64,000 bases of DNA from Pseudomonas muyukensis (GTDB lineage: Bacteria > Pseudomonadota > Gammaproteobacteria > Pseudomonadales > Pseudomonadaceae), in contig NZ_CP077073.1 of the NCBI RefSeq assembly GCF_019139535.1, forward strand, positions 4,616,501 through 4,680,500, written 5' to 3'. Below the pieces are notes generated by a model that was not told the origin of the DNA, ran no database searches, and saw only the letters and a program-made list of their open reading frames with translations. Position 1 is the stretch's first letter, and each line of letters starts with the position of its first letter. A program made the position numbers and the translations under genes. This document shows, one piece after another, positions 1 through 64,000 of the stretch.

Positions 1-676
1 TGGCCTTGTCACCCTTGCGCAGGGCGATACCGATACCGTCACCGAAGTACTTCGAATCGGTGAAGGCCGGGCCAACGAAGGCGAAGCCCTTGCCCGCGTC
101 GGTTTTCAGGAAGCCGTCCTCGAGCAGGGTGGCGTCGGCCACGGTGCCGTCCAGGCGACCCGCGGCAACATCCAGGTAGATTTCGTTCTGGGTGCCGTAA
201 GGCACGACAGTGGCGCCTTTGGCGGCCAGGACTTCCTTGGCGAAGCGATCGTGGATCGAGCCACGCTGCACGCCGATCTTCTTGCCCTTGAGTTCGTCCA
301 GGCTGTCGCTGACGGCGGTGCCTTCCTTCATCACCAGGCGGGCTGGCGTCAGGTAGTAGCGCTTGGTGAAGTCGACCGACTTCTTGCGATCTTCAGTAAT
401 CGACATGGACGACAGGATGGCGTCGATCTTGCGCACCTTCAGCGCCGGGATCAGGCCGTCGAATTCCTGCTCGATCCAGGTGCACTTGGCCTTCATCTCT
501 TCGCACAGGGCGTTGCCGATGTCGTAGTCGAAGCCGGCGATGCTGCCGTCGGGCTGCTTGAAGGCGAAGGGTGGGTAGGCGGCCTCGATACCGATCTTCA
601 ACGGCTTCTCATCGGCCTGCGAGACCAGGGAAAACACGGAAAGCGCCAGGGCGCCAAGCAGTGCGAGCTTCTTCAT
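1..676 (-). CDS. Amino-acid ABC transporter substrate-binding protein (HisJ/ArgT type), 3' end cut by window
   Basis: Reading from the ATG at 676 on the minus strand gives a signal peptide ([20 protein letters not shown], cleaved near A-D) followed by a typical periplasmic solute-binding domain of the SBP_bac_3 family. Visible family landmarks are the opening [11 protein letters not shown] strand, [14 protein letters not shown], the [15 protein letters not shown] segment and the [11 protein letters not shown] hinge region. The frame stays open to position 1, so about 225 residues of an expected 255-260 are present. The family binds polar or basic amino acids (lysine/arginine/ornithine/histidine) in the periplasm and hands them to an inner-membrane permease, which should lie beyond the left edge. 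The exact ligand cannot be read from the sequence. Confidence 0.9.
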
Positions 677-1219
677 CAGGTAACTCCATCGGTACGGGGC
701 AATACAAGGCAGTTGTAACGGCTGCCCGATATGCGAATGGTTACAACGCGAGCCGCGCAGGGTTCGACCAAGGTCGCAGACCACGAGCGAGTGAGTGGCA
801 TTTTAGCGACAGCCCGGTAGTCGATATTTCTTCAAAGCGACAACTAGTTACAGAAGCGCCTGGAACCGCGGCGGGCGATATTGACAGCTCCTGCAGATTA
901 TGCAAGAGCAAAAAAGAAATAACCCATACACAAAGCAATAAGCGGGCCCATTATTCGCAAACCCTTGTATTCCGGCAAGCGCAGCGTGCCTGGATGCAAG
1001 AAATGCTGTCAGAAACGCGGCTTTTTCGCACATGAATGTTTCTGGATGCCCCGGTTTTGTGCGAATGGGGTGACAACAGGGGTTACCGATGAATGTCGGC
1101 GTAACACCCTTTCAGTAAAGCAAAAACCCCGCCGGCTGCCCGGCGGGGTTTCAGTTGGCGAGCAGATCGCGGGGCAAGCCCGCGCCCACCGTGGGCGCAA
1201 TCCCGCCCCACGACCGCGC
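677..1219. other. Intergenic gap between acsA and the binding-protein gene
   Basis: Both flanking genes point left. The right end holds the acsA terminator (see separate entry) and the left end must carry the promoter and leader of the binding-protein gene. The part around 880-960 is AT-richer than its surroundings. No convincing small gene was found; the open frames here lack a ribosome site and a Pseudomonas-like codon pattern. Confidence 0.5.
1122..1151 (-). terminator. Rho-independent terminator of acsA
   Basis: On the minus strand a GC-rich 12-bp stem (AAACCCCGCCGG paired with CCGGCGGGGTTT, loop CTGC) ends in a run of T residues (AAAAA on the plus strand at 1122-1126). It lies about 70 nt after the acsA stop codon. 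Confidence 0.85.
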
Positions 1220-3181
<1,962 letters not shown>

Positions 3182-3587
3182 CTGTGTTACCTCGGTGTAA
3201 TAGTTGTTTTTGTATGGAACCGTTTGTAACTGTACCAGAGCGGCAAACACCATTCGACGTTGGTAGTAACGCGCCGCCCCGGCCACTCGGTGCTTTTGCG
3301 CAACCGCTCTAACCCATGGCATTCAGCCACTTCAGGCAAAAAAAACCGCGCAGCGCCGAGGGATTGTTACAGATTCTGTCAAAAGACTTTATCAAAACCC
3401 GCTCTGTTTCAGCCCAGGCCAGCCTCCTAGAATTCACCTCGCCAGCAACGGCAACGCGATTAACTTGGTAACAGCCCCCACGAAGGCAACGTTAATCCGC
3501 ACTTCATCCTGATAGTTGAAACTTGCTGTACTCGCGGCGCCATCAGCGCCGCGTGCCCCCTCACGACCTTAGATAGGTAAATTGAAA
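3182..3587. promoter_or_regulatory. Divergent promoter region between acsA and the DUF2790 gene
   Basis: This 406-nt gap separates two divergent genes, so it must hold both promoters. The minus-strand acsA leader contains AAAAACAA (3204-3211), which fits the AAnAAnAA motif bound by Hfq/Crc, just upstream of the ribosome site. An AT-richer stretch around 3360-3410 is the likeliest core promoter zone, but no clean -35/-10 pair was assigned. No gene is evident. Confidence 0.5.
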
Positions 3588-3842
3588 ATGAAAGCTTTAC
3601 TGGTATTGGTACTTGGCAGTCTTTGCGGCGCGGCACTTGCCGGCGAGGCAAACAATGCCGAGCAGATTCCGGTTGAACAGTACAGTTATTCGCAGCACCT
3701 GGACATCGCCCGCGTTATTTCCATGAGCGAAGTACCCAATGTTTGCGAAGTTGTACCGGCACGCATGACCTACGAAGACTCCAAGGGTCAGAAGCACATT
3801 CTCGAATACCGCGTGATGGGCAACGGCTGCTCCAACGGCTAA
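3588..3842 (+). CDS. Small secreted DUF2790-family protein
   Basis: The 84-residue product has a signal peptide (MKALLVLVLGSLCGAALAGE, cleavage after ALA) and a mature part of about 65 residues with the DUF2790 pattern: PVEQYSYSQHLDIARVI near the start, then EVPNVCEVVPARMTYEDS and a C-terminal YRVMGNGCSNG. The two cysteines in the mature domain probably form a disulfide in the periplasm. Pseudomonads carry several paralogues of this family, often near metal- or stress-related genes; no biochemical role is established to my knowledge. The ATG at 3588 is preferred over an in-frame TTG two codons earlier because it gives a standard signal peptide. Confidence 0.85.
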   Translation: MKALLVLVLGSLCGAALAGEANNAEQIPVEQYSYSQHLDIARVISMSEVPNVCEVVPARMTYEDSKGQKHILEYRVMGNGCSNG

Positions 3843-3900
3843 GGCCACAGACTCAGCACAAGGCCAGGCCGCTGCGCCCCGACCGCGCCACGCGCGATCC

Positions 3901-4032
3901 TGCAGGAGCGGCCTTGCCGAGGCGCCGGACCGGTCGCAAAGGGCTGCGCAGCGGCCCCTGCATGTCGATACTTACAGATATCGCAGGGGGCCACGTTGCG
4001 GCCCTTTCGCGACACGAGGCCGCTCCTACAGG
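3901..4032. repeat. REP pair, GGAGCGGCCTTG...CGCGACA class
   Basis: Two inverted arms, CAGGAGCGGCCTTG at the left and CGAGGCCGCTCCTACAG at the right, flank GGTCGCAAAGGGC and GCCCTTTCGCGACAC inner halves. This is the BIME-like form seen again at 21669, 22957, 38315 and 56605. It lies between the convergent DUF2790 and phhR genes and may act as a shared 3' boundary. Confidence 0.8.
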
Positions 4033-4057
4033 GGCAGGCGATACCTGCCGAATAAAT

Positions 4058-5617
4058 TCACTCCGCCGACTTGCCCAGCGCATACTCACGCAACTTGTTG
4101 GCGATCGTCGTGTGCGACACCCCCAGGCGTTTACCCAACGCGCGACTACTTGGATATTCGCCTAGCAAACTTTCCAATACCGCACGCTCAAAACGCCCGA
4201 CAATTTGCGAAAGATCACCGTCCAGTGAAAAATCGCCCAAGGGCTGGCGCACGCCATAGTCTGGCAAACGAATATGCTCGCTCTTTACAACACCGCCTTC
4301 ACATAACGACACCGCCTGGAACAATACGTTTTCCAGTTGCCGCACGTTGCCCGGCCAATGGTACTGGCCCAACTTGTCCATCGCCGCGGCGGCCAGGCGT
4401 GGCATCGGGCAACCGATCTGCCGGCTGGCCTGGTCGAGGAAGTGCTGCACCAGCCCTTCCAGGCCATCCATGCATTCGCGCAGTGGCGGAATGTGCAGCG
4501 ACAGCACGTTGAGCCGGTGGTACAGGTCCTGGCGGAACTCGCCGCGCGCGCACAGCTCGGACAGGTCGACCTGGGTCGCGCAGATCACCCGCACATCCAG
4601 GTACACCTCTTCGTCGCTGCCAACCCGGCGGAAGCAACCGTCCTGCAAGAAGCGCAACAACTTGACCTGCAAGCGCGGGCTCATCTCCCCCACCCCATCG
4701 AGGAACAGCGTGCCGCCGGCCGTCAGTTCCAACAAGCCAAGCTTGCCCTCGGCCCGCGCACCTTCGAACGCCCCCGGCCCATAGCCGAACAGTTCGGTCT
4801 CGGCCATCGACTCGGGCAGGCCGGCGCAATTGAGCGCCATCAACGGCGCCTGGCCGCGCGGGCTGGCCAGGTGGCAGGCACGCGCCAGCAACTCCTTGCC
4901 AGTGCCGGTTTCGCCCTCGATCAGCAGCGGCGCATCCAGTGGCGCCATGCGCCGCGCCTCGCGCACCACCGCGGCCATCACCTTCGAGCTCTGGAAGATG
5001 CTGTCGAAGCCACGCAACTCCTGCTTGCGCACGTTGTAGATCCGCTCGCCGATACGGTCGGCACGGTGCAGGGTCAACACCGCGCCAGCCAGGGCCTCGC
5101 TCTCGTCGTGCTCCGATTGCAGCGGCGCGATATCGGCCAGGAACACATCGCCCTTGACCTTGATGCGCAGGCCGTTGATCCGCGATTTGTTGGCGCGCAC
5201 CAGCTCCGGCAGGTCGAAGTCCTCGACATAGCGCGACAGCGGGATCCCCGGCACTTCGTCGACCCGCACCCCAAGCAACTGGGCCGCGCCGCGGTTGCCG
5301 GCGACGATGCTGCCGCCCATGTCGATCGACAGCACCGGGAAATCCAGCGCCCCAAGCAACGCATTGAGCTCCATGTGCCGGCGCTCGCTGGGCATCAGCC
5401 CGACACGCTTGACCCCGAACACCCCGGCGATGGACTCGAACTTGGGCCGCAGTGCCTGGAACTGCAGGTTGATCAGGTTCGGGCAGTGCAGGTAGATGGC
5501 GTTGCCGTGGTCGCCGCCGACCTCGCCACGCAGCACGTTGATGCCGTACTCCACCAGCAGGTTGAGGATGTCGCGCAGGATGCCGATACGGTTCTGGCAA
5601 TGCACTTTGATACGCAT
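4058..5617 (-). CDS. phhR: NtrC/TyrR-family regulator of phenylalanine catabolism
   Basis: The 519-residue product has an N-terminal ACT domain (1-70), a PAS domain (about 80-190), an AAA+ domain (about 205-430; Walker A GETGTGKE at 235-242) and a C-terminal TyrR-type HTH (GKRLGVSHTTIANKLREY). It is divergent from phhA, whose operon it activates with phenylalanine or tyrosine as effector. The sigma-54 contact loop reads GAFEGA (282-287) instead of GAFTGA, and Walker B reads LFLDGVGEM with G where most enhancer-binding proteins have E. This fits published work on P. putida PhhR acting with sigma-70 RNA polymerase. The start MRIKVHCQNR is the standard one for the family. Confidence 0.95.
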   Translation of the reverse strand: MRIKVHCQNRIGILRDILNLLVEYGINVLRGEVGGDHGNAIYLHCPNLINLQFQALRPKFESIAGVFGVKRVGLMPSERRHMELNALLGALDFPVLSIDMGGSIVAGNRGAAQLLGVRVDEVPGIPLSRYVEDFDLPELVRANKSRINGLRIKVKGDVFLADIAPLQSEHDESEALAGAVLTLHRADRIGERIYNVRKQELRGFDSIFQSSKVMAAVVREARRMAPLDAPLLIEGETGTGKELLARACHLASPRGQAPLMALNCAGLPESMAETELFGYGPGAFEGARAEGKLGLLELTAGGTLFLDGVGEMSPRLQVKLLRFLQDGCFRRVGSDEEVYLDVRVICATQVDLSELCARGEFRQDLYHRLNVLSLHIPPLRECMDGLEGLVQHFLDQASRQIGCPMPRLAAAAMDKLGQYHWPGNVRQLENVLFQAVSLCEGGVVKSEHIRLPDYGVRQPLGDFSLDGDLSQIVGRFERAVLESLLGEYPSSRALGKRLGVSHTTIANKLREYALGKSAE

Positions 5618-5663
5618 GGGAGCTCTCGAAGCGGGCAGGAATTTATTCGGCCCGCGGAAAAGT

Positions 5664-5681
5664 CGTAAAGATAAGCTGACA
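5664..5681. promoter_or_regulatory. Second, weaker PhhR (TyrR-type) box
   Basis: CGTAAA-N6-CTGACA matches the TyrR/PhhR consensus TGTAAA-N6-TTTACA in part and lies 56 nt upstream of the stronger box. PhhR is reported to bind two sites upstream of phhA in P. putida; this is the best candidate for the distal one. Confidence 0.45.
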
Positions 5682-5736
5682 AAATCGCCTTGAAGGCCAG
5701 CCGGATGAGCGCCATTTTCCGGGATCAGCGCATTTT

Positions 5737-5754
5737 TGTAAAATTATCGTTACA
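5737..5754. promoter_or_regulatory. PhhR (TyrR-type) box upstream of phhA
   Basis: TGTAAA-ATTATC-GTTACA differs from the TGTAAA-N6-TTTACA consensus at one position. It lies in the 255-nt phhR/phhA divergent gap, 119-136 nt upstream of the phhA start, a sensible place for an activator site. Confidence 0.8.
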
Positions 5755-5844
5755 AAAACCCTGCAAACGGATATCGACATGACAGTCAAACACCCGTGCA
5801 AAGCGCCAAGGACGGAGTTATCACTAAGGGTACGCCCTGAACAT

Positions 5845-5852
5845 AACAAGAA
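5845..5852 (+). promoter_or_regulatory. Candidate Hfq/Crc catabolite-repression site in phhA leader
   Basis: AACAAGAA fits AAnAAnAA and ends about 20 nt before the phhA ATG, just upstream of the AGGAGA ribosome site. A motif this short can occur by chance. Confidence 0.4.
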
Positions 5853-5872
5853 TGTCCTCCCAGGAGAGCCAC

Positions 5873-6661
5873 ATGAAACAGACGCAATACGTGGCCCGTG
5901 AGCCCGATGCGCACGGCTTCATCGACTACCCGCAGCAAGAGCATGCGGTGTGGAACACCCTGATCACCCGCCAGCTGAAAGTCATCGAAGGCCGGGCCTG
6001 TCAGGAGTACCTGGACGGCATCGAGCAGCTCAAGCTGCCCCATGACCGGATTCCGCAACTGGGCGAGATCAACAAGGTGCTGGGCGCCACCACTGGCTGG
6101 CAAGTCGCCCGGGTACCGGCACTGATCCCCTTCCAGACCTTCTTCGAACTGCTGGCCAGCAAGCGCTTCCCGGTCGCCACCTTCATCCGCACCCCGCAAG
6201 AGCTGGACTACCTGCAAGAGCCCGACATCTTCCACGAGATCTTCGGCCACTGCCCGCTACTGACCAACCCGTGGTTCGCCGAATTCACCCACACCTACGG
6301 CAAGCTCGGCCTGGCCGCGACCAAGGAACAGCGCGTGTACCTGGCGCGCCTGTACTGGATGACCATCGAGTTCGGCCTGATGGAAACCGCCCAGGGCCGC
6401 AAGATCTACGGCGGCGGCATCCTCTCCTCGCCCAAGGAGACCGTCTACAGTCTTTCCGGCGAGCCCGAGCACCAGGCCTTCGACCCGATCGAAGCCATGC
6501 GTACGCCGTATCGCATCGATATCCTGCAGCCCCTGTACTTCGTCCTGCCGAACATGAAGCGCCTGTTCGACCTGGCCCACGAAGACATCATGGGCATGGT
6601 CCACCAGGCCATGCAGTTGGGCCTGCACGCACCGAAGTTTCCACCCAAGGCGGCTGCCTGA
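5873..6661 (+). CDS. phhA: Phenylalanine-4-hydroxylase
   Basis: This enzyme converts L-phenylalanine to L-tyrosine with O2 and a tetrahydropterin cofactor, the first step of phenylalanine catabolism. The 262-residue length equals that of other Pseudomonas PhhA proteins. The 2-His-1-carboxylate iron site is visible as H121 and H126 in [14 protein letters not shown] and E166 in YWMTIEFGL. The ATG at 5873 is preceded by AGGAGA at a good distance. It heads the operon phhA-phhB-phhC (38 nt to phhB), and PhhR boxes lie upstream. PhhB regenerates its pterin cofactor and PhhC transaminates the product. Confidence 0.97.
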
Positions 6662-6699
6662 GCCGCCCTGTCGATAACAACTCCAAACGGAAAACACCC

Positions 6700-7056
6700 A
6701 TGAATGCCTTGAACCAAGCCCACTGCGAAGCCTGCCGCGCCGATGCGCCAAAAGTCACCGACGAGGAACTGGCGGTACTGATCCGCGAGATCCCGGACTG
6801 GAACATCGAGGTGCGCGACGGCCACATGGAACTCGAGCGCGTGTTCCTGTTCAAGAACTTCAAGCACGCCCTGGCCTTCACCAACGCCATCGGCGAGATC
6901 GCCGAGGCCGAAGGCCACCACCCGGGCCTGCTGACCGAGTGGGGCAAGGTCACCGTGACCTGGTGGAGCCACTCGATCAAGGGCCTGCACCGCAACGACT
7001 TCATCATGTGCGCACGCACCGACGAGGTCGCCAAGACCGCCGAAGGGCGCAAGTGA
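6700..7056 (+). CDS. phhB: Pterin-4-alpha-carbinolamine dehydratase
   Basis: The 118-residue protein dehydrates 4a-hydroxytetrahydropterin formed by PhhA, so the cofactor can be reduced again. The family signature is complete: PDWNI, the [22 protein letters not shown] region with the catalytic histidine pair, and [18 protein letters not shown]. It is second in the operon, and its TGA stop overlaps the ATG of phhC by one base, implying translational coupling. Confidence 0.96.
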
Positions 7057-8249
7057 TGCACTTCGCGGCCATCGGCCGGGTCCCCGGCGACCCGATCCTC
7101 GGCCTGATGGAGGCCTACGCCCGCGACGCCAACCCAGCCAAGTTCGACCTGGGCGTCGGCGTGTTCAAGGACGCCCAGGGCCTGACGCCGATTCCCGCGG
7201 CGGTCAAGCAGGCCGAGCAACGCCTGGTCGAGCGCCAGGCCAGCAAGAGCTACGTCGGCGGCCATGGCGACGCGGCCTTCGGCCGCCTGGTCAGCGAACT
7301 GGTACTGGGCAGCGCTTCGCCGCTGCTCGCCACCCAGCGCGCCGGCGCCACCCAGACCCCGGGCGGCACCGGCGCCCTGCGCCTGGCGGCGGAGTTCATC
7401 GCCAACTGCCTGCCAGGCCGTGGCCTGTGGCTGAGCGACCCGACCTGGCCAATCCACGAGACGATCTTTGCCGGGGCCGGCTTGCAGGTGTCGCACTACC
7501 CCTATGTGGGCGCCGACAACCGCCTGGATGTCACCGGCATGCTCGCCGCCCTGGAGCAGGCGCCGCAAGGCGACGTGGTGTTGCTGCACGCCTGCTGCCA
7601 CAACCCCACTGGCTTCGACCTCGGCCAGGACCACTGGCGCGCGGTGCTGGAGATCGTCAAGCGGCGCAACCTGCTGCCACTGATCGACTTCGCCTACCAG
7701 GGCTTCGGCGATGGCCTGGAGCAAGACGCCTGGGCGGTGCGGCTGTTCGCCGCCGAACTGCCGGAGCTGCTGATCACCAGTTCATGCTCGAAGAACTTCG
7801 GCCTGTACCGCGACCGCACCGGCGCCCTGCTGGTGTGCTGCCACGACAGCGAAAAGCTGCAGGACGTGCGCAGCCAACTGGCCCTGCTCGCCCGCAACCT
7901 GTGGTCGACGCCGCCAGACCACGGCGCTGCGGTGGTCGCCGAGATCCTCGGCGATCCGGCGCTCAAGGCGCTGTGGGTCGAAGAGGTCGACGCCATGCGC
8001 CAGCGCATCGCCGAACTGCGCCTGGGGCTGGTCGAGGCCCTGGCGCCCCACGGCCTGGCCGAGCGCTTCGCGCACATCGGCGCGCAACGCGGCATGTTCT
8101 CCTACACCGGGCTGAACCCGGAGCAGGTGCGCCAGCTGCGTGAGCGGCACAGCGTGTACATGGTCGGCACTGGCCGGGCGAACATCGCCGGGGCCGATGC
8201 CCAGCGCCTGGAGCAGCTGGCCGCGGCCATCGCCGACGTCTGCCGCTGA
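7056..8249 (+). CDS. phhC: Aromatic amino acid aminotransferase
   Basis: A 397-residue class I PLP-dependent aminotransferase. Landmarks are DLGVGVFKD near the start, the HNPTG motif (N183), Y214 in DFAYQGFGDG, and the Schiff-base lysine K246 in TSSCSKNFGLYRDR followed by the phosphate-binding arginine. As the third gene of the phh operon it is expected to transaminate tyrosine (and phenylalanine) to 4-hydroxyphenylpyruvate, feeding the homogentisate route. A REP element follows its stop. Confidence 0.93.
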   Translation: MHFAAIGRVPGDPILGLMEAYARDANPAKFDLGVGVFKDAQGLTPIPAAVKQAEQRLVERQASKSYVGGHGDAAFGRLVSELVLGSASPLLATQRAGATQTPGGTGALRLAAEFIANCLPGRGLWLSDPTWPIHETIFAGAGLQVSHYPYVGADNRLDVTGMLAALEQAPQGDVVLLHACCHNPTGFDLGQDHWRAVLEIVKRRNLLPLIDFAYQGFGDGLEQDAWAVRLFAAELPELLITSSCSKNFGLYRDRTGALLVCCHDSEKLQDVRSQLALLARNLWSTPPDHGAAVVAEILGDPALKALWVEEVDAMRQRIAELRLGLVEALAPHGLAERFAHIGAQRGMFSYTGLNPEQVRQLRERHSVYMVGTGRANIAGADAQRLEQLAAAIADVCR

Positions 8250-8263
8250 AACCCGGTCGACCC

Positions 8264-8323
8264 GGCGTGGCGGTGGGCGTGCCCCGCGATAGCACTATCG
8301 TGGGGCAGGCCCACCCACACGCC
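8264..8323. repeat. REP palindrome after phhC, followed by a C10 run
   Basis: GGCGTGGCGGTGGGCGTGCCCCG and its near-perfect inverse CGGGGCAGGCCCACCCACACGCC (with small interruptions) surround GCGATAGCACTATCG, giving one long hairpin. It belongs to the GGGAGCGGGCTTGCCCCGCGAT class. A run of ten C residues follows at 8325-8334. It may end phh transcripts. Confidence 0.7.
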
Positions 8324-8492
8324 GCCCCCCCCCCTGACACGCCTGCTGGCCGATAGCCGCCCGGAAAAACCGATAAGCGCGGCGGAAAATTCTCAAACTG
8401 TCATCCAGACTGCTGTATCCTGCCCCAGCTTTTCGAAGCCTCACACGCGCCATGGCGCCGCCTTTTCACTCACACTTGCGAGGAACGACGAG

Positions 8493-8621
8493 ATGCATGA
8501 AATCCCGAATCTTCCCTTCCCAAGCCTGAACCCCGAAGAGCAATCCGTTGCCGCCCACGCCGAACCGACGCCCGCCGTCGAACAGGACGGTGACGATCAA
8601 TCCAGCGCCGACCAGGAATAA
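8493..8621 (+). CDS. Possible 42-residue small protein, acidic, function unknown
   Basis: An ATG at 8493, preceded by AGGAACGACGAG as a plausible ribosome site, opens a 42-codon frame ([17 protein letters not shown] ... DQSSADQE) ending TAA at 8621. The peptide is proline-rich at the start and strongly acidic at the end, with no signal peptide or membrane segment. It lies just upstream of the MFS gene on the same strand, with a structured inverted repeat between them. I recognise no family. It could be a real small protein, a regulatory leader ORF for the transporter, or chance. Confidence 0.5.
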
Positions 8622-8639
8622 CCCGCGCACCATCCGACA

Positions 8640-8690
8640 GTGTGAAAACGGCTGACCTGCGGGAGCTTCCCCGTCATCACGTTTTCACAC
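8640..8690 (+). promoter_or_regulatory. Inverted-repeat leader upstream of the MFS transporter
   Basis: GTGTGAAAACG (8640-8650) and CGTTTTCACAC (8680-8690) are perfect 11-base inverted arms. Inside them TGAC (8653-8656) can pair with GTCA (8673-8676) and GGG (8661-8663) with CCC (8669-8671), so the whole 51 nt can fold as one stem-loop. It lies between the 42-codon ORF and the MFS start at 8723. It could be an operator for a dimeric repressor or an RNA attenuator; the sequence alone does not decide. Confidence 0.6.
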
Positions 8691-8722
8691 CGTCCAGAAG
8701 CCACTACCCGCCGAAGGCCCTC

Positions 8723-9910
8723 ATGCCCGATTCACCGCGCCCCCTTGCGGTCACCCTGCAAGTCGTCTCCATCGTCCTCTTCACCTTCATCGGCTACCTG
8801 AACATCGGCATCCCCCTGGCCGTGCTGCCCGGCTACGTGCACAACGACCTGGGCTTCAGCGCCGTGGTCGCCGGCCTGGTGATCAGCGTCCAATACCTGG
8901 CCACCTTGCTCAGCCGCCCCACCGCCAGCCGCATCATCGACAACCTGGGCAGCAAGCGGGCGGTGATGTGGGGCCTGGCCGGCTGCGGCCTGAGCGGCGT
9001 GTTCATGCTGGCCTGCCACTTCCTCACGCCCTGGCCCTGGCTGAGCCTTGCCTGCCTGCTGGTCGGACGGCTGGTGCTGGGCAGCGCGGAAAGCCTGGTG
9101 GGCTCGGGCTCGATCGGCTGGGGCATTGGCCGGGTCGGCGCGCAGAACACGGCCAAGGTGATCTCCTGGAACGGTATCGCCAGCTACGGCGCCCTGGCCA
9201 TCGGCGCGCCCCTGGGGGTGCTGATGGTCAAGAGCCTGGGGCTGTGGAGCATGGGTGCGAGCATCATCCTGCTCGGCGTGCTCGGCCTGCTGCTGGCCTG
9301 GCCCAAGCGCGCCGCAGCAGTGGTCGCCGGGGTGCGCCTGCCGTTCCTGCGGGTGCTGGGCAAGGTGTTCCCCCATGGTTGCGGGCTGGCACTGGGCTCG
9401 ATCGGTTTCGGCACCATCGCCACCTTCATCACCCTGTACTACGCCAGCCGTGCCTGGCCCAACGCCGCACTCACCCTGAGCCTGTTCGGCGCCAGTTTCA
9501 TCTGCGCACGGTTGCTGTTCGGCAACCTGATCAACCGCATTGGCGGTTTTCGCGTGGCGATCGCTTGCCTGTCGGTGGAAACCCTGGGGCTGCTGATGCT
9601 ATGGCTGGCCCCCAACGCGGGGCTGGCCCTGGCGGGCGCGGCGTTGAGCGGGTTCGGATTCTCGCTGGTGTTCCCGGCGCTCGGGGTAGAGGCGGTGAAC
9701 CAGGTGTCGGCGGCCAACCGCGGCGCGGCGGTGGGCGCGTATTCGTTGTTCATCGACCTGTCGCTGGGGATCACCGGGCCCCTGGTGGGCGCCGTGGCGG
9801 CGGGCTTCGGCTTTGCCTCGATGTTCCTGTTCGCGGCGGCGGCAGCGGGATGCGGGCTGATACTGTGCCTGTACCTGTACCGCCAGGCGCAAGGCTTGCG
9901 CAGGGCCTGA
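8723..9910 (+). CDS. MFS transporter, YhhS/YfcJ family
   Basis: A 395-residue protein with about 12 hydrophobic segments. The N-terminal part ([49 protein letters not shown]) matches the YhhS subgroup of the major facilitator superfamily, inner-membrane exporters whose E. coli members are linked loosely to sugar or drug efflux. The substrate here is unknown. The ATG at 8723 is chosen because it gives the family start; an upstream in-frame start at 8642 would translate through the inverted-repeat leader. A perfect REP palindrome follows the stop. Confidence 0.85.
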
Positions 9911-9915
9911 ACCCA

Positions 9916-9961
9916 TTCACCGGCAAGCCGGCTCCTATGCAGGAGCCGGCTTGCCGGCGAA
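9916..9961. repeat. REP palindrome, GGAGCCGGCTTGCCGGCGAA class
   Basis: CCGGCAAGCCGGCTCCT (9920-9936) and AGGAGCCGGCTTGCCGG (9941-9957) form a perfect 17-bp stem with loop ATGC. It sits between convergent genes (MFS and the YdiJ-like gene) and probably acts as a bidirectional 3' end structure. Confidence 0.9.
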
Positions 9962-9968
9962 CCCGCCG

Positions 9969-12900
9969 TCAACGCTGTACGTATTGCAGCACCACCTCCA
10001 GCGGATGGCGCAACTGCTTTTCGGTCATGCGCTTGACCTGGCTACGGCACGAATAACCGGTCGCCAGCGCCTCCCCGCTCTTGTCCAGCTTGCTCGCCCA
10101 GGACTGCTCGAAAATGGTCTTCGAGGTCGCCTGGTTGCGCGCCTCGTGCCCATAGGTGCCGGACATGCCGCAGCAACCGGTGGCCTCGGTGACCAGCTTC
10201 AGGCCCAGGCGCGCGAACACCTGCTCCCACTGCCGGGTACTCGCAGGCACATTGGTCTTCTCGGTGCAGTGGGCCATCAGGCGGAACGGGCCGGCGTTGA
10301 CTGCGGCTTGCTCGGGCAGCACCTCCATCAGCCACTCCTGGGGCAGCAGTACCTGCGGGCAACCGTCCAGCCCCTCGACCTTCTGGTACTCCTGGCGATA
10401 GACCAGGGTCATCGCCGGGTCCAGCCCCACCAGCGGCACGCCGCAATCGGCCAGGGCCTTGAGTTGGGTCGCGTTGCGGATCGCCGCCTTGGCGAAGGCG
10501 CCAAGGAACCCCTGTACATGCAGCGGCTTGCCATTGGCGCTGTACGGGGCAAGGAAGACCTTGTGCCCCAGGCGATGGGCCAGCTCGATGAACGCGGCCA
10601 GCAGTGGCGTTTCGAAGTAACGGGTGAAGGCGTCCTGCACCAGCACGATGCTGCGTTCGCGCTGCGCCGGGGTCAGCTCGCGCAGGGCCGGTACGCTGGC
10701 CACCTGGACCCGGCAACGCGTCAGGGTGGACTGGAAGTTGAAGCGGCTGATCAGTGGGCTGTCGACCATGCCGACCCGCTCAGCCAGCAAGCGGCTCACC
10801 CACTTCGAGCCCATCACCGCGTTGTACAGCCCCGGCGCATGGGCCAGGTAAGGGATGCTGAACTCCAGCGAGCCGATCAGGTAGTCGCGCAGCGGGCGCT
10901 GGTAACGGCCGTGGTACAGCTCAAGGAAGCGCGAACGGAAATCCGGCACATTGACCTTGATCGGGCACTGCCCCGCGCACGACTTGCACGCCAGGCAGCC
11001 GGCCATGGCGTCGTACACCTCATGGGAGAAGTCTGCCTGCCCTCGCTGTTGCGCCCGGCTGTTGCGCAGCCTGGCAGGCAGCCCCTTGAGCCAGGAAGCC
11101 CGGCGCTGGGCGGCGGCAAGCACGTCGATATTGGCCTCGCCCTGCAGGCGCAGCCATTCACGGATCAGCGAGGCACGGCCCTTGGGCGAGTGCTGGCGTT
11201 CGCGGGTCGCCTTCCACGATGGGCACATGGCATCGTTAGGGTCGTAGTTGTAGCAGGCGCCATTGCCATTGCAGTACACGGCGCTGGCGAAGTCCTGCCA
11301 CACCCGCTCGTCGATGGTGCGGTCGAGGTCGCCGCGCAAGGTCACGCCGTCCACCGCAGTCAGGCCCTCGGCACTGTCAGGCGGGGTGCAGATCTTGCCA
11401 GGGTTGAGCTGGTTGTGCGGGTCGAAGGCGCCTTTCAGGCGTTGCAACGCCGGGTACAGCTCGCCGAAGTATTCCGGCACGTATTCCGAGCGCAGCCCCT
11501 TGCCGTGCTCACCCCACAGCAGGCCGCCGTAGCGTTTGGTCAGCGCCGCCACGGCATCGGAGATCGGCTTGACCAGCGCCGCCTGGGCCGGGTCCTTCAT
11601 GTCCAGGGCCGGGCGCACGTGCAACACGCCGGCATCGACATGGCCAAACATGCCGTAGGCCAGGCCGTAACCGTCGAGCAAGGCGCGGAAGTCGGCGATG
11701 TAGTCAGCCAGTTGCTCTGGCGGCACCGCCGTGTCCTCGACGAAGGGTTGCGGCCGCACCTCGCCCTCGACGTTGCCCAGCAGCCCCACCGAGCGCTTGC
11801 GCATGGTGTAGACGCGGGTCACGGCCTCGGCACCTTCGGCCAGGGTATGGCCCAGGCGCTCGACGCTGGTGTCGCGCTGCAGATGATCGATGAAGGCCTG
11901 CACCCGGGCGTTGACCTCGGCCGGTTCGTCGCCGCAGAACTCCACCAGGTTGATGCCCAGGGTCGGCCGTCCGGGGTCGGCGGGGAAGTATTCGGCGACG
12001 CTGTGCCAGACAATGTCCTGCATCGCCAGCATCAGCACCTTGGAATCCACCGTCTCGATCGACAGCGGCTTGAGCGCCATCAGCGCATTGGCATCGCGCA
12101 GGGCATCCATGAAGCTGGTGTAACGCACATTGACCAGCACCGCATACTTGGGGATCGGCAGCACATTGAGCTTGGCCTCGACCAGGTACCCCAGCGAGCC
12201 CTCGGCGCCACACAGCACACTGTTGAGGTTGAAACGGCCCTGCTCGTCGCGCAGGTGCGCCAGGTCGTAGCCGGTCAGGCAGCGGTTGAGCTTGGGGAAG
12301 GTGCTTTCGATCAGTTCGCCCTGGGTCTGCTGGATCTCGCGGGCCATGCGGTACACCGCACCGGCCCGGCCCGGCGCGGCACAGGCCTGCTCCAGCGCCG
12401 CATCGTCGAGCGCCAGGCTGTGCAGGCGCTCGCCACCGAGCAGCACGCTGTGCAGCTCGAGCACGTGATCGCGGGTCTTGCCGTAGGTGCAACTGCCCTG
12501 GCCGCTGGCGTCGGTGTTGATCATGCCGCCTACGGTTGCGCGGTTGGAGGTGGACAGTTCCGGGGCGAAGAACAGCCCGTGGGGCTTGAGCGCGGCGTTG
12601 AGCTGGTCCTTGACCACCCCGGCCTGGACCCGTACCCAGCGCTGCTCGAGGTTGATTTCGAGGATGTTGTTCATGTGCCGCGACAGGTCGACGACAATGC
12701 CGTCGGTCAGCGACTGGCCATTGGTGCCGGTGCCACCGCCGCGCGGGGTGAGCTTGATGTCACGAAAGCGCGTCTCGGCCATCAGCGTGGCGACCCGCGC
12801 CACATCCTCGGCATCCAGCGGGAACACCGCTGCCTGGGGCAGGCGCTGGTAGATCGAGTTGTCGGTGGCCAGCACCGTGCGGGTGCCGTAGTCGGCGCTG

Positions 12901-12989
12901 ATCTGGCCACGGAAGCCGCTGAGCTTCAGGGCTTCGAGGAATTCGGGGTACTGGGCGGCAGGCGCGCGGGGCGGCAGCTGGGCGATCAT
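9969..12989 (-). CDS. ydiJ: FAD/FeS oxidoreductase, YdiJ-type (probable D-2-hydroxyglutarate dehydrogenase)
   Basis: A 1006-residue cytoplasmic fusion flavoprotein. The N-terminal half has the PCMH FAD-binding domain (TPRGGGTGTNGQSLTDGIVV, NRATVGGMINTDASG) and the FAD-oxidase C domain (GYGLAYGMFGHVDAGVLHVRP). The C-terminal half carries a ferredoxin-like cluster motif (CLACKSCAGQCPIKVNVPDFR) and a CCG-type domain (GCCGMSGTYGHEARN). Length and order match E. coli YdiJ, assigned in recent work to D-2-hydroxyglutarate oxidation; other D-2-hydroxy acids are possible. A LysR gene is divergent with a palindrome between them, so regulation by that LysR protein is likely. Confidence 0.88.
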   Translation of the reverse strand: MIAQLPPRAPAAQYPEFLEALKLSGFRGQISADYGTRTVLATDNSIYQRLPQAAVFPLDAEDVARVATLMAETRFRDIKLTPRGGGTGTNGQSLTDGIVVDLSRHMNNILEINLEQRWVRVQAGVVKDQLNAALKPHGLFFAPELSTSNRATVGGMINTDASGQGSCTYGKTRDHVLELHSVLLGGERLHSLALDDAALEQACAAPGRAGAVYRMAREIQQTQGELIESTFPKLNRCLTGYDLAHLRDEQGRFNLNSVLCGAEGSLGYLVEAKLNVLPIPKYAVLVNVRYTSFMDALRDANALMALKPLSIETVDSKVLMLAMQDIVWHSVAEYFPADPGRPTLGINLVEFCGDEPAEVNARVQAFIDHLQRDTSVERLGHTLAEGAEAVTRVYTMRKRSVGLLGNVEGEVRPQPFVEDTAVPPEQLADYIADFRALLDGYGLAYGMFGHVDAGVLHVRPALDMKDPAQAALVKPISDAVAALTKRYGGLLWGEHGKGLRSEYVPEYFGELYPALQRLKGAFDPHNQLNPGKICTPPDSAEGLTAVDGVTLRGDLDRTIDERVWQDFASAVYCNGNGACYNYDPNDAMCPSWKATRERQHSPKGRASLIREWLRLQGEANIDVLAAAQRRASWLKGLPARLRNSRAQQRGQADFSHEVYDAMAGCLACKSCAGQCPIKVNVPDFRSRFLELYHGRYQRPLRDYLIGSLEFSIPYLAHAPGLYNAVMGSKWVSRLLAERVGMVDSPLISRFNFQSTLTRCRVQVASVPALRELTPAQRERSIVLVQDAFTRYFETPLLAAFIELAHRLGHKVFLAPYSANGKPLHVQGFLGAFAKAAIRNATQLKALADCGVPLVGLDPAMTLVYRQEYQKVEGLDGCPQVLLPQEWLMEVLPEQAAVNAGPFRLMAHCTEKTNVPASTRQWEQVFARLGLKLVTEATGCCGMSGTYGHEARNQATSKTIFEQSWASKLDKSGEALATGYSCRSQVKRMTEKQLRHPLEVVLQYVQR

Positions 12990-13049
12990 CGAAGGATGGC
13001 CTCTATTCGATATTGGCTAATTCACGAGATGTTGCGTTTCCTGCAACTA

Positions 13050-13070
13050 CGGTATGAGTGATCCATACCG
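13050..13070. promoter_or_regulatory. LysR-type palindrome in the ydiJ/LysR divergent gap
   Basis: CGGTATG-AGTGATC-CATACCG is a perfect 7-bp inverted repeat with 7-nt spacer, containing a T-N11-A core. It lies 61 nt upstream of the ydiJ start and 81 nt upstream of the LysR start, as expected for a LysR protein controlling itself and the divergent gene. Confidence 0.7.
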
Positions 13071-13150
13071 CATGACGAATGCGCCCATGTTCCTGTAGTT
13101 TTGCGCCAGGGGCAAACGGATATTCCCGCCGCTATCGATGAGCTTTATGA

Positions 13151-14032
13151 ATGAATTACCGCCACCTCACCCCGTCGATGTCACTGCTGCTGGCCTTCGA
13201 GGCCGCCGCCCGGCATGAAAGCTATACCCGCGCCGCCGCCGAGCTGTCGCTGACCCAGAGCGCGGTGAGCCGCCAGGTGCAGGCGCTGGAGCAACAGCTC
13301 GGGCTGACGCTGTTCCGCCGCGAGGGCCGCCAGGTGCAACTGACCGATGTCGGGCGCCTGTACCAGCGCGAACTCAGCGAAGCCCTGGGGCGTATTCGCA
13401 GCGCCACCCTGCAGGCCCTGGCCTATCAGTCCGGGGTCGGCACCCTGCGCCTGGCGACGCTGCCGACCTTCGGCTCGAAGTGGTTGCTGCCGCGCCTGCA
13501 TACCTTCTACGGCGCGCATCCCGGCATGCTGGTGCATATCCATTCACGCATCGAAGCGATCAACTTCGACACCAGCCAGATCGACGCTGCCATCGGCGTG
13601 GCCAGCCATGACCTGCCCGGGCTGGTCTGCCATCGCCTGCATGCCGAGGAGCTGGTGGTGATCCTGCCGCCACAGGGCCGTGACGATGGCCCATGGAGCC
13701 CGACGCGGATCAGTGGCGAGGTCCTGCTCAACGTCGCCAACAACCCCCACGCCTGGGGCGAGTGGTTCTCCCACCACGCCCTGCCCCACCGCGCCATGCG
13801 CCTGGGGCCGAGCTTCGAACTGACCTCGCACCTGATCCAGGCCGTGCGCGCCGGCATCGGCATTGGCCTGGTGCCGCGCATCCTGGTGGCGGAGGAGCTG
13901 GCCAGTGGCGAACTGTTCAGCCCCGGAGCGCCATTTGCCAGCCAGCGCAGCTACTACCTGATCTACCCACCGCGCAACGAGGCCCTGCCTTCTTTAAGGG
14001 CGTTTCGAAGCTGGCTGCTCGAACAGATATGA
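13151..14032 (+). CDS. LysR-family transcriptional regulator (GcvA-like)
   Basis: A 293-residue LysR protein: N-terminal winged HTH (YTRAAAELSLTQSAVSRQVQALEQQLG at about 26-52) and a C-terminal effector domain beginning near residue 95 (GTLRLATLPTFGSKWLLPRL). The start MNYRHLTPSMSLLLAFEAAARHE and the TLPTFGSKWL motif resemble the GcvA branch. It is divergent from ydiJ and probably controls it through the palindrome at 13050-13070. The inducer is unknown; a 2-hydroxy acid is a reasonable guess from context. A bidirectional terminator follows. Confidence 0.88.
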   Translation: MNYRHLTPSMSLLLAFEAAARHESYTRAAAELSLTQSAVSRQVQALEQQLGLTLFRREGRQVQLTDVGRLYQRELSEALGRIRSATLQALAYQSGVGTLRLATLPTFGSKWLLPRLHTFYGAHPGMLVHIHSRIEAINFDTSQIDAAIGVASHDLPGLVCHRLHAEELVVILPPQGRDDGPWSPTRISGEVLLNVANNPHAWGEWFSHHALPHRAMRLGPSFELTSHLIQAVRAGIGIGLVPRILVAEELASGELFSPGAPFASQRSYYLIYPPRNEALPSLRAFRSWLLEQI

Positions 14033-14061
14033 ACACGCCAGCGCGGGACCAAGGCCCAATA

Positions 14062-14097
14062 AAAAGCCCGATGCCAGTCACCTGGCATCGGGCTTTT
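14062..14097. terminator. Bidirectional rho-independent terminator
   Basis: AAAAGCCCGATGCCAG and CTGGCATCGGGCTTTT form a perfect 16-bp stem around TCAC, with T-rich ends on both strands. It serves the convergent LysR gene (plus) and aromatic permease gene (minus). Confidence 0.92.
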
Positions 14098-14111
14098 CAA
14101 GCAGCGATCGC

Positions 14112-15530
14112 TTACTTGGCGATGCTACCGGCCGCGCCATTGGCCTGCGGCCCGCGCTTGCTCTTGAGCTGGTAGGCCAGGTACATCACCACCAGCCAGA
14201 CCGGCATCGCGTACACCGATACCTGAATGCCCGGAATCTGCAGCATGATACCCAGGATCAGCACCACGAACGCCAGGACCAGGTAGTTGCCGTAGGGGTA
14301 CCACAGCGCCTTGAACAGCGGCTTCTGGCCAGTACGGTCCAAGTGTTGGCGGAACTTCAGGTGCGAGTAGCTGATCATCGCCCAGTTGATCACCAGGGTT
14401 GCCACCACCAGCGACATCAGCAACTCCAGTGCGTTCTGCGGCATCAGGTAGTTGAGCAGCACCGCAATCAGGGTCACCGCCGCCGACACCAGGATCGAGC
14501 GCACCGGCACGCCACGATGATCGACCTTGGCCAGGGCCGCCGGGGCATCACCTTGCTCAGCCATGCCCAGCAGCATGCGGGCGTTGCAGTAGGTGCCGCT
14601 GTTGTAGACCGACAGCGCCGCGGTCAGCACCACGAAGTTCAGCAGGTGCGCGGCGACATCGCTGCCCAGCAGCGAGAACACCTGGACGAACGGGCTGCTG
14701 CCATAGCTGCCGCCGGAGGCGTCGATGCTCGCCACCAGGGTATCCCATGGGGTCAGCGACAGCAGCACCACCAGGGCACCGACATAGAAGATCAGGATGC
14801 GGTAGATGACCTGGTTGATCGCCTTGGGGATCACGGTCTTTGGCTTGTCGGCCTCAGCGGCGGTGAAACCGAGCATTTCCAGGCCACCGAAGGAGAACAT
14901 GATGAACGCCAAGGCCATCACCAGGCCGCTGATGCCGTTGGGGAAGAAGCCGCCATGCGACCACAGGTTGGCCACGGTCGCGTCCGGGCCGCCGCTGCCG
15001 CTGGTCAGCAGGTAGGCCCCCAGGCCGATCATGCTGACGATGGCCACCACCTTGATGATGGCGAACCAGAACTCGGCCTCGCCGAAGAACTTCACGTTCA
15101 TCAGGTTGATGGCGTTGATCAGCAGGAAGAACGCTGCCGCGGTGACCCAGGTCGGGATTTCCGGCCACCAGTAGTGCACGTACTTGCCCACCGCCGACAG
15201 TTCCGACATGCCCACCAGGATGTACAGCACCCAGCAGTTCCAGCCCGACAGGAAGCCGGCGAAGCCGCCCCAGTACTTGTGGGCGAAATGGCTGAAGGAG
15301 CCGGCCACCGGCTCCTCGACGATCATTTCGCCGAGCTGGCGCATGATCATGAAGGCAATGAAGCCGCAGATGGCATAGCCGAGGATCATCGAAGGCCCGG
15401 CGGATTTCATCACGCCGGCGGAGCCCAGGAACAATCCGGTGCCGATGGCGCCGCCTAGGGCGATCAGCTGGATATGACGGTTCTTCAAGCCACGCTTGAG
15501 TTCACCAGACTGTGAATTATGTCCACTCAT
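14112..15530 (-). CDS. aroP: Aromatic amino acid permease, AroP-like (APC family)
   Basis: A 472-residue inner-membrane amino acid:proton symporter with 12 predicted helices. The APC core is clear: LGGAIGTGLFLGSAG in helix 1, then SFGGLEMLGFTAAEADKP and IPKAINQVIYRILIFY, closest to AroP/PheP. The expected substrates are phenylalanine, tyrosine and tryptophan, which links it to the phh genes upstream. The ATG at 15530 (MSGHNSQSGELKRGLKNRH) is chosen over the far upstream frame start at 15641, which has no family support. The closely related proline permease ProY cannot be fully excluded. Confidence 0.85.
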   Translation of the reverse strand: MSGHNSQSGELKRGLKNRHIQLIALGGAIGTGLFLGSAGVMKSAGPSMILGYAICGFIAFMIMRQLGEMIVEEPVAGSFSHFAHKYWGGFAGFLSGWNCWVLYILVGMSELSAVGKYVHYWWPEIPTWVTAAAFFLLINAINLMNVKFFGEAEFWFAIIKVVAIVSMIGLGAYLLTSGSGGPDATVANLWSHGGFFPNGISGLVMALAFIMFSFGGLEMLGFTAAEADKPKTVIPKAINQVIYRILIFYVGALVVLLSLTPWDTLVASIDASGGSYGSSPFVQVFSLLGSDVAAHLLNFVVLTAALSVYNSGTYCNARMLLGMAEQGDAPAALAKVDHRGVPVRSILVSAAVTLIAVLLNYLMPQNALELLMSLVVATLVINWAMISYSHLKFRQHLDRTGQKPLFKALWYPYGNYLVLAFVVLILGIMLQIPGIQVSVYAMPVWLVVMYLAYQLKSKRGPQANGAAGSIAK

Positions 15531-16025
15531 GAACGAAGTCACCTGCTTGTTTTTATCTGTGACGGAATCGGACCCACCGCGCTCGTGGCGCAGCGGAATG
15601 GGCAAGGTGGTTACCTTGGTACTTGTGACAGGAGGTCGCACAGGGCCTTGGCGGCCAGGGGCGGATCAACCGGGTGTCAGCAAGCGTGCGCGGTACGCAA
15701 GGGAGTCACAGGTAAAACGCGGCGCATTGTATACCCCTGCAAACGCGCAGGCGTCAACGCGTTGCATCGTTTCCTGTGGAAAAAACGCAGCGGTCCCGGG
15801 GAGAGAGCCTAAAAAGGCGAAGTGATCGGCGCGCATGACGCCTCCATTTGTTTGTTGTTCTTGGTGCCTGGCGATCCTGCCTGGCTTTGTACACGCAATG
15901 GCGCTATCTCAACGGTTGAACGCAGGTTTGGGAAGGGGGCTGCGGGTAGCGCACAGGCTCTGGGGCGGGATATTCGGCAAATTTTTGTTACGCGAAATGG
16001 AGAGACCTTGGAAATCAGTCATATT

Positions 16026-16064
16026 CGTAACGATTTTTTTACAATACGGTAAAAAAAGTTTACA
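16026..16064. promoter_or_regulatory. Candidate PhhR/TyrR-type boxes about 500 nt upstream of aroP
   Basis: CGTAAC-N6-TTTACA (16026-16043) matches 10 of 12 positions of the TGTAAA-N6-TTTACA consensus, and GGTAAA-N5-TTTACA (16048-16064) follows directly, though with a spacer one base short. The region is AT-rich, which raises the chance of accidental matches, and the distance to aroP is large. Confidence 0.35.
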
Positions 16065-16121
16065 CGCCTCAGGGAAATTTCTTTTTGATCAGAGACTTGA
16101 GCCAGTTTCAGCCCCTGGGCG

Positions 16122-16314
16122 TGTAGCAGCCGGCTTGCCAGCGAACACCGGCATGGCCGGTGCCATCCCCCGCAGCGCCTGTTTCGCCAGCAAGGCTGGC
16201 GCCTACGGGTGTTGCAGGCCGTAATCGGCGTAGGAGCCGGCTTTGCCGGCGAACACCGGCATGGCCGGTGCCATCCTGCGCGGCGCCTGTTTCGCCAGCA
16301 CGGCTGGCGCCTAC
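16122..16314. repeat. REP/BIME, two 108-bp-period units
   Basis: Two copies of a REP pair (AGCCGGCTT-GCCGGCGAACACCGG ... TTCGCCAGCAAGGCTGGCGCCTAC) separated by a GTTGCAGGCCGTAATCGGCG linker. Equivalent bases (GCCAGCA) lie at 16186 and 16294, giving a period of 108. The same unit and linker recur at 28743-28985. Confidence 0.85.
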
Positions 16315-16344
16315 GAAGCCAGGGAAGACCACACACTCGCGCAC

Positions 16345-16369
16345 AAAAAAGCCAGCCCGAAGGCTGGCT
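16345..16369 (-). terminator. Rho-independent terminator of rluB
   Basis: On the minus strand AGCCAGCC and GGCTGGCT form an 8-bp stem with a four-base loop, followed by six T residues (AAAAAA at 16345-16350 on the plus strand). It begins 20 nt after the rluB stop. Confidence 0.88.
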
Positions 16370-16388
16370 CTGGCAACACCGAGACCGA

Positions 16389-17459
16389 TCAGCCGCGCGG
16401 CTTCTCGCGCCCACGGCCACGCCCCGCCGGCTTATCGCCATCAGGGCGCGCCGGGCGCTTGCGCATCTCGCTCGGCCGCTCGGCCACCGCGCTGCCGCGA
16501 CCACCCTTGCGCGGCGCGGCGTCTTCACGCGGCGCACGGGCCGGGCGCTCGCCCTGGCCTTCGGCAGCCGGGCGCAGGCTGCGCACACGCTCGCCACGGC
16601 CCAGCGGACGGGTCGACTTGCGCTGCAGGCGCTCGAGCTTGTCCTTGGCCTTGAGCTTCATCTCTGGCAGCGCCACCGGCTGCAGGCCGACTTCGGCGGC
16701 CAGGATGTCGATCTCGCCCTGGCTCATTTCGCGCCAGCGGCCCATCGGCAGGTCGGAGTTGAGGAACACCGGGCCGAAACGCACGCGTTTCAGGCGGCTG
16801 ACCACCACGCCCTGGGACTCCCACAGGCGCCGCACCTCACGGTTGCGGCCTTCCATCACCACGCAGTGGTACCAGTGGTTGAAACCTTCACCGCCCGGTG
16901 CCTTCTGGATGTCGGTGAACTTGGCCGGGCCGTCCTCGAGCATCACCCCAGCCTTGAGGCGATCGACCATGTCGTCGTCGACCTCGCCACGCACCCGCAC
17001 CGCGTACTCGCGGTCCATCTCGTAGGATGGGTGCATGAGGCGGTTGGCCAGCTCGCCATCGGTGGTGAACAACAGCAGGCCGGTGGTGTTGATGTCCAGG
17101 CGACCGATGTTGATCCAGCGCCCCTCTTTCGGACGCGGCAGGCGGTCGAACACGGTCGGGCGGCCTTCCGGGTCGTCGCGGGTGCAGATTTCGCCGTCGG
17201 GCTTGTTGTACATGATCACCCGGCGGGTGGCCTCGGCGGCCTCCACGCGCTTGATCAGCTTGCCATCGACGGTGATGGCGTCGTGCAGGTCGACGCGCAG
17301 GCCGAGGGTGGCCTCGACGCCGTTGACCTTGATACGACCCTGGCTGATCCAGGCCTCGACGTCACGGCGCGAACCGACGCCAATGCGCGCCAGCACCTTC
17401 TGCAGCTTTTCGCCGGACGGCGGGGTGGGTTGTTGGTCTTGCAGATCTTGGTCACTCAT
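16389..17459 (-). CDS. rluB: 23S rRNA pseudouridine(2605) synthase
   Basis: The 356-residue protein has an S4 RNA-binding domain (EKLQKVLARIGVGSRRDVEAW, about 17-60) followed by the RsuA/RluB catalytic domain with GRLDINTTGLLLF, whose aspartate is the catalytic residue. It isomerises U2605 of 23S rRNA. The last 90 residues are a basic, low-complexity arginine/lysine/proline-rich tail, common in Pseudomonas RluB and likely to help RNA binding. It closes the conserved series rnm-yciO-scpA-scpB-rluB, and a terminator follows. Confidence 0.94.
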   Translation of the reverse strand: MSDQDLQDQQPTPPSGEKLQKVLARIGVGSRRDVEAWISQGRIKVNGVEATLGLRVDLHDAITVDGKLIKRVEAAEATRRVIMYNKPDGEICTRDDPEGRPTVFDRLPRPKEGRWINIGRLDINTTGLLLFTTDGELANRLMHPSYEMDREYAVRVRGEVDDDMVDRLKAGVMLEDGPAKFTDIQKAPGGEGFNHWYHCVVMEGRNREVRRLWESQGVVVSRLKRVRFGPVFLNSDLPMGRWREMSQGEIDILAAEVGLQPVALPEMKLKAKDKLERLQRKSTRPLGRGERVRSLRPAAEGQGERPARAPREDAAPRKGGRGSAVAERPSEMRKRPARPDGDKPAGRGRGREKPRG

Positions 17460-17587
17460 CTGGGCACCTCCCGGTGTAGTAGTGAAAGCGGGCGCGCATC
17501 ATACGCGGTTCGGCGGGTTAACGCATCTGGAGGGTAGAAGGTTTTTCGTGCCCTGCCTGCAGATTCCGCCCAAAGGTGGCGACCCCA

Positions 17588-18346
17588 CTAGACCTTCGGC
17601 TCGGCCTCAGGCGCCTGCGCCTCATCGCGCAAATCATCGAAATCGGTCTTGAGCCCGTCTTCCATGGCATCCAGTTCCACCAGCAGCGAGCGGAAGCTGG
17701 TCTCGTCCTTGGGCCCCTGTTCTTCGCCCTCCTCGCCCAGGCTGGCGTCGGCCAAGGCCTGCAAGTGCGCCGGTACCGGCGCCTCGTCCGGGTCAAGTTC
17801 AGGCTCCAGTTCCATCTCGCGCAGTTCGGCCAAGGCCGGCAGCTCGTCGAGGCTCTTGAGGTTGAAGTGATCGAGAAACGCCTTGGTGGTGGCGAACATC
17901 GCCGGGCGCCCCGGCACCTCGCGGTAACCGACGATACGGATCCACTCACGCTCCATCAGCGTCTTGATGATGTTGCTGTTCACCGCCACGCCGCGCACGT
18001 CCTCGATCTCGCCACGGGTGATGGGCTGGCGGTAGGCGATCAGCGCCATGGTCTCGAGCAGCGCCCGCGAATAACGCTGGGGACGCTCTTCCCACAGGCG
18101 GCCAACCCAGGGCGCGTAGTCCTCGCGAATCTGCAGGCGATAGCCGCTGGCCACCTCCTTGAGTTCGAACGCGCGCCCGGCGCAGGACTTGCCAAGCACC
18201 TCGAGGGCTTTCTTGAAAACGCCGGGCGCCGGGCGCTCGGCCTCCTCGAACAGCTCGTACAGGCGCTCGAGGGATTGCGGCTTGCCCGAGGCGAGCAGGA
18301 AAGCCTCGATCAGCGAAGCCAGTTCGCGGGGTTCGTTCAGGTTCAT
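17588..18346 (-). CDS. scpB: Segregation and condensation protein B
   Basis: A 252-residue kleisin partner with two winged-helix domains (typical stretches LIEAFLLASGKPQSLERLYELF and ALLETMALIAYRQPITRGEIEDVRG). With ScpA and SMC it forms the chromosome-organising condensin complex. The start lies 11 nt after the scpA stop, so the two are co-translated. The C-terminal 60 residues are acidic and probably disordered. Confidence 0.94.
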   Translation of the reverse strand: MNLNEPRELASLIEAFLLASGKPQSLERLYELFEEAERPAPGVFKKALEVLGKSCAGRAFELKEVASGYRLQIREDYAPWVGRLWEERPQRYSRALLETMALIAYRQPITRGEIEDVRGVAVNSNIIKTLMEREWIRIVGYREVPGRPAMFATTKAFLDHFNLKSLDELPALAELREMELEPELDPDEAPVPAHLQALADASLGEEGEEQGPKDETSFRSLLVELDAMEDGLKTDFDDLRDEAQAPEAEPKV

Positions 18347-18357
18347 CGGTCGTCAGG

Positions 18358-19185
18358 TCACTCTGCCCGCGCGCGGACGTGGATCGGGGCGAAAGGCTCA
18401 TTTTGCACCAGTTCGATCAGCGATTCCTTCACCAGCTCGAGAATCGCCATGAAGGTCACCACCACGCCGAGCTTGCCCTCCTCGGCGCTGAACAGCTCGA
18501 CGAAGGGCACGAAGCCACCGCCCTTGAGGCGCTCGAGCACGTCGCTCATGCGCTCGCGGGTCGACAGCACCTCGCGGGTGATCTGGTGGCTCTCGAACAG
18601 GTCGTTGCGGCGCATGACCTCGGCCATCGACAGCAGGATCTCCTCCAGCGCTACCTCCGGCAACAGCTTGCGCACCTTGGCCTGGGGCGCTTCCAGGCGC
18701 GGCACCACGACATCGCGACCGACCCGGGGCAGTTCGTCGATGCCCTCGGCGGCGGCCTTGAAGCGCTCGTACTCCTGCAAGCGACGAATCAGCTCGGCGC
18801 GCGGATCGCCCTCTTCTTCCTCGACCTCGCTGGAGCGCGGCAGCAGCATGCGCGACTTGATCTCGGCCAGCATCGCGGCCATCACCAGGTACTCGGCGGC
18901 CAGCTCCAGGCGCACGCTCTTCATCAGCTCGACGTAGCCCATGTACTGGCGGGTGATCTCTGCCACGGGGATGTCGAGAATGTCGATGTTCTGCTTGCGA
19001 ATCAGGTACAGCAGCAGGTCCAGCGGGCCTTCGAAGGCCTCCAGGATCACTTCCAGGGCGTCCGGCGGGATATACAGGTCCAGCGGCAGTTCGGTCAGGG
19101 CTTCGCCGTAGACCAGGGCCAGTTGCAGCTGTTGCGGCGCTTCGGCCTCCAGGGCCGGCGCCTCGGGCGCTTCCAGCTGGCTCAC
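18358..19185 (-). CDS. scpA: Segregation and condensation protein A (kleisin)
   Basis: The 275-residue protein has the kleisin N-terminal motif FEGPLDLLLYLIRKQNIDILDIPVAEIT (about 54-81) and the helical C-terminal winged-helix part that binds the SMC head. It bridges SMC heads in condensin. A GTG start at 19185 overlaps the TGA of the upstream yciO gene in a GTGA arrangement. An N-terminal extension rich in E, A and P of about 35 residues precedes the conserved domain. Confidence 0.94.
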   Translation of the reverse strand: MSQLEAPEAPALEAEAPQQLQLALVYGEALTELPLDLYIPPDALEVILEAFEGPLDLLLYLIRKQNIDILDIPVAEITRQYMGYVELMKSVRLELAAEYLVMAAMLAEIKSRMLLPRSSEVEEEEGDPRAELIRRLQEYERFKAAAEGIDELPRVGRDVVVPRLEAPQAKVRKLLPEVALEEILLSMAEVMRRNDLFESHQITREVLSTRERMSDVLERLKGGGFVPFVELFSAEEGKLGVVVTFMAILELVKESLIELVQNEPFAPIHVRARAE

Positions 19186-19811
19186 GCGTTGACCAGGAAC
19201 GGCGTGGGGTCGCCGCAGCCTTCGCGAATCAGTTCCGGTTCGTCACCGGACAGGTCGATGATGGTGGACGCCTTGAGGTCACCGAAGCCGCCGTCGATGA
19301 TCAGGTCGACGTGGTGCTCCAGGCGCTGGCGGATCTCGTAAGGGTCGACCATCGGCTCATCAAAGCCCGGCAGGATCAGGCTGACGCTCATCAGCGGCTC
19401 GCCAAGCTCTGCGAGCAGCGCCAAGGTGATTGCATGCCTCGGCACGCGCAGGCCGATGGTGCGGCGCTTCTCGTGCAGCAGCAGGCGCGGCACCTCGCGG
19501 GTACCGTTGAGAATGAAGGTGTAGGGCCCGGGCACATGGGCCTTGAGCAGGCGGAAGGTGCCGGTATCGACCTTGGCGTACAAACCCAGCTGGGACATGT
19601 CGCAGCACATCAGGGTGAAGTTGTGGGTCTTGTCCAGGCCCCGCAGCTTGCGGACCCGCTCGATGGCCGCCTTGTTGCCGATCTGGCAGCCCAGCGCGTA
19701 GGCCGAGTCGGTCGGGTAGACCACCACGCCACCCTTGCGGATGATCTCCACGGCCTGCTTGATCAGGCGCGCCTGCGGGTTCTCCGGATGAATCTGGAAA
19801 AATTGGCTCAC
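19182..19811 (-). CDS. yciO: YciO/YrdC/Sua5-family protein
   Basis: The 209-residue product has the YrdC fold: GGVVVYPTDSAYALGC (about 25-40), KLRGLDKTHNFTLMC, and the GLRVPRH core. YrdC/Sua5 proteins make threonylcarbamoyl-AMP for tRNA t6A, but the YciO subgroup is a paralogue whose main role is less certain. A GTG at 19811 is preferred: it gives the family start (M/V)SQFFQIHPENPQ, has AGGA upstream, and avoids a 12-residue extension from an ATG at 19847 that lies inside the upstream gene. It is followed with overlap by scpA. Confidence 0.85.
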   Translation of the reverse strand: MSQFFQIHPENPQARLIKQAVEIIRKGGVVVYPTDSAYALGCQIGNKAAIERVRKLRGLDKTHNFTLMCCDMSQLGLYAKVDTGTFRLLKAHVPGPYTFILNGTREVPRLLLHEKRRTIGLRVPRHAITLALLAELGEPLMSVSLILPGFDEPMVDPYEIRQRLEHHVDLIIDGGFGDLKASTIIDLSGDEPELIREGCGDPTPFLVNA

Positions 19812-19824
19812 GTAGTCGTCCTGT

Positions 19825-20685
19825 TCATACCGCCATAGGCTGTTCATGTCGGAATCGGCGCCACAGGGGTGGCAGGTCCTCGGGCAATGGCCGGTAGGCA
19901 CCGATCTCGCCCCAGGTGCCGGGGCCGTGGAAATCGCTGCCGGCACTTGCCAGCAGGCCGAACTCACGGGTGAGGATGGACAGCGTTCCCACCTGCTCGG
20001 GCGGCATCATCCCATTGACCACTTCCAGTGCCTGCCCTCCAGCCTGAATATAGTCGGCAATCAGCCGTCTGCGCTTGCTGCGGGTCAGATCGTAGTGCAT
20101 GGGATGAGCCAGGCTCACCCAGGCGTTGGACTCGCGCAGGGTGGCGACAGTTTCCTCGAGGGTCGGCCAGTGCAGCTTGACGTCGCCCAGCTTGCCGGCG
20201 CCCAGCCACTTGCGAAACGCCTCGCCGCGGTCCTTGACGAAGCCGGCGCGCACCAGGAACTCGGCAAAATGCGGTCGCGCCGGGGCATTGCCGCTGTCGC
20301 CCAGTTCCTGCTGCACCGCCCGCGCGCCTTGCAGCGCGCCCGGCATGCCCTTGGCCGCCAGCTTGCGGTCGATCTCCTCGGCGCGCAGCCAGCGGCCACG
20401 GTGCAGGCCGTCGATCGCCTCGAGCAATGGCGCGGCATCGAGGGGGAAGTCATAACCCAGCACATGAATGGTGGCGCCGCCCCAGGTGCAGGACAGCTCC
20501 ACGCCGCTGACCCAGCCCATGCCCCGTTCGGCGCAGGCCTGGCGCGCCTCGGGCAGGCCGTCGATGGTGTCGTGGTCGGTGAGCGACAGCGTGCGCACCC
20601 CGTGCTCATGGGCCCGGGCCACCAGTGCCGTGGGCGACAGGGCGCCGTCGGAGGCCGTGCTGTGGCAGTGCAGATCAACATTCAT
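19825..20685 (-). CDS. rnm: PHP-domain phosphoesterase / 5'-3' exoribonuclease (RNase AM, YciV)
   Basis: A 286-residue PHP protein with metal-binding motifs [20 protein letters not shown], the SLAHPMHYD segment and [14 protein letters not shown]. In E. coli the orthologue (formerly YciV/TrpH) matures the 5' end of 23S rRNA and hydrolyses 3',5'-nucleoside bisphosphates. It is first in the minus-strand operon ending in rluB, which also acts on 23S rRNA. Its stop is 13 nt before the yciO start. Confidence 0.9.
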
Positions 20686-20752
20686 GGAGGAGCGCTTTCG
20701 CTGGAATCGATGTTTGTTATTATGCCGTCACATCCCGCTTCTGGCTGCCACT

Positions 20753-21349
20753 GTGAAACAATTCATCGATTTCATCCCGCTGCTGCTGTTCTTCATCGTC
20801 TACAAACTCGACCCGCGCCCCGTCGAAATCGCCGGCCACGGCTTCGAATTCGGCGGTATCTACAGCGCCACGGCGATGCTCATCGTCAGTTCCCTGGTGG
20901 TTTATGGCGCGCTGTTCCTGCGCCACGGCAAGCTGGAAAAAGGCCAGTTGCTGACCCTGGTGGCCTGCCTGGTGTTCGGCGGCCTGACCCTGGCCTTCCA
21001 CAGCGAGACCTTCCTCAAGTGGAAGGCGCCGGTGGTCAACTGGTTGTTCGCCCTGGCCTTCGCCGGCAGCCACTTCATCGGCGACCGGGTGCTGATCAAG
21101 CGCATCATGGGCCACGCCCTGAGCCTGCCGGAGGCCATCTGGACGCGCCTGAACCTGGCCTGGATCGGTTTCTTCCTGGTGTGCGGCGCGGCCAACCTGT
21201 TCGTCGCCTTCACCTTCCAGGACATCTGGGTCGACTTCAAGGTGTTCGGCAGCCTGGGCATGACCGTGATCTTCCTGGTGGCCCAGGGTGTCTACCTTTC
21301 GCGCCACCTGCACGACGCCGACCCTTCCACCTCCAAACCCAAGGACTGA
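20753..21349 (+). CDS. yciB: Inner-membrane septation protein A family
   Basis: The 198-residue product has about five to six transmembrane helices and the YciB/IspZ opening [17 protein letters not shown], plus [18 protein letters not shown] and [18 protein letters not shown]. The family is needed for normal cell envelope and division-related membrane traffic. The start is a GTG at 20753. It is divergent from rnm and followed after one base by yciI, so they form a two-gene unit. Confidence 0.92.
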
Positions 21350-21350
21350 C

Positions 21351-21650
21351 ATGCTCTACGCCATCATCGCCAGCGACGTGGAAAACTCCCTGGACAAACG
21401 CCTGGCCGCCCGCCCGGCGCACATCGAGCGCCTGCAGCAGCTCAAGGCCGAAGGCCGCGTGGTACTGGCCGGGCCGCACCCGGCCATCGACAGCAACGAC
21501 CCTGGCGCCGCCGGTTTCAGCGGCAGCCTGATCGTCGCCGAGTTCGACTCGCTGGCCGCCGCCCAAGCCTGGGCCGATGCCGACCCCTACCTCGCCGCGG
21601 GCGTGTACGACAAGGTGGTGGTCAAGCCGTTCAAGCAAGTCCTGCCGTAA
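21351..21650 (+). CDS. yciI: YciI-family small protein
   Basis: A 99-residue YCII-domain protein ([18 protein letters not shown] start, then [22 protein letters not shown] with the conserved histidine, and [15 protein letters not shown]). The fold is a ferredoxin-like dimer related to muconolactone isomerase, and a catalytic role has been proposed from a conserved His-Asp pair without a confirmed substrate. The ATG directly follows the yciB stop, so it is cotranscribed with it. Confidence 0.93.
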
Positions 21651-21668
21651 CCTCGAAATCGTGCCCCT

Positions 21669-21781
21669 GTGGGAGCGGCCTTGCGTCGCGAATGGGCTGC
21701 GCAGCGGCCTTGGCCATTGAGTTGTCAACGCGGGTTCCGGGGGCGCTTTGCGCCCCTTTCGCGACACCAGGCCGCTCCCAC
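21669..21781. repeat. REP pair, GGGAGCGGCCTTG...CGCGACA class
   Basis: GTGGGAGCGGCCTTGCGTCGCGAA at the left and the inverse TTTCGCGACACCAGGCCGCTC...CAC at the right, with an inner GGGCGCTTTGCGCCC stem. It separates the yciBI unit from the Cpx-like locus. Confidence 0.85.
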
Positions 21782-21862
21782 AAAGACGCGCTCGGCGTTC
21801 CAACTCATAAATCCCGACAACCGGCCGACAACCTCCTGAATCGATTCGAATCAGGAGTTCCA

Positions 21863-22255
21863 ATGCGTCAAGGTCCGATGTCCCTGTTGCTTTGCCTGTT
21901 GCTGCTGTCCCCTTTCGCCGCGGCCGAGCAGCCGTTGTCGCTGGAAGCCGGGGCGCGGATCACCGAGCTGCAGCAGCGCCTGGAAGAAAGCGAGAAGCAG
22001 CGCGACGCGCTGAACCTGCAACTGCAGCGCCAGGACAGCGAGCGCGAGAGCGCCCAGCTCAGCCGCCTGCGCCAGGACAACCAGCGCCTGAAGCTGGCGA
22101 TCAAGGAGCTGCAAGCCGGCGCCAGTGCGCCCCGACACCTGTTGACCGACCAGCAGCAATGGTTCCTGATCGGCTCGGTCGTTGCACTGTTGTCGGCTGT
22201 CTGCGGTATCTTAGCCAGCGGCGGACACAGAAGACGCCGTCAATGGTTGAATTGA
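21863..22255 (+). CDS. Coiled-coil inner-membrane protein, signal peptide plus C-terminal anchor
   Basis: The 130-residue product has a signal peptide (MRQGPMSLLLCLLLLSPFAA), a predicted coiled coil from about residue 28 to 80 (ITELQQRLEESEKQRDAL and following, rich in L/E/Q/R heptads), and a C-terminal transmembrane helix (WFLIGSVVALLSAVCGILAS) ending in a basic tail. The layout matches the C-terminal half of the YgiM/TIGR04211 SH3-domain proteins, but no SH3 domain is present. CAGGAG precedes the ATG. It lies 7 nt upstream of the cpxR-like gene and is probably cotranscribed, so an envelope-stress role is possible. Function unknown. Confidence 0.8.
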   Translation: MRQGPMSLLLCLLLLSPFAAAEQPLSLEAGARITELQQRLEESEKQRDALNLQLQRQDSERESAQLSRLRQDNQRLKLAIKELQAGASAPRHLLTDQQQWFLIGSVVALLSAVCGILASGGHRRRRQWLN

Positions 22256-22262
22256 GTGAGAC

Positions 22263-22940
22263 ATGAGCGAGCTGTTACTGATTGATGATGACCAGGAACT
22301 GTGCGAGCTGCTCGGCAGCTGGCTGACCCAGGAAGGGTTCGCGGTACGCGCCTGCCACGACGGCCAGAGCGCGCGCCAGGCCCTGGCTGCCCATGCGCCG
22401 GCGGCGGTGGTGCTGGACGTCATGCTGCCGGACGGCAGCGGCCTGGAACTGCTCAAGCAACTGCGCAGCGAACACACCGACCTGCCGGTGCTGATGCTCT
22501 CGGCCCGCGGCGAGCCACTGGACCGCATCCTCGGCCTGGAACTGGGCGCCGACGACTACCTGGCCAAGCCCTGCGACCCACGCGAGCTCACCGCCCGCCT
22601 GCGCGCAGTGCTGCGCCGCAGCCACCCCAGCGCGCCCAGCAGCCAGGTCGAGGTCGGTGACCTGGTGTTCAGCCCGGTGCGCGGAGTGGTCAGCATCGAC
22701 CAGCGCGAGATGACCCTCACCCTCTCCGAAAGCCGCATCCTCGAGGCACTGCTGCGCCAACCCGGCGAGCCGCTGGACAAGCAGGAACTGGCGCAGATCG
22801 GCCTGGGCCGCAAGCTCACGCTCTATGACCGCAGCCTGGACATGCACGTCAGCAACCTGCGCAAGAAGATCGGCCCACACCCCGACGGCCGCCCGCGCAT
22901 CGTCGCGCTGCGCAGCCGTGGCTACTACTACAGTCTCTGA
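22263..22940 (+). CDS. cpxR: Response regulator, CpxR-like (OmpR family)
   Basis: A 225-residue two-component regulator: receiver domain with acidic pocket D8-D10, phosphoacceptor D52 (VVLDVMLPDG) and K102, followed by a winged-helix output domain (RKLTLYDRSLDMHVSNLRKK). Residues ARGEPLDRILGLELGADDYL and the tail GYYYSL resemble E. coli CpxR. It is predicted to respond to envelope stress through the kinase at 23680. The kinase gene does not follow directly: a REP pair and the cpxP-like gene lie between them. Confidence 0.85.
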   Translation: MSELLLIDDDQELCELLGSWLTQEGFAVRACHDGQSARQALAAHAPAAVVLDVMLPDGSGLELLKQLRSEHTDLPVLMLSARGEPLDRILGLELGADDYLAKPCDPRELTARLRAVLRRSHPSAPSSQVEVGDLVFSPVRGVVSIDQREMTLTLSESRILEALLRQPGEPLDKQELAQIGLGRKLTLYDRSLDMHVSNLRKKIGPHPDGRPRIVALRSRGYYYSL

Positions 22941-22956
22941 CTGCGGCTAGAACCCT

Positions 22957-23070
22957 GTGGGGGCGGCCTTGCGTCGCGCCGGGGCGCGAAGCGGCCCCGG
23001 CGATCTTTGCAAAAACGCTGATATTCCGGGGCTGCTGCGCAGCCCTTTCGCGACACAAGGCCGCTCCTAC
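22957..23070. repeat. REP pair between cpxR and cpxP
   Basis: GTGGGGGCGGCCTTGCGTCGCG and the inverse CGCGACACAAGGCCGCTCCTAC enclose two inner GC stems. It sits between genes on the same strand, 29 nt upstream of the CpxR box, so it may insulate cpxR transcription from the cpxP promoter. Confidence 0.8.
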
Positions 23071-23097
23071 AGAATCCGCGCCGCGACGCCTTTGATC

Positions 23098-23113
23098 TTT
23101 ACCCAGCCTTTAC
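23098..23113 (-). promoter_or_regulatory. CpxR box upstream of cpxP
   Basis: TTTAC-CCAGCC-TTTAC reads GTAAA-N6-GTAAA on the minus strand, the CpxR motif described for Pseudomonas and close to the E. coli GTAAA-N5-GTAAA. It lies 81-96 nt upstream of the cpxP-like start, suitable for activation by phosphorylated CpxR. Confidence 0.75.
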
Positions 23114-23193
23114 CCTCGCCTGACCGCCCTTGACCTTGAACTCCCTAGACTGGGCTCATCCGGTAACCACCGGCCCCTGAAAGGAGAGACACC

Positions 23194-23610
23194 ATGCGCA
23201 AGACCCTTATCGCCCTGATGTTCGCCGCCGCCCTGCCAACCGTGGCCCTGGCCATGCCCGAAGGCGGTCCGCGCCACGACGGCCCGCATCACCGCGGTGA
23301 CGCGCCTTTCGCCCAGCTGGACCTGAGCCGCGAGCAACGCCAGCAGATCGGCAAGCTGATGGGCGAGCAGATGCAGCAGCGCCGCGAGATCACCGCGCGC
23401 TACATCGACAAGCTGCCCGCTGCCGAGCAAAAGGCCCTGAAAGACGAACTCAAGGCCAGCCACGACAAGACCGACAGCCAGGTGCGCGCACTGCTCAAGC
23501 CCGAGCAGCAGAAGAAGTTCGACGACCTGCAGAAGGAACGCGCCGCACGCAAGGCCGAATGGCAGGAGTTCAAGGCCTGGAAAGCTGAAAAAGCCGCCAA
23601 GGCCCAGTAA
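23194..23610 (+). CDS. CpxP/Spy-like periplasmic LTXXQ protein
   Basis: The 138-residue protein has a signal peptide (MRKTLIALMFAAALPTVALA) and a histidine-rich segment (RHDGPHHRGD) that may bind metal. The helical body carries LTXXQ-type motifs: LDLSREQRQQIGKLM and LLKPEQQKKFDDL. Such proteins are periplasmic chaperones or, as in CpxP, feedback inhibitors of the sensor kinase. The GAAAGGAGA ribosome site is strong. A CpxR box lies upstream and the cognate kinase gene follows, which supports the CpxP-like call. Confidence 0.85.
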   Translation: MRKTLIALMFAAALPTVALAMPEGGPRHDGPHHRGDAPFAQLDLSREQRQQIGKLMGEQMQQRREITARYIDKLPAAEQKALKDELKASHDKTDSQVRALLKPEQQKKFDDLQKERAARKAEWQEFKAWKAEKAAKAQ

Positions 23611-23679
23611 GCTGTCAGCCCGACGCCCGGCCCGCTCTCCAGCGGCCCGGGCTTTCGCCATTTCTCGGAGGTGCTCGTC

Positions 23680-25011
23680 TTGCGTTCACTGTTCTGGCGC
23701 ATCCTGGCCAGTTTCTGGCTGGCCATCGCCCTGGTCGCCGGCCTGTCGATTCTGCTCGGGCACATGCTCAACCAGGACACCTGGATCCTCAGCCGCCATC
23801 CCGGGCTGAACGGCCTGGCCAGCCATTGGGCGCAGCATTACGAACAGGAAGGTGTCGAGTCGGCCCAGCGCTTCCTCGAACGCCGCAAGCACCACTACAA
23901 GATCGATGTGCAGGTACTCGACGACAGCGGCGAGGCCGTTGTCCCCGGCACCTTCCCGCGCCGCGCCGCCGCCTTCGAGGCGCGCCAGCACAACGACGAA
24001 CGGCGCCTGCCCTGGCGCCGCCTGACCGAGGAATACACCAGCCCCGGCAGCGGCGAGACCTACCTGCTGATCTACCGCATCCCGCACCCGGAGCTGGCGG
24101 CCTGGCACCGCGAGAGCCTGATCTGGCCGCTCAGTGCCCTGGGCATAGCCCTGGTGGTGCTGACCCTGTTCAGCCTGCTGGTGACCCTGTCCATCACCCG
24201 CCCGCTGAGCCGCCTGCGCGGCGCCGTGCATGACCTGGGGCAGACCAGCTACCAGCAGAACAGCCTGGCGCGCCTGGCGGTGCGCCGTGACGAATTCGGC
24301 GTGCTGGCCAACGACTTCAACAAGATGGGCGCCCGCCTGCAAAGCCTGATCGGCAGCCAGCGCCAGCTGCTGCGCGACGTCTCCCATGAGCTGCGCTCGC
24401 CGCTGGCGCGGCTGCGCATCGCCCTGGCCCTGGCCGAACGCGCCGAAGCCGAACAGCGCCAGGCGTTGTGGCCGCGCCTGACCCGCGAATGCGACCGCCT
24501 GGAAGACCTGATCAGCGAGATCCTGGTGCTGGCCAGGGTCGACGCCGAACAGGCCCATGCCGAGCCGGTGGACCTCAATGCGCTGTTGGGCGGCGTGCGC
24601 AAGGATGCCCAGCTGGCCGCGCCGGAGCAGGACGTGCGGCTACAGATGCAACCGGGGCTGACCCTGCTGGGTTGGCCGACCTTGATCGAGCGGGCGGTGG
24701 ACAACCTGCTGCGCAACGCCCTGCGCTTCAACCCCGCCGGACAGGCCGTCGAGATCGATGCCCAGCGCGAGCAAGGGCGTATCGTGCTGAGCGTGCGCGA
24801 CCATGGCCCCGGGGTGGCAGCGCAACACCTGGCACAGTTGGGCGAGCCGTTCTTTCGGGCGCCAGGCCAGGAGGCAGCGGGGCACGGGCTGGGGCTGGCG
24901 ATCGCACGCAAGGCGGTGGAGCGCCATGGGGGAACACTGGTATTGGCCAACCACCCGCAAGGCGGGTTCATCGCGACGCTGGACTTTCCCTGCGACAGCG
25001 CTGCTGGCTGA
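23680..25011 (+). CDS. cpxA: Sensor histidine kinase, CpxA-like
   Basis: A 443-residue membrane kinase. An N-terminal helix (FWLAIALVAGLSILLG) and a second one near 150-170 flank a periplasmic domain of about 115 residues. A HAMP linker follows (ITRPLSRLRGAVHDLG), then the dimerisation box with H236 in DVSHELRSPLARL and the ATP lid (DNLLRNALRF, VRDHGPGV, GHGLGLAI). A TTG start at 23680 is preferred over the GTG at 23671, because the GTG overlaps the GGAGG ribosome site. Its partner is the CpxR-like regulator at 22263. Confidence 0.85.
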   Translation: MRSLFWRILASFWLAIALVAGLSILLGHMLNQDTWILSRHPGLNGLASHWAQHYEQEGVESAQRFLERRKHHYKIDVQVLDDSGEAVVPGTFPRRAAAFEARQHNDERRLPWRRLTEEYTSPGSGETYLLIYRIPHPELAAWHRESLIWPLSALGIALVVLTLFSLLVTLSITRPLSRLRGAVHDLGQTSYQQNSLARLAVRRDEFGVLANDFNKMGARLQSLIGSQRQLLRDVSHELRSPLARLRIALALAERAEAEQRQALWPRLTRECDRLEDLISEILVLARVDAEQAHAEPVDLNALLGGVRKDAQLAAPEQDVRLQMQPGLTLLGWPTLIERAVDNLLRNALRFNPAGQAVEIDAQREQGRIVLSVRDHGPGVAAQHLAQLGEPFFRAPGQEAAGHGLGLAIARKAVERHGGTLVLANHPQGGFIATLDFPCDSAAG

Positions 25012-25043
25012 CCGATCCAGGGGCTGGCGTGCAGCCCCGCAAC

Positions 25044-25601
25044 TTACTCGCCCCAGGCGTTGACGTACTGCGCGGTGTCCAGCACTGGCGCGGTGCGCGG
25101 CTCGCCCATCGGCGTACCGACATACAGGTAGCCGATCACCTCTTCGTTCGCCTCCAGGCCCAGGCCCTTGTGCACATGGGCATCGAAGGCCATGTCGCCC
25201 GTGCGCCACACCGCACCGATGCCCTGGGCATGGGCGGCGATCAGGATGCCATGGGCCGCGCAGCCGGCAGCCAGGCGCTGCTCGATCTTCGGCACCTTGA
25301 AATGCTCCTGCAGGCGGGCGATCACCACGATCAGCAACGGCGCGCGCAACGGCATGGCGCGGGCCTTGTCCAGGGCGGCCTGGGCGGCATCGCCCTTGGC
25401 CTGCACGGCTTGGGCAAACAGCTCGCCAAGTTTCTCGCGGCCCTGGCCTTCGATGGTCAGGAAGCGCCAGGGGCGCAGCTGGCCGTGGTCCGGCGCACGC
25501 AGCGCCGCCTGGAACAGTGCCTCGCGTTGCGCGGCATTGGGTGCAGGTTCGCTCAGGCGCGGCACGGAAACACGGTTGAGCAATGCGTCGAGAGCCTCCA
25601 T
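25044..25601 (-). CDS. Nitroreductase-family protein, YdjA-like
   Basis: A 185-residue FMN-dependent nitroreductase of the short YdjA type. Visible features are the FMN-phosphate RAPDHGQLRPWRF motif near residue 35-48, CAAHGILIAAHAQGIGAVWRTG, and EEVIGYLYVGTP. The natural substrate is unknown; related enzymes reduce nitroaromatics or quinones with NAD(P)H. It is convergent with cpxA and divergent from trkH. Confidence 0.88.
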   Translation of the reverse strand: MEALDALLNRVSVPRLSEPAPNAAQREALFQAALRAPDHGQLRPWRFLTIEGQGREKLGELFAQAVQAKGDAAQAALDKARAMPLRAPLLIVVIARLQEHFKVPKIEQRLAAGCAAHGILIAAHAQGIGAVWRTGDMAFDAHVHKGLGLEANEEVIGYLYVGTPMGEPRTAPVLDTAQYVNAWGE

Positions 25602-25759
25602 GGGCTACCCTCCTGAAAGACTGAAAGTGCCGCCATTGTGCACCAACCAGAAGGCCACGTGGGAGCGGGCTTGCCCCACGCCCCGGCCAATCGTGCGTTT
25701 ACAAGACCAGGTCCATAGGTAGAATGGCGCCCTTTCCGTAGCGAGTCAGAGCAGATCAC

Positions 25760-27214
25760 ATGGCGTTGCCGACCTTAAGGATCATTGGTTTCATCATCGG
25801 CATCTTCCTGATCACCCTGGCGGTGAGCATGGTGGTGCCCATGGCGACCCTGGTGGTCTTCGAGCGCACCGGCGACATGCCGTCGTTCCTCTGGGCCAGC
25901 CTGATCACCTTCATCGCCGGCCTCGGCCTGGTCATCCCCGGCCGCCCGGAACACGTGCACCTGCGCCCCCGCGACATGTACCTGCTGACGGTCAGCAGCT
26001 GGCTGGTGGTGTGCGTGTTCGCCGCCCTGCCCTTCCTGTTGACCCAGCACATCAGCTACACCGACGCCTTCTTCGAGAGCATGTCCGGCATTACCGCCAC
26101 CGGCGCTACCGTGCTCAGCGGCCTGGACACCATGTCGCCGGGCATCCTGATGTGGCGCTCGATGCTGCACTGGCTGGGCGGCATCGGCTTCATCGGCATG
26201 GCGGTGGCGATCCTGCCGCTGCTGCGCATCGGTGGCATGCGCCTGTTCCAGACCGAGTCCTCCGACCGCTCCGAAAAAGTCATGCCGCGCTCGCACATGG
26301 TCGCCAAGTCGATCGTCGCGGTGTACGTCGGCATCACCGTGCTCGGCAGCCTGGCCTTCTGGTGGGCAGGCATGAGCCCATTCGACGCGATCAACCATGC
26401 CATGTCGGCGATTTCCACCGGCGGTTTCTCCACCTCCGACCAGTCGCTGGCCAAGTGGGACATCCCCGCGGTGCACTGGGTCGCGGTGGTGGTGATGATC
26501 ATGGGCAGCGTGCCGTTCACCCTCTACGTGGCGACCCTGCGTGGCCACCGCAGGGCGCTGATCAAGGACCAGCAGGTCCAGGGCCTGCTGGCCATGCTGG
26601 TGGCCACCTGGCTGGTGCTCGGTACCTGGTACTGGGCGACGACCGACCTGCACTGGCTCGACGCCCTGCGCCACGTGGCGCTGAACGTCACCTCGGTGGT
26701 GACCACCACCGGTTTCGCCCTGGGCGACTACAGCCTGTGGGGCAATTTCTCGCTGATGCTGTTCTTCTACCTGGGCTTCGTCGGCGGCTGCTCGGGCTCG
26801 ACGGCTGGCGGCATCAAGATCTTCCGTTTCCAGGTCGCCTACATCCTGCTCAAGGCCAACCTCAACCAGCTGATCCACCCGCGCGCGGTGATCAAGCAGA
26901 AGTACAACGGCCACCGCCTCGACGAAGAGATCGTGCGCTCGATCCTGACGTTCTCGTTCTTCTTCGCCATCACCATCTGCATCATCGCCCTGTTGCTGTC
27001 GCTGCTGGGCGTGGACTGGATGACCGCGCTGACCGGCGCCGCCGGCACCGTATCGGGCGTAGGCCCGGGGCTTGGCGAGGTGATCGGCCCGGCCGGCAAC
27101 TATGCCACCCTGCCCGATGCCGCCAAGTGGATCCTCGCCGGCGGCATGCTGCTCGGCCGCCTGGAGATCATCACGGTGCTGGTGTTGTGCATGCCGGCGT
27201 TCTGGCGTCACTGA
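25760..27214 (+). CDS. trkH: Trk potassium uptake system membrane subunit
   Basis: A 484-residue integral membrane protein of the TrkH/KtrB family. The four pore loops with selectivity-filter glycines are visible: SGITATGATVLSG, ISTGGFSTSDQS, TTTGFALGDYS and SGVGPGLGEV. It forms the K+ channel-like translocator that works with cytoplasmic TrkA, which is not in this window. The last 44 nt overlap the 3' end of the convergent AraC gene. Confidence 0.95.
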   Translation: MALPTLRIIGFIIGIFLITLAVSMVVPMATLVVFERTGDMPSFLWASLITFIAGLGLVIPGRPEHVHLRPRDMYLLTVSSWLVVCVFAALPFLLTQHISYTDAFFESMSGITATGATVLSGLDTMSPGILMWRSMLHWLGGIGFIGMAVAILPLLRIGGMRLFQTESSDRSEKVMPRSHMVAKSIVAVYVGITVLGSLAFWWAGMSPFDAINHAMSAISTGGFSTSDQSLAKWDIPAVHWVAVVVMIMGSVPFTLYVATLRGHRRALIKDQQVQGLLAMLVATWLVLGTWYWATTDLHWLDALRHVALNVTSVVTTTGFALGDYSLWGNFSLMLFFYLGFVGGCSGSTAGGIKIFRFQVAYILLKANLNQLIHPRAVIKQKYNGHRLDEEIVRSILTFSFFFAITICIIALLLSLLGVDWMTALTGAAGTVSGVGPGLGEVIGPAGNYATLPDAAKWILAGGMLLGRLEIITVLVLCMPAFWRH

Positions 27215-28217
27215 CCGCCCGCCGCAAGCGGTATTCGCTCGGCGTGACGGCGAACCAGCGGCGGAACGCCCGGTAGAAGTTGCTCGGGTCGGCGAAGCCC
27301 AGCAAGTAGGCGGTTTCCAGCAAGGTAGTGCCGGGCTGGGCCAGGTACTGCTCGGCCAGCTCGCGACGGGTGTCGTCGATCAGGGTCTGGAAGCTGGTGC
27401 CCTCGTCCTGCAGCCGCCGTTGCAGGGTGCGCTGGGACAGGTGCAGGGCCTGGGCCACCGTCTCGCGCTTGGGCTCGCCCTGGGGCAGGATGCGACACAG
27501 CACCTGGCGCACCCGGTGGGTCACGCGGCTGTCCGAAAAGCGCGCCAGGTATTCCCCGGCAAACCGGTCGTGCAGCACCGCCATCGCCTCGTTGGCGGTG
27601 GGCAACGGCGCCTCCATGTCGGCGCGCTCGAACACCAGCGCGTCATGCGGCGCACCGAACTGCAGCGGCGCATGGAACGCCGCCTTGTAGGGCTCGACAT
27701 GCTTGGGCTGGCCCCCCTGGATCAGCACCCGCCGCGGCTGGATCGGCCGCCCGCTGAGCCAGGTGCACAGCGCCAGGGCGCAGGCCAGCGACGCTTCGCC
27801 ACTGTGCCGGGTGGGCGGCAGGTGATCGCCATGCACGGTCAACACCAGGGCATAGCCGTCGGGCTCCAGGCGAAAGCTCAGGTCCGAACTTTCGGCGATG
27901 ATCCGCTGGTAGCGCACCAGCCGCTCGAAGCCTTCGGCCAGGGTCCGGCTGGACATCAGCGCATAGCCCACCACATGGAAAGACGCCGGGCGCACCACCC
28001 GCGCCATGTTCAGGCCGATGGCCTGGTTGCCGGACAGTTCCACCGCCAGTTGCCACAGGCGGGTCATCGAGTCCTGGGTAAAGCGCGCGTCCGGATCGTC
28101 AAGGGCGGCGAAATCCAGGCCCAGTTGCCTGAACATCGCCGGGCAGTCGAGCCCTTCGAGCTCGAGTGCCTTGACAATGCCTGATGCCCAGCTGGCTGAC
28201 GTGGTTCTCTCACTCAT
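27171..28217 (-). CDS. AraC-family regulator, OruR/ArgR-like architecture
   Basis: The 348-residue product has an N-terminal arabinose-binding-like domain of the OruR/VirF group (LWQLAVELSGNQAIGLNMA, RPASFHVVGYALMSSRTL) and a C-terminal double HTH (VAQALHLSQRTLQRRLQDEGTSF and LLGFADPSNFYRAFRRWF). The target genes are not evident: the neighbours are trkH (convergent) and an Mpo1-like gene (divergent), and the latter may be regulated by it. Confidence 0.87.
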   Translation of the reverse strand: MSERTTSASWASGIVKALELEGLDCPAMFRQLGLDFAALDDPDARFTQDSMTRLWQLAVELSGNQAIGLNMARVVRPASFHVVGYALMSSRTLAEGFERLVRYQRIIAESSDLSFRLEPDGYALVLTVHGDHLPPTRHSGEASLACALALCTWLSGRPIQPRRVLIQGGQPKHVEPYKAAFHAPLQFGAPHDALVFERADMEAPLPTANEAMAVLHDRFAGEYLARFSDSRVTHRVRQVLCRILPQGEPKRETVAQALHLSQRTLQRRLQDEGTSFQTLIDDTRRELAEQYLAQPGTTLLETAYLLGFADPSNFYRAFRRWFAVTPSEYRLRRAVSDARTPACTTPAP

Positions 28218-28372
28218 GGCGGCTTCTTGTGTTGATCGCTGCGGCGGTGAAGCGAAAGGATACTCAATTGGCGCCCAGGGTCACTGGCCAGCCCCCCAAC
28301 TGACTCTAGACTCGATTCAGGCTCCACGCCGTGTATCCTGTAGCCAGACCCGCAGATCCGGAAAGCACCGCC

Positions 28373-28684
28373 ATGACCAGCACCACGCAGTTCCGCAGTT
28401 TTGCCGAGTTCTACCCCTACTACCTGGGCGAGCACAGCAACCCCACCTGCCGTCGCCTGCACTTCGTCGGCACCGCGCTGGTGATCGCCCTGCTCGCCTA
28501 CACCCTGGGCAGCGGCAAATGGCTGTTGCTGCTGGCCGTGCCGCTGGCCGGCTACGGCTTCGCCTGGGTCGGGCACTTCTTTTTCGAGAAGAACCGCCCC
28601 GCCACCTTCAGCCACCCGTGGTACAGCCTGGTTGGCGATTTCGCCATGTTCCGCGACATCCTGCTGGGGCGCATCGCCCTCTGA
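28373..28684 (+). CDS. Mpo1-like (DUF962) membrane protein
   Basis: A 103-residue protein with the family histidine motifs: YLGEHSNPTCRRLHFVGT near the start and GHFFFEKNRPATFSHPWYSL near the end, around two or three hydrophobic helices. Yeast Mpo1 is an Fe2+-dependent dioxygenase for 2-hydroxy fatty acids, and the conserved histidines support a similar metal site. The bacterial substrate is not established. The ATG at 28373 gives the usual family start. Confidence 0.88.
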   Translation: MTSTTQFRSFAEFYPYYLGEHSNPTCRRLHFVGTALVIALLAYTLGSGKWLLLLAVPLAGYGFAWVGHFFFEKNRPATFSHPWYSLVGDFAMFRDILLGRIAL

Positions 28685-28742
28685 TTGCAGGCTTGCTGAA
28701 TGCTCTCGACCCGCCGCGGTTGGTACCCGCCACCGCGTCGCC

Positions 28743-28985
28743 TGGTTCGCCAGCAAGGCTGGCTCCTACGGAGATTGCAGGCCGTAACCGTTGTAGGAGC
28801 CGGCCTTGCCGGCGAACACCGGCCTAGCCGGTGCCATCCTCCGCGTTGCCTGGTTCGCCAGCAAGGCTGGCTCCTACGGGCATTGCAGGCCGTAACCGTT
28901 GTAGGAGCCGGCCTTGCCGGCGAACACCGGCACAGCCGGTGCCATCCTCCGCACCGCCTGGTTCGCCAGCAAGGCTGGCGCCTAC
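28743..28985. repeat. REP/BIME array, 108-bp period
   Basis: GCCAGCAAGGCTGGC starts at 28749, 28857 and 28965, an exact 108-bp period. Each unit holds an inverted REP pair (GTAGGAGCCGGCCTTGCCGG ... GCCAGCAAGGCTGGCTCCTAC) and the linker ATTGCAGGCCGTAACCGTT. The linker matches the one at 16122-16314. Confidence 0.9.
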
Positions 28986-29004
28986 AGGAAGCGCCGCGAC
29001 TCGT

Positions 29005-29820
29005 TCAGGCCGTCTCGCCCAGTGCCGCCATGCGTTGCGCCGTCTCCCGGGCCTGGGCCTCGGCGAAACGGTAAAGCTCGATCTGCCCATCCCAATGCTC
29101 GATCAGCGCCGTGCACGACTCCACCCAGTCGCCACAGTTGAGGTATTCCACCGCGCCGACCTGGCGGATCTCGGCATGGTGGATATGCCCGCACACCACG
29201 CCCTGGAAGCCGCGCCGGGTGCACTCATGGGCGATGGCATCCTCGAAGTCGCTGATGAAGTTCACCGCGCCCTTGACCTTGTGCTTGAGGTACGCCGACA
29301 GCGACCAGTAGCCATAGCCGTAGCGGGCCCGCCAATGATTGAGCCAGCGGTTGAGCACCAGGGTGAATTCGTAGGCACGATCGCCCAGGAACGCCAGCCA
29401 GCGGTGGTAGCGGGTAATCACATCGAACTGGTCGCCGTGGATCACCAGCAGGCGCCGGCCATCGGCGGTCAGGTGCTCGGCCTCGTCCACCAGCTGGATG
29501 TTGCCGAGCATCAGCCTGGAATAGCGGCGCAGGAATTCATCGTGGTTGCCGGTGACGTAGATCACCTCGGTGCCGCGCTTGCTCAAGGTCAGCAGGCGGC
29601 GGATGACGTTGGTATGGGCTTGCGGCCAATAAATGCCGCTGCGCAGCTTCCAGCCATCGATGATGTCGCCGACCAGGTAGATACGATCGGCCTGGTAACC
29701 CTTGAGAAAGTGCGCCAGGTGCTCGGCCTGGCAGTCCCGGGTACCCAGGTGCACGTCGGAGATCCAGAGGGTGCGCACACGCTGCTTGCGCGAGGGTCGG
29801 GCGAGTTCGGCATGGGTCAT
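29005..29820 (-). CDS. LpxH-like calcineurin-type phosphoesterase
   Basis: A 271-residue metallophosphoesterase with the motif series SDVHLGT, VGDIIDGWKL, TGNHDEFLRR, HGDQFD and GHIHHAEIRQ. This pattern places it with UDP-2,3-diacylglucosamine pyrophosphatase (LpxH/LpxH2-like) homologues, but the 240-residue canonical LpxH is a separate gene in pseudomonads, so the substrate is uncertain. The ATG at 29820 gives the family-like start; a longer frame upstream runs into the divergent AraC gene and is not credible. Confidence 0.85.
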   Translation of the reverse strand: MTHAELARPSRKQRVRTLWISDVHLGTRDCQAEHLAHFLKGYQADRIYLVGDIIDGWKLRSGIYWPQAHTNVIRRLLTLSKRGTEVIYVTGNHDEFLRRYSRLMLGNIQLVDEAEHLTADGRRLLVIHGDQFDVITRYHRWLAFLGDRAYEFTLVLNRWLNHWRARYGYGYWSLSAYLKHKVKGAVNFISDFEDAIAHECTRRGFQGVVCGHIHHAEIRQVGAVEYLNCGDWVESCTALIEHWDGQIELYRFAEAQARETAQRMAALGETA

Positions 29821-29943
29821 GGGCAGGCTCCGGCGCTGTTTGCTGGAGACTGGCAGGCGCAGGTGACAGGTTGGTGGCAATCCGGTGACGATCTGCGCGC
29901 CGGCGCAGGGTGTACACTGCCTGCCTGCCCACGAGGACTTGCC

Positions 29944-30738
29944 ATGACCACCGGCCCGCTGCTGTCGCTGCGCCATTACCGCCACGACCTGATCGCCCAT
30001 AGCCACGACCATTCGCAACTGGTGTTCGGCTTGGGCGGGCGCCTGGATTTCGAGGTGCAGGGCCGCGGCGCGCGGATCGACCGCCAGGACCTGATGGTGG
30101 TGCCGGCCGGCGCTCACCATACCTGCGGCAGCCCGGCGGGTAGCCATTGCCTGGTGCTGGATGTACCGCCCGGGCCGTGGCTTGACGAACACTTGGGCGA
30201 GCATGTCGACAACAGCCGGCGCCTGCTCGACCGCCCCGGCGCCCTGAGCCTGGACAGCCGCCAGCAGCAGCTGGTCGACTGGCTGGCCGCCAGCCCCGTG
30301 AACGACCCATTGATCGCCCGGCAAGGGGCGGTTCTGCTGCTGGCCAGCCTGCACCCCCAGGCCGGCGCCTCGGCACTGGCCAACAAGCGCCTGCCTTATG
30401 CAGCCTTCGACGCGCACATCGAGCAACATGCCGCCTACCCGCTACAGGTCGCCGACCTGGCGCGCCTGGCCGGGCTGTCCAGCGCGCGCCTGCACGCTCG
30501 ATTCGCCAGCGAAACGGGGATGACACCGATGGACTACATCCGCCAGCGGCGCTTGCTGATGGCGCGGCGGTTGTTGCGCGACACCCCGCTGCCGGTGGGC
30601 GAGGTCGCGGCTAGGGTCGGCTATGGCTCGCAAAGCGCCTTCAGCGCGGCAGTGCTGCGAACATTCGGTTGCACGCCGCTGGCGTTGCGGCGCGAGTCTG
30701 GCGACAACGGGCGCGAGGTTGGCGACAGAACTGCCTGA
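29944..30738 (+). CDS. AraC-family regulator with cupin sensor domain
   Basis: A 264-residue protein: N-terminal cupin-like domain (HSHDHSQLVFGLGGRLDFEVQG, VPAGAHHTCGSP) followed by a C-terminal AraC HTH (VADLARLAGLSSARLHARFA and VAARVGYGSQSAFSAAVLR). The histidines in the cupin part could bind a metal or ligand. It is divergent from the phosphoesterase gene and upstream of an EamA exporter gene, which it may control. A REP pair follows. Confidence 0.87.
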   Translation: MTTGPLLSLRHYRHDLIAHSHDHSQLVFGLGGRLDFEVQGRGARIDRQDLMVVPAGAHHTCGSPAGSHCLVLDVPPGPWLDEHLGEHVDNSRRLLDRPGALSLDSRQQQLVDWLAASPVNDPLIARQGAVLLLASLHPQAGASALANKRLPYAAFDAHIEQHAAYPLQVADLARLAGLSSARLHARFASETGMTPMDYIRQRRLLMARRLLRDTPLPVGEVAARVGYGSQSAFSAAVLRTFGCTPLALRRESGDNGREVGDRTA

Positions 30739-30771
30739 GGATCGAACATACACTGCTGCCTGTATCGACCT

Positions 30772-30840
30772 CATCGCGGGGCTAGCCCGCTCCCACAAGC
30801 CTTCTGCATGATCTGTGGGAGCGGGCTTGCCCGGCGATGG
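30772..30840. repeat. REP pair, GTGGGAGCGGGCTTGCCC class
   Basis: CATCGCGGGGCTAGCCCGCTC at the left and GTGGGAGCGGGCTTGCCCGG at the right form an inverted pair around CACAAGCCTTCTGCATGATC. The same class occurs at 34304 and 52720. Confidence 0.85.
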
Positions 30841-30878
30841 AGCCCGCACGCAACGCTCACCGCAGCCAAAGGATCACC

Positions 30879-31766
30879 ATGAACCACCGCACCGCCCTCG
30901 GCGCCCTGCATATCGGCGCGCTGTTCTTCGGCCTGACCGGCGTCTTCGGCAAGCTGGCCACCAGCGCCAGCCCCTCGATCATCGTCTTCGGCCGCGCCGC
31001 CTTCGCCGTGCTCGCCCTGGGCCTGTTCGCCAGCCTGGCGCGCCAGGCCTGGGCCCCGCTGCGCGGCCAGGACCTGCGCCGCCTGCTGCTCGGCGGCGTG
31101 CTGCTGGCCGGGCACTGGGTGAGTTTCTTCATTGCGGTCAAGGTCGCCGGCGTGGCCATCGCCACCCTGGGTTTCGCCAGCTTCCCGGCCTTCACCGTGA
31201 TCCTCGAAGGCATCCTGTTCCGCGAACGCATCCGCCGCAACGAAGCGCTGCTGGTGGTGCTGGTGAGCATCGGCCTGGTGCTGGTGACCCCAGCGTTCGA
31301 CCTGGCCAGCGCCGCCACTGGCGGCCTGCTCTGGGCGCTGCTGTCGGGCCTGCTGTTCTCGCTGCTGTCGCTGACCAACCGCGCCGGCTCCGGGCGCCTG
31401 CCGGCCGTGCAGGCCGCGCTGTGGCAGAACCTGGTGGTGGGCCTGTGCCTGCTGCCCTTCGCCGCCCCTGGCCTGGGCGCCGTAACGCCGCAGGATTGGC
31501 TGTGGATCGCCCTGCTCGGGGTCTTCTGCACCGGTGTCGCCCACAGCCTGTTCGTCGCCAGCCTGGCGGTGATCAAGGCGCGCACCGCCGCAGTGGTGTT
31601 CGGCATGGAACCGGTCTACGGCATTGCCGTGGCCTGGGTGGTGTTTGCCGAAACCCCAACCCTGCGCATGCTTGCCGGTGGCGCGCTGATCATCTTCGCC
31701 ATCGTCCTGTCCAGCCGCCTGGCCGCCGAGCAGCCGCCCCGCCAGGCCGTGGCCGAAGGCGCCTGA
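30879..31766 (+). CDS. EamA/DMT-family transporter
   Basis: A 295-residue inner-membrane protein with ten predicted helices arranged as two EamA repeats (IGALFFGLTGVFGKLATSAS at the start; ALLSGLLFSLLSLTNRAG in the second half; C-terminal EPVYGIAVAWVVFAETPTL). The family exports or imports small metabolites such as amino acids or purines; the substrate is not predictable. GGATCACC precedes the ATG as a weak ribosome site. Confidence 0.85.
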   Translation: MNHRTALGALHIGALFFGLTGVFGKLATSASPSIIVFGRAAFAVLALGLFASLARQAWAPLRGQDLRRLLLGGVLLAGHWVSFFIAVKVAGVAIATLGFASFPAFTVILEGILFRERIRRNEALLVVLVSIGLVLVTPAFDLASAATGGLLWALLSGLLFSLLSLTNRAGSGRLPAVQAALWQNLVVGLCLLPFAAPGLGAVTPQDWLWIALLGVFCTGVAHSLFVASLAVIKARTAAVVFGMEPVYGIAVAWVVFAETPTLRMLAGGALIIFAIVLSSRLAAEQPPRQAVAEGA

Positions 31767-32048
31767 TCAGCGGTCGTTATGGCCCAGGTCGCGCTGCGGG
31801 TCGATCTGGTCGCGCACCCGCTGCTTGAGCACCTTGGCCTCGGGAAAACCGCCGTCGGCCTTGCGCTCCCAGATCTGCACGCCGTCGCAGCTGATGTGGA
31901 ACACCCCGCCCGTGGCGGGTGCCAGGGCCACCTGGCCAAGGTCGTCGGCAAAGGTGCTGAGCAGTTCCTGGGCCAGCCAGGCAGCACGCAGCAGCCATTG
32001 GCACTGGGTGCAATAAGTGATGACAATTTGCGGCTTGCTCTCGGACAT
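31767..32048 (-). CDS. SelT/SelW/SelH-family Rdx protein (Cys form)
   Basis: The 93-residue product has the Rdx pattern: YCTQCQW (C13-x-x-C16, the cysteine version of the CxxU motif), then GGVFHISCDGVQIWERK and FPEAKVLKQRVRD. This thioredoxin-like fold is assumed to be a thiol redox protein; no specific partner is known in Pseudomonas. The stop codon directly abuts the stop of the convergent EamA gene. Confidence 0.92.
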   Translation of the reverse strand: MSESKPQIVITYCTQCQWLLRAAWLAQELLSTFADDLGQVALAPATGGVFHISCDGVQIWERKADGGFPEAKVLKQRVRDQIDPQRDLGHNDR

Positions 32049-32114
32049 GTCGGGGAACTCCGTGGGAAGGGCCGCTTATACTAGCGGTCTTTACCCTCTG
32101 GTTTGAGACTCACG

Positions 32115-34298
32115 ATGCGCCGCTTGCTGTTCTGCTTCCTGCTGCTCACCTCCCTCACCGTGCAGGCCGCTGACGCGCCCCGGCCGAAGATCGGCTTGGT
32201 GTTGTCCGGCGGCGCCGCCCGTGGCCTGGCGCATATCGGTGTACTCAAGGCCCTCGAGGAACAGGGCGTGCGCATCGATGCCATCGCCGGCACCAGCATG
32301 GGCGCGGTGGTCGGCGGGCTGTATGCCTCTGGCTACAGCATCGCTGAACTGGAGAAGCTGGCCACCACCCTCGACTGGCAACAGGCGCTGTCCGACGCGC
32401 CACCGCGCAAGGACGTGCCGTTCCGGCGCAAGCAGGACGACCGCGACTTTCTGGTCAAGCAGAAGCTGAGCTTTCGCGACGACGGCAGCCTCGGCCTACC
32501 CCTTGGGGTGATCCAGGGCCAGAACCTGGCCCTGCTGCTGGAAAGCAAGCTGGCCCACACTGCCGACATTCGCGACTTCGACAAGCTGCCGATCCCGTTC
32601 CGTGCCGTGGCCACCGATATCACCAGCGGCGAAAAGGTGGTGTTCCGCCGCGGCCACCTGCCCCAGGTGATCCGCGCCAGCATGTCGATCCCGGCGGTGT
32701 TCGCCCCGGTGGAGCTGGACGGCCGCCTGCTGGTGGACGGTGGCATGACCGACAACATCCCGGTGGATGTGGTCCGCGAGATGGGCGTCGACCTGGCCAT
32801 CGTCGTCGACATCGGTACGCCGCTGCGCAACCGCAAGCAGCTGGCCACGGTGGTGGATGTGCTCAACCAGTCGATCACCCTGATGACCCGGCGCAACTCC
32901 GAGGAACAACTGGCCAGCCTGCGCCGCGAGGACATCCTGGTGCAGCCGCCACTGGCCGCCTTCGGCGTCACCGACTTCGGCCGCGCCCAGGACATGATCG
33001 ACGCCGGCTACCGCGCCACCCGCGGTCTCGACCCACGCCTGGCGCCGCTGCGCCAGCCCGAAGGCGACGCCAACCTGGCGGTGGCCCGCTCGCCACGCCA
33101 GCGCACGCCGATGATCACCGCGATCAGGGTGGAGAACGACTCCAAGGTCAGCGACGACGTGATCCGCTACTACATCCGCCAGCCCATCGGCGAACCGCTG
33201 GACCTCGGCCGCCTGCAGACCGACATGGGCACCCTGTACGGCCTCGATTACTTCGACCAGGTGCAGTACCGGGTGGTGCACAAGGGCGAGGACAACACCC
33301 TGGTGATCAATGCCCGCGGCCGCCGCGGCGGCACCGACTACCTGCGCCTGGGCCTGAACCTGTCCGACGACCTGCGCGGCGACAGCGCCTTCAACCTTGG
33401 CGCCAGCTACCGGGTCAACGGCATCAACCGCCTTGGCGCCGAATGGCTGACCCGCGCGCAGATCGGCGACCAGCAGGAGCTGTACAGCGAGTTCTACCAG
33501 CCGCTGGACGTCGGTTCGCGCTACTTCATCGCCCCCTACCTGGACCTGGGTTCGCAGAACGTCGAGGCCACCCTCGACAACGACCCGGTGGCCGAGTATC
33601 GCCTCGAGCGCTATGGCTTCGGCCTCAATGTCGGCCGGCAGATCGGCACCTACGGCGAGGTACGCCTGGGGGTGGGCAAGGCCTGGGGCAATGCCGAGGT
33701 GCGCATCGGCGACCAGGACCTGCCCAAGGTCAGCTTCAACGAGGGCTTCTATGAGCTCAAGTACTCGTTCGACACCTTCGACAACGTGTACTTCCCGCAC
33801 AGCGGCGAGGACATCGGCCTGACCGTGCGCAAGTACGACAAGTCGCTGGACTCGGACCAGGACTACCGGCAATGGCTGGTCAACCTGGACAAGGCCATCA
33901 GCAGCGGAGCGAATACCCTGGTGCTGGGCGGGCGCTATGGAAGAACCCTGGATGACGCCGAGGTGGTGACCTCAAGCTTCGTGTTCGGTGGCGCGCGGCA
34001 GCTGTCGGGCTTTCGCCAGGACTCGATCTCTGGGCAGAACATGAGTTTGCTGCGGGTGGTCTACTACCGCCGCCTGACCCCACGGGCGTACCTGCCGCTG
34101 GACTTCCCGCTGTACCTGGGCGGCTCGCTGGAGCGTGGCCGGGCGTGGAACAACGACAATGAGTTCGACAGTGGCTACATCAACGCGGCGAGCATCTTCC
34201 TCGGCCTGGAAACGCCGCTGGGGCCGCTGAACCTGAGCTATGGGGTCAATGATGCCGATGAGAAGGCGGTGTACCTGAACCTGGGGCATACCTTCTAG
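32115..34298 (+). CDS. plpD: Patatin-like phospholipase/autotransporter, type Vd (PlpD)
   Basis: The 727-residue product has a signal peptide (to about A19), then a patatin lipase domain with the G-x-S-x-G elbow GTSMG (S61) and the catalytic aspartate in DGGMTDN (D208). A POTRA domain follows (about 330-400; ITAIRVENDSKVSDDVIRYYI), then a 16-strand Omp85-type barrel ending in LNLGHTF. In P. aeruginosa the same architecture (728 aa) is the founding type Vd secretion protein, a phospholipase A1 moved to the surface by its own barrel. The ATG at 32115 gives the normal signal peptide. Confidence 0.95.
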   Translation: MRRLLFCFLLLTSLTVQAADAPRPKIGLVLSGGAARGLAHIGVLKALEEQGVRIDAIAGTSMGAVVGGLYASGYSIAELEKLATTLDWQQALSDAPPRKDVPFRRKQDDRDFLVKQKLSFRDDGSLGLPLGVIQGQNLALLLESKLAHTADIRDFDKLPIPFRAVATDITSGEKVVFRRGHLPQVIRASMSIPAVFAPVELDGRLLVDGGMTDNIPVDVVREMGVDLAIVVDIGTPLRNRKQLATVVDVLNQSITLMTRRNSEEQLASLRREDILVQPPLAAFGVTDFGRAQDMIDAGYRATRGLDPRLAPLRQPEGDANLAVARSPRQRTPMITAIRVENDSKVSDDVIRYYIRQPIGEPLDLGRLQTDMGTLYGLDYFDQVQYRVVHKGEDNTLVINARGRRGGTDYLRLGLNLSDDLRGDSAFNLGASYRVNGINRLGAEWLTRAQIGDQQELYSEFYQPLDVGSRYFIAPYLDLGSQNVEATLDNDPVAEYRLERYGFGLNVGRQIGTYGEVRLGVGKAWGNAEVRIGDQDLPKVSFNEGFYELKYSFDTFDNVYFPHSGEDIGLTVRKYDKSLDSDQDYRQWLVNLDKAISSGANTLVLGGRYGRTLDDAEVVTSSFVFGGARQLSGFRQDSISGQNMSLLRVVYYRRLTPRAYLPLDFPLYLGGSLERGRAWNNDNEFDSGYINAASIFLGLETPLGPLNLSYGVNDADEKAVYLNLGHTF

Positions 34299-34303
34299 AA
34301 ACG

Positions 34304-34369
34304 ATCGCGGGGCAAGCGCGCTGCCACACGTCATGCAGCCTAGTGTGGGAGCGGGCTTGCCCCGCGATT
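34304..34369. repeat. REP pair between plpD and marR genes
   Basis: ATCGCGGGGCAAGCGCGCTGC and the inverse GGGAGCGGGCTTGCCCCGCGAT flank CACACGTCATGCAGCCTAGTGTG, which also pairs. It separates two convergent genes. Confidence 0.85.
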
Positions 34370-34379
34370 GACGAAGGGT

Positions 34380-34817
34380 TCAGGACTTCTCGAGATTACC
34401 AAGGATCTTTGCATGCACGCGCATGCACACTTCCATGTCGGCCTCGTCTATGCCGGTGAACAGCTCGACGCGCAAGGCATTGGCGATGGTTTCGATCTGC
34501 TCGATCAGCGGCTTGGCCGGCGGGCACAGCAGGATCTTCTTGGCCCGGCGGTCTTCCATCACCGCCTGGCGGCGCACCAGGCCCTGGCTTTCCAGGCTAT
34601 CGAGCAGGCGGGCCAGGGTCGGGCCCTCGACGCCCACGCTCTGGGCCAGCTCACGCTGGGTCGGCGCCTCGTCGAAACGCGCCAGGTGCAACAACACCAG
34701 CCAACGCGCCTGCGAAAGGTTGAGCCCGGCCAGGCGGCGGTCCAGTTCGGCACGCCAACCCCGGGACATCTGGGCCAGCTGCATGCCGAAACGGTGTTGG
34801 TTGTCGGTCAGGGGCAT
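34380..34817 (-). CDS. MarR-family transcriptional regulator (SlyA-like)
   Basis: The 145-residue protein has the MarR winged helix (LSQARWLVLLHLARFDEAPTQRELAQSVGVEGPTLARLLDSLE, then GLVRRQAVMEDRRAKKI with the wing DRRAKK). MarR proteins repress genes until a small ligand binds. The ATG at 34817 (MPLTDNQHRFGMQL) is chosen over an upstream TTG. A perfect palindrome 20-32 nt upstream of the start suggests autoregulation. No efflux gene is adjacent. Confidence 0.88.
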   Translation of the reverse strand: MPLTDNQHRFGMQLAQMSRGWRAELDRRLAGLNLSQARWLVLLHLARFDEAPTQRELAQSVGVEGPTLARLLDSLESQGLVRRQAVMEDRRAKKILLCPPAKPLIEQIETIANALRVELFTGIDEADMEVCMRVHAKILGNLEKS

Positions 34818-34836
34818 AAGCAACTCAATAAACAGA

Positions 34837-34849
34837 ACTAATTATTAGT
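34837..34849. promoter_or_regulatory. Palindromic operator upstream of the marR-type gene
   Basis: ACTAATTATTAGT is a perfect 13-nt palindrome, overlapped by a second inverted pair ATTAG...CTAAT (34844-34857). The length, AT-richness and position next to the start are typical of MarR-family operators. Confidence 0.65.
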
Positions 34850-34955
34850 CAGCTAATCATGACCCGACCGATCCGGCAAGGCTCAGCGCCGTGGAAAACG
34901 CGGATATTCCTGTAGGGGCATGACAAAGATCAGCAAATGGCACAAATGCCGGCAA

Positions 34956-37103
<2,148 letters not shown>

Positions 37104-37348
37104 TTGCCACTCCAAAATCGCCGTACCATCCTGGACTCAGGCTGGACGATAAATCCGCCGCGCACACACCGAATGCGTAAGCGGTTTTTGCCAGATGGCG
37201 CGAAAATCGCCAGCAGGCACGAAAAACCGCGGAGTATACCCGACTGCCGCGCCCCCCGGCATGCCCCGGTGACGGACGTTCCCTTTGCCCCGCAAGCGCC
37301 GCAAGGTGCTAGAATTCAGCATCGTTTATTCCCCAAGGTAGCCCTGTA

Positions 37349-37936
37349 ATGTCCTTCGCCGAGCAACTGACCCGCCTGCAAGCCTTCCTCGATGCCGATG
37401 AGCTGCACGAAGAAGCGCTGGACTACGTCGCCGCCCACGGCTACCTGACCGCGCTGTCGATCTGCTCGGAGCAAGTTCCAGACCGTGAGTGGATCGACGC
37501 GCTGTTCGCCGAAGAACCCCACTACGCCAGCGAGGCCCAGCGCACCGAGATCGAAGCGACGCTGGTAGCCCTCAAAGCCCACATCGCTCGCCAGCTGGCC
37601 AGCGAAGAGGAGTTCGACCTGCCGTGCGAACTGGACCTGACCGACGAGCCGGACGACTCCGACCTGCGCGGCTGGTGCATCGGTTTCATGGAGGGCGTGT
37701 TCCTGCGTGAAGAGGCCTGGTTCGACAACTCCGAGGATGAAGTCAGCGAAATGCTCCTGCCGATCATGGTCGGCTCGGGCCTGTTCGACGAGCAGCCCGA
37801 GTTCGCCGACATCGCCAGCGATGCCAACCTGCAGGACGACATGATCGTACAGATCCCCGAAGCGCTGAGCGCGCTGTTCCTGTTGCAGCACGCACCGGAC
37901 GAAAAACCTGCCGTACTCAAACCACGCCGCCACTGA
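37349..37936 (+). CDS. YecA/UPF0149-family protein
   Basis: The 195-residue product matches the YecA/YgfB-like family: LTRLQAFLDADELHEEALDYVAAHGYLTAL at the start, WIDALFAEEP, and the conserved DLRGWCIGFMEGVFLREEAW. No SEC-C zinc motif is present at the C-terminus. The family folds as a helical bundle; no catalytic role is known. It is divergent from recQ and five bases upstream of the ybaN-like gene, so they are probably cotranscribed. Confidence 0.88.
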   Translation: MSFAEQLTRLQAFLDADELHEEALDYVAAHGYLTALSICSEQVPDREWIDALFAEEPHYASEAQRTEIEATLVALKAHIARQLASEEEFDLPCELDLTDEPDDSDLRGWCIGFMEGVFLREEAWFDNSEDEVSEMLLPIMVGSGLFDEQPEFADIASDANLQDDMIVQIPEALSALFLLQHAPDEKPAVLKPRRH

Positions 37937-37941
37937 TCGAC

Positions 37942-38310
37942 GTGGTGCGCTGCCTGCTGCTGGCCGCCGGCTGGCTCAGCGTTGCGCTGGGGGTGGTGGG
38001 GATCTTCCTGCCGGTGTTGCCCACCACCCCGTTCTTGCTGCTCGCGGCGGCCTGCTTTGCCCGCAGTTCGCCGCGTTTTCATGCCTGGCTGGTGCATCAC
38101 CCGAAGCTCGGGCCATGGATCCGCGACTACCTCAGCGGTGAGGGCATCCCGCTCAAGGGCAAGGTCTATGCCATCGGCTTGATGTGGGCGAGCATCGGCT
38201 TGTCCTGCTACCTGGTGCCGCTGTTCTGGGCGCGGGTGTTCATGCTGACCAGCGCGGTGCTGGTCAGCGCCTACATCCTCAAGCAGAAAACCCTGCAGCG
38301 ACCGGATTGA
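37942..38310 (+). CDS. YbaN/DUF454 inner-membrane protein
   Basis: A 122-residue protein of the DUF454 family: LLLAAGWLSVALGVVGIFLPVLPTTPFLLLAAACFARSS, then HPKLGPWIRDY and two more hydrophobic helices. Function unknown; the E. coli homologue YbaN is a small membrane protein near apt/priC. The GTG at 37942 (followed by a second GTG) starts five bases after the yecA-like stop. Confidence 0.88.
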   Translation: MVRCLLLAAGWLSVALGVVGIFLPVLPTTPFLLLAAACFARSSPRFHAWLVHHPKLGPWIRDYLSGEGIPLKGKVYAIGLMWASIGLSCYLVPLFWARVFMLTSAVLVSAYILKQKTLQRPD

Positions 38311-38314
38311 TCGT

Positions 38315-38416
38315 GTAGGAGCGGCCTTGTGTCGCGAAAGGGCCGCAGATTTTTGCATCAACGCTGAAATTCTGGGGCCGCCTTGCGGCCCTTTCGCGAC
38401 ACTAGGCCGCTCCTAC
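38315..38416. repeat. REP pair at the left border of the adhesin locus
   Basis: GTAGGAGCGGCCTTGTGTCGCG and CGCGACACTAGGCCGCTCCTAC flank inner stems GGGCCGC/GCGGCCC. It lies between the convergent ybaN-like and adhesin genes. Confidence 0.88.
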
Positions 38417-38469
38417 AAGGGAATGCATAAACCGCGATCATCAGCACGCCACGGCTCATCCCCCGCCGC

Positions 38470-41400
38470 TTACACCGTATCCACCTTCAACGAATGATCA
38501 TTGAGCATGCCATTGATGATGGTCGCGGTATCGTGCCCCGCCGCGATCACCCCGCCCGCCCCGGCCGACACCCCGTAATGCTGCGCCAGGTCGACCCCGG
38601 CCAGGTCGATGGTCTGGGTCGGCGCGGCGCCGGCGACACTGCTGACCTCGATGGTCGACACCACGTTGCCGCCCGCGCCGCTGACCTTGAAGTGCAGGTA
38701 GTCGTCCAGTGACGCGCTGGTGGCGCTCTCGCCCTGCAGCAATTGCGACAGGTCGAGGCGATCGCTGCCAGGGGTGAAGTCGGTCACGGTGTCGTGCCCA
38801 GTATCGCCCTTCTGCCAGACGAATACGTCATTGCCGCTGCCACCGCTCAAGCTGTCGTCGCCGCGTCCGCCAATCAGCGTGTCGTTGCCCGCACCGCCCT
38901 TGAGCACATCGTTGCCCGCACCGCCGTTGAGCAGGTTGTCGCCATCATTGCCGATCAAGGTGTCGTTGTAGTCCGAGCCGACCAGGTTCTCGATGCCGCT
39001 CAGGGTGTCGAGCCCGGCTCCCACGGTGTTCTGCTGCCCGACATGGCCAAGGTCGACGCTCACCCCGGCGCTCGCCCGGGCGTAGCTGGCGGTATCGTTG
39101 CCGGCGCCACCGTCGAGCAGGTCGTTGCCCGGCCCGCCGATCAGCAGGTCGTTGCCGTCGCCGCCGTACAGGCTGTTGTTGCCTGCCCCCGCCACCAGCA
39201 CATCGTTGCCAGCGCCACCGTTGAGCGTGGTGTCGCCGGTGCCGGCCAACAGCACATCGTCACCCGCGGTGCCGGTGAGCGTGTTGCCGGCCTGGTAGCT
39301 GATATCCACCGCGCCGGTGGCATAGCCACCATGGTTGTCGCTCACGGTGTAGCTGCCGTGGTAGGTGTCGTTGCTGGCGTTGCTGTAGTCCACCAGCATG
39401 CTCAGCTTGTAGTTTTCGGCAGCCTTGCTGTTGCCGGAGGCATTCTCGGTGTTGACCACATGGATGCTGTACACCCCGTCATGGCTGGCGGTGAAGCTGC
39501 CACCGTCGGCGATGCTCTGGTAGCTGCCGCCGGCGTCCTTCCACTCCATCATCAGGTTGCCGGCCGGGCGGTCATGGTCCAGGGTCAGGGTCTCACCCTT
39601 GCGCAGGGTGACGGTCAGGGTGTCCTCGTCGTTGGCGTTGCTGGTGCTGATCGACCCGAGGTAGCCGGCCACCACCAGGGCCGCGGTCAGGGTGCCGTTG
39701 AGGCTGGTGAACTCGCTGCGCGCCAGGTCGCGGAACTGGTTCTCGGTACGGTTCTGGGTGGCATCGAAGGTGATGGTGCGCGCCTGGGTGCCTGCCGTGA
39801 ACCCCGCGCCCTTGTCGGCGAAGTCGGTGTTGAAGGTGATCGGCGCGGCGCTCAGGCGGTCGTGGTCGGCATCGCTGTCGTTGGCCAGCAGGGCCTCGGC
39901 CGGCACCGTCAGCGTGGCCCCGCTGATGTTGCTGATGATGTGGTCGGCGCCGGCCAGCGGCGCGCTGTTGCTGTTGATGTTCACCGTCAGGGTGGCGCTG
40001 CGGGTATCACCGTCGTTGTCGCTGGCGGTGAAGGTGAAGCGCTCGACCTGGCTGCTGCCGTTGTCCTTGGGTGGGGTGTAGGTGAATTCGCCGTTGTCCA
40101 TGTTCACCAGCAAGGTGCCGCCCAGGCTGGTCTTGATGTTCAGGCTGTTGCCAACGGTATCGAACATGGCCTTGTCGACACCGCCGCTGACCGTGTAGCC
40201 GCCCTGCCCGCCATTGGCTTTCGGGTCGTAGGTGTAGGTGGTGCCATCCACCAGCAGCGCCTTGATGAAGCCTCCGTCGGCACCGAAATCACCGCCGCTC
40301 ATCAGGCTGCCGGTGATCGGCGCCCCCTGCACGGTGCCGGACAGCACCGCGTTGAGCTGGTTGAGGTCGGTGACCACCACCGAGTTGGTGTCGGTGTGGC
40401 TGCTGCCGTCATAGGCCAGCGGGTTGAGGTTGCCTTCGTTGACGCCACTGCCCATGCCGATGGCGTAGGACTTGATCGCATTGTTGTCGAGGAAGGTTTC
40501 CCAGGCTGTCTCGCGCACGGCCGTCATCGAGTGCCCCGAGGTCGGCTCGCCGTCGGAGAAGAAGTAGCTGATGTTCTGCGCCCCCACCAGCTTGCCGGAG
40601 GTGACCCAGGCTTCCTGGGCCTTGCTGGCCGCCGAATCGTAGTAGGTCGAGCCGTTGGCCGTGAGCCCGGCGATCAGGCTCTTGGCTTCGCCGATCGTGA
40701 CCCAGACCGGCGTCTGCAGCGTCGCGCCGGTGGCGAAGGTGACCACCTGCACCTTGATGTCGCCCATCTCGTCGTACTTGTCGAGCAGCGCGTTGATTGC
40801 CTGCTTGGCCAGCTCCAGGCGGCTCAGGCCCGGCACGCCGGAGGCGACGTCCATGCTGCCGGACACATCGATCACCAGCAGGATGTTGGAGTCGACCTGG
40901 CCTGGGATGATGCTGCGCACCGCCGAGGACACGCTTGGCAGATCGTCGACGATGTTGATGGCGATGGTGCTGGTGACGCTGTTGCCCAACGCGTCGGTGG
41001 CCTTGTAGGTGAAGTACTCGTTGAGGGTATTGGCACCGTCGTCGGCACCGCCAGGGGTCTTCGGTGCCGAGGTCAGGGTATAGGTATAGGAGCCATCGGC
41101 ATTGAGCTGGAGCTGGCCGTACTGGCCGGTGCTGCTGCCGACCAGGCTGTAGGTCAGCGCGCCGACGCCACCGCTGACCGCACCGACCAGGCTGCCGGAC
41201 GCGGTCTCGCTGCTGGCGCCCGGCTCGCTGCCGGTGACGGTGCCCGGGGCCAGGTCGTTGCCGTCCTGGATCAGGTCCAGGGCCTTCTCGTAGACGGTGA
41301 CATCGTTGTCGACTGCCGCCACCAGCTTGCTGTCCTGGACATTGATGGTCAGGGTGGTGGTGCTCTCGTCACCGTCGGCATCGCGAATGGTGTAGACGAA

Positions 41401-44400
41401 CACATCCGCCGCGCCAGCCGGCGCCACGCCGTTGGGGTTGGCATGGTAGGTGGCGGTGCCCTGGCTATCGAGGGTCAGGTAGCCATACTGGCCGACGATC
41501 GGGTCGCCCACATGGCCGCTGGCCGAGGTCGTGGTGTCGCTGCCGGCGCGCACGCCGACCACGTACTGGCCGTTGCCGCGCACATCGGCGCCGACCACAT
41601 CGTTGTCCAGCACATTGCCGCTGACCGTGCCGCCTTCGCTGACGCTGATCACGTCGCTGTAGGCCTGCGGCATGTCGTCGACGATGCTGATCACCAGGGT
41701 ACTGGTGCTGGTGTTGCCCAGCGCGTCCTTCACCTGGTAGGTGAAACTCTCGGTGACCAGGTTCGGGCCATCGTTGGCCGGCAGCGGCGAGCTAGCCGGC
41801 GAGGTCAGGGTATAGCTGTAGGTGCCATCGGCATGCAGCTGCAGTTGGCCGTACTGGCCCACGGCGTTGCCGACCAGGCTGAACGTCAACGCCCCTACCC
41901 CGCCACTGACCGCCCCGGCCAGCGAGCCCGCGGCGGTTTCACTGGTGGCGTGCGGGGCGCTGCCGGTGACGGTGCCCGGAGCCAGGTCGTTGCCGTCCTG
42001 GTACAGGTCCAGGGCCTTTTCGTAGACCTTGACCTGATCATCGACACAGGCCACCAGCTTGCTGTCCTGGACATTGATGGTCAGGGTGGTGGTGCTCTCG
42101 TCGCCGTCGGCATCGCGAATGGTGTAGACGAATACATCCGCCGCGCCAGCCGGCGCCACGCTGTTGGGGTTGGCGTGGTAGGTGGCGTTGCCCTGGCTGT
42201 CGAGGGTCAGGTAGCCATACTGGCCGGCGATCTGCTCGCCGACATGGCCGCTGGCCGAGGTGGAGGTATCGGCACCTGCGCGCACCCCGACCACATACTG
42301 GCCATCGCCGCGCACATCGGCGCCGACCACGTCGTTGTCCAGCACATTGCCACTGACCGTGCCGCCTTCGCTGACCGAGACCTCATCGCAATGGGCCTGG
42401 GGCACGTCATCGACGATGCTGACGACCAGGGTACTGGTGGTGGTATTGCCCAGCGAGTCCTTCACCTGGAAGGTAAAGCTTTCGCTGACCAGGTTCGCGC
42501 CGTCGTTGGCCGGCACCGGCGAATGGGCCGGCGCGGTCAGGGTGTAGGTGTAGCTGCCGTCGGCATTGAGCTGGAGCTGGCCGTACTGGCCGAGCGCACT
42601 GCCGACCAGGGTAAAGGTCAGGGCGCCGATACCGCCGCTCACCGAGCCGGCCAGCGAACCGCTGGTGGTTTCGCTGGTGGCGTGCGGGTCGCTGCCGGTG
42701 ACCGTGCCGGGTGCCAGGTCGTTACCGTCCTTGTTCAGGTCCAGGGCTTTTTCATGGACCTTGGCCGTGTCATCCGGGCAGACCACCAGGGAAATGGCGT
42801 GGACATCGAGGGTGATGGTGGTCGTGCTTTCGTCGCCGTCGGCATCGCGGATGGTGTAGACGAACACATCCGTCGCGCCGGGTGGCGCCACGCTATCGGG
42901 GTAGGCGTGGTAGGTGGCGTTGCCCTGGGCGTCCAGGGTCAGGTAGCCATACTGGCCAGCCACGTTGCTGCCCAACTGGCCGAGGGCCGAGCTGGAAGTA
43001 TCGCTACCTGCGCGTACGCCCACCACGTACTTGCCATCGGCCGGCACGTCGGCACCGATCACGTCGTTGACCAGCACGTTGCCGCTGACCGTGCCGCCTT
43101 CATAGACGTTGGCGAAGTCGCTGTGGGCCTTGGGCACGTCGTCGACGATGCTGATGACGATGGTGCTGGTGGTCGAGTTGCCCAGCGAATCCTTGACCTC
43201 ATAGGTGAAGGTCTCGCTCAGCACGTTCGGGCCATCGTTGAGGTGGCTCGGCGAGTTCGCCGGGGACGTCAGGGTATAGGTGTAGCTGCCGTCCGCGTTC
43301 AGCTGGATCTGCCCGTACTGGCCCGTGGAGCTGCCAACCAGGGCATAGGTCAGCGCGCCGACCCCGCCACTGCTCGAGCCCGCCAGCGAACCGCTGGCCG
43401 TCTCGGCGGCCGAGCCCGGTTCGCTGCCGAGCACCGTGCCGCCTGCCAGGTCGTTGCCATCCTTGTTCAGGTCGAGGGCTTTCTCGTAGACCGTGACTTC
43501 GCTGTCGGCAGCGGCGATCAGCGAGCAGTCGCGCACATCGATGGTGATGGTGGTGGTGCTTTCGTCGCCATCGGCGTCACGCACGGTGTAGACGAACACA
43601 TCGGTGGCACCGGGCGGGGCCACCGCGTTGGGGTTGGCGTGGTAGCTGGCGTTGCCCTGGGCGTCGAGGGTCAGGTAGCCGTACTGGCCGGCGACGTTGC
43701 TGTTCAACTGGCCGAGGGCGGAGGTCGAGGTGTCGGCGCCAGCGCGCACGCCGACCACGTACTGGCCGTCGGCCCGCACATCAGCACCGGAACTGTCGTT
43801 GTCGAGCACGTTGCCACTGACCGTGCCGCCCTCGACGACGCTGGCGGTGTCGGCCTCGGCCTTGGGCAGGTCGTCGACGATGTTCACCTCCAGCGTGTTG
43901 CTGGCGCTGCTGCCATCGGTGTCCGTCGCGGTGACGGTGAACTGCTCCGCCAGGTTGTTGGTGCCATCGCCCGTGGCGTGGCTGGCATTGTCGAGCAAGG
44001 TGTAGCTGTAGCTCACCACCCCGGTGGCGGGGTTGTAGCCGGTGATGGTCAGGGTGTTGCCCAGGTCGGTGGTGATCGACTGCGGGAAGCCCGCCGCCAC
44101 GCCGCCACTGACCACGCTGATGCCACCCACGGTGAGGGTTTGCAAGCCATCCGGCGCGGTCACGCTGAAGCTGCCGCTCTGGGTCAAGGCGCCAGGGTTC
44201 GGCGCACTGCCGTCGGCCAGGTTTTTCTCGTAGACGGTCAGTTCGCCACCGTTCACGTCCAGGCCGCCAAGGGTGACCGAGTCGTTGAGGTTGAGCACGT
44301 TGAGGGTCAGGGTTGCGGTGCTGGTGTCACCATCGGCGTCCTTCAGGGTGTAGGTGAAGGTCTCTTCGCCGCTGCCGCCGCCGTGCAGGTTCTGGAAGTC

Positions 44401-46305
44401 GGCATCGCCCGGGTTGAGGGTGTAGGTGTAGGTACCATCCGCGGCCAGCACCAGGGTGCCGTAAGTGCCGACGAAAGTGCCCGCCACCACCGGGCCGCTG
44501 GCGATGCGGTCGGCGCCCTGCACATCGTTGCCCAGCACGTTGCCGGTGAGCTCCAGGTGCTGCTCGGTGGCCGTGGCGGGATTGGTGTCGTCCACGGCGT
44601 TGGGCACATCGTCGACGATGGTCACGTCCAGGGTGCCACTGGCGCTACTGCCATCGGTGTCGCTGGCAACGACCGTGAAGCTTTCCGCGAGGTTGTTGGC
44701 GCCCTCGCCGCTGGCATGGGTTTCGCTGGCGATGAGGGTGTAGCTGTAGCTGACCACGCCGGTGGCGGGGTTGTAGCCGGTGATGGTCAGGGTGTTGCCC
44801 AGGTCGGTGGTGATCGACTGCGGGAAGCCTGCCGCCACGCCGCCACTGACCACGCTAATGCCACCCACGGTGAGGCTTTGCAAGCCGTCCGGCGCCGTAA
44901 CTGTGAAGGTGCCACTTTGGCTCAGCGCGCCTGGGGTAGGGGCACTGCCGTCGGCCAGGTTCGCCTCGAACACCATCAACTCGCCGCCTTCCACGTCCAG
45001 GCCGGCGAGGGTGACCGGGTCGTTCAGGTTGCTGACATTGAGGGTCAGGGTCGCCGTGCTGGTATCGCCATCGGCGTCCTTCAGGGTGTAGGTGAAGGTC
45101 TCCACCCCACTGCCGCCGCCGTGCAGGTTCTGGAAGTCGGCATCGCCCGGGTTGAGGGTGTAGGTGTAGGTGCCATCCGCGGCCAGCACCAGGGTGCCAT
45201 AGGTGCCGACGAAGGTGCCCGCCACCACCGGGCCGCTGGCAATGCGGTCGGCGCCTTGCACGTCGTTGCTCAGCACATTGCCGGTAAGCTCCAGGTGCTG
45301 CTCGGTGGCGGTCAGCGCATTGCCGTCGTCCACCGCCCTGGGCACGTCGTCGCGGATGATCACATCCAGCGAGCCACTGGCCACGTCACCATCGCTGTCG
45401 CTGACCCATACCGGGAAGTGCTCGCCCAAGGTATTGTTGCCGGCCGCATCGGGATGCTGATCGGCACCGGTCAGGGTGTAGCTGTAGCTGACCACGCCGG
45501 TGGCCGGGTTGTAGCCGGTGATGGTCAGAACGTTGCCCAGGCCGGTGACGATGGACTGGCCGACGCCGGTCACAACCCCCGCCGTGACCACGTTGATGCC
45601 AGCGACACTGAGGTTGAACACCCCGTCGGCGGCCACCACGGTGAAACTGCCGGCCTGGGTCAAGGCCGCCGGGTTGCTCGCCGAGCCCTGGGGCAGGTTG
45701 GCCTCGTCCAGGGTCAGCTCGCCGGGGCTGACCTCCAGCCCATCGAGGCTGACCGGGTTGTCCGCCGCCAGCGGCGGCAGGCCGTTGTCGTCGTTCGTGT
45801 CGAGCGCGCCGAGTTCAAGGTTGGCCAACTGCGGGAAACCATTGAAGCCTGCGGTGGGAAAACCGATGGTGGGGTCCACCCGCCCGGCTACCTCGGTCAG
45901 GATCACGAAGCTGTGGCCGCCGCCCAGCGCCCCGGCCACACCGGCCGGGTTGCCGCCAGCCGCCGTCGCTTCGGCTTCCTGGGTGGGGTCAGCGCCCGCG
46001 GCGATGGCTTGCTGGATGCGCTCGACATCGCTGAGCTGGCCATCGTTGGGCACCAGGTCCGGGGTCTGCACATGGGGCGCGCGGTTGGCCAGCAGCTCGG
46101 GGGACATCTGCAGGCTGCTGTCACGCCCCAGGGTCAGCTCGGCGCCATTGTGCAGGCGCACCGCCACGGCACCGGCACTGCCGGTTTCCAGTTGTTCGCC
46201 GGCGAACAGGCGATCGCCCTCTACCAGCAGACGGCGATGCCCGTCATTGTCTACCGCGAATACCTGGCCGACTACCTTGCTGACTACACCGACTAATTTA
46301 GCCAT
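38470..46305 (-). CDS. Giant RTX adhesin with LapG-type cleavage site (LapF/MapA-like)
   Basis: The 2611-residue, type I-secreted surface protein has: an N-terminal retention module (1-110, MAKLVGVVSKVVGQVFAVD); TAAG at 114-117, the LapG protease site; three repeats of about 246 residues (SLDGLEVSPGELTL type; about 180-810); four repeats of about 245 residues pairing EGGTVSGNVLDND with VYEKALDL and GQYGQLQLNADGSYTYTL (about 815-1790); a VWA domain (MIDAS D1813-x-S-x-S, to about 1990); RTX nonapeptides (about 2340-2500); and a C-terminal secretion signal. By analogy with LapA/LapF it is anchored in the outer membrane until LapG cleaves it. The ATG at 46305 has GGGAGG upstream; a longer frame to 46398 lacks support. 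The exporter genes are divergent. Confidence 0.93.
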   Translation of the reverse strand: MAKLVGVVSKVVGQVFAVDNDGHRRLLVEGDRLFAGEQLETGSAGAVAVRLHNGAELTLGRDSSLQMSPELLANRAPHVQTPDLVPNDGQLSDVERIQQAIAAGADPTQEAEATAAGGNPAGVAGALGGGHSFVILTEVAGRVDPTIGFPTAGFNGFPQLANLELGALDTNDDNGLPPLAADNPVSLDGLEVSPGELTLDEANLPQGSASNPAALTQAGSFTVVAADGVFNLSVAGINVVTAGVVTGVGQSIVTGLGNVLTITGYNPATGVVSYSYTLTGADQHPDAAGNNTLGEHFPVWVSDSDGDVASGSLDVIIRDDVPRAVDDGNALTATEQHLELTGNVLSNDVQGADRIASGPVVAGTFVGTYGTLVLAADGTYTYTLNPGDADFQNLHGGGSGVETFTYTLKDADGDTSTATLTLNVSNLNDPVTLAGLDVEGGELMVFEANLADGSAPTPGALSQSGTFTVTAPDGLQSLTVGGISVVSGGVAAGFPQSITTDLGNTLTITGYNPATGVVSYSYTLIASETHASGEGANNLAESFTVVASDTDGSSASGTLDVTIVDDVPNAVDDTNPATATEQHLELTGNVLGNDVQGADRIASGPVVAGTFVGTYGTLVLAADGTYTYTLNPGDADFQNLHGGGSGEETFTYTLKDADGDTSTATLTLNVLNLNDSVTLGGLDVNGGELTVYEKNLADGSAPNPGALTQSGSFSVTAPDGLQTLTVGGISVVSGGVAAGFPQSITTDLGNTLTITGYNPATGVVSYSYTLLDNASHATGDGTNNLAEQFTVTATDTDGSSASNTLEVNIVDDLPKAEADTASVVEGGTVSGNVLDNDSSGADVRADGQYVVGVRAGADTSTSALGQLNSNVAGQYGYLTLDAQGNASYHANPNAVAPPGATDVFVYTVRDADGDESTTTITIDVRDCSLIAAADSEVTVYEKALDLNKDGNDLAGGTVLGSEPGSAAETASGSLAGSSSGGVGALTYALVGSSTGQYGQIQLNADGSYTYTLTSPANSPSHLNDGPNVLSETFTYEVKDSLGNSTTSTIVISIVDDVPKAHSDFANVYEGGTVSGNVLVNDVIGADVPADGKYVVGVRAGSDTSSSALGQLGSNVAGQYGYLTLDAQGNATYHAYPDSVAPPGATDVFVYTIRDADGDESTTTITLDVHAISLVVCPDDTAKVHEKALDLNKDGNDLAPGTVTGSDPHATSETTSGSLAGSVSGGIGALTFTLVGSALGQYGQLQLNADGSYTYTLTAPAHSPVPANDGANLVSESFTFQVKDSLGNTTTSTLVVSIVDDVPQAHCDEVSVSEGGTVSGNVLDNDVVGADVRGDGQYVVGVRAGADTSTSASGHVGEQIAGQYGYLTLDSQGNATYHANPNSVAPAGAADVFVYTIRDADGDESTTTLTINVQDSKLVACVDDQVKVYEKALDLYQDGNDLAPGTVTGSAPHATSETAAGSLAGAVSGGVGALTFSLVGNAVGQYGQLQLHADGTYSYTLTSPASSPLPANDGPNLVTESFTYQVKDALGNTSTSTLVISIVDDMPQAYSDVISVSEGGTVSGNVLDNDVVGADVRGNGQYVVGVRAGSDTTTSASGHVGDPIVGQYGYLTLDSQGTATYHANPNGVAPAGAADVFVYTIRDADGDESTTTLTINVQDSKLVAAVDNDVTVYEKALDLIQDGNDLAPGTVTGSEPGASSETASGSLVGAVSGGVGALTYSLVGSSTGQYGQLQLNADGSYTYTLTSAPKTPGGADDGANTLNEYFTYKATDALGNSVTSTIAINIVDDLPSVSSAVRSIIPGQVDSNILLVIDVSGSMDVASGVPGLSRLELAKQAINALLDKYDEMGDIKVQVVTFATGATLQTPVWVTIGEAKSLIAGLTANGSTYYDSAASKAQEAWVTSGKLVGAQNISYFFSDGEPTSGHSMTAVRETAWETFLDNNAIKSYAIGMGSGVNEGNLNPLAYDGSSHTDTNSVVVTDLNQLNAVLSGTVQGAPITGSLMSGGDFGADGGFIKALLVDGTTYTYDPKANGGQGGYTVSGGVDKAMFDTVGNSLNIKTSLGGTLLVNMDNGEFTYTPPKDNGSSQVERFTFTASDNDGDTRSATLTVNINSNSAPLAGADHIISNISGATLTVPAEALLANDSDADHDRLSAAPITFNTDFADKGAGFTAGTQARTITFDATQNRTENQFRDLARSEFTSLNGTLTAALVVAGYLGSISTSNANDEDTLTVTLRKGETLTLDHDRPAGNLMMEWKDAGGSYQSIADGGSFTASHDGVYSIHVVNTENASGNSKAAENYKLSMLVDYSNASNDTYHGSYTVSDNHGGYATGAVDISYQAGNTLTGTAGDDVLLAGTGDTTLNGGAGNDVLVAGAGNNSLYGGDGNDLLIGGPGNDLLDGGAGNDTASYARASAGVSVDLGHVGQQNTVGAGLDTLSGIENLVGSDYNDTLIGNDGDNLLNGGAGNDVLKGGAGNDTLIGGRGDDSLSGGSGNDVFVWQKGDTGHDTVTDFTPGSDRLDLSQLLQGESATSASLDDYLHFKVSGAGGNVVSTIEVSSVAGAAPTQTIDLAGVDLAQHYGVSAGAGGVIAAGHDTATIINGMLNDHSLKVDTV

Positions 46306-46784
46306 GAGCGTACGCCTCCCCTGCCGATGGGCTTTTCGCAGATCAAGGCGTATCGGGTAGTTTGCGCAACGTTCCAACGGGTGGATCGTTGCTGTCACGT
46401 TCGTGAGAAATCACGCTCCGTGTGACGATGGCTGCGCCAGCGGTGATGGAGAATGGCCATTATCGAGTGCCATTTTTTTGTCGCCAAATTCCGCTTTCGC
46501 CCTCCTCCCCTCTCTCCTTAGCTGCAAAAAATCTGGAACTTTCTCCGAAGCCCGGAAACCGCCTGTACCGGCTGGTTCCCGCAAGCACCTGAATGAAACA
46601 ATGTCTCGGATTCCTTAGACCGCATAAGTTTTTTTTCGCATATATCTTATGAAAAAATCTTCTTAGCTCGCCCGGTAAATGTTCTTAGCTCTGTTGTTAC
46701 AAACCTGAAACGGTTTGATACCAATATTTCGTCATTTTTTTGGCGAATTGCAGGACTTTTTTCAAGACCAGGGAGATGTACCCC
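46306..46784. promoter_or_regulatory. Divergent control region of adhesin and exporter
   Basis: A 479-nt gap between the divergent adhesin and TolC-like genes. The adhesin side is GC-normal; the exporter side (about 46610-46760) is very AT-rich, with T8 and A6 tracts, which could suit binding by MvaT-type silencers. TTCTTAGCTC occurs twice (46660-46669, 46682-46691), 22 nt apart, with a related CCTTAGCTG at 46516. No FleQ consensus was recognised, although LapA-type genes are often under FleQ/c-di-GMP control. A short frame at 46403-46618 is not convincing. Confidence 0.55.
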
Positions 46785-48158
46785 ATGCGCGCTTTAACCC
46801 CCATCACCAGTGCGATTTTGTTGGCCATGGCGTGTGCCAACAGTCAGGCGATGTCGATCACCGAGGCTGTCCAGAACGCCGTGGACCAGCATCCTGAAAT
46901 CAGCGCCAGCCGTAACAGCCGGCTGTCGGCCGACGAGGATGTGAAGTTCGCCCGCGGGGGGTACTACCCAACCGTCGACCTGGTCGCCGGCTACGGCCGG
47001 CAGCGCTCGGACAACACCAATACCCGCACCGTCGATGCCGACGGCAGGCGCAACCACAACAAAGAGACCCTCAGCTACACCCAGTCCGAGTTGCGTCTGC
47101 GCCAGATGCTGTTCGACGGTTTCAACACCGCCAACGAAGTCGGCCGTACCGAAGCGGTAGCCAACTCCCGTGCCTACTACACCCAGGCCACCGCCGAGAC
47201 CGTGGCCCTGCGCGCGATCGAGGTCTACCTCGAGGTACTCAAGCGCCGCGAGCTGGTAACCCTGGCGCGCAACAACCTGCAGGCTCACCTGCGGGTCAAC
47301 GACCAGATCGGCCTGCGCAGCGAGCGCGGCGTGGGCAGCACCGCCGACCTTGACCAATCCCGCGCCCGTCGCGCCCTGGCCGAGAACAACCTGGACACCG
47401 CCGAGGTCGACCTGGCCGACGCCGAGGCCAACTTCTTCAGCGTAGTCGGCCGTATGCCCGACGAGCTGGAAACGCCCAGCACCATCAAGGCCGAGGTGCC
47501 AGCCGATATCGCCGCCGCGCGCCAAGGCATGCTGGAGAACAACCCCTACCTGAAATCGGCCCAGGCCGACGTGCAGTCCGCCGAGCAGCAATACGAAGTG
47601 GCCAAGTCGCCCTTCTACCCACGCCTGGACGCGGTGCTGGCCACCGGTGCCAACAACAACCTCGGTGGCCAGAAAGGCCACGACAACAATGACTGGCAGG
47701 CCGGCGTCGAGCTCAGCTACAACCTGTTCCGCGGCGGCAGCGACAAGGCCCGCCTGCAGTCGGACGCGCACAAGATCAACCAGGCCATGGACATCCGCAA
47801 CAACGCCCTGCGCGAGCTCAACGAGAACCTGAGCCTGGCCTGGAACGCCATGAACAACGCGCGCAAGCAAACCCCGAGCGCGCGCGAGTACGCCGAGACC
47901 ACCCAGCGCGTGCGCGCCGCCTACCAGGACCAGTTCGGCCTGGGCCAACGCACCCTGCTCGACCTGCTCGACAGCGAGAACGAGCTGTACAACGCCAACC
48001 GGCGCTACACCGAAGTGCGCTACACCGAAGAGTTCTCCATGTACCGGCTGCTGGCCAACATGGGCGAACTGCTGAGCAAGCAGCGTATCTCGCTGCCGCC
48101 GGAAGCCATCGCCAAGAGCGAAGTCCGTAACGAGGCGAGGTTGCCCGACATGCGCTGA
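46785..48158 (+). CDS. TolC/LapE-family outer membrane protein of type I secretion
   Basis: The 457-residue product has a signal peptide (MRALTPITSAILLAMACANSQA) and the TolC repeat organisation: AVDQHPEISASRNSRLSADEDV, GYYPTVDLVAGYGRQ, and in the second repeat NPYLKSAQADVQSAEQQ, FYPRLDAVLATGANNN. It trimerises into the outer-membrane duct used to export the adhesin. Pseudomonas LapE and agglutination protein AggA have this length and style. The ATG at 46785 is preceded by GGGAG; an in-frame ATG three codons earlier is possible. It heads the three-gene exporter operon. Confidence 0.92.
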   Translation: MRALTPITSAILLAMACANSQAMSITEAVQNAVDQHPEISASRNSRLSADEDVKFARGGYYPTVDLVAGYGRQRSDNTNTRTVDADGRRNHNKETLSYTQSELRLRQMLFDGFNTANEVGRTEAVANSRAYYTQATAETVALRAIEVYLEVLKRRELVTLARNNLQAHLRVNDQIGLRSERGVGSTADLDQSRARRALAENNLDTAEVDLADAEANFFSVVGRMPDELETPSTIKAEVPADIAAARQGMLENNPYLKSAQADVQSAEQQYEVAKSPFYPRLDAVLATGANNNLGGQKGHDNNDWQAGVELSYNLFRGGSDKARLQSDAHKINQAMDIRNNALRELNENLSLAWNAMNNARKQTPSAREYAETTQRVRAAYQDQFGLGQRTLLDLLDSENELYNANRRYTEVRYTEEFSMYRLLANMGELLSKQRISLPPEAIAKSEVRNEARLPDMR

Positions 48159-48220
48159 CGCCTGGCAGGGAAGCCCTGCCAACGCCCGGTTGCCGTCCAC
48201 CGCGACAGGAGTAGGCCATC

Positions 48221-50365
48221 GTGACCAGTCTGCAAAGCGCGCAACCGCGCCTGGATGTTGATGATCCGTTGCTCGATGGCCTGCTGATCCTGTGCAAGCT
48301 GCATGGCTGCCCGGCCAGCCGTGCCAGCCTGTGCAGCGGCCTGCCCCTGGCCGAGCAACGCCTGGGCCTGGCCCTGTTGCCGCGCGCCGCGGCCCGTGCC
48401 GGCTTGCAGGCGCGCCTGCTGCAGCGCGAGCTGAGCACCATTTCCCCCCTCAACCTGCCGGTGCTGCTGATCCTCAACGATGGGCGCAGCGCCGTGCTGC
48501 AGCGCTGGGGCGACAATGGCCGGGCGTTGCTGTTGCCGTGCGAGGCCGAAGGCGGCGAGCAGTGGGTCGAGCCGCAAACCCTGGCCGCGGCCTACAGCGG
48601 CCAGGCCCTGTTCGCGCGTCCGCGGCATAGCCTGGAGGACGTGCGCGCGCCGCTGATTCCGCGGGTCAACGCCTGGTTCCGCGATACCCTGCGCCATTCC
48701 CGCTGGCTGTACGGCGACGCCTTGCTGGCCAGCCTGCTGATCAACCTGCTGGGGCTGATGGTGCCGCTGTTCGTCATGCAGACCTACGACCGCGTGGTAC
48801 CCAACCAGGCGGTGTCGACCCTGTGGGTGCTGGTCGCCGGCCTGTTCATCGGCACCGCCTTCGAGCTGGTGCTGCGCATGGTCCGCGCCCACCTGCTGGA
48901 CCAGGCGGGCAAGAAGACCGACCTGATCCTCTCCGCCACCCTGTTCGAACGCATCACCGGCATGAGCATGAAGGCGCGGCCGGCCACCATCGGTGGCTTC
49001 GCCCAAAGCATCCACGACTTCCAGGGCCTGCGCGAATTCCTCACCGCGGTCACTCTGACCAGCATCATCGATTTGCCCTTCGTCGCCCTGATGCTGCTGG
49101 TGATCGGCCTGCTCGGCGGCTGGCTGGTGCTGATTCCGCTGGTGGCCTTCCCGGTGGCGGTGGGCCTGGCGCTGTTCATCCAGGTGCGCCTGCGCGACAC
49201 CGTGCAAAAGAGCCTGAGCCTGGGCGCCGTGCGCCAGGCCCTGTTGATCGAGACCCTCGGCGGCCTGGAAACCCTCAAGGCCTGTGGCGCCGAAAGCGAG
49301 CGCCAGTACCAGTGGGAACACACCAACGGCGCCATCGCCCGGCTGGACGCCCATGCCCGCAACCTGTCGTCGCTGGCCAGCAACGGCACGCTGTTCATCC
49401 AGCAGTTCTGCGGCATGGCCACCATCGTCGCCGGGGTCTACAGCATCATCGCCGGCAACCTCAGTGTCGGCGCCCTGGTGGCCAGCTACATGCTCGGCAG
49501 CCGGGTGCTCGCCCCGCTCGGCCAGATCGCCGGGCTGATCACCCGCTACCAGCAGGCGCAACTGACCATGCGCAGCACCGACGCCTTGATGAGCCTGCCC
49601 CAGGAGCGCGAGGCCCGCCAGCAGGCGCTGGCGCACACCACGCTGCACGGCGGCATCAGCGTCAGCCATGCCACCTTTCGCTACCCAGGCCAGGTCGCGC
49701 CAGCGCTCAACGATGTCAGCGTCAACCTCAAGCCGGGCGAACGCATCGGCATCATCGGCCGCAGCGGCTCGGGCAAGAGCAGCCTGGCGCGCCTGCTGAT
49801 GGGGTTCCACCACCCCGACGAAGGCCAGGTGTTGCTGGACAACCTCGACCTGCGCCAGCTGGACATCGCCGACCTGCGCAGCCAGATAGGCTACGTGGCC
49901 CACGACCTGCCGTTGCTGGCCGGCAGCCTGCGCGACAACCTGACCCTGGGCGCGCGCCATGTCAGCGACGCGCGCATGCTCGAGGTGGCCGAGCTGACCG
50001 GCGTCAGCGAGCTGGCCCGTCAGCACCCGCAAGGTTTCGACCGGCCGGTGGGCGAGCGTGGCCAGTTGCTGTCCGGTGGCCAGCGCCAGGCGGTGCTGCT
50101 GGCCCGGGCATTGTTGCTGGAGCCGCCGATCCTGATCCTCGACGAGCCCACCAGCCACATGGACAACAGCAGCGAGGAACAGCTGCGCCAGCGTCTGCTG
50201 GAGTGGGTGCCGGGCAAGACCCTGCTGCTGGTGACCCACCGCACCTCGATGCTCAGCCTGGTCGACCGTCTGCTGGTGCTGGACAACGGCAAGATCGTCG
50301 CCGACGGACCGAAGGAAGCCGTGGTCGACGCCCTGCGCAAAGGCCGGATCGGCGCGGCGCTGTAA
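48221..50365 (+). CDS. Type I secretion ABC transporter (LapB-like)
   Basis: A 714-residue half-transporter: an N-terminal C39-like domain without the catalytic cysteine-histidine pair (about 1-135), six transmembrane helices (about 160-430), and an ATP-binding cassette with Walker A GRSGSGKSS, signature LSGGQRQ and Walker B ILILDEPTSHMD. The degenerate C39-like domain is typical of exporters of RTX adhesins, which bind rather than cleave the substrate. The start is a GTG at 48221 with a weak ACAGGAG site. It lies between the OMP and the HlyD genes. Confidence 0.93.
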   Translation: MTSLQSAQPRLDVDDPLLDGLLILCKLHGCPASRASLCSGLPLAEQRLGLALLPRAAARAGLQARLLQRELSTISPLNLPVLLILNDGRSAVLQRWGDNGRALLLPCEAEGGEQWVEPQTLAAAYSGQALFARPRHSLEDVRAPLIPRVNAWFRDTLRHSRWLYGDALLASLLINLLGLMVPLFVMQTYDRVVPNQAVSTLWVLVAGLFIGTAFELVLRMVRAHLLDQAGKKTDLILSATLFERITGMSMKARPATIGGFAQSIHDFQGLREFLTAVTLTSIIDLPFVALMLLVIGLLGGWLVLIPLVAFPVAVGLALFIQVRLRDTVQKSLSLGAVRQALLIETLGGLETLKACGAESERQYQWEHTNGAIARLDAHARNLSSLASNGTLFIQQFCGMATIVAGVYSIIAGNLSVGALVASYMLGSRVLAPLGQIAGLITRYQQAQLTMRSTDALMSLPQEREARQQALAHTTLHGGISVSHATFRYPGQVAPALNDVSVNLKPGERIGIIGRSGSGKSSLARLLMGFHHPDEGQVLLDNLDLRQLDIADLRSQIGYVAHDLPLLAGSLRDNLTLGARHVSDARMLEVAELTGVSELARQHPQGFDRPVGERGQLLSGGQRQAVLLARALLLEPPILILDEPTSHMDNSSEEQLRQRLLEWVPGKTLLLVTHRTSMLSLVDRLLVLDNGKIVADGPKEAVVDALRKGRIGAAL

Positions 50366-50406
50366 ACCAACCCCGCTCCCACCTTGCCACTTCGCCGAGG
50401 TAGCCC

Positions 50407-51762
50407 ATGAGCCTTTTCCACAATGTGCGCAGTTACCTCCAGGGCACCGACAGCCGCGCCGAACGCGACTACATGCCGGAGCTGGCCGGCGCCACCTTGC
50501 AGGAGTCGCCCAGCCTGTCGCGCCTGACCGTATGGCTGGCGGCGATCCTGCTGCTGGTGGCCCTGGCCTGGGCCAACTTCGCGGTGCTCGACGAAGTCAC
50601 CGTCGGCGAAGGCAAGGCCATTCCCTCGAGCAAGGTGCAGGTGGTGCAGAACCTCGAGGGCGGCATCGTCACCGAAATCTTCGTGCGCGAAGGGCAGATG
50701 GTCGACAAGGGCGCCACCCTGCTGCGCCTGGACGACACCCGCTTCAAGTCGAACAAGGGCGAGAGCGAGGCCGACCGCTACGCCCTCACCGCCCAGGTCG
50801 AGCGCCTGTCGGCCGAGGCCGAGGGGCGCCCGTTCGTGCTCTCCGACGAGGTTCGGGGCAAGGCGCCGCAAGTGGCCGAGGACGAGATCGCCCTGTACCA
50901 ATCGCGCCAGCGACGCCTGGCCAGCGAAAAACAGACGCTCAACGAACAATTGCGGCAAAAGACCCAGGAGCTGGCCGAGTTCCGCTCCAAGGTCGACCAG
51001 TACCGCTCGGCGGTGGGCCTGCTGCAACAGGAGCTGGACATGTCCACCCCGCTGGTCGGCAAGGGCGCCATCTCGCCGGTGGAGATCCTGCGCCTCAAGC
51101 AGCGCAGCGTCGAGGCCCGCGGCCAGTTGAACGCCACCAACCTGGCGATCCCCCGGGCCGAGGCGGCGATCGCCGAGATTCGCAGCAAGGTCCAGGAGTC
51201 CGACGCCAGCTTCCGCTCCGAGGCCGCCAAGGAGCTCAACGACAAGCGCACGGAACTGTCGAAGATCACCGCCAGCAGCATCGCCATCGACGACCGGGTC
51301 AACCGCACCACGGTGGTCTCGCCGGTGCGCGGCATCGTCAAGCTGCTCAAGGTCAACACCATCGGCGGCGTGGTCCAGCCAGGCAGCGACCTGGTGGAGA
51401 TCGTGCCGATCGAGGACAACCTGCTGATCGAGGCCAAGGTGCGGCCCCAGGACGTGGCGTTCCTGCACCCGGGGCAGACGGCGATGGTCAAGTTCAGCGC
51501 CTATGACTACACCATCTATGGCGGCTTGAAGGCCAAGCTGGAGCTGATCGGCGCGGACACCGTCACCGACGACAAGGGCAATGCGTTCTACCTGATCCAG
51601 GTGCGCACCGACAAGAACCACCTGGGCGGGGACAACAAGCCGCTGCTGATCATCCCGGGGATGGTGGCCACGGTGGATATCATCACCGGGCACAAGAGCG
51701 TGCTGGATTACCTGTTAAAGCCGGTACTCAAGGCGCGGACGGAGGCGTTGCGCGAGCGGTGA
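50407..51762 (+). CDS. HlyD-family membrane fusion protein (LapC-like)
   Basis: A 451-residue adaptor: one N-terminal transmembrane helix (LTVWLAAILLLVALAWANFAVLDE), a lipoyl half-motif (VQVVQNLEGGIVTEIFVREGQ), a long coiled coil (about 110-300), then the second lipoyl half (VVSPVRGIVKLLKVNTIGGVV) and a beta-barrel domain. It links the ABC transporter to the TolC-like duct. The order OMP-ABC-HlyD and single strand indicate one operon; a 32-bp inverted repeat lies 81 nt after its stop. Confidence 0.93.
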   Translation: MSLFHNVRSYLQGTDSRAERDYMPELAGATLQESPSLSRLTVWLAAILLLVALAWANFAVLDEVTVGEGKAIPSSKVQVVQNLEGGIVTEIFVREGQMVDKGATLLRLDDTRFKSNKGESEADRYALTAQVERLSAEAEGRPFVLSDEVRGKAPQVAEDEIALYQSRQRRLASEKQTLNEQLRQKTQELAEFRSKVDQYRSAVGLLQQELDMSTPLVGKGAISPVEILRLKQRSVEARGQLNATNLAIPRAEAAIAEIRSKVQESDASFRSEAAKELNDKRTELSKITASSIAIDDRVNRTTVVSPVRGIVKLLKVNTIGGVVQPGSDLVEIVPIEDNLLIEAKVRPQDVAFLHPGQTAMVKFSAYDYTIYGGLKAKLELIGADTVTDDKGNAFYLIQVRTDKNHLGGDNKPLLIIPGMVATVDIITGHKSVLDYLLKPVLKARTEALRER

Positions 51763-52057
51763 TTGTCGGGATTGCGTGAGGGCTGCCAGGGGTTCGTCAC
51801 AGCATTTTCGGCGCCTGTGAGATCGCGCAAGGCGTTCGCCGCAGCATCCTCAGCGCCTACAAGATCGAGCGCCGCGCGGGCGGCGCTCGATCTTGTAGGC
51901 GCTGAGGATGCCATGGCATGCACCTCCAGCCCTCCAACGGCGCAGCCGTTCAATCTCCCTGCAACGGACTCAACGTCCCACAAGGCTCACTGAACAAACG
52001 GCGAGACCACCTTCAGGGCGCTTTAACTGCAAAACCCAAAAGATCCCGAGACCTCGA
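51763..52057. other. Intergenic region after the exporter operon
   Basis: A 295-nt gap between convergent genes. It contains a perfect 32-bp inverted repeat (51844-51911) preceded by a diverged partial copy (GGCGCCTGTGAGATCG, from about 51810). The remainder is unremarkable and holds no supported gene: two open frames crossing the palindrome encode the same peptide on both strands simply because of the symmetry. Confidence 0.6.
51844..51911. repeat. Perfect 32-bp inverted repeat with 4-nt loop
   Basis: The left arm (51844-51875) and right arm (51880-51911) are exact reverse complements around GCGG. The arms start GCATCCTCAGCGCC and contain TACAAGATCGAGCG. The GGCGCTGAGGATGC ends and the TGTAGGCGC core do not match the three REP classes seen elsewhere in the window. 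It could end transcripts of the exporter operon, although there is no T run. Confidence 0.9.
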
Positions 52058-52654
52058 TCATTCACCGTGGTTGCGTGTGAACACATCCAACCCCATCGCC
52101 CTGATCTGCCCCTCGATCAACGCCTCGAATGGATTGAGCAACGCATCGAAGGCTGCCGGCGCCTCCAGTACATCCAGCGCCTGCACGATAGCCTCCAGGG
52201 TTGACACCGCCCCCGCCTCCGGCGCCTTGCGCAGCCGGTAGCGGGAGGGTTTGACCGCACCCAGGGTGACCCGTGGCAGGGCCTCCAACAGCGGGTTCAG
52301 GTAGAGCATCTTGCGCGCCTTGCGCCAGGTACCGTCCGGCACGATCAGCATCAAGGGCAGATGCTTATCCTGCCCGTAGCCTTGCAGGACCTCGGCCTCG
52401 TCACCAGGGAACAGCAACACGGGGCGATAGCCCGGCGTGGCCAGCAACGCCGCTAGATCGTCGAACACCTCGCCGATTCGCAACTCGGCATTGACCAATC
52501 CAAGGGCCGCCAGGCGCGCGGTGTTCAGGGCGTGGGCGGTCTCGCTGGGGTGCTGCAGCACGACCACCCGGGTACGGCTGTCGAGCTGCGGGATAAGCGG
52601 GCAAAGGCAATGGGCAAGCGGGCGCTGGCAGCGCTCGCAGCGGGGTCTGGACAT
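52058..52654 (-). CDS. DTW-domain tRNA-uridine aminocarboxypropyltransferase
   Basis: The 198-residue protein has the zinc-type start CERCQRPLAHCLCP, LQHPSETAHALNTARL, and the DTW-family motif in the form VPDGTWRKARKML, followed by PSRYRLRKAP and the STLEA segment. TapT/TuaA-type enzymes of this family add the 3-amino-3-carboxypropyl group to uridine 47 of tRNA using S-adenosylmethionine. The ATG at 52654 gives the conserved start MSRPRCERCQ; the open frame to 52789 runs into a REP element. Confidence 0.88.
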   Translation of the reverse strand: MSRPRCERCQRPLAHCLCPLIPQLDSRTRVVVLQHPSETAHALNTARLAALGLVNAELRIGEVFDDLAALLATPGYRPVLLFPGDEAEVLQGYGQDKHLPLMLIVPDGTWRKARKMLYLNPLLEALPRVTLGAVKPSRYRLRKAPEAGAVSTLEAIVQALDVLEAPAAFDALLNPFEALIEGQIRAMGLDVFTRNHGE

Positions 52655-52719
52655 CGTGGGCTCCTTGGGGCGGGTAGTTTGCCACAGGGTTGCCAGCGTC
52701 GGGTTGCCGCGAGGCGCTC

Positions 52720-52782
52720 GTGGGAGCGGGTTTGCCCCGCGACAAAACCGGCACCGCCATCGCCGGGCAAGCCCGCTCCCAC
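52720..52782. repeat. REP pair, GTGGGAGCGGG class
   Basis: GTGGGAGCGGGTTTGCCCCGCG and the inverse CGCCGGGCAAGCCCGCTCCCAC. It lies between the DTW gene and the chemoreceptor gene. Confidence 0.88.
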
Positions 52783-52806
52783 GCCCCACGGTTACCCGCT
52801 GCAGCT

Positions 52807-54372
52807 TCAGCGGTTGAAACGCTCCGCCAGGCTGTGCAGGTAATCCGCCATGCGCTCAAGGTCCTGGCTGATCTCGGCGCCCTGCTTGGCCTGCCCGGCG
52901 CTCTCGTCGCACAGGTGGGCGATGCGCACGATCTGCTGGTTGATGTCTTCGGCCACGTGGCTCTGCTGCTCCGACGCCGTGGCCATCTGCTGGCTCATGC
53001 CGGTGATGCGGCTGACCGCCTGGGCGATCCCCGACAGCGCTTCCTGCACGGCCTCGACACTGTGCACGCTGTCGCTGGAGATCTGCTGGCCGCGGCTGGC
53101 GCTGGCCACCGCGCGGTCGGCGCCAGAGCGCAGGGTGGAGATGATGTGGTGGATTTCCTCGGTGGAGGCGCGGGTGCGCTGGGCCAGCGAGCGCACCTCA
53201 TCGGCGACCACGGCGAACCCCCGGCCCTGCTCGCCGGCCCGTGCTGCCTCGATGGCGGCATTGAGCGCCAGCAGGTTGGTCTGTTCGGCGATCGAGGTGA
53301 TCACGTCCACCACGCTGCCGATCGATTGGGTCTGCTCGGCCAGGGCATTGACCGCCTGGCCGATGTCGCTCACCGCCTCGCGCATGCTGCCCATGGCGCG
53401 CAGGCTCTGCTCGGCCAGGTCGCTGCCCTGCTGCGCCAGCTGGTCGGCGTCGCTGGCGGCGTGGGCGGTGCTCTGCACGTTGTGGGTGACCTGCTGGATG
53501 GTCGCCGCCATTTGCGCGATGGCGGTGGCCGACTGGTCGGTCTCGCTGCGCTGGCGGTCGAGCATCTGCGCCTGGGCATCGGACAGGTCGGCCGATTGCG
53601 CGGCCCGCGACTTGACCCCGACGCCGGCATCCACCAGGCGGGTCAACGCGGTCTGCAGGCGCGCCTCCTCGCTGATGATCGCCAGGTCGAGCTGGCCCTG
53701 CAGGCCCGGATTGTCGCTGTAGGTCAGCGCCACCAACGGGCTGGTGAAGGCCTTCGGGTGCTCCTGCAACGTGCGCCGGATCGACTGGTTCTGCCGGTGC
53801 TCGACCAAGTACCAGGCCGCCAGCAGGCTGGCCATCAGCACGCCGAGGGCGGCGTAGGGAGGCAGCCACAAGTAGCCGGCGGCCGCGACCAGGCCGGCGC
53901 CGATCAGCGGCCAGCCATGGCCGATGCCATGGGCCAGGCGCGCCACCACGGGCACCGCCGAGCGCCCGGCACGCAAGCGCGCGTAGAGCTGCTCGGCGCG
54001 GCGGATCTGCTCGCGGGTAGGCACCGAGCGCACCGATTCGTAGCCGCTGATGCGGCCATTCTCGTACACCGCGGTGACATAGGCGCTGACCCAGTAGAAG
54101 TCGCCGTTCTTGGCGCGGTTCTTGACCACGCCCATCCATGGCTTGCCTTGCTTGATGGTGTCCCACATATGGCCGAAGACCGCCGGCGGCATGTCGGGGT
54201 GGCGAACCAGGTTGTGGGGCTGGCCCACCAGTTCGTCGTAGGTGAAACCGCTGATGGCCACGAATGCGTCGTTGCAGTAGGTGATGCGGCTGTTCAGGTC
54301 GGTGGTGGAGATCAGCCGCTGGTCTTGGGAAAAGGTTCTTTCGTGCTCAGTGACGGGCAAATTCATGCGCAT
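52807..54372 (-). CDS. aer: Aer-type energy-taxis methyl-accepting protein
   Basis: A 521-residue receptor with an N-terminal PAS domain ([40 protein letters not shown]) that binds FAD in Aer. Two short hydrophobic segments follow (about 160-205), and then a HAMP-like linker and a cytoplasmic signalling domain with the invariant hairpin [20 protein letters not shown]. There is no periplasmic domain, as expected for an internal redox sensor. P. putida has several Aer paralogues. The ATG at 54372 (AAGGGAT upstream) is preferred, with the one at 54366 as alternative. Confidence 0.92.
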
Positions 54373-54512
54373 CGTTGGCGATCCCTTGCTTATCCAGATG
54401 AATGGGAAAATCATCAAAGCAAGTAGATATTTAGCAGATGGCCAGCACGTCAGCGGTCAAGTTTTGTAGGAAATCTACTCGTCCTGACAAAGTGCGTTGA
54501 ACAACCCCGGGC

Positions 54513-55406
54513 TCAGCCCACGTTGAGCTGGCTCTTGAGCAGGTCGCGGAACGTCTGGATCAAGGGTTCCCGGCTGCGACCGCGGCGAATGATCAGGGAA
54601 AACGGCGCCTGGTAACCGAAGGTGGCCGGCGAAAGCACCCGCAGGTCGCCCTGGTCGACCCAGGCCTGGGCGTAGTGCTCGGGCAGGTAGCCGATGTAGG
54701 CGCCGGAGAGAATCAGAATCAGCTGCGCCTCCATGCTCTCCACGGTGGCCGCACTGTGCTTGAAGCCATGCCGGGCCAACTCGGCCTGGCTCCAATAGCC
54801 ACGGCCGACCATGCGCTGCTGGGTGACCAGCGGCTCCGGGATGCGCCGTTCGGCGAACAGCGGGTGGCGGTTGCTGCAATACAGCCAGTGCTGCTCACGA
54901 TACAGCGGCTGGTACAGCAGCCCGCTCATGCGCGAGGAGAACGCGCCGATGGCCAGGTCCAGGCGGTTGTCCTGCACGCCCAACTGCAACTCATAGGGGC
55001 TGGAGACCGACAGGTGCAGGTGCACCGCCGGATGCTCCTGGCTGTAGGCGCCGATGGCCTCGGCCAGCGGCAAGGCGCGGTCACCGACGGTGGAGTCGAT
55101 CACCCCGAGGTTGAGGGTGCCGCGCAGTTCGCCCTTGAGCGCGGCAGCGTACTGTTCGAAACCATCCAGTTCGCCGAGCAGGCGCAAGGTCTCCTGGTGG
55201 AACAGTTCGCCCTTGCTGGTCAAGCTGAAGCCCCCCCGGCCACGGTGGCAAAGCACGATGCCCAGGGTGCTTTCCAGTTGGCTCATGTAGGTACTGATGG
55301 CCGAGGTAGACAGGTTGAGATCGCGCTGGGCATTGGCGAAACCCTGGTGGCGCACCACGCTGGCGAAGATACGCAGCAGTTTCAGGTCGGGCAACGAAGA
55401 GGCCAT
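54513..55406 (-). CDS. LysR-family regulator, probably of the guanidinobutyrase gene
   Basis: A 297-residue LysR protein: HTH (ANAQRDLNLSTSAISTYMSQLESTLG at about 24-49) and effector domain from about residue 93. It is divergent from the gbuA gene with a palindrome in between. In P. aeruginosa GbuR, a LysR protein beside gbuA, activates gbuA with 4-guanidinobutyrate. The same role is likely here, by position. Confidence 0.85.
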   Translation of the reverse strand: MASSLPDLKLLRIFASVVRHQGFANAQRDLNLSTSAISTYMSQLESTLGIVLCHRGRGGFSLTSKGELFHQETLRLLGELDGFEQYAAALKGELRGTLNLGVIDSTVGDRALPLAEAIGAYSQEHPAVHLHLSVSSPYELQLGVQDNRLDLAIGAFSSRMSGLLYQPLYREQHWLYCSNRHPLFAERRIPEPLVTQQRMVGRGYWSQAELARHGFKHSAATVESMEAQLILILSGAYIGYLPEHYAQAWVDQGDLRVLSPATFGYQAPFSLIIRRGRSREPLIQTFRDLLKSQLNVG

Positions 55407-55464
55407 GCAACGAGGTTCCGCAGGCTGGATATGCCCGGAGTCTAACCCGGCTTGCTGCTGATAG

Positions 55465-55480
55465 TTCAGAAATTCCTGAA
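55465..55480. promoter_or_regulatory. LysR-type palindrome in the gbuA/LysR gap
   Basis: TTCAG-AAATTC-CTGAA is a perfect 5-bp inverted repeat of the LysR-box style. It lies 59 nt upstream of the LysR start and 150 nt upstream of gbuA. Confidence 0.55.
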
Positions 55481-55629
55481 GTAAGTATTTGGCGGTAGCG
55501 ATTCTTCCCGCGCACTACCTTGCGCAGACTGCGGCGAAATGCCCTGCCCGTCGCCTGCACACGGCGTCCTGGCGCGCGGCGGCACAGGTTCGAACAAACA
55601 GAACAATCGACCGACTGATGAGGCCCACC

Positions 55630-56580
55630 GTGGACAAGATTCTCCACCAACCACTGGGCGGCAACGAAATGCCGCGTTTCGGCGGCATCGCCACCATGCT
55701 TCGCCTGCCCCACCTGCAAAGCGCCGAAGGCCTGGACGCCGCCTTCATCGGCGTGCCGCTGGACATCGGCACCTCGCTGCGCTCCGGCACCCGTTTCGGC
55801 CCGCGGCAGATCCGCGCCGAGTCGGTGATGATCCGCCCCTACAACATGGCCACCGGTGCCGCGCCGTTCGACTCGCTGTCGGTGGCCGACATCGGCGACG
55901 TGGCAATCAACACCTTCAACCTGCTGGACGCGGTGCGCATCATCGAAGAGGCCTACGACCAGGTCCTCGAGCACAACATCATCCCGCTGACCCTCGGCGG
56001 CGACCACACCATCACCCTGCCGATCCTGCGGGCCCTGCACAAGAAGCACGGCAAGATCGGCCTGGTGCACATCGATGCCCACGCCGACGTCAACGACCAC
56101 ATGTTCGGCGAGAAGATCGCCCATGGCACCACCTTCCGCCGCGCCGTGGAAGAAGGCCTGCTCGATTGCGAGCGCGTGGTGCAGATCGGCCTGCGCGCCC
56201 AGGGCTACACCGCCGACGATTTCAACTGGAGCCGTCGCCAGGGCTTCCGTGTGGTGCAGGCTGAAGAATGCTGGCACAAGTCGCTGGCCCCGCTGATGGC
56301 CGAAGTGCGCGAGAAAGTCGGCGGCGGGCCGGTGTACCTGTCGTTCGACATCGACGGCATCGACCCGGCCTGGGCGCCGGGCACCGGCACCCCGGAGATC
56401 GGCGGCTTGACCACCATCCAGGCGATGGAGATCATCCGCGGCTGCCAGGGCCTGGACCTGATCGGCTGCGACCTGGTCGAAGTCTCCCCCCCTTACGACA
56501 CCACCGGCAACACCTCGCTGCTGGGGGCCAACCTGCTGTTCGAAATGCTCTGCGTGCTGCCGGGCGTGGTGCATCGCTGA
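55630..56580 (+). CDS. gbuA: Guanidinobutyrase (agmatinase/arginase superfamily)
   Basis: The 316-residue ureohydrolase hydrolyses 4-guanidinobutyrate to 4-aminobutyrate and urea. The binuclear Mn site is visible: GGDHT (H126), HIDAHAD (D149, H151, D153) and SFDIDGIDPAWAPGTGTPE. The N-terminal part (DKILHQPLGGNEMPRFGGIATM) is much closer to P. aeruginosa GbuA than to SpeB, which supports the guanidinobutyrase call; agmatinase remains the alternative. A GTG start at 55630 with TGAGG upstream is preferred over the ATG at 55618. A symporter gene follows. Confidence 0.9.
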   Translation: MDKILHQPLGGNEMPRFGGIATMLRLPHLQSAEGLDAAFIGVPLDIGTSLRSGTRFGPRQIRAESVMIRPYNMATGAAPFDSLSVADIGDVAINTFNLLDAVRIIEEAYDQVLEHNIIPLTLGGDHTITLPILRALHKKHGKIGLVHIDAHADVNDHMFGEKIAHGTTFRRAVEEGLLDCERVVQIGLRAQGYTADDFNWSRRQGFRVVQAEECWHKSLAPLMAEVREKVGGGPVYLSFDIDGIDPAWAPGTGTPEIGGLTTIQAMEIIRGCQGLDLIGCDLVEVSPPYDTTGNTSLLGANLLFEMLCVLPGVVHR

Positions 56581-56604
56581 CGGCAGCGACACAGCCCTGT
56601 TTTT

Positions 56605-56714
56605 GTAGGAGCGGCCTTGTGTCGCGATGGGGCGCGAAGCGGCCCCAAGGGCTTGGCCTCATGCACAATTGTCGGGGCTGCCACGCAGCCCATCGCGACA
56701 CAAGGCCGCTCCTA
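56605..56714. repeat. REP pair, GTAGGAGCGGCCTTG...CGCGACA class
   Basis: GTAGGAGCGGCCTTGTGTCGCG and CGCGACACAAGGCCGCTCCTAC, an almost exact inverted pair, between gbuA and the symporter gene on the same strand. Confidence 0.9.
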
Positions 56715-56856
56715 CAGAGCACCCAGCTTGCTTGACCCCGGCAGGAGCCATTCGGGAGGGCCATAGAGGCCCGCCAACACCACACAGGACCGCCGGGCGC
56801 CGTGAACCGTCCGGGCGGCCAATCTCGCCATAATAAAGATAATCGGGAGACCCCCA

Positions 56857-58236
56857 ATGGCCTTGGACATCATCGTTGTACTGATCTATGCCGCCGGCAT
56901 GCTCGGCCTCGGCTGGTACGGCATGCGGCGCGCGAAGACCCATGAAGACTACCTGGTGGCCGGGCGCAACCTCGGCCCGACCCTGTACATGGGCACCATG
57001 GCCACCACCGTGCTCGGCGGCGCCTCCACCGTCGGTACCGTGCGCCTGGGCTATGTCCATGGCATTTCCGGTTTCTGGCTGTGCGCCGCCCTGGGCCTGG
57101 GGATCATCGCCCTGAACCTGTTCCTGGCCAAACCACTGTTGCGCCTGAAGATCTTCACCGTCACCCAGGTCCTGGAGCGCCGCTACAACCCGATGGCGCG
57201 CCAGGCCAGCGCGGCGATCATGCTGGCCTATGCGCTGATGATCGCGGTGACCTCGACCCTGGCCATGGGCACCGTGCTGCAGGTGCTGCTGGATGTGCCG
57301 TTCTGGATGGCGCTGCTGTTCGGTGGCGGCGTGGTGGTGGTGTATTCAACCATCGGCGGCATGTGGTCGCTGACCCTCACCGACATCGTCCAGTTCGTGA
57401 TCAAGACCGTGGGCCTGATGTTCATCCTGCTGCCGGTGTGCCTGTACAAGGCCGGGGGTTGGGACGCCCTGGTGGCCAAGCTGCCGGCCACCAGCTTCAG
57501 CTGGACCGCCATCGGCTGGGACACCATCATCACCTACTTCCTGATCTACTTCTTCGGCATCCTGATCGGCCAGGACATCTGGCAGCGGGTATTCACCGCC
57601 CGTGACGAGAAGGTCTGCCAGCGTGCCGGCACCACCGCCGGTGTCTATTGCGTGCTGTACGGCCTGGCCTGCGCCCTGATCGGCATGGCCGCCCACGTGC
57701 TGATGCCGGACCTGGCCAACCCCAACAACGCCTTCGCCGAGATGATCAAGGGCCAGTTGCCCGAGGGCATCCGCGGGCTGCTGATGGCCGCCGCCCTGGC
57801 CGCGATGATGTCCACCGCCAGCGCCGGCCTGCTGGCCGCGTCCACCACCCTGACCGAGGACCTGCTGCCGCGGCTGCGCGGCGGCAAGCAGTCGAGCCTG
57901 GGCATCAACCGCCTGTTCACCCTGCTCACCGGCTTGGTGGTGCTGGGCATCGCCCTGGCGGTGAACGATGTGATCAGCGCCCTGACCCTGGCTTACAACC
58001 TGCTGGTGGGCGGCATGCTGATCCCGCTGATGGGGGCGATCTTCTGGAAGCGCGCGACCACCGCCGGGGCCATTGCCAGCATGTCGCTGGGCTTTGCCAC
58101 CGCGTTGCTGTTCATGTTCAAGGACGGCCTGGATGCCAATTCGCCGATCTACTACAGCCTGGCCATCGGCCTGGTGAGCTTCGTGGTGGTCAGCCTGGCT
58201 TCGCGCAAGCCGGTGAGCGCCGTGAAACTGGCCTGA
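56857..58236 (+). CDS. Sodium:solute symporter (SSS family)
   Basis: A 459-residue protein with 12-13 predicted helices. The SSS signature is visible in RRAKTHEDYLVAGRNLGP at the start, TVLGGASTVGTVRLGY, and AALAAMMSTASAGLLAASTT. In P. aeruginosa an SSS gene (PA1418) stands in the gbuA cluster, so guanidino compounds or their products are plausible substrates. The 147-bp repeat array begins 29 nt after the stop and supplies terminator hairpins. Confidence 0.9.
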   Translation: MALDIIVVLIYAAGMLGLGWYGMRRAKTHEDYLVAGRNLGPTLYMGTMATTVLGGASTVGTVRLGYVHGISGFWLCAALGLGIIALNLFLAKPLLRLKIFTVTQVLERRYNPMARQASAAIMLAYALMIAVTSTLAMGTVLQVLLDVPFWMALLFGGGVVVVYSTIGGMWSLTLTDIVQFVIKTVGLMFILLPVCLYKAGGWDALVAKLPATSFSWTAIGWDTIITYFLIYFFGILIGQDIWQRVFTARDEKVCQRAGTTAGVYCVLYGLACALIGMAAHVLMPDLANPNNAFAEMIKGQLPEGIRGLLMAAALAAMMSTASAGLLAASTTLTEDLLPRLRGGKQSSLGINRLFTLLTGLVVLGIALAVNDVISALTLAYNLLVGGMLIPLMGAIFWKRATTAGAIASMSLGFATALLFMFKDGLDANSPIYYSLAIGLVSFVVVSLASRKPVSAVKLA

Positions 58237-58264
58237 TGCCTTCTGTCCTGACCGCGCTCGTCGA

Positions 58265-59129
58265 CCTTGCCGGCGAACACCGGCGCAGCCGGTGCCAGCC
58301 TCCGCGGTGCCTGCTTCGCCAGCAAGGCTGGCTCCTACGAGGCTGCGCTACAACGCAAAAGGCCGCCGCATCACCTGGATGCGGCGGCCTTTTATCTCGG
58401 CGTAGGAGCCGGCTTGCCGGCGAACACCGGCGCAGCCGGTGCCATCCTCCGCGCCGCCTGCTTCGCCAGCAAGGCTGGTTCCCACAGGGCTGCGCTACAA
58501 CGCAAAAGGCCGCCGCATCACCTGGATGCGGCGGCCTTTTATCTCGGCGTAGGAGCCGGCTTGCCGGCGAACACCGGCGCAGCCGGTGCCATCCTCCGCG
58601 GTGCCTGCTTCGCCAGCAAGGCTGGCTCCTACGGGGCTGCGCTACAACGCATAAGGCCGCCGCATCACCTGGATGCGGCGGCCTTTTATTTCGGCGTAGG
58701 AGCCGGCTTGCCGGCGAACACCGGCGCAGCCGGTGCCATCCTCCGCGGTGCCTGCTTCGCCAGCAAGGCTGGCTCCTACGGGGCTGCGCTACAACGCAAA
58801 AGGCCGCCGCATCACCTGGATGCGGCGGCCTTTTATCTCGGCGTAGGAGCCGGCTTGCCGGCGAACACCGGCGCAGCCGGTGCCAGCCTCCGCGCCGCCT
58901 GCTTCGCCAGCAAGGCTGGTTCCCACAGGGCTGCGCTACAACGCAAAAGGCCGCCGCATCACCTGGATGCGGCGGCCTTTTATCTCGGCGTAGGAGCCGG
59001 CCTTGCCGGCGAACACCGGCGCAGCCGGTGCCATCCTCCGCGCCGCCTGCTTCGCCAGCAAGGCTGGTTCCCACAGGGCTGCGCTACAACGCAAAAGGCC
59101 GCCGCATCACCTGGATGCGGCAGCCTTCT
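58265..59129. repeat. Six-copy 147-bp tandem array of REP pair plus terminator hairpin
   Basis: The marker GCTGCGCTACAACGC starts at 58342, 58489, 58636, 58783, 58930 and 59078: four periods of exactly 147 and one of 148. Each unit holds an inverted REP pair (GTAGGAGCCGGCTTGCCGGC ... TTCGCCAGCAAGGCTGG) and a terminator hairpin of AAAAGGCCGCCGCATC, loop ACCTG and GATGCGGCGGCCTTTT (first at 58357-58393). Copies are nearly identical. The first lacks the left REP end; the last has a degraded right hairpin arm and ends next to the small gene at 59139. The hairpins work on both strands, between two convergent genes. Confidence 0.95.
58357..58393. terminator. First terminator hairpin of the array (symporter gene end)
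   Basis: A perfect 16-bp stem (AAAAGGCCGCCGCATC / GATGCGGCGGCCTTTT) with loop ACCTG, 120 nt after the symporter stop. Equivalent hairpins lie at 58504, 58651, 58798, 58945 and 59093. Confidence 0.88.
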
Positions 59130-59138
59130 TGTCGGTGG

Positions 59139-59267
59139 TCAGCGACGACGCGGCTGGCGTTTGCGCTGTTCTTCGTCGGTCGGGATCGGCACCGGCTGCA
59201 ACGGTGGCGGGAGCAAGCCCAAGGCGACGGCGAGGTCGTGGAGCCAGTTGTACATGCGTTGGTTCAT
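59139..59267 (-). CDS. 42-residue small protein / sRNA locus, PA1414 (SicX)-like
   Basis: ATG at 59267, with AGGGGG four bases upstream, opens a 42-codon frame: MNQRMYNWLHDLAVALGLLP, then a proline-rich middle and a basic tail (QRKRQPRRR). It is too short for most gene finders. An ANR/FNR box lies 106-119 nt upstream and a stable hairpin lies in the leader. The location, between a LysR gene and the gbuA-linked symporter gene, matches PA1414 of P. aeruginosa, which from memory is the low-oxygen, Anr-controlled locus of the sRNA SicX. The peptide start also resembles the PA1414 product as I remember it. Whether the function is peptide, RNA or both is open. Confidence 0.7.
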   Translation of the reverse strand: MNQRMYNWLHDLAVALGLLPPPLQPVPIPTDEEQRKRQPRRR

Positions 59268-59302
59268 AATGCCCCCTTGACGGGTGGTCAATCAATCCTG
59301 CG

Positions 59303-59344
59303 ATGCGTCATACAGATCATAGTCCCATGTCCTGTATGGCGCAT
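59303..59344 (-). ncRNA. Candidate structured 5' leader or small RNA of the PA1414-like locus
   Basis: ATGCGTCATACAG (59303-59315) and CTGTATGGCGCAT (59332-59344) are 13-nt inverted arms with one mismatch around a 16-nt loop. The minus-strand transcript from the ANR-box promoter would start in or just before this hairpin. A 5' stem of this strength is typical of stable small RNAs. The transcript start is not fixed by the sequence. Confidence 0.5.
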
Positions 59345-59372
59345 GCTTCTGTTCTTACACATATGGGCGATT

Positions 59373-59386
59373 TTGACCCGGATCAA
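59373..59386. promoter_or_regulatory. ANR/FNR box
   Basis: TTGAC-CCGG-ATCAA (TTGAT-CCGG-GTCAA on the minus strand) differs from the TTGAT-N4-ATCAA consensus at one position. It overlaps the stop codon of the LysR gene (59383-59385) and faces the 42-codon gene. A good -10 hexamer at the class II distance is not obvious (AAGCAT at 59344-59349 is the best). Confidence 0.75.
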
Positions 59387-60276
59387 GCGCAGATGGCAGC
59401 TTCCGACGGTCGGTCAATCGTTTCGCTTTGTTGCAAATCGATCCAGGCCTGCAAATTTGCCCCACACATGCCCTGGCGCCACATCAGCCAGGTCTGCGCC
59501 TGGTCGAACGGCGCCTGCAACCGATGCACCCGCACCCGTTCATGCCCCGGCAGGCTGTCGAGCATCGACTGGGCCATCAACGCCACCCCCGCCCCGGCGA
59601 TCACGCAGGCCAGCATGCTCTGGTACGACTCGATCTCCATCACCCGCCCCATGGGCGTGTGGGCATGGGCATACCAGGCCTCCAGGCGCATGCGGTACGA
59701 GCAGCCCTGGCGGAAGGTGAACACCGCCTTGCCCGCCACGTCACGGGCCGTTTGCACCGGCGGGTGTTCCGGGCTGGTGATGAGCACCAGCACCTCATCG
59801 CACAAAGGCACGCCATCCAACCCGGCCAGGCTCGGCGGGCCGTCCACCAGGGCTGCGTCCAAGGTATGGCCGAGCAGGCCCTCGAGCAGCTCGCCACTGG
59901 GGGCGGCACGCACTTGCAGGTTCACCGCTGGGTAAGCCTGGTGATAGCGCGCCAGCAGCGCGGGCAAGTGGATGGCCGCGCTGCTGTACATGGTGCCGAG
60001 CAGGAAGTCACCGGCCGGCTGGCCGCCCTGCACCGCGGCCATGGCCTCGTCGCGCAGGGCCGCCAGGCGGTTGGCGTAGTCCAGCAGCACCTTGCCCGCC
60101 GGTGACAACTGCAGGCGCTGACGCTCGCGCAGGAACAGCTCCACCCCCAGTTGTTCCTCGAGCTGACGCAGCCGCGTCGACAGGTTCGATGGCACCCGGT
60201 GCAGGCGCTCGGCGGCACGGGTCAGCGAGCCTTCCTCGGCCACGGCCTGGAAGATACGCAGTTGGCTGAACTCCAT
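59383..60276 (-). CDS. LysR-family regulator beside an MFS gene
   Basis: A 297-residue LysR protein with the usual HTH (LTRAAERLHRVPSNLSTRLRQLEEQLG at about 18-44) and effector domain (GDFLLGTMYSSAAIHLPALL from about 89). The ATG at 60276 has GGAG at good spacing; the TTG four codons earlier is less likely. It is divergent from an MFS gene with a LysR-type palindrome between them, so the MFS gene is the likely target. Its stop codon lies within the ANR box of the downstream small gene. Confidence 0.87.
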   Translation of the reverse strand: MEFSQLRIFQAVAEEGSLTRAAERLHRVPSNLSTRLRQLEEQLGVELFLRERQRLQLSPAGKVLLDYANRLAALRDEAMAAVQGGQPAGDFLLGTMYSSAAIHLPALLARYHQAYPAVNLQVRAAPSGELLEGLLGHTLDAALVDGPPSLAGLDGVPLCDEVLVLITSPEHPPVQTARDVAGKAVFTFRQGCSYRMRLEAWYAHAHTPMGRVMEIESYQSMLACVIAGAGVALMAQSMLDSLPGHERVRVHRLQAPFDQAQTWLMWRQGMCGANLQAWIDLQQSETIDRPSEAAICA

Positions 60277-60312
60277 TAGATTCTCCAAAACAGAACAACT
60301 TGATCATCATTA

Positions 60313-60327
60313 TTCAATTTTGTTGAA
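60313..60327. promoter_or_regulatory. LysR-type palindrome, LysR/MFS divergent gap
   Basis: TTCAA-TTTTG-TTGAA, a perfect 5-bp inverted repeat containing T-N11-A, lies 37 nt upstream of the LysR start and 56 nt upstream of the MFS start. Confidence 0.6.
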
Positions 60328-60382
60328 AGTCAATCCGCCCTACCCTGCCAGCCATCGCATTCCTTCGTGCAGGAGACGCTCC

Positions 60383-61603
60383 ATGTCACCCTTCGTACAA
60401 CTGCTGGCCAGCGCCGTGGCGCTGATGATGGCCATGGGCATCGGCCGCTTCGCCCTCACCCCGCAACTGCCCCAGCTGATCACCGAGGGCCAGTTCGACC
60501 TGACCGCCGCTGGCCTGATCGCCGCCGCCAACTACCTGGGCTACTTTCTCGGCGCGGTGGACGGCATGTTCGCCCGCCAGCCGGCCCAGGTGCGCCTGCG
60601 ACTGCATGGCGGGCTATGGCTGTGCGTGGCGTTGACCCTTGCCTCCTGGGCCGCGGACGGTTTCTGGAGCCACCTGCTGCTGCGCTTTGGCACGGGCGTG
60701 GCCAGCGCCTGGGTACTGGTGATGATCACCAGCCTCAGCCAGCAACTGGCCAATGCCCATGGCCGGCAGCGGCTGGGTACCCTGGTGTTCGCCGGCCCCG
60801 GCGCCGGCATCGCGCTGACCGGCCTGCTGGCCCTGGCAGCGCACCTGCTGGGGCTGGGCTCGGCAACACTGTGGCTGATCTACGGGGTAGCCGCCCTGCT
60901 GATGCTGCTGGCTGTGCTGCCGTGCTTGCCACGGGCACTGGAGCCCGCACCAGCAGCAGCGCACGACGGCCCGCCCCAGGGCGCCGGCATCGGCCGCCTG
61001 GGCTTGGTCTACGCGCTGTACGGTATCGGCTACATCCTGCCCGCCACCTTCCTGGCGCAGATGGCCAACCAGCAGTTCCATGGCCAATGGCTGGCCGATC
61101 TGTTCTGGCCGGCATTCGGCCTGGCCGCAGCGCTCGGCGTGGTGCTGGCCAGCCTGCGCCGCCCCGGCCACACCAGCACCTGGTTGACCGCCACCTTGTG
61201 GCTGCAAGGGTTGGGGGTGCTGGCGTGCCTGTTGGGCGGCGGCCTCGGCCTGGGGCTGGGGGTATTGCTGTGCGGCGGGCCGTTCCTGGCTTGCATGCAA
61301 CTGGTGATGCAACGCTCGCGGGAGCTGGCGCCCCATGCCACGCAGCGCAACGCCGGGCTGTTGACCGCCTGTTTTGCCCTGGGGCAGTTGAGCGGGCCGT
61401 TGCTGGCGGCGTTGAGCAGCCATTTCAGTGGAAGCTTGCAACCGGCGCTGGTGCTGGCGGCGCTGGGGTTGGGGCTGGCCGGGGTGTTGGTGCTGGCCGG
61501 TGGTGCGTCGCGCGCGGCGATCAACCCAAGTTCGCCAGCCTTGCCGGCGAATCCTAGCCCACAACCCTGCGCAACTGCTGGCGCACCCAGCCTTCGGCAC
61601 TGA
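60383..61603 (+). CDS. MFS transporter, YbfB-like
   Basis: A 406-residue protein with 12 predicted helices. The start LLASAVALMMAMGIGRFALTPQLPQL is the mark of the YbfB/YjiJ-like subgroup, putative exporters without a known substrate. The last 30 residues after about 376 are not membrane-like; they are encoded partly by a REP fragment (TTGCCGGCGAA, reading ALPANP) and overlap the convergent EamA gene by 50 nt, so the reading frame seems to have run past an older stop. It is probably regulated by the divergent LysR protein. Confidence 0.87.
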   Translation: MSPFVQLLASAVALMMAMGIGRFALTPQLPQLITEGQFDLTAAGLIAAANYLGYFLGAVDGMFARQPAQVRLRLHGGLWLCVALTLASWAADGFWSHLLLRFGTGVASAWVLVMITSLSQQLANAHGRQRLGTLVFAGPGAGIALTGLLALAAHLLGLGSATLWLIYGVAALLMLLAVLPCLPRALEPAPAAAHDGPPQGAGIGRLGLVYALYGIGYILPATFLAQMANQQFHGQWLADLFWPAFGLAAALGVVLASLRRPGHTSTWLTATLWLQGLGVLACLLGGGLGLGLGVLLCGGPFLACMQLVMQRSRELAPHATQRNAGLLTACFALGQLSGPLLAALSSHFSGSLQPALVLAALGLGLAGVLVLAGGASRAAINPSSPALPANPSPQPCATAGAPSLRH

Positions 61604-62480
61604 CCAGGATCACCCCCAGCAGCACCATCACCGCGCCAATCACGAAGTTCAGGCTCAGCGGCTCATCCAGCAGCAACACGCCAAAGGTCACACCGAACAG
61701 CGGCGTGATGAACGAGAACACCGCCAGGTTCGATGCCAGGTATCTGCGCAATAGCCAGAACCAGGTCAGGTAGCTGATGAACGACACCACGATGCCCTGG
61801 AACAGCACACTGCCCACCGCCAGGGGCGTCAGGGCAAAGTCGGCGATCTGCCCGCTGAACAGGGCGATCACCAGCAAGCCGAGGAAGCCCACCGCCAGTT
61901 GGTAGAACAGGGTCAAGGTCACCGGCGCCTCGGACAGCCGCGAGCCACGCACCACCACCGTGGTCGCGCCCCAGGCCAGCCCGGCCAGGATTGCCAGGCC
62001 ATCGCCCAATAGCATGCGCCCATCGAGCTGCTTGAGCGACACGCCCCCGGCGAAGGCCAGGGCAATGCCACAGAAGGCCAGCAGGATGCCTAGCCACTGC
62101 AGCCAGCGCAGCCGCTCGCTGGGCATCATGAAATGCAGCCCCAGGGCGGTGAAGATTGGCGCGGTATAGAGGAACACCGACATGTGCGCCGCCGACGTCA
62201 GCTTCAGCCCCTCGGCAATGAACAGGAACTCCAGCCCGAACAATGCCCCGGCCAGCAACCCGGCGCGCCAGGTGGTGCCCACCAACCCCCAGCCCTCACG
62301 CACGCACACCAGCAGGCCGACCAGCAGCGCGGCGATGCCGTTACGAAATGCCGCCTGCATCACCGGGGCGATGTCCACGGCGGCCGACTTGATCAGCACC
62401 TGTTGGCAGCCCCATACCAGGCACAGCCCCAGCATGACCTGAAAAGCGAAGGCGTCGGGGTTCTTGCGGGCCGCGGTCAT
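61554..62480 (-). CDS. EamA/DMT-family transporter
   Basis: A 308-residue inner-membrane protein with ten predicted helices in two EamA repeats (LGLCLVWGCQQVLIKSAAVD; GLAWGATTVVVRGSRLSE; FGVTFGVLLLDEPLSLNFVIG). The family exports small metabolites; the substrate is unknown. The 3' end overlaps that of the convergent MFS gene. Confidence 0.87.
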   Translation of the reverse strand: MTAARKNPDAFAFQVMLGLCLVWGCQQVLIKSAAVDIAPVMQAAFRNGIAALLVGLLVCVREGWGLVGTTWRAGLLAGALFGLEFLFIAEGLKLTSAAHMSVFLYTAPIFTALGLHFMMPSERLRWLQWLGILLAFCGIALAFAGGVSLKQLDGRMLLGDGLAILAGLAWGATTVVVRGSRLSEAPVTLTLFYQLAVGFLGLLVIALFSGQIADFALTPLAVGSVLFQGIVVSFISYLTWFWLLRRYLASNLAVFSFITPLFGVTFGVLLLDEPLSLNFVIGAVMVLLGVILVSAEGWVRQQLRRVVG

Positions 62481-62571
62481 GCGCGCCCCCTTGGCTGCTG
62501 CAACGTCATGGGCAAGGCTCGGCAGTGGAATGGATCCCGATTATTAGACGTCGAGCCTTGCCGATACCAGC

Positions 62572-62976
62572 CTAAATTGCGCCCCCGGCGATTCGTGCCT
62601 CGGCAGCGACCCGGTCGAAGGTGCTCTCGTCCAGCGCGTCTTCCTGCTCATCCAGCACCTGGCGCGGGTGCTCGAAGCCGGGGATGCTGCTGTCGATCAG
62701 GCTGAGCAGGCGCGAGCCACGCTCGGTGAGCACGAAATTTTCGCCGTTGCCGCCCTGCTCTTCGGGTCGGCTTTCGATGAAACCACGCTCGAAGAGGCTC
62801 TTTTCGTACTCGCAGGCGCGGGTCTTCAGATGGTCCAGGTCGCCGGGCGCTTGGCCCTTGGCTGCCAGGGCCGCGGCATGTTGCTCGGCGTAGGGGCGTG
62901 GGGTGAAGCTGTGACCGGCGCCGTTCTGCACTTCGTGCAGCAAGCGTTCGATCAGGTCCCAGTCGTAGGTGCTCAT
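62572..62976 (-). CDS. DUF2513-like hypothetical protein
   Basis: A 134-residue soluble protein starting MSTYDWDLIERLLHEVQN, with a helical body, a winged-helix-like segment (CEYEKSLFERGFIESRPE) and LTERGSRLLSLI, then an acidic helical tail. The YDWDLIE start and the wing resemble DUF2513 proteins, presumed HTH-type. No operon partner: it is between an EamA gene and a convergent-strand small secreted protein. Function unknown. Confidence 0.75.
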   Translation of the reverse strand: MSTYDWDLIERLLHEVQNGAGHSFTPRPYAEQHAAALAAKGQAPGDLDHLKTRACEYEKSLFERGFIESRPEEQGGNGENFVLTERGSRLLSLIDSSIPGFEHPRQVLDEQEDALDESTFDRVAAEARIAGGAI

Positions 62977-63117
62977 GGAGGGGGCCTCCTGCTGTGGACG
63001 GATGGGGTACATAAGGTGTGACCCAGGAGCCTTTCCAGGTGTTCCACTTTTTACGTGTCTGAACTTTTGCCAGGCCCCGACCATCAACCAGTATCATGCC
63101 CTGCAGAGGCCCGGACG

Positions 63118-63387
63118 ATGAAAACCTCAACCTGCATCACCCTGTTCGCAAGCCTGCTGTGCAGCGCCCCCACTTGGGCTTGCACGCCAGAGGAAGCCAC
63201 CCATAAAAGAGAAGAACTGGCCGGGCTGGTCAGCCAGCTCACCGAGCAGAACCCGCAAAAGGCCAAGGAGATCAATGACGAACTCCAGGGCATGGAGCTG
63301 GGCACGGCGAGCAAGGACCTGCCGGACAAATGCCAGTTGATCGACAAGCGCATCCAGGAACTGAAAGCCGCAGAGAAGAAGACCTGA
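63118..63387 (+). CDS. Small secreted helical protein, unknown
   Basis: The 89-residue product has a signal peptide (MKTSTCITLFASLLCSAPTWA) and a mature part of about 68 residues that is mostly charged helix (KREELAGLVSQLTEQNP, QLIDKRIQELKAAEKK). The mature protein starts at a cysteine (C22) and has a second one near 73, which could form a disulfide in the periplasm; the region before C22 is not a good lipobox. I recognise no family. Confidence 0.75.
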   Translation: MKTSTCITLFASLLCSAPTWACTPEEATHKREELAGLVSQLTEQNPQKAKEINDELQGMELGTASKDLPDKCQLIDKRIQELKAAEKKT

Positions 63388-63399
63388 CTTGGATGGCGC

Positions 63400-63633
63400 T
63401 CAGCGCCGTTGCTGGGCCTGCATGTACTGGCGCAGCAACTGGTTGATGCGGGTCTGGTAGCCGGCGCCCTGCTCCTTGAACCAGGCCAGGACGTCGGCGT
63501 CGAGGCGGATGGTCACGGTCTGCTTGGCAGGCACCCGCAACTCGGCACGGCTGAAGAAGTCGTCGTCCAGCTCGGGGATGTCCGAGGTATCAACGGGTGG
63601 CTGTTGCTTGGTGGTTGCGGATGGTTTCGACAT
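63400..63633 (-). CDS. brnA: BrnA antitoxin
   Basis: A 77-residue protein with a disordered N-terminus, DDDFFSRAELRVPAKQTVTIRLDADVLAWFKEQG and a C-terminal helix (YQTRINQLLRQYMQAQQ), the ribbon-helix-helix pattern of BrnA. It neutralises BrnT and represses the operon. Its start lies inside brnT (44-nt overlap), so the two are translationally linked. Confidence 0.92.
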   Translation of the reverse strand: MSKPSATTKQQPPVDTSDIPELDDDFFSRAELRVPAKQTVTIRLDADVLAWFKEQGAGYQTRINQLLRQYMQAQQRR

Positions 63634-63916
63634 AGCGCTGTTCCTCGCGTCGGGTTGCTCGCCTGGCGGAAATGACTCGGATCACATCACCCGGCCTTTC
63701 GGTGTAGGCCACCACACAGACCCAGGCATTGATCCAGCCCATGCTGATCCAGCGCGGTTCCTGGTACTCGAACCGCTCGTCACGCAGCACCAGCATTGGC
63801 TGGCGAAACATGAGCGTGACAGCGTCAAAGTCGACACCATGCTTGCGGATATTGATCAGGTTCTTTTGCTGATCCCACTCAAATCGGATTGAGCCATCGT
63901 ATTTACATACGTACAT
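63590..63916 (-). CDS. brnT: BrnT ribonuclease toxin
   Basis: The 108-residue product has the BrnT core IRFEWDQQKNLINIRKHGVDFD, followed by VVAYTERPGDVIRVISARRATRREE, which holds the active-site arginines and histidine region of this RelE-like RNase. It inhibits translation when free of BrnA. A strong AAGGAGGTG ribosome site precedes the ATG at 63916. The promoter region holds the inverted pair CGTAT...ATACG (63898-63918) that overlaps the start codon and may be the BrnA operator. Confidence 0.92.
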   Translation of the reverse strand: MYVCKYDGSIRFEWDQQKNLINIRKHGVDFDAVTLMFRQPMLVLRDERFEYQEPRWISMGWINAWVCVVAYTERPGDVIRVISARRATRREEQRYVETIRNHQATATR

Positions 63917-64000
63917 ACGCTACACCTCCTTGGCGACAGATGCCATAGGAGTCTGGTGGGTTGGCGACAAAATGCCGGGGCAAAAAGGGCGTTTGGGAAA
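63917..64000. other. Right edge of window, upstream of brnTA
   Basis: These 84 nt hold the ribosome site and must hold the brnTA promoter. No gene or repeat was seen before the window ends. Confidence 0.5.

Follow-up and report, generated by a model that had tools for sequence, protein, structure and literature searches.

Introduction

Small RNAs derived from 5′ leaders and small RNAs with a dual function are known, SgrS and PhrS among them, and the boxes of FNR are found near −61.5 and −71.5 in class I promoters and near −41.5 in class II promoters. In SgrS and PhrS, a regulatory RNA and a small frame share one transcript, as also appears to be the case for SicX of Pseudomonas aeruginosa, whereas in the locus described here only the frame is supported. 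In the passages of Cao et al. (2023; PMC10247376) on SicX and PA1414, SicX is a small RNA generated from the 5′ end of the 234-bp PA1414, with a Rho-independent terminator lying within PA1414; the expression of PA1414 in P. aeruginosa depends on Anr and low oxygen, and SicX raises ubiUVT translation. The same passages present SicX as a species-specific RNA deciding between chronic and acute infection, limit its orthologues to P. aeruginosa on the basis of blastn at more than 90% identity and coverage, and report that a truncated allele, holding the 5′ region only, restored the anaerobic growth of the deletion strain.

A reading of SicX as the leader of a messenger is absent from the passages on SicX or PA1414 of PMC10247376, PMC10926688, PMC13418428 and PMC11705926, and likewise from those of PMC11419262, PMC12087490, PMC12274486 and PMC13210216, supplements and most subscription papers lying outside this search. 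The phrase "PA1414 family" is also absent from the literature searched, and the main text of Tribelli et al. (2019; PMC6588701), in the portions available, does not name PA1414. In the passages of PMC12300143, the matches to PA1414 are prefixes of longer PA14 tags.

The corresponding locus of a putida-type genome, contained in a window of 64 kb (the whole stretch of DNA analysed), is compared here with that of P. aeruginosa through one P. aeruginosa-type genome (G550, locus L230) and the published description of SicX; among the 80 gbuA loci listed, no record carries P. aeruginosa in its title. The GbuA of G550 is 98% identical to PDB 3nio, which we take to be a P. aeruginosa protein. We consider it probable that the locus is that of an ancient gene for a 42-residue protein, most likely activated by ANR, that SicX is a later leader acquired in the aeruginosa/nitroreducens branch, and that the window holds the gene and the box, not SicX.

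The Small Gene and Its Neighbours

The features of the locus are given below, with positions in the window and the strand in brackets.

59383..60288 (−): gene of a PtrR-family LysR-type regulator, occupying the PA1413 position (458.7 bits with the NCBIfam PtrR model, cut-off 400)
59373..59386 (−): ANR/FNR box centred some 70.5 bp ahead of the predicted start, as in class I promoters (motif scan, conservation across loci)
59305..59342 (−): inverted repeat around the −10, the "leader hairpin" of the original prediction (fold, pairing in 24 promoters)
59316..59321 (−): predicted −10, TATGAT (CTA[TC]NAT similarly placed in 92 of 138 loci)
59268..59309 (−): predicted 5′ untranslated leader of about 42 nt (alignment, pair counts; start predicted from the −10)
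59272..59284 (−): Shine-Dalgarno AAGGGGG (59278-59272) and an upstream CCC (59284-59282) able to pair with it (sequence, leader alignments)
59139..59267 (−): 42-codon PA1414-family (NF041729) gene, stop codon included (profile score, dN/dS)
59093..59129 (−): putative intrinsic terminator of the small gene, 16-bp stem followed by TTTT (fold; last unit of a tandem array)
56857-58236: SSF symporter gene, convergent with the small gene

A minus-strand ATG at 59267 and a stop codon at 59141-59139 delimit 42 codons behind the strong Shine-Dalgarno, in agreement with the good ribosome site and the 42-codon frame of the original prediction. The peptide matches the NCBIfam model NF041729, "PA1414 family protein", over residues 1-42 with 76.9 bits (cut-off 28, 6e-22), as an ordinary, full-length member in which no difference from the family was found. 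The neighbours had been claimed to match the P. aeruginosa region, and they do: the LysR and symporter genes are 71% and 75% identical to those of L230, and the guanidinobutyrase-like gene that also neighbours the locus is 90% identical. Together with the profile match, this confirms the placing of the gene in the PA1414 position, and by these features the window gene is to be regarded as the orthologue of the PA1414 gene.

The NF041729 profile detects the family in 288 of 298 genomes from the genus of the window (283 of them above the cut-off), the genus in these counts being the grouping used in the genome set. With the single peptide as a query, matches were obtained in 54 of 95 genomes, namely in 54 of the 59 of the same genus (its own included) and in none of the 36 from other families of the order; the conservation of the peptide among relatives, a check proposed with the original prediction, thus holds by both approaches. 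Members occur in two further genera of the family as well (G550 and G546; G547 and G485), and, among the 80 named loci listed around gbuA, one lies within the fetched flank in 60 and none does in the other 20. Plasmid and phage searches with the peptide gave no match.

Among 54 distinct 42-codon versions, dN/dS was 0.14 over the 458 pairs with pS below 0.6, more divergent pairs (pS of 0.6 or above) being dropped, and the bias was reversed in both shifted frames; the low ratio and its reversal in the other two frames indicate that the small gene is protein-coding and under purifying selection. The predicted model of the peptide, of moderate confidence (pLDDT 78, pTM 0.38), has helices at residues 2-15 and 31-36 and extended stretches, giving a layout of a predicted helix (2-15), a Pro-rich middle and an Arg-rich tail. 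In three genomes (G010, G159 and G208), the family gene stops a few residues early at TAA.

In the window, the frame is already closed by a stop codon 9 codons upstream of the family ATG, and an in-frame stop within 33 codons upstream of it is found in 103 of 132 distinct loci, so that an N-terminal extension is no feature of the group.

The ANR Box and the Promoter

The motif TTGACCCGGATCAA (plus strand, 59373-59386; TTGATCCGGGTCAA on the minus strand, 59386-59373) is the sole TTGAYN4ATCAA within the 64-kb window, where 0.07 would be expected by chance; such a motif turned up in 5 of 100 shuffles. It overlaps the LysR stop codon, as is also seen in L230. Comparison of 24 putida-type promoters (own included) revealed the box TTGAYN4RTCAA without mismatch in 20, with one mismatch in three and with two in one. 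Its centre is at −69.5 or −70.5 in 23 promoters, the last having it at −59.5; three further loci (L010, L020 and L133), with the CCCGT string elsewhere, were left out of this set and have no exact box at this spacing. All these distances are counted from a predicted start placed 12 bases after the first base of TATGAT. The claim of an ANR box embedded in the end of a coding region is therefore sustained by its uniqueness, its position over the LysR stop codon and its conservation.

In a wider set of 132 loci, 61 have a box with at most one mismatch to TTGAYN4RTCAA within −200 to −60, where shuffles predict 1.2, and since LysR was not detected upstream in 21 of these 61, the box seems to belong with the small gene. 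At the same threshold, the box is missing from 71 of the 132 loci; LysR was detected upstream in 29 of these 71, and many of the 29 carry a weaker site at the same place. As judged from the boxes, ANR control of the gene is not universal across loci. In other relatives, the box is centred near −60.5, or near −41 from predicted starts, the −10 calls behind the −41 positions being weak except in L133 and L142. The spacing is thus like that of FNR/ANR class I promoters in the putida type (about −70.5) and in some relatives (−60.5), with starts that are predicted, and like that of class II promoters in those with the box near −41, mostly on a weak −10 call. In a nitroreducens-type locus (L233), what appears by eye to be an EamA-like transporter, not LysR, ends before the box, and box and small gene are found together.

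CTATGAT occurs in all 24 putida-type promoters, evidence that is partly circular because the leaders were picked for having the element, and a generic sigma-70 scan of the window returned no full promoter. A single protein of the window genome passes the cut-off for the FNR family (316.7 bits against 228), and the box stands at a class I distance upstream of the −10, an arrangement that makes an ANR-type promoter of the window gene probable.

The Inverted Repeat and the Leader

The stem of the best fold spans 59346-59300, with arms at 59342-59332 and 59315-59305 that pair at 10 of 11 positions. The likely −10, TATGAT (59321-59316), lies in its loop and implies a start at about 59309, so that the 5′ arm of the hairpin would lie outside the RNA; in the 24 putida-type promoters, 6 to 10 of the 11 positions pair, and the dyad is hence kept only in part. 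By this reading, which depends on the predicted −10, the inverted repeat would be promoter DNA and no conserved leader stem. The structured leader of the original prediction survives as a long-armed dyad in the DNA, but not as a conserved hairpin of the leader; likewise, of what relatives had been expected to conserve, the peptide and the box (61 of 132 loci) were recovered, but the hairpin arms only to the extent just given. The fold of 59110-59360 was no better than shuffles (z = 0.67), and an Rfam scan of 58000-60500 gave nothing near a gathering score. Many putida-type promoters carry an inverted repeat ATACAG-N16-CTGTAT around the −10, and that at 59305-59342 could be the site of a second regulator.

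Within the leader, the three C-G pairs between the CCC and the Shine-Dalgarno hold in 23 of 23 aligned putida-type leaders, the corresponding helix pairs in 100% of the counted cells of 54 other leaders, and the form CCY..RGGG is found in 98 of 132 loci. The 23 putida-type leaders display no covariation. In the 54 non-putida leaders (56 less L045 and L047, which have long insertions), the stem upstream has 33 cells changed on both sides, a number that none of 500 shuffles reached and that fell to at most 21 when the alignment was slid, while the count of pairs with double changes (as high in 159 of 500 shuffles) and that of pair types (188 of 500) were unremarkable. The window leader has no counterpart to the 3′ arm of the upstream stem that its close relatives show.

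The SicX-Type Leader in the Aeruginosa/Nitroreducens Branch

The family gene of L230 is 44 codons long, and the frame counted from a GTG lying 33 codons before it has exactly 77 codons, the length of the annotated PA1414 (234 bp). The annotated PA1414 may accordingly comprise 33 codons of leader read as coding and the true gene of 44 codons. As the frame lengths match in L230, the published 5′-end small RNA would sit before the conserved gene, a placement of SicX in the leader that rests on matching lengths. Between about 57 and 32 nt ahead of the family ATG, L230 has an 11-bp hairpin, which is followed by a pyrimidine-rich stretch and would fit the published SicX terminator.

A 12-mer in a hairpin loop of this leader, which would be part of SicX by way of L230, is invariant in 11 of 139 loci; the other 128 have three or more mismatches to it, and the window has five. 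The 11 loci are those of G550 and G546, of the same genus group, and of nine named records: P. schmalbachii, P. pseudonitroreducens, P. nitroreducens, P. delhiensis, two of P. citronellolis and three of species without a name. The two hairpins of the branch leader contain 4 compensatory cells, a number reached by one shuffle in 500 and falling to between 0 and 2 in slid alignments. Five of the 11 upstream frames meet a stop within 18 codons, so that the conservation of this part is that of an RNA and not of a protein. In all 11, a box one mismatch off lies 60.5 or 61.5 bp before the 12-mer. The SicX-type leader, that is, a long one with two hairpins and the invariant loop, was not found in the window, where the predicted leader is of about 42 nt and carries no such hairpin. 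Accordingly, the proposal of an ancient element holds for the peptide, and for the box in many lineages, both kept far outside P. aeruginosa, but not for the SicX-type leader, found in 11 of 139 loci, all of this branch.

The possibility that SicX-type leaders are RsmA-binding (GGA) RNAs was considered and rejected, enrichment being observed only in L230 (p 0.0055) and not in the other ten: five GGA triplets occur within the first 40 nt of the L230 leader, whereas its ten relatives have three or four, at chance level.

The ubiUVT Target

UbiU is over the cut-off in 69 of the 298 genomes of the window's genus. It is not over the cut-off in the window genome, whose only U32 proteins are TrhP and a 741-codon frame far below the cut-off, and UbiV is missing too, since the same U32 search, which detects UbiV elsewhere, found none. 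At least 214 of the 298 genomes carry the small gene without UbiU, a bound that takes the NF041729 and UbiU counts to cover one and the same set, as the agreeing genome handles suggest. The published target operon of SicX is ubiUVT, of which the window genome lacks UbiU and UbiV; given these absences and that of a SicX-type leader, the claim that a low-oxygen SicX small RNA is an ancient feature of the genus is not supported.

Pairing calculations between leader and ubiU did not reproduce a significant interaction: across eight genomes, no duplex energy was clearly better than with shuffled leaders (the lowest number as good was 39 of 200), in L230 shuffled controls were as good in 153 of 200, and an accessibility-weighted 12-nt scan of L230 was equalled by 22 of 25 shuffled targets. 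In two nitroreducens-type genomes, scanned without a control, the best site set the conserved loop against the region of the ubiU ribosome site; since the pairing calculations are not significant, the loop is at most a candidate for the published seed.

An ANR-like box with one mismatch is present in 7 of 8 ubiU upstream regions (L236, L235, L202, L210, L206, L211 and L214, not L234), and for this reason ubiUVT may be ANR-controlled in several Pseudomonas groups. Two genomes, G118 and G215, have two UbiU genes each.

Interpretation and Alternative Explanations

Under the preferred reading, a drop in oxygen would lead ANR to dimerise on the box near −70.5 and to recruit RNA polymerase, in a class I manner, to the TATGAT promoter, which is devoid of a good −35. 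The resulting mRNA, of about 215 nt and ending at the terminator, would be translated from the strong Shine-Dalgarno, which the conserved CCC could mask. The peptide would be the conserved product, the same gene standing behind different kinds of leader across the group; in the aeruginosa/nitroreducens branch, the leader would have become a two-hairpin element of about 110 nt with an invariant loop, the one known there as SicX.

That a regulatory RNA of the SicX type, with a structured leader, is encoded in the window itself, and that such a low-oxygen RNA is ancient in the genus, appears very unlikely. The shared locus, the ANR box and the gene family would accord with it; nevertheless, the short predicted leader, the five mismatches to the loop 12-mer, the lack of a terminator-like hairpin before the gene, the position of the dyad around the −10, the absence of UbiU and UbiV and the restriction of UbiU to 69 of 298 genomes, against 283 over the cut-off for the gene, all argue against it. 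SicX/PA1414 and the window share an orthologous locus, a box over the LysR end and transcription toward the symporter gene, as compared through L230, but the long leader, the invariant loop and the terminator-like hairpin ahead of the gene belong to SicX/PA1414 only; by the features that could be tested, the window element is not the SicX small RNA. It is also very unlikely that the box has another role or is a palindrome that arose by chance over the stop of the LysR gene: the overlap with a coding end and the blank promoter scan would suit it, but place and spacing are kept in 23 of 24 putida-type promoters, and 21 boxed loci have no detected LysR.

Two alternatives concern the division of labour between RNA and peptide. 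The transcript may be dual-functional in both putida and P. aeruginosa, encoding the peptide and pairing in trans with other mRNAs in the manner of SgrS, for which the function of the RNA from the transcript start in P. aeruginosa (PMC10247376, in the passages on SicX) and the doubly changed stem of the 54 non-putida leaders (33 cells, 0 of 500 shuffles) may be cited; structural conservation, however, needs no trans action, 2 of 5 covariation measures lie within shuffles, the 3′ arm of the stem is missing in the window and the putida-type leaders lack covariation, all of which makes this unlikely. It is also rather unlikely that, in the P. aeruginosa branch, only the leader RNA still matters and the peptide is carried along as a passenger, the peptide being the functional part elsewhere. 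The restoration of anaerobic growth in the deletion strain by the 5′-only allele (PMC10247376, same passages) speaks for this, but the family gene is open in L230 and other branch loci, with an early end (38 codons) only in L085, and 5 of the 11 upstream frames, by contrast, meet a stop within 18 codons.

Returning to the reading of an ancient gene with a later leader, it seems to us rather likely that SicX is the messenger leader of an ancient ANR-switched small protein, made trans-acting in the aeruginosa/nitroreducens branch, and that it extends to P. nitroreducens, P. citronellolis and kin. The PA1414 start codon and frame that were mutated to demonstrate that PA1414 acts as an RNA only may then be those of a mis-annotated extension, so that the protein of 42-44 residues, carried without UbiU by at least 214 of 298 genomes, would be an unstudied low-oxygen factor of the whole group. 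If the gene is group-wide, often ANR-boxed and preceded by an RNA leader of later origin, two products may have been lost at once in the published deletions; the small protein would need a test of its own, apart from SicX, for which putida-group strains such as P. putida KT2440 would be a clean setting.

The Region Downstream of the Small Gene

The terminator at 59093-59129 is absent from the terminator scan, whose criterion is 5 T in 8 bases, and, in 14 putida-type relatives, the terminator motif occurs at most once in the 1200 bases downstream. Between the symporter gene and the small gene of the window (58266-59127), there are 5.9 tandem copies of a 147-bp unit with 96% matches, each unit carrying a terminator-like hairpin and a putative REP element.
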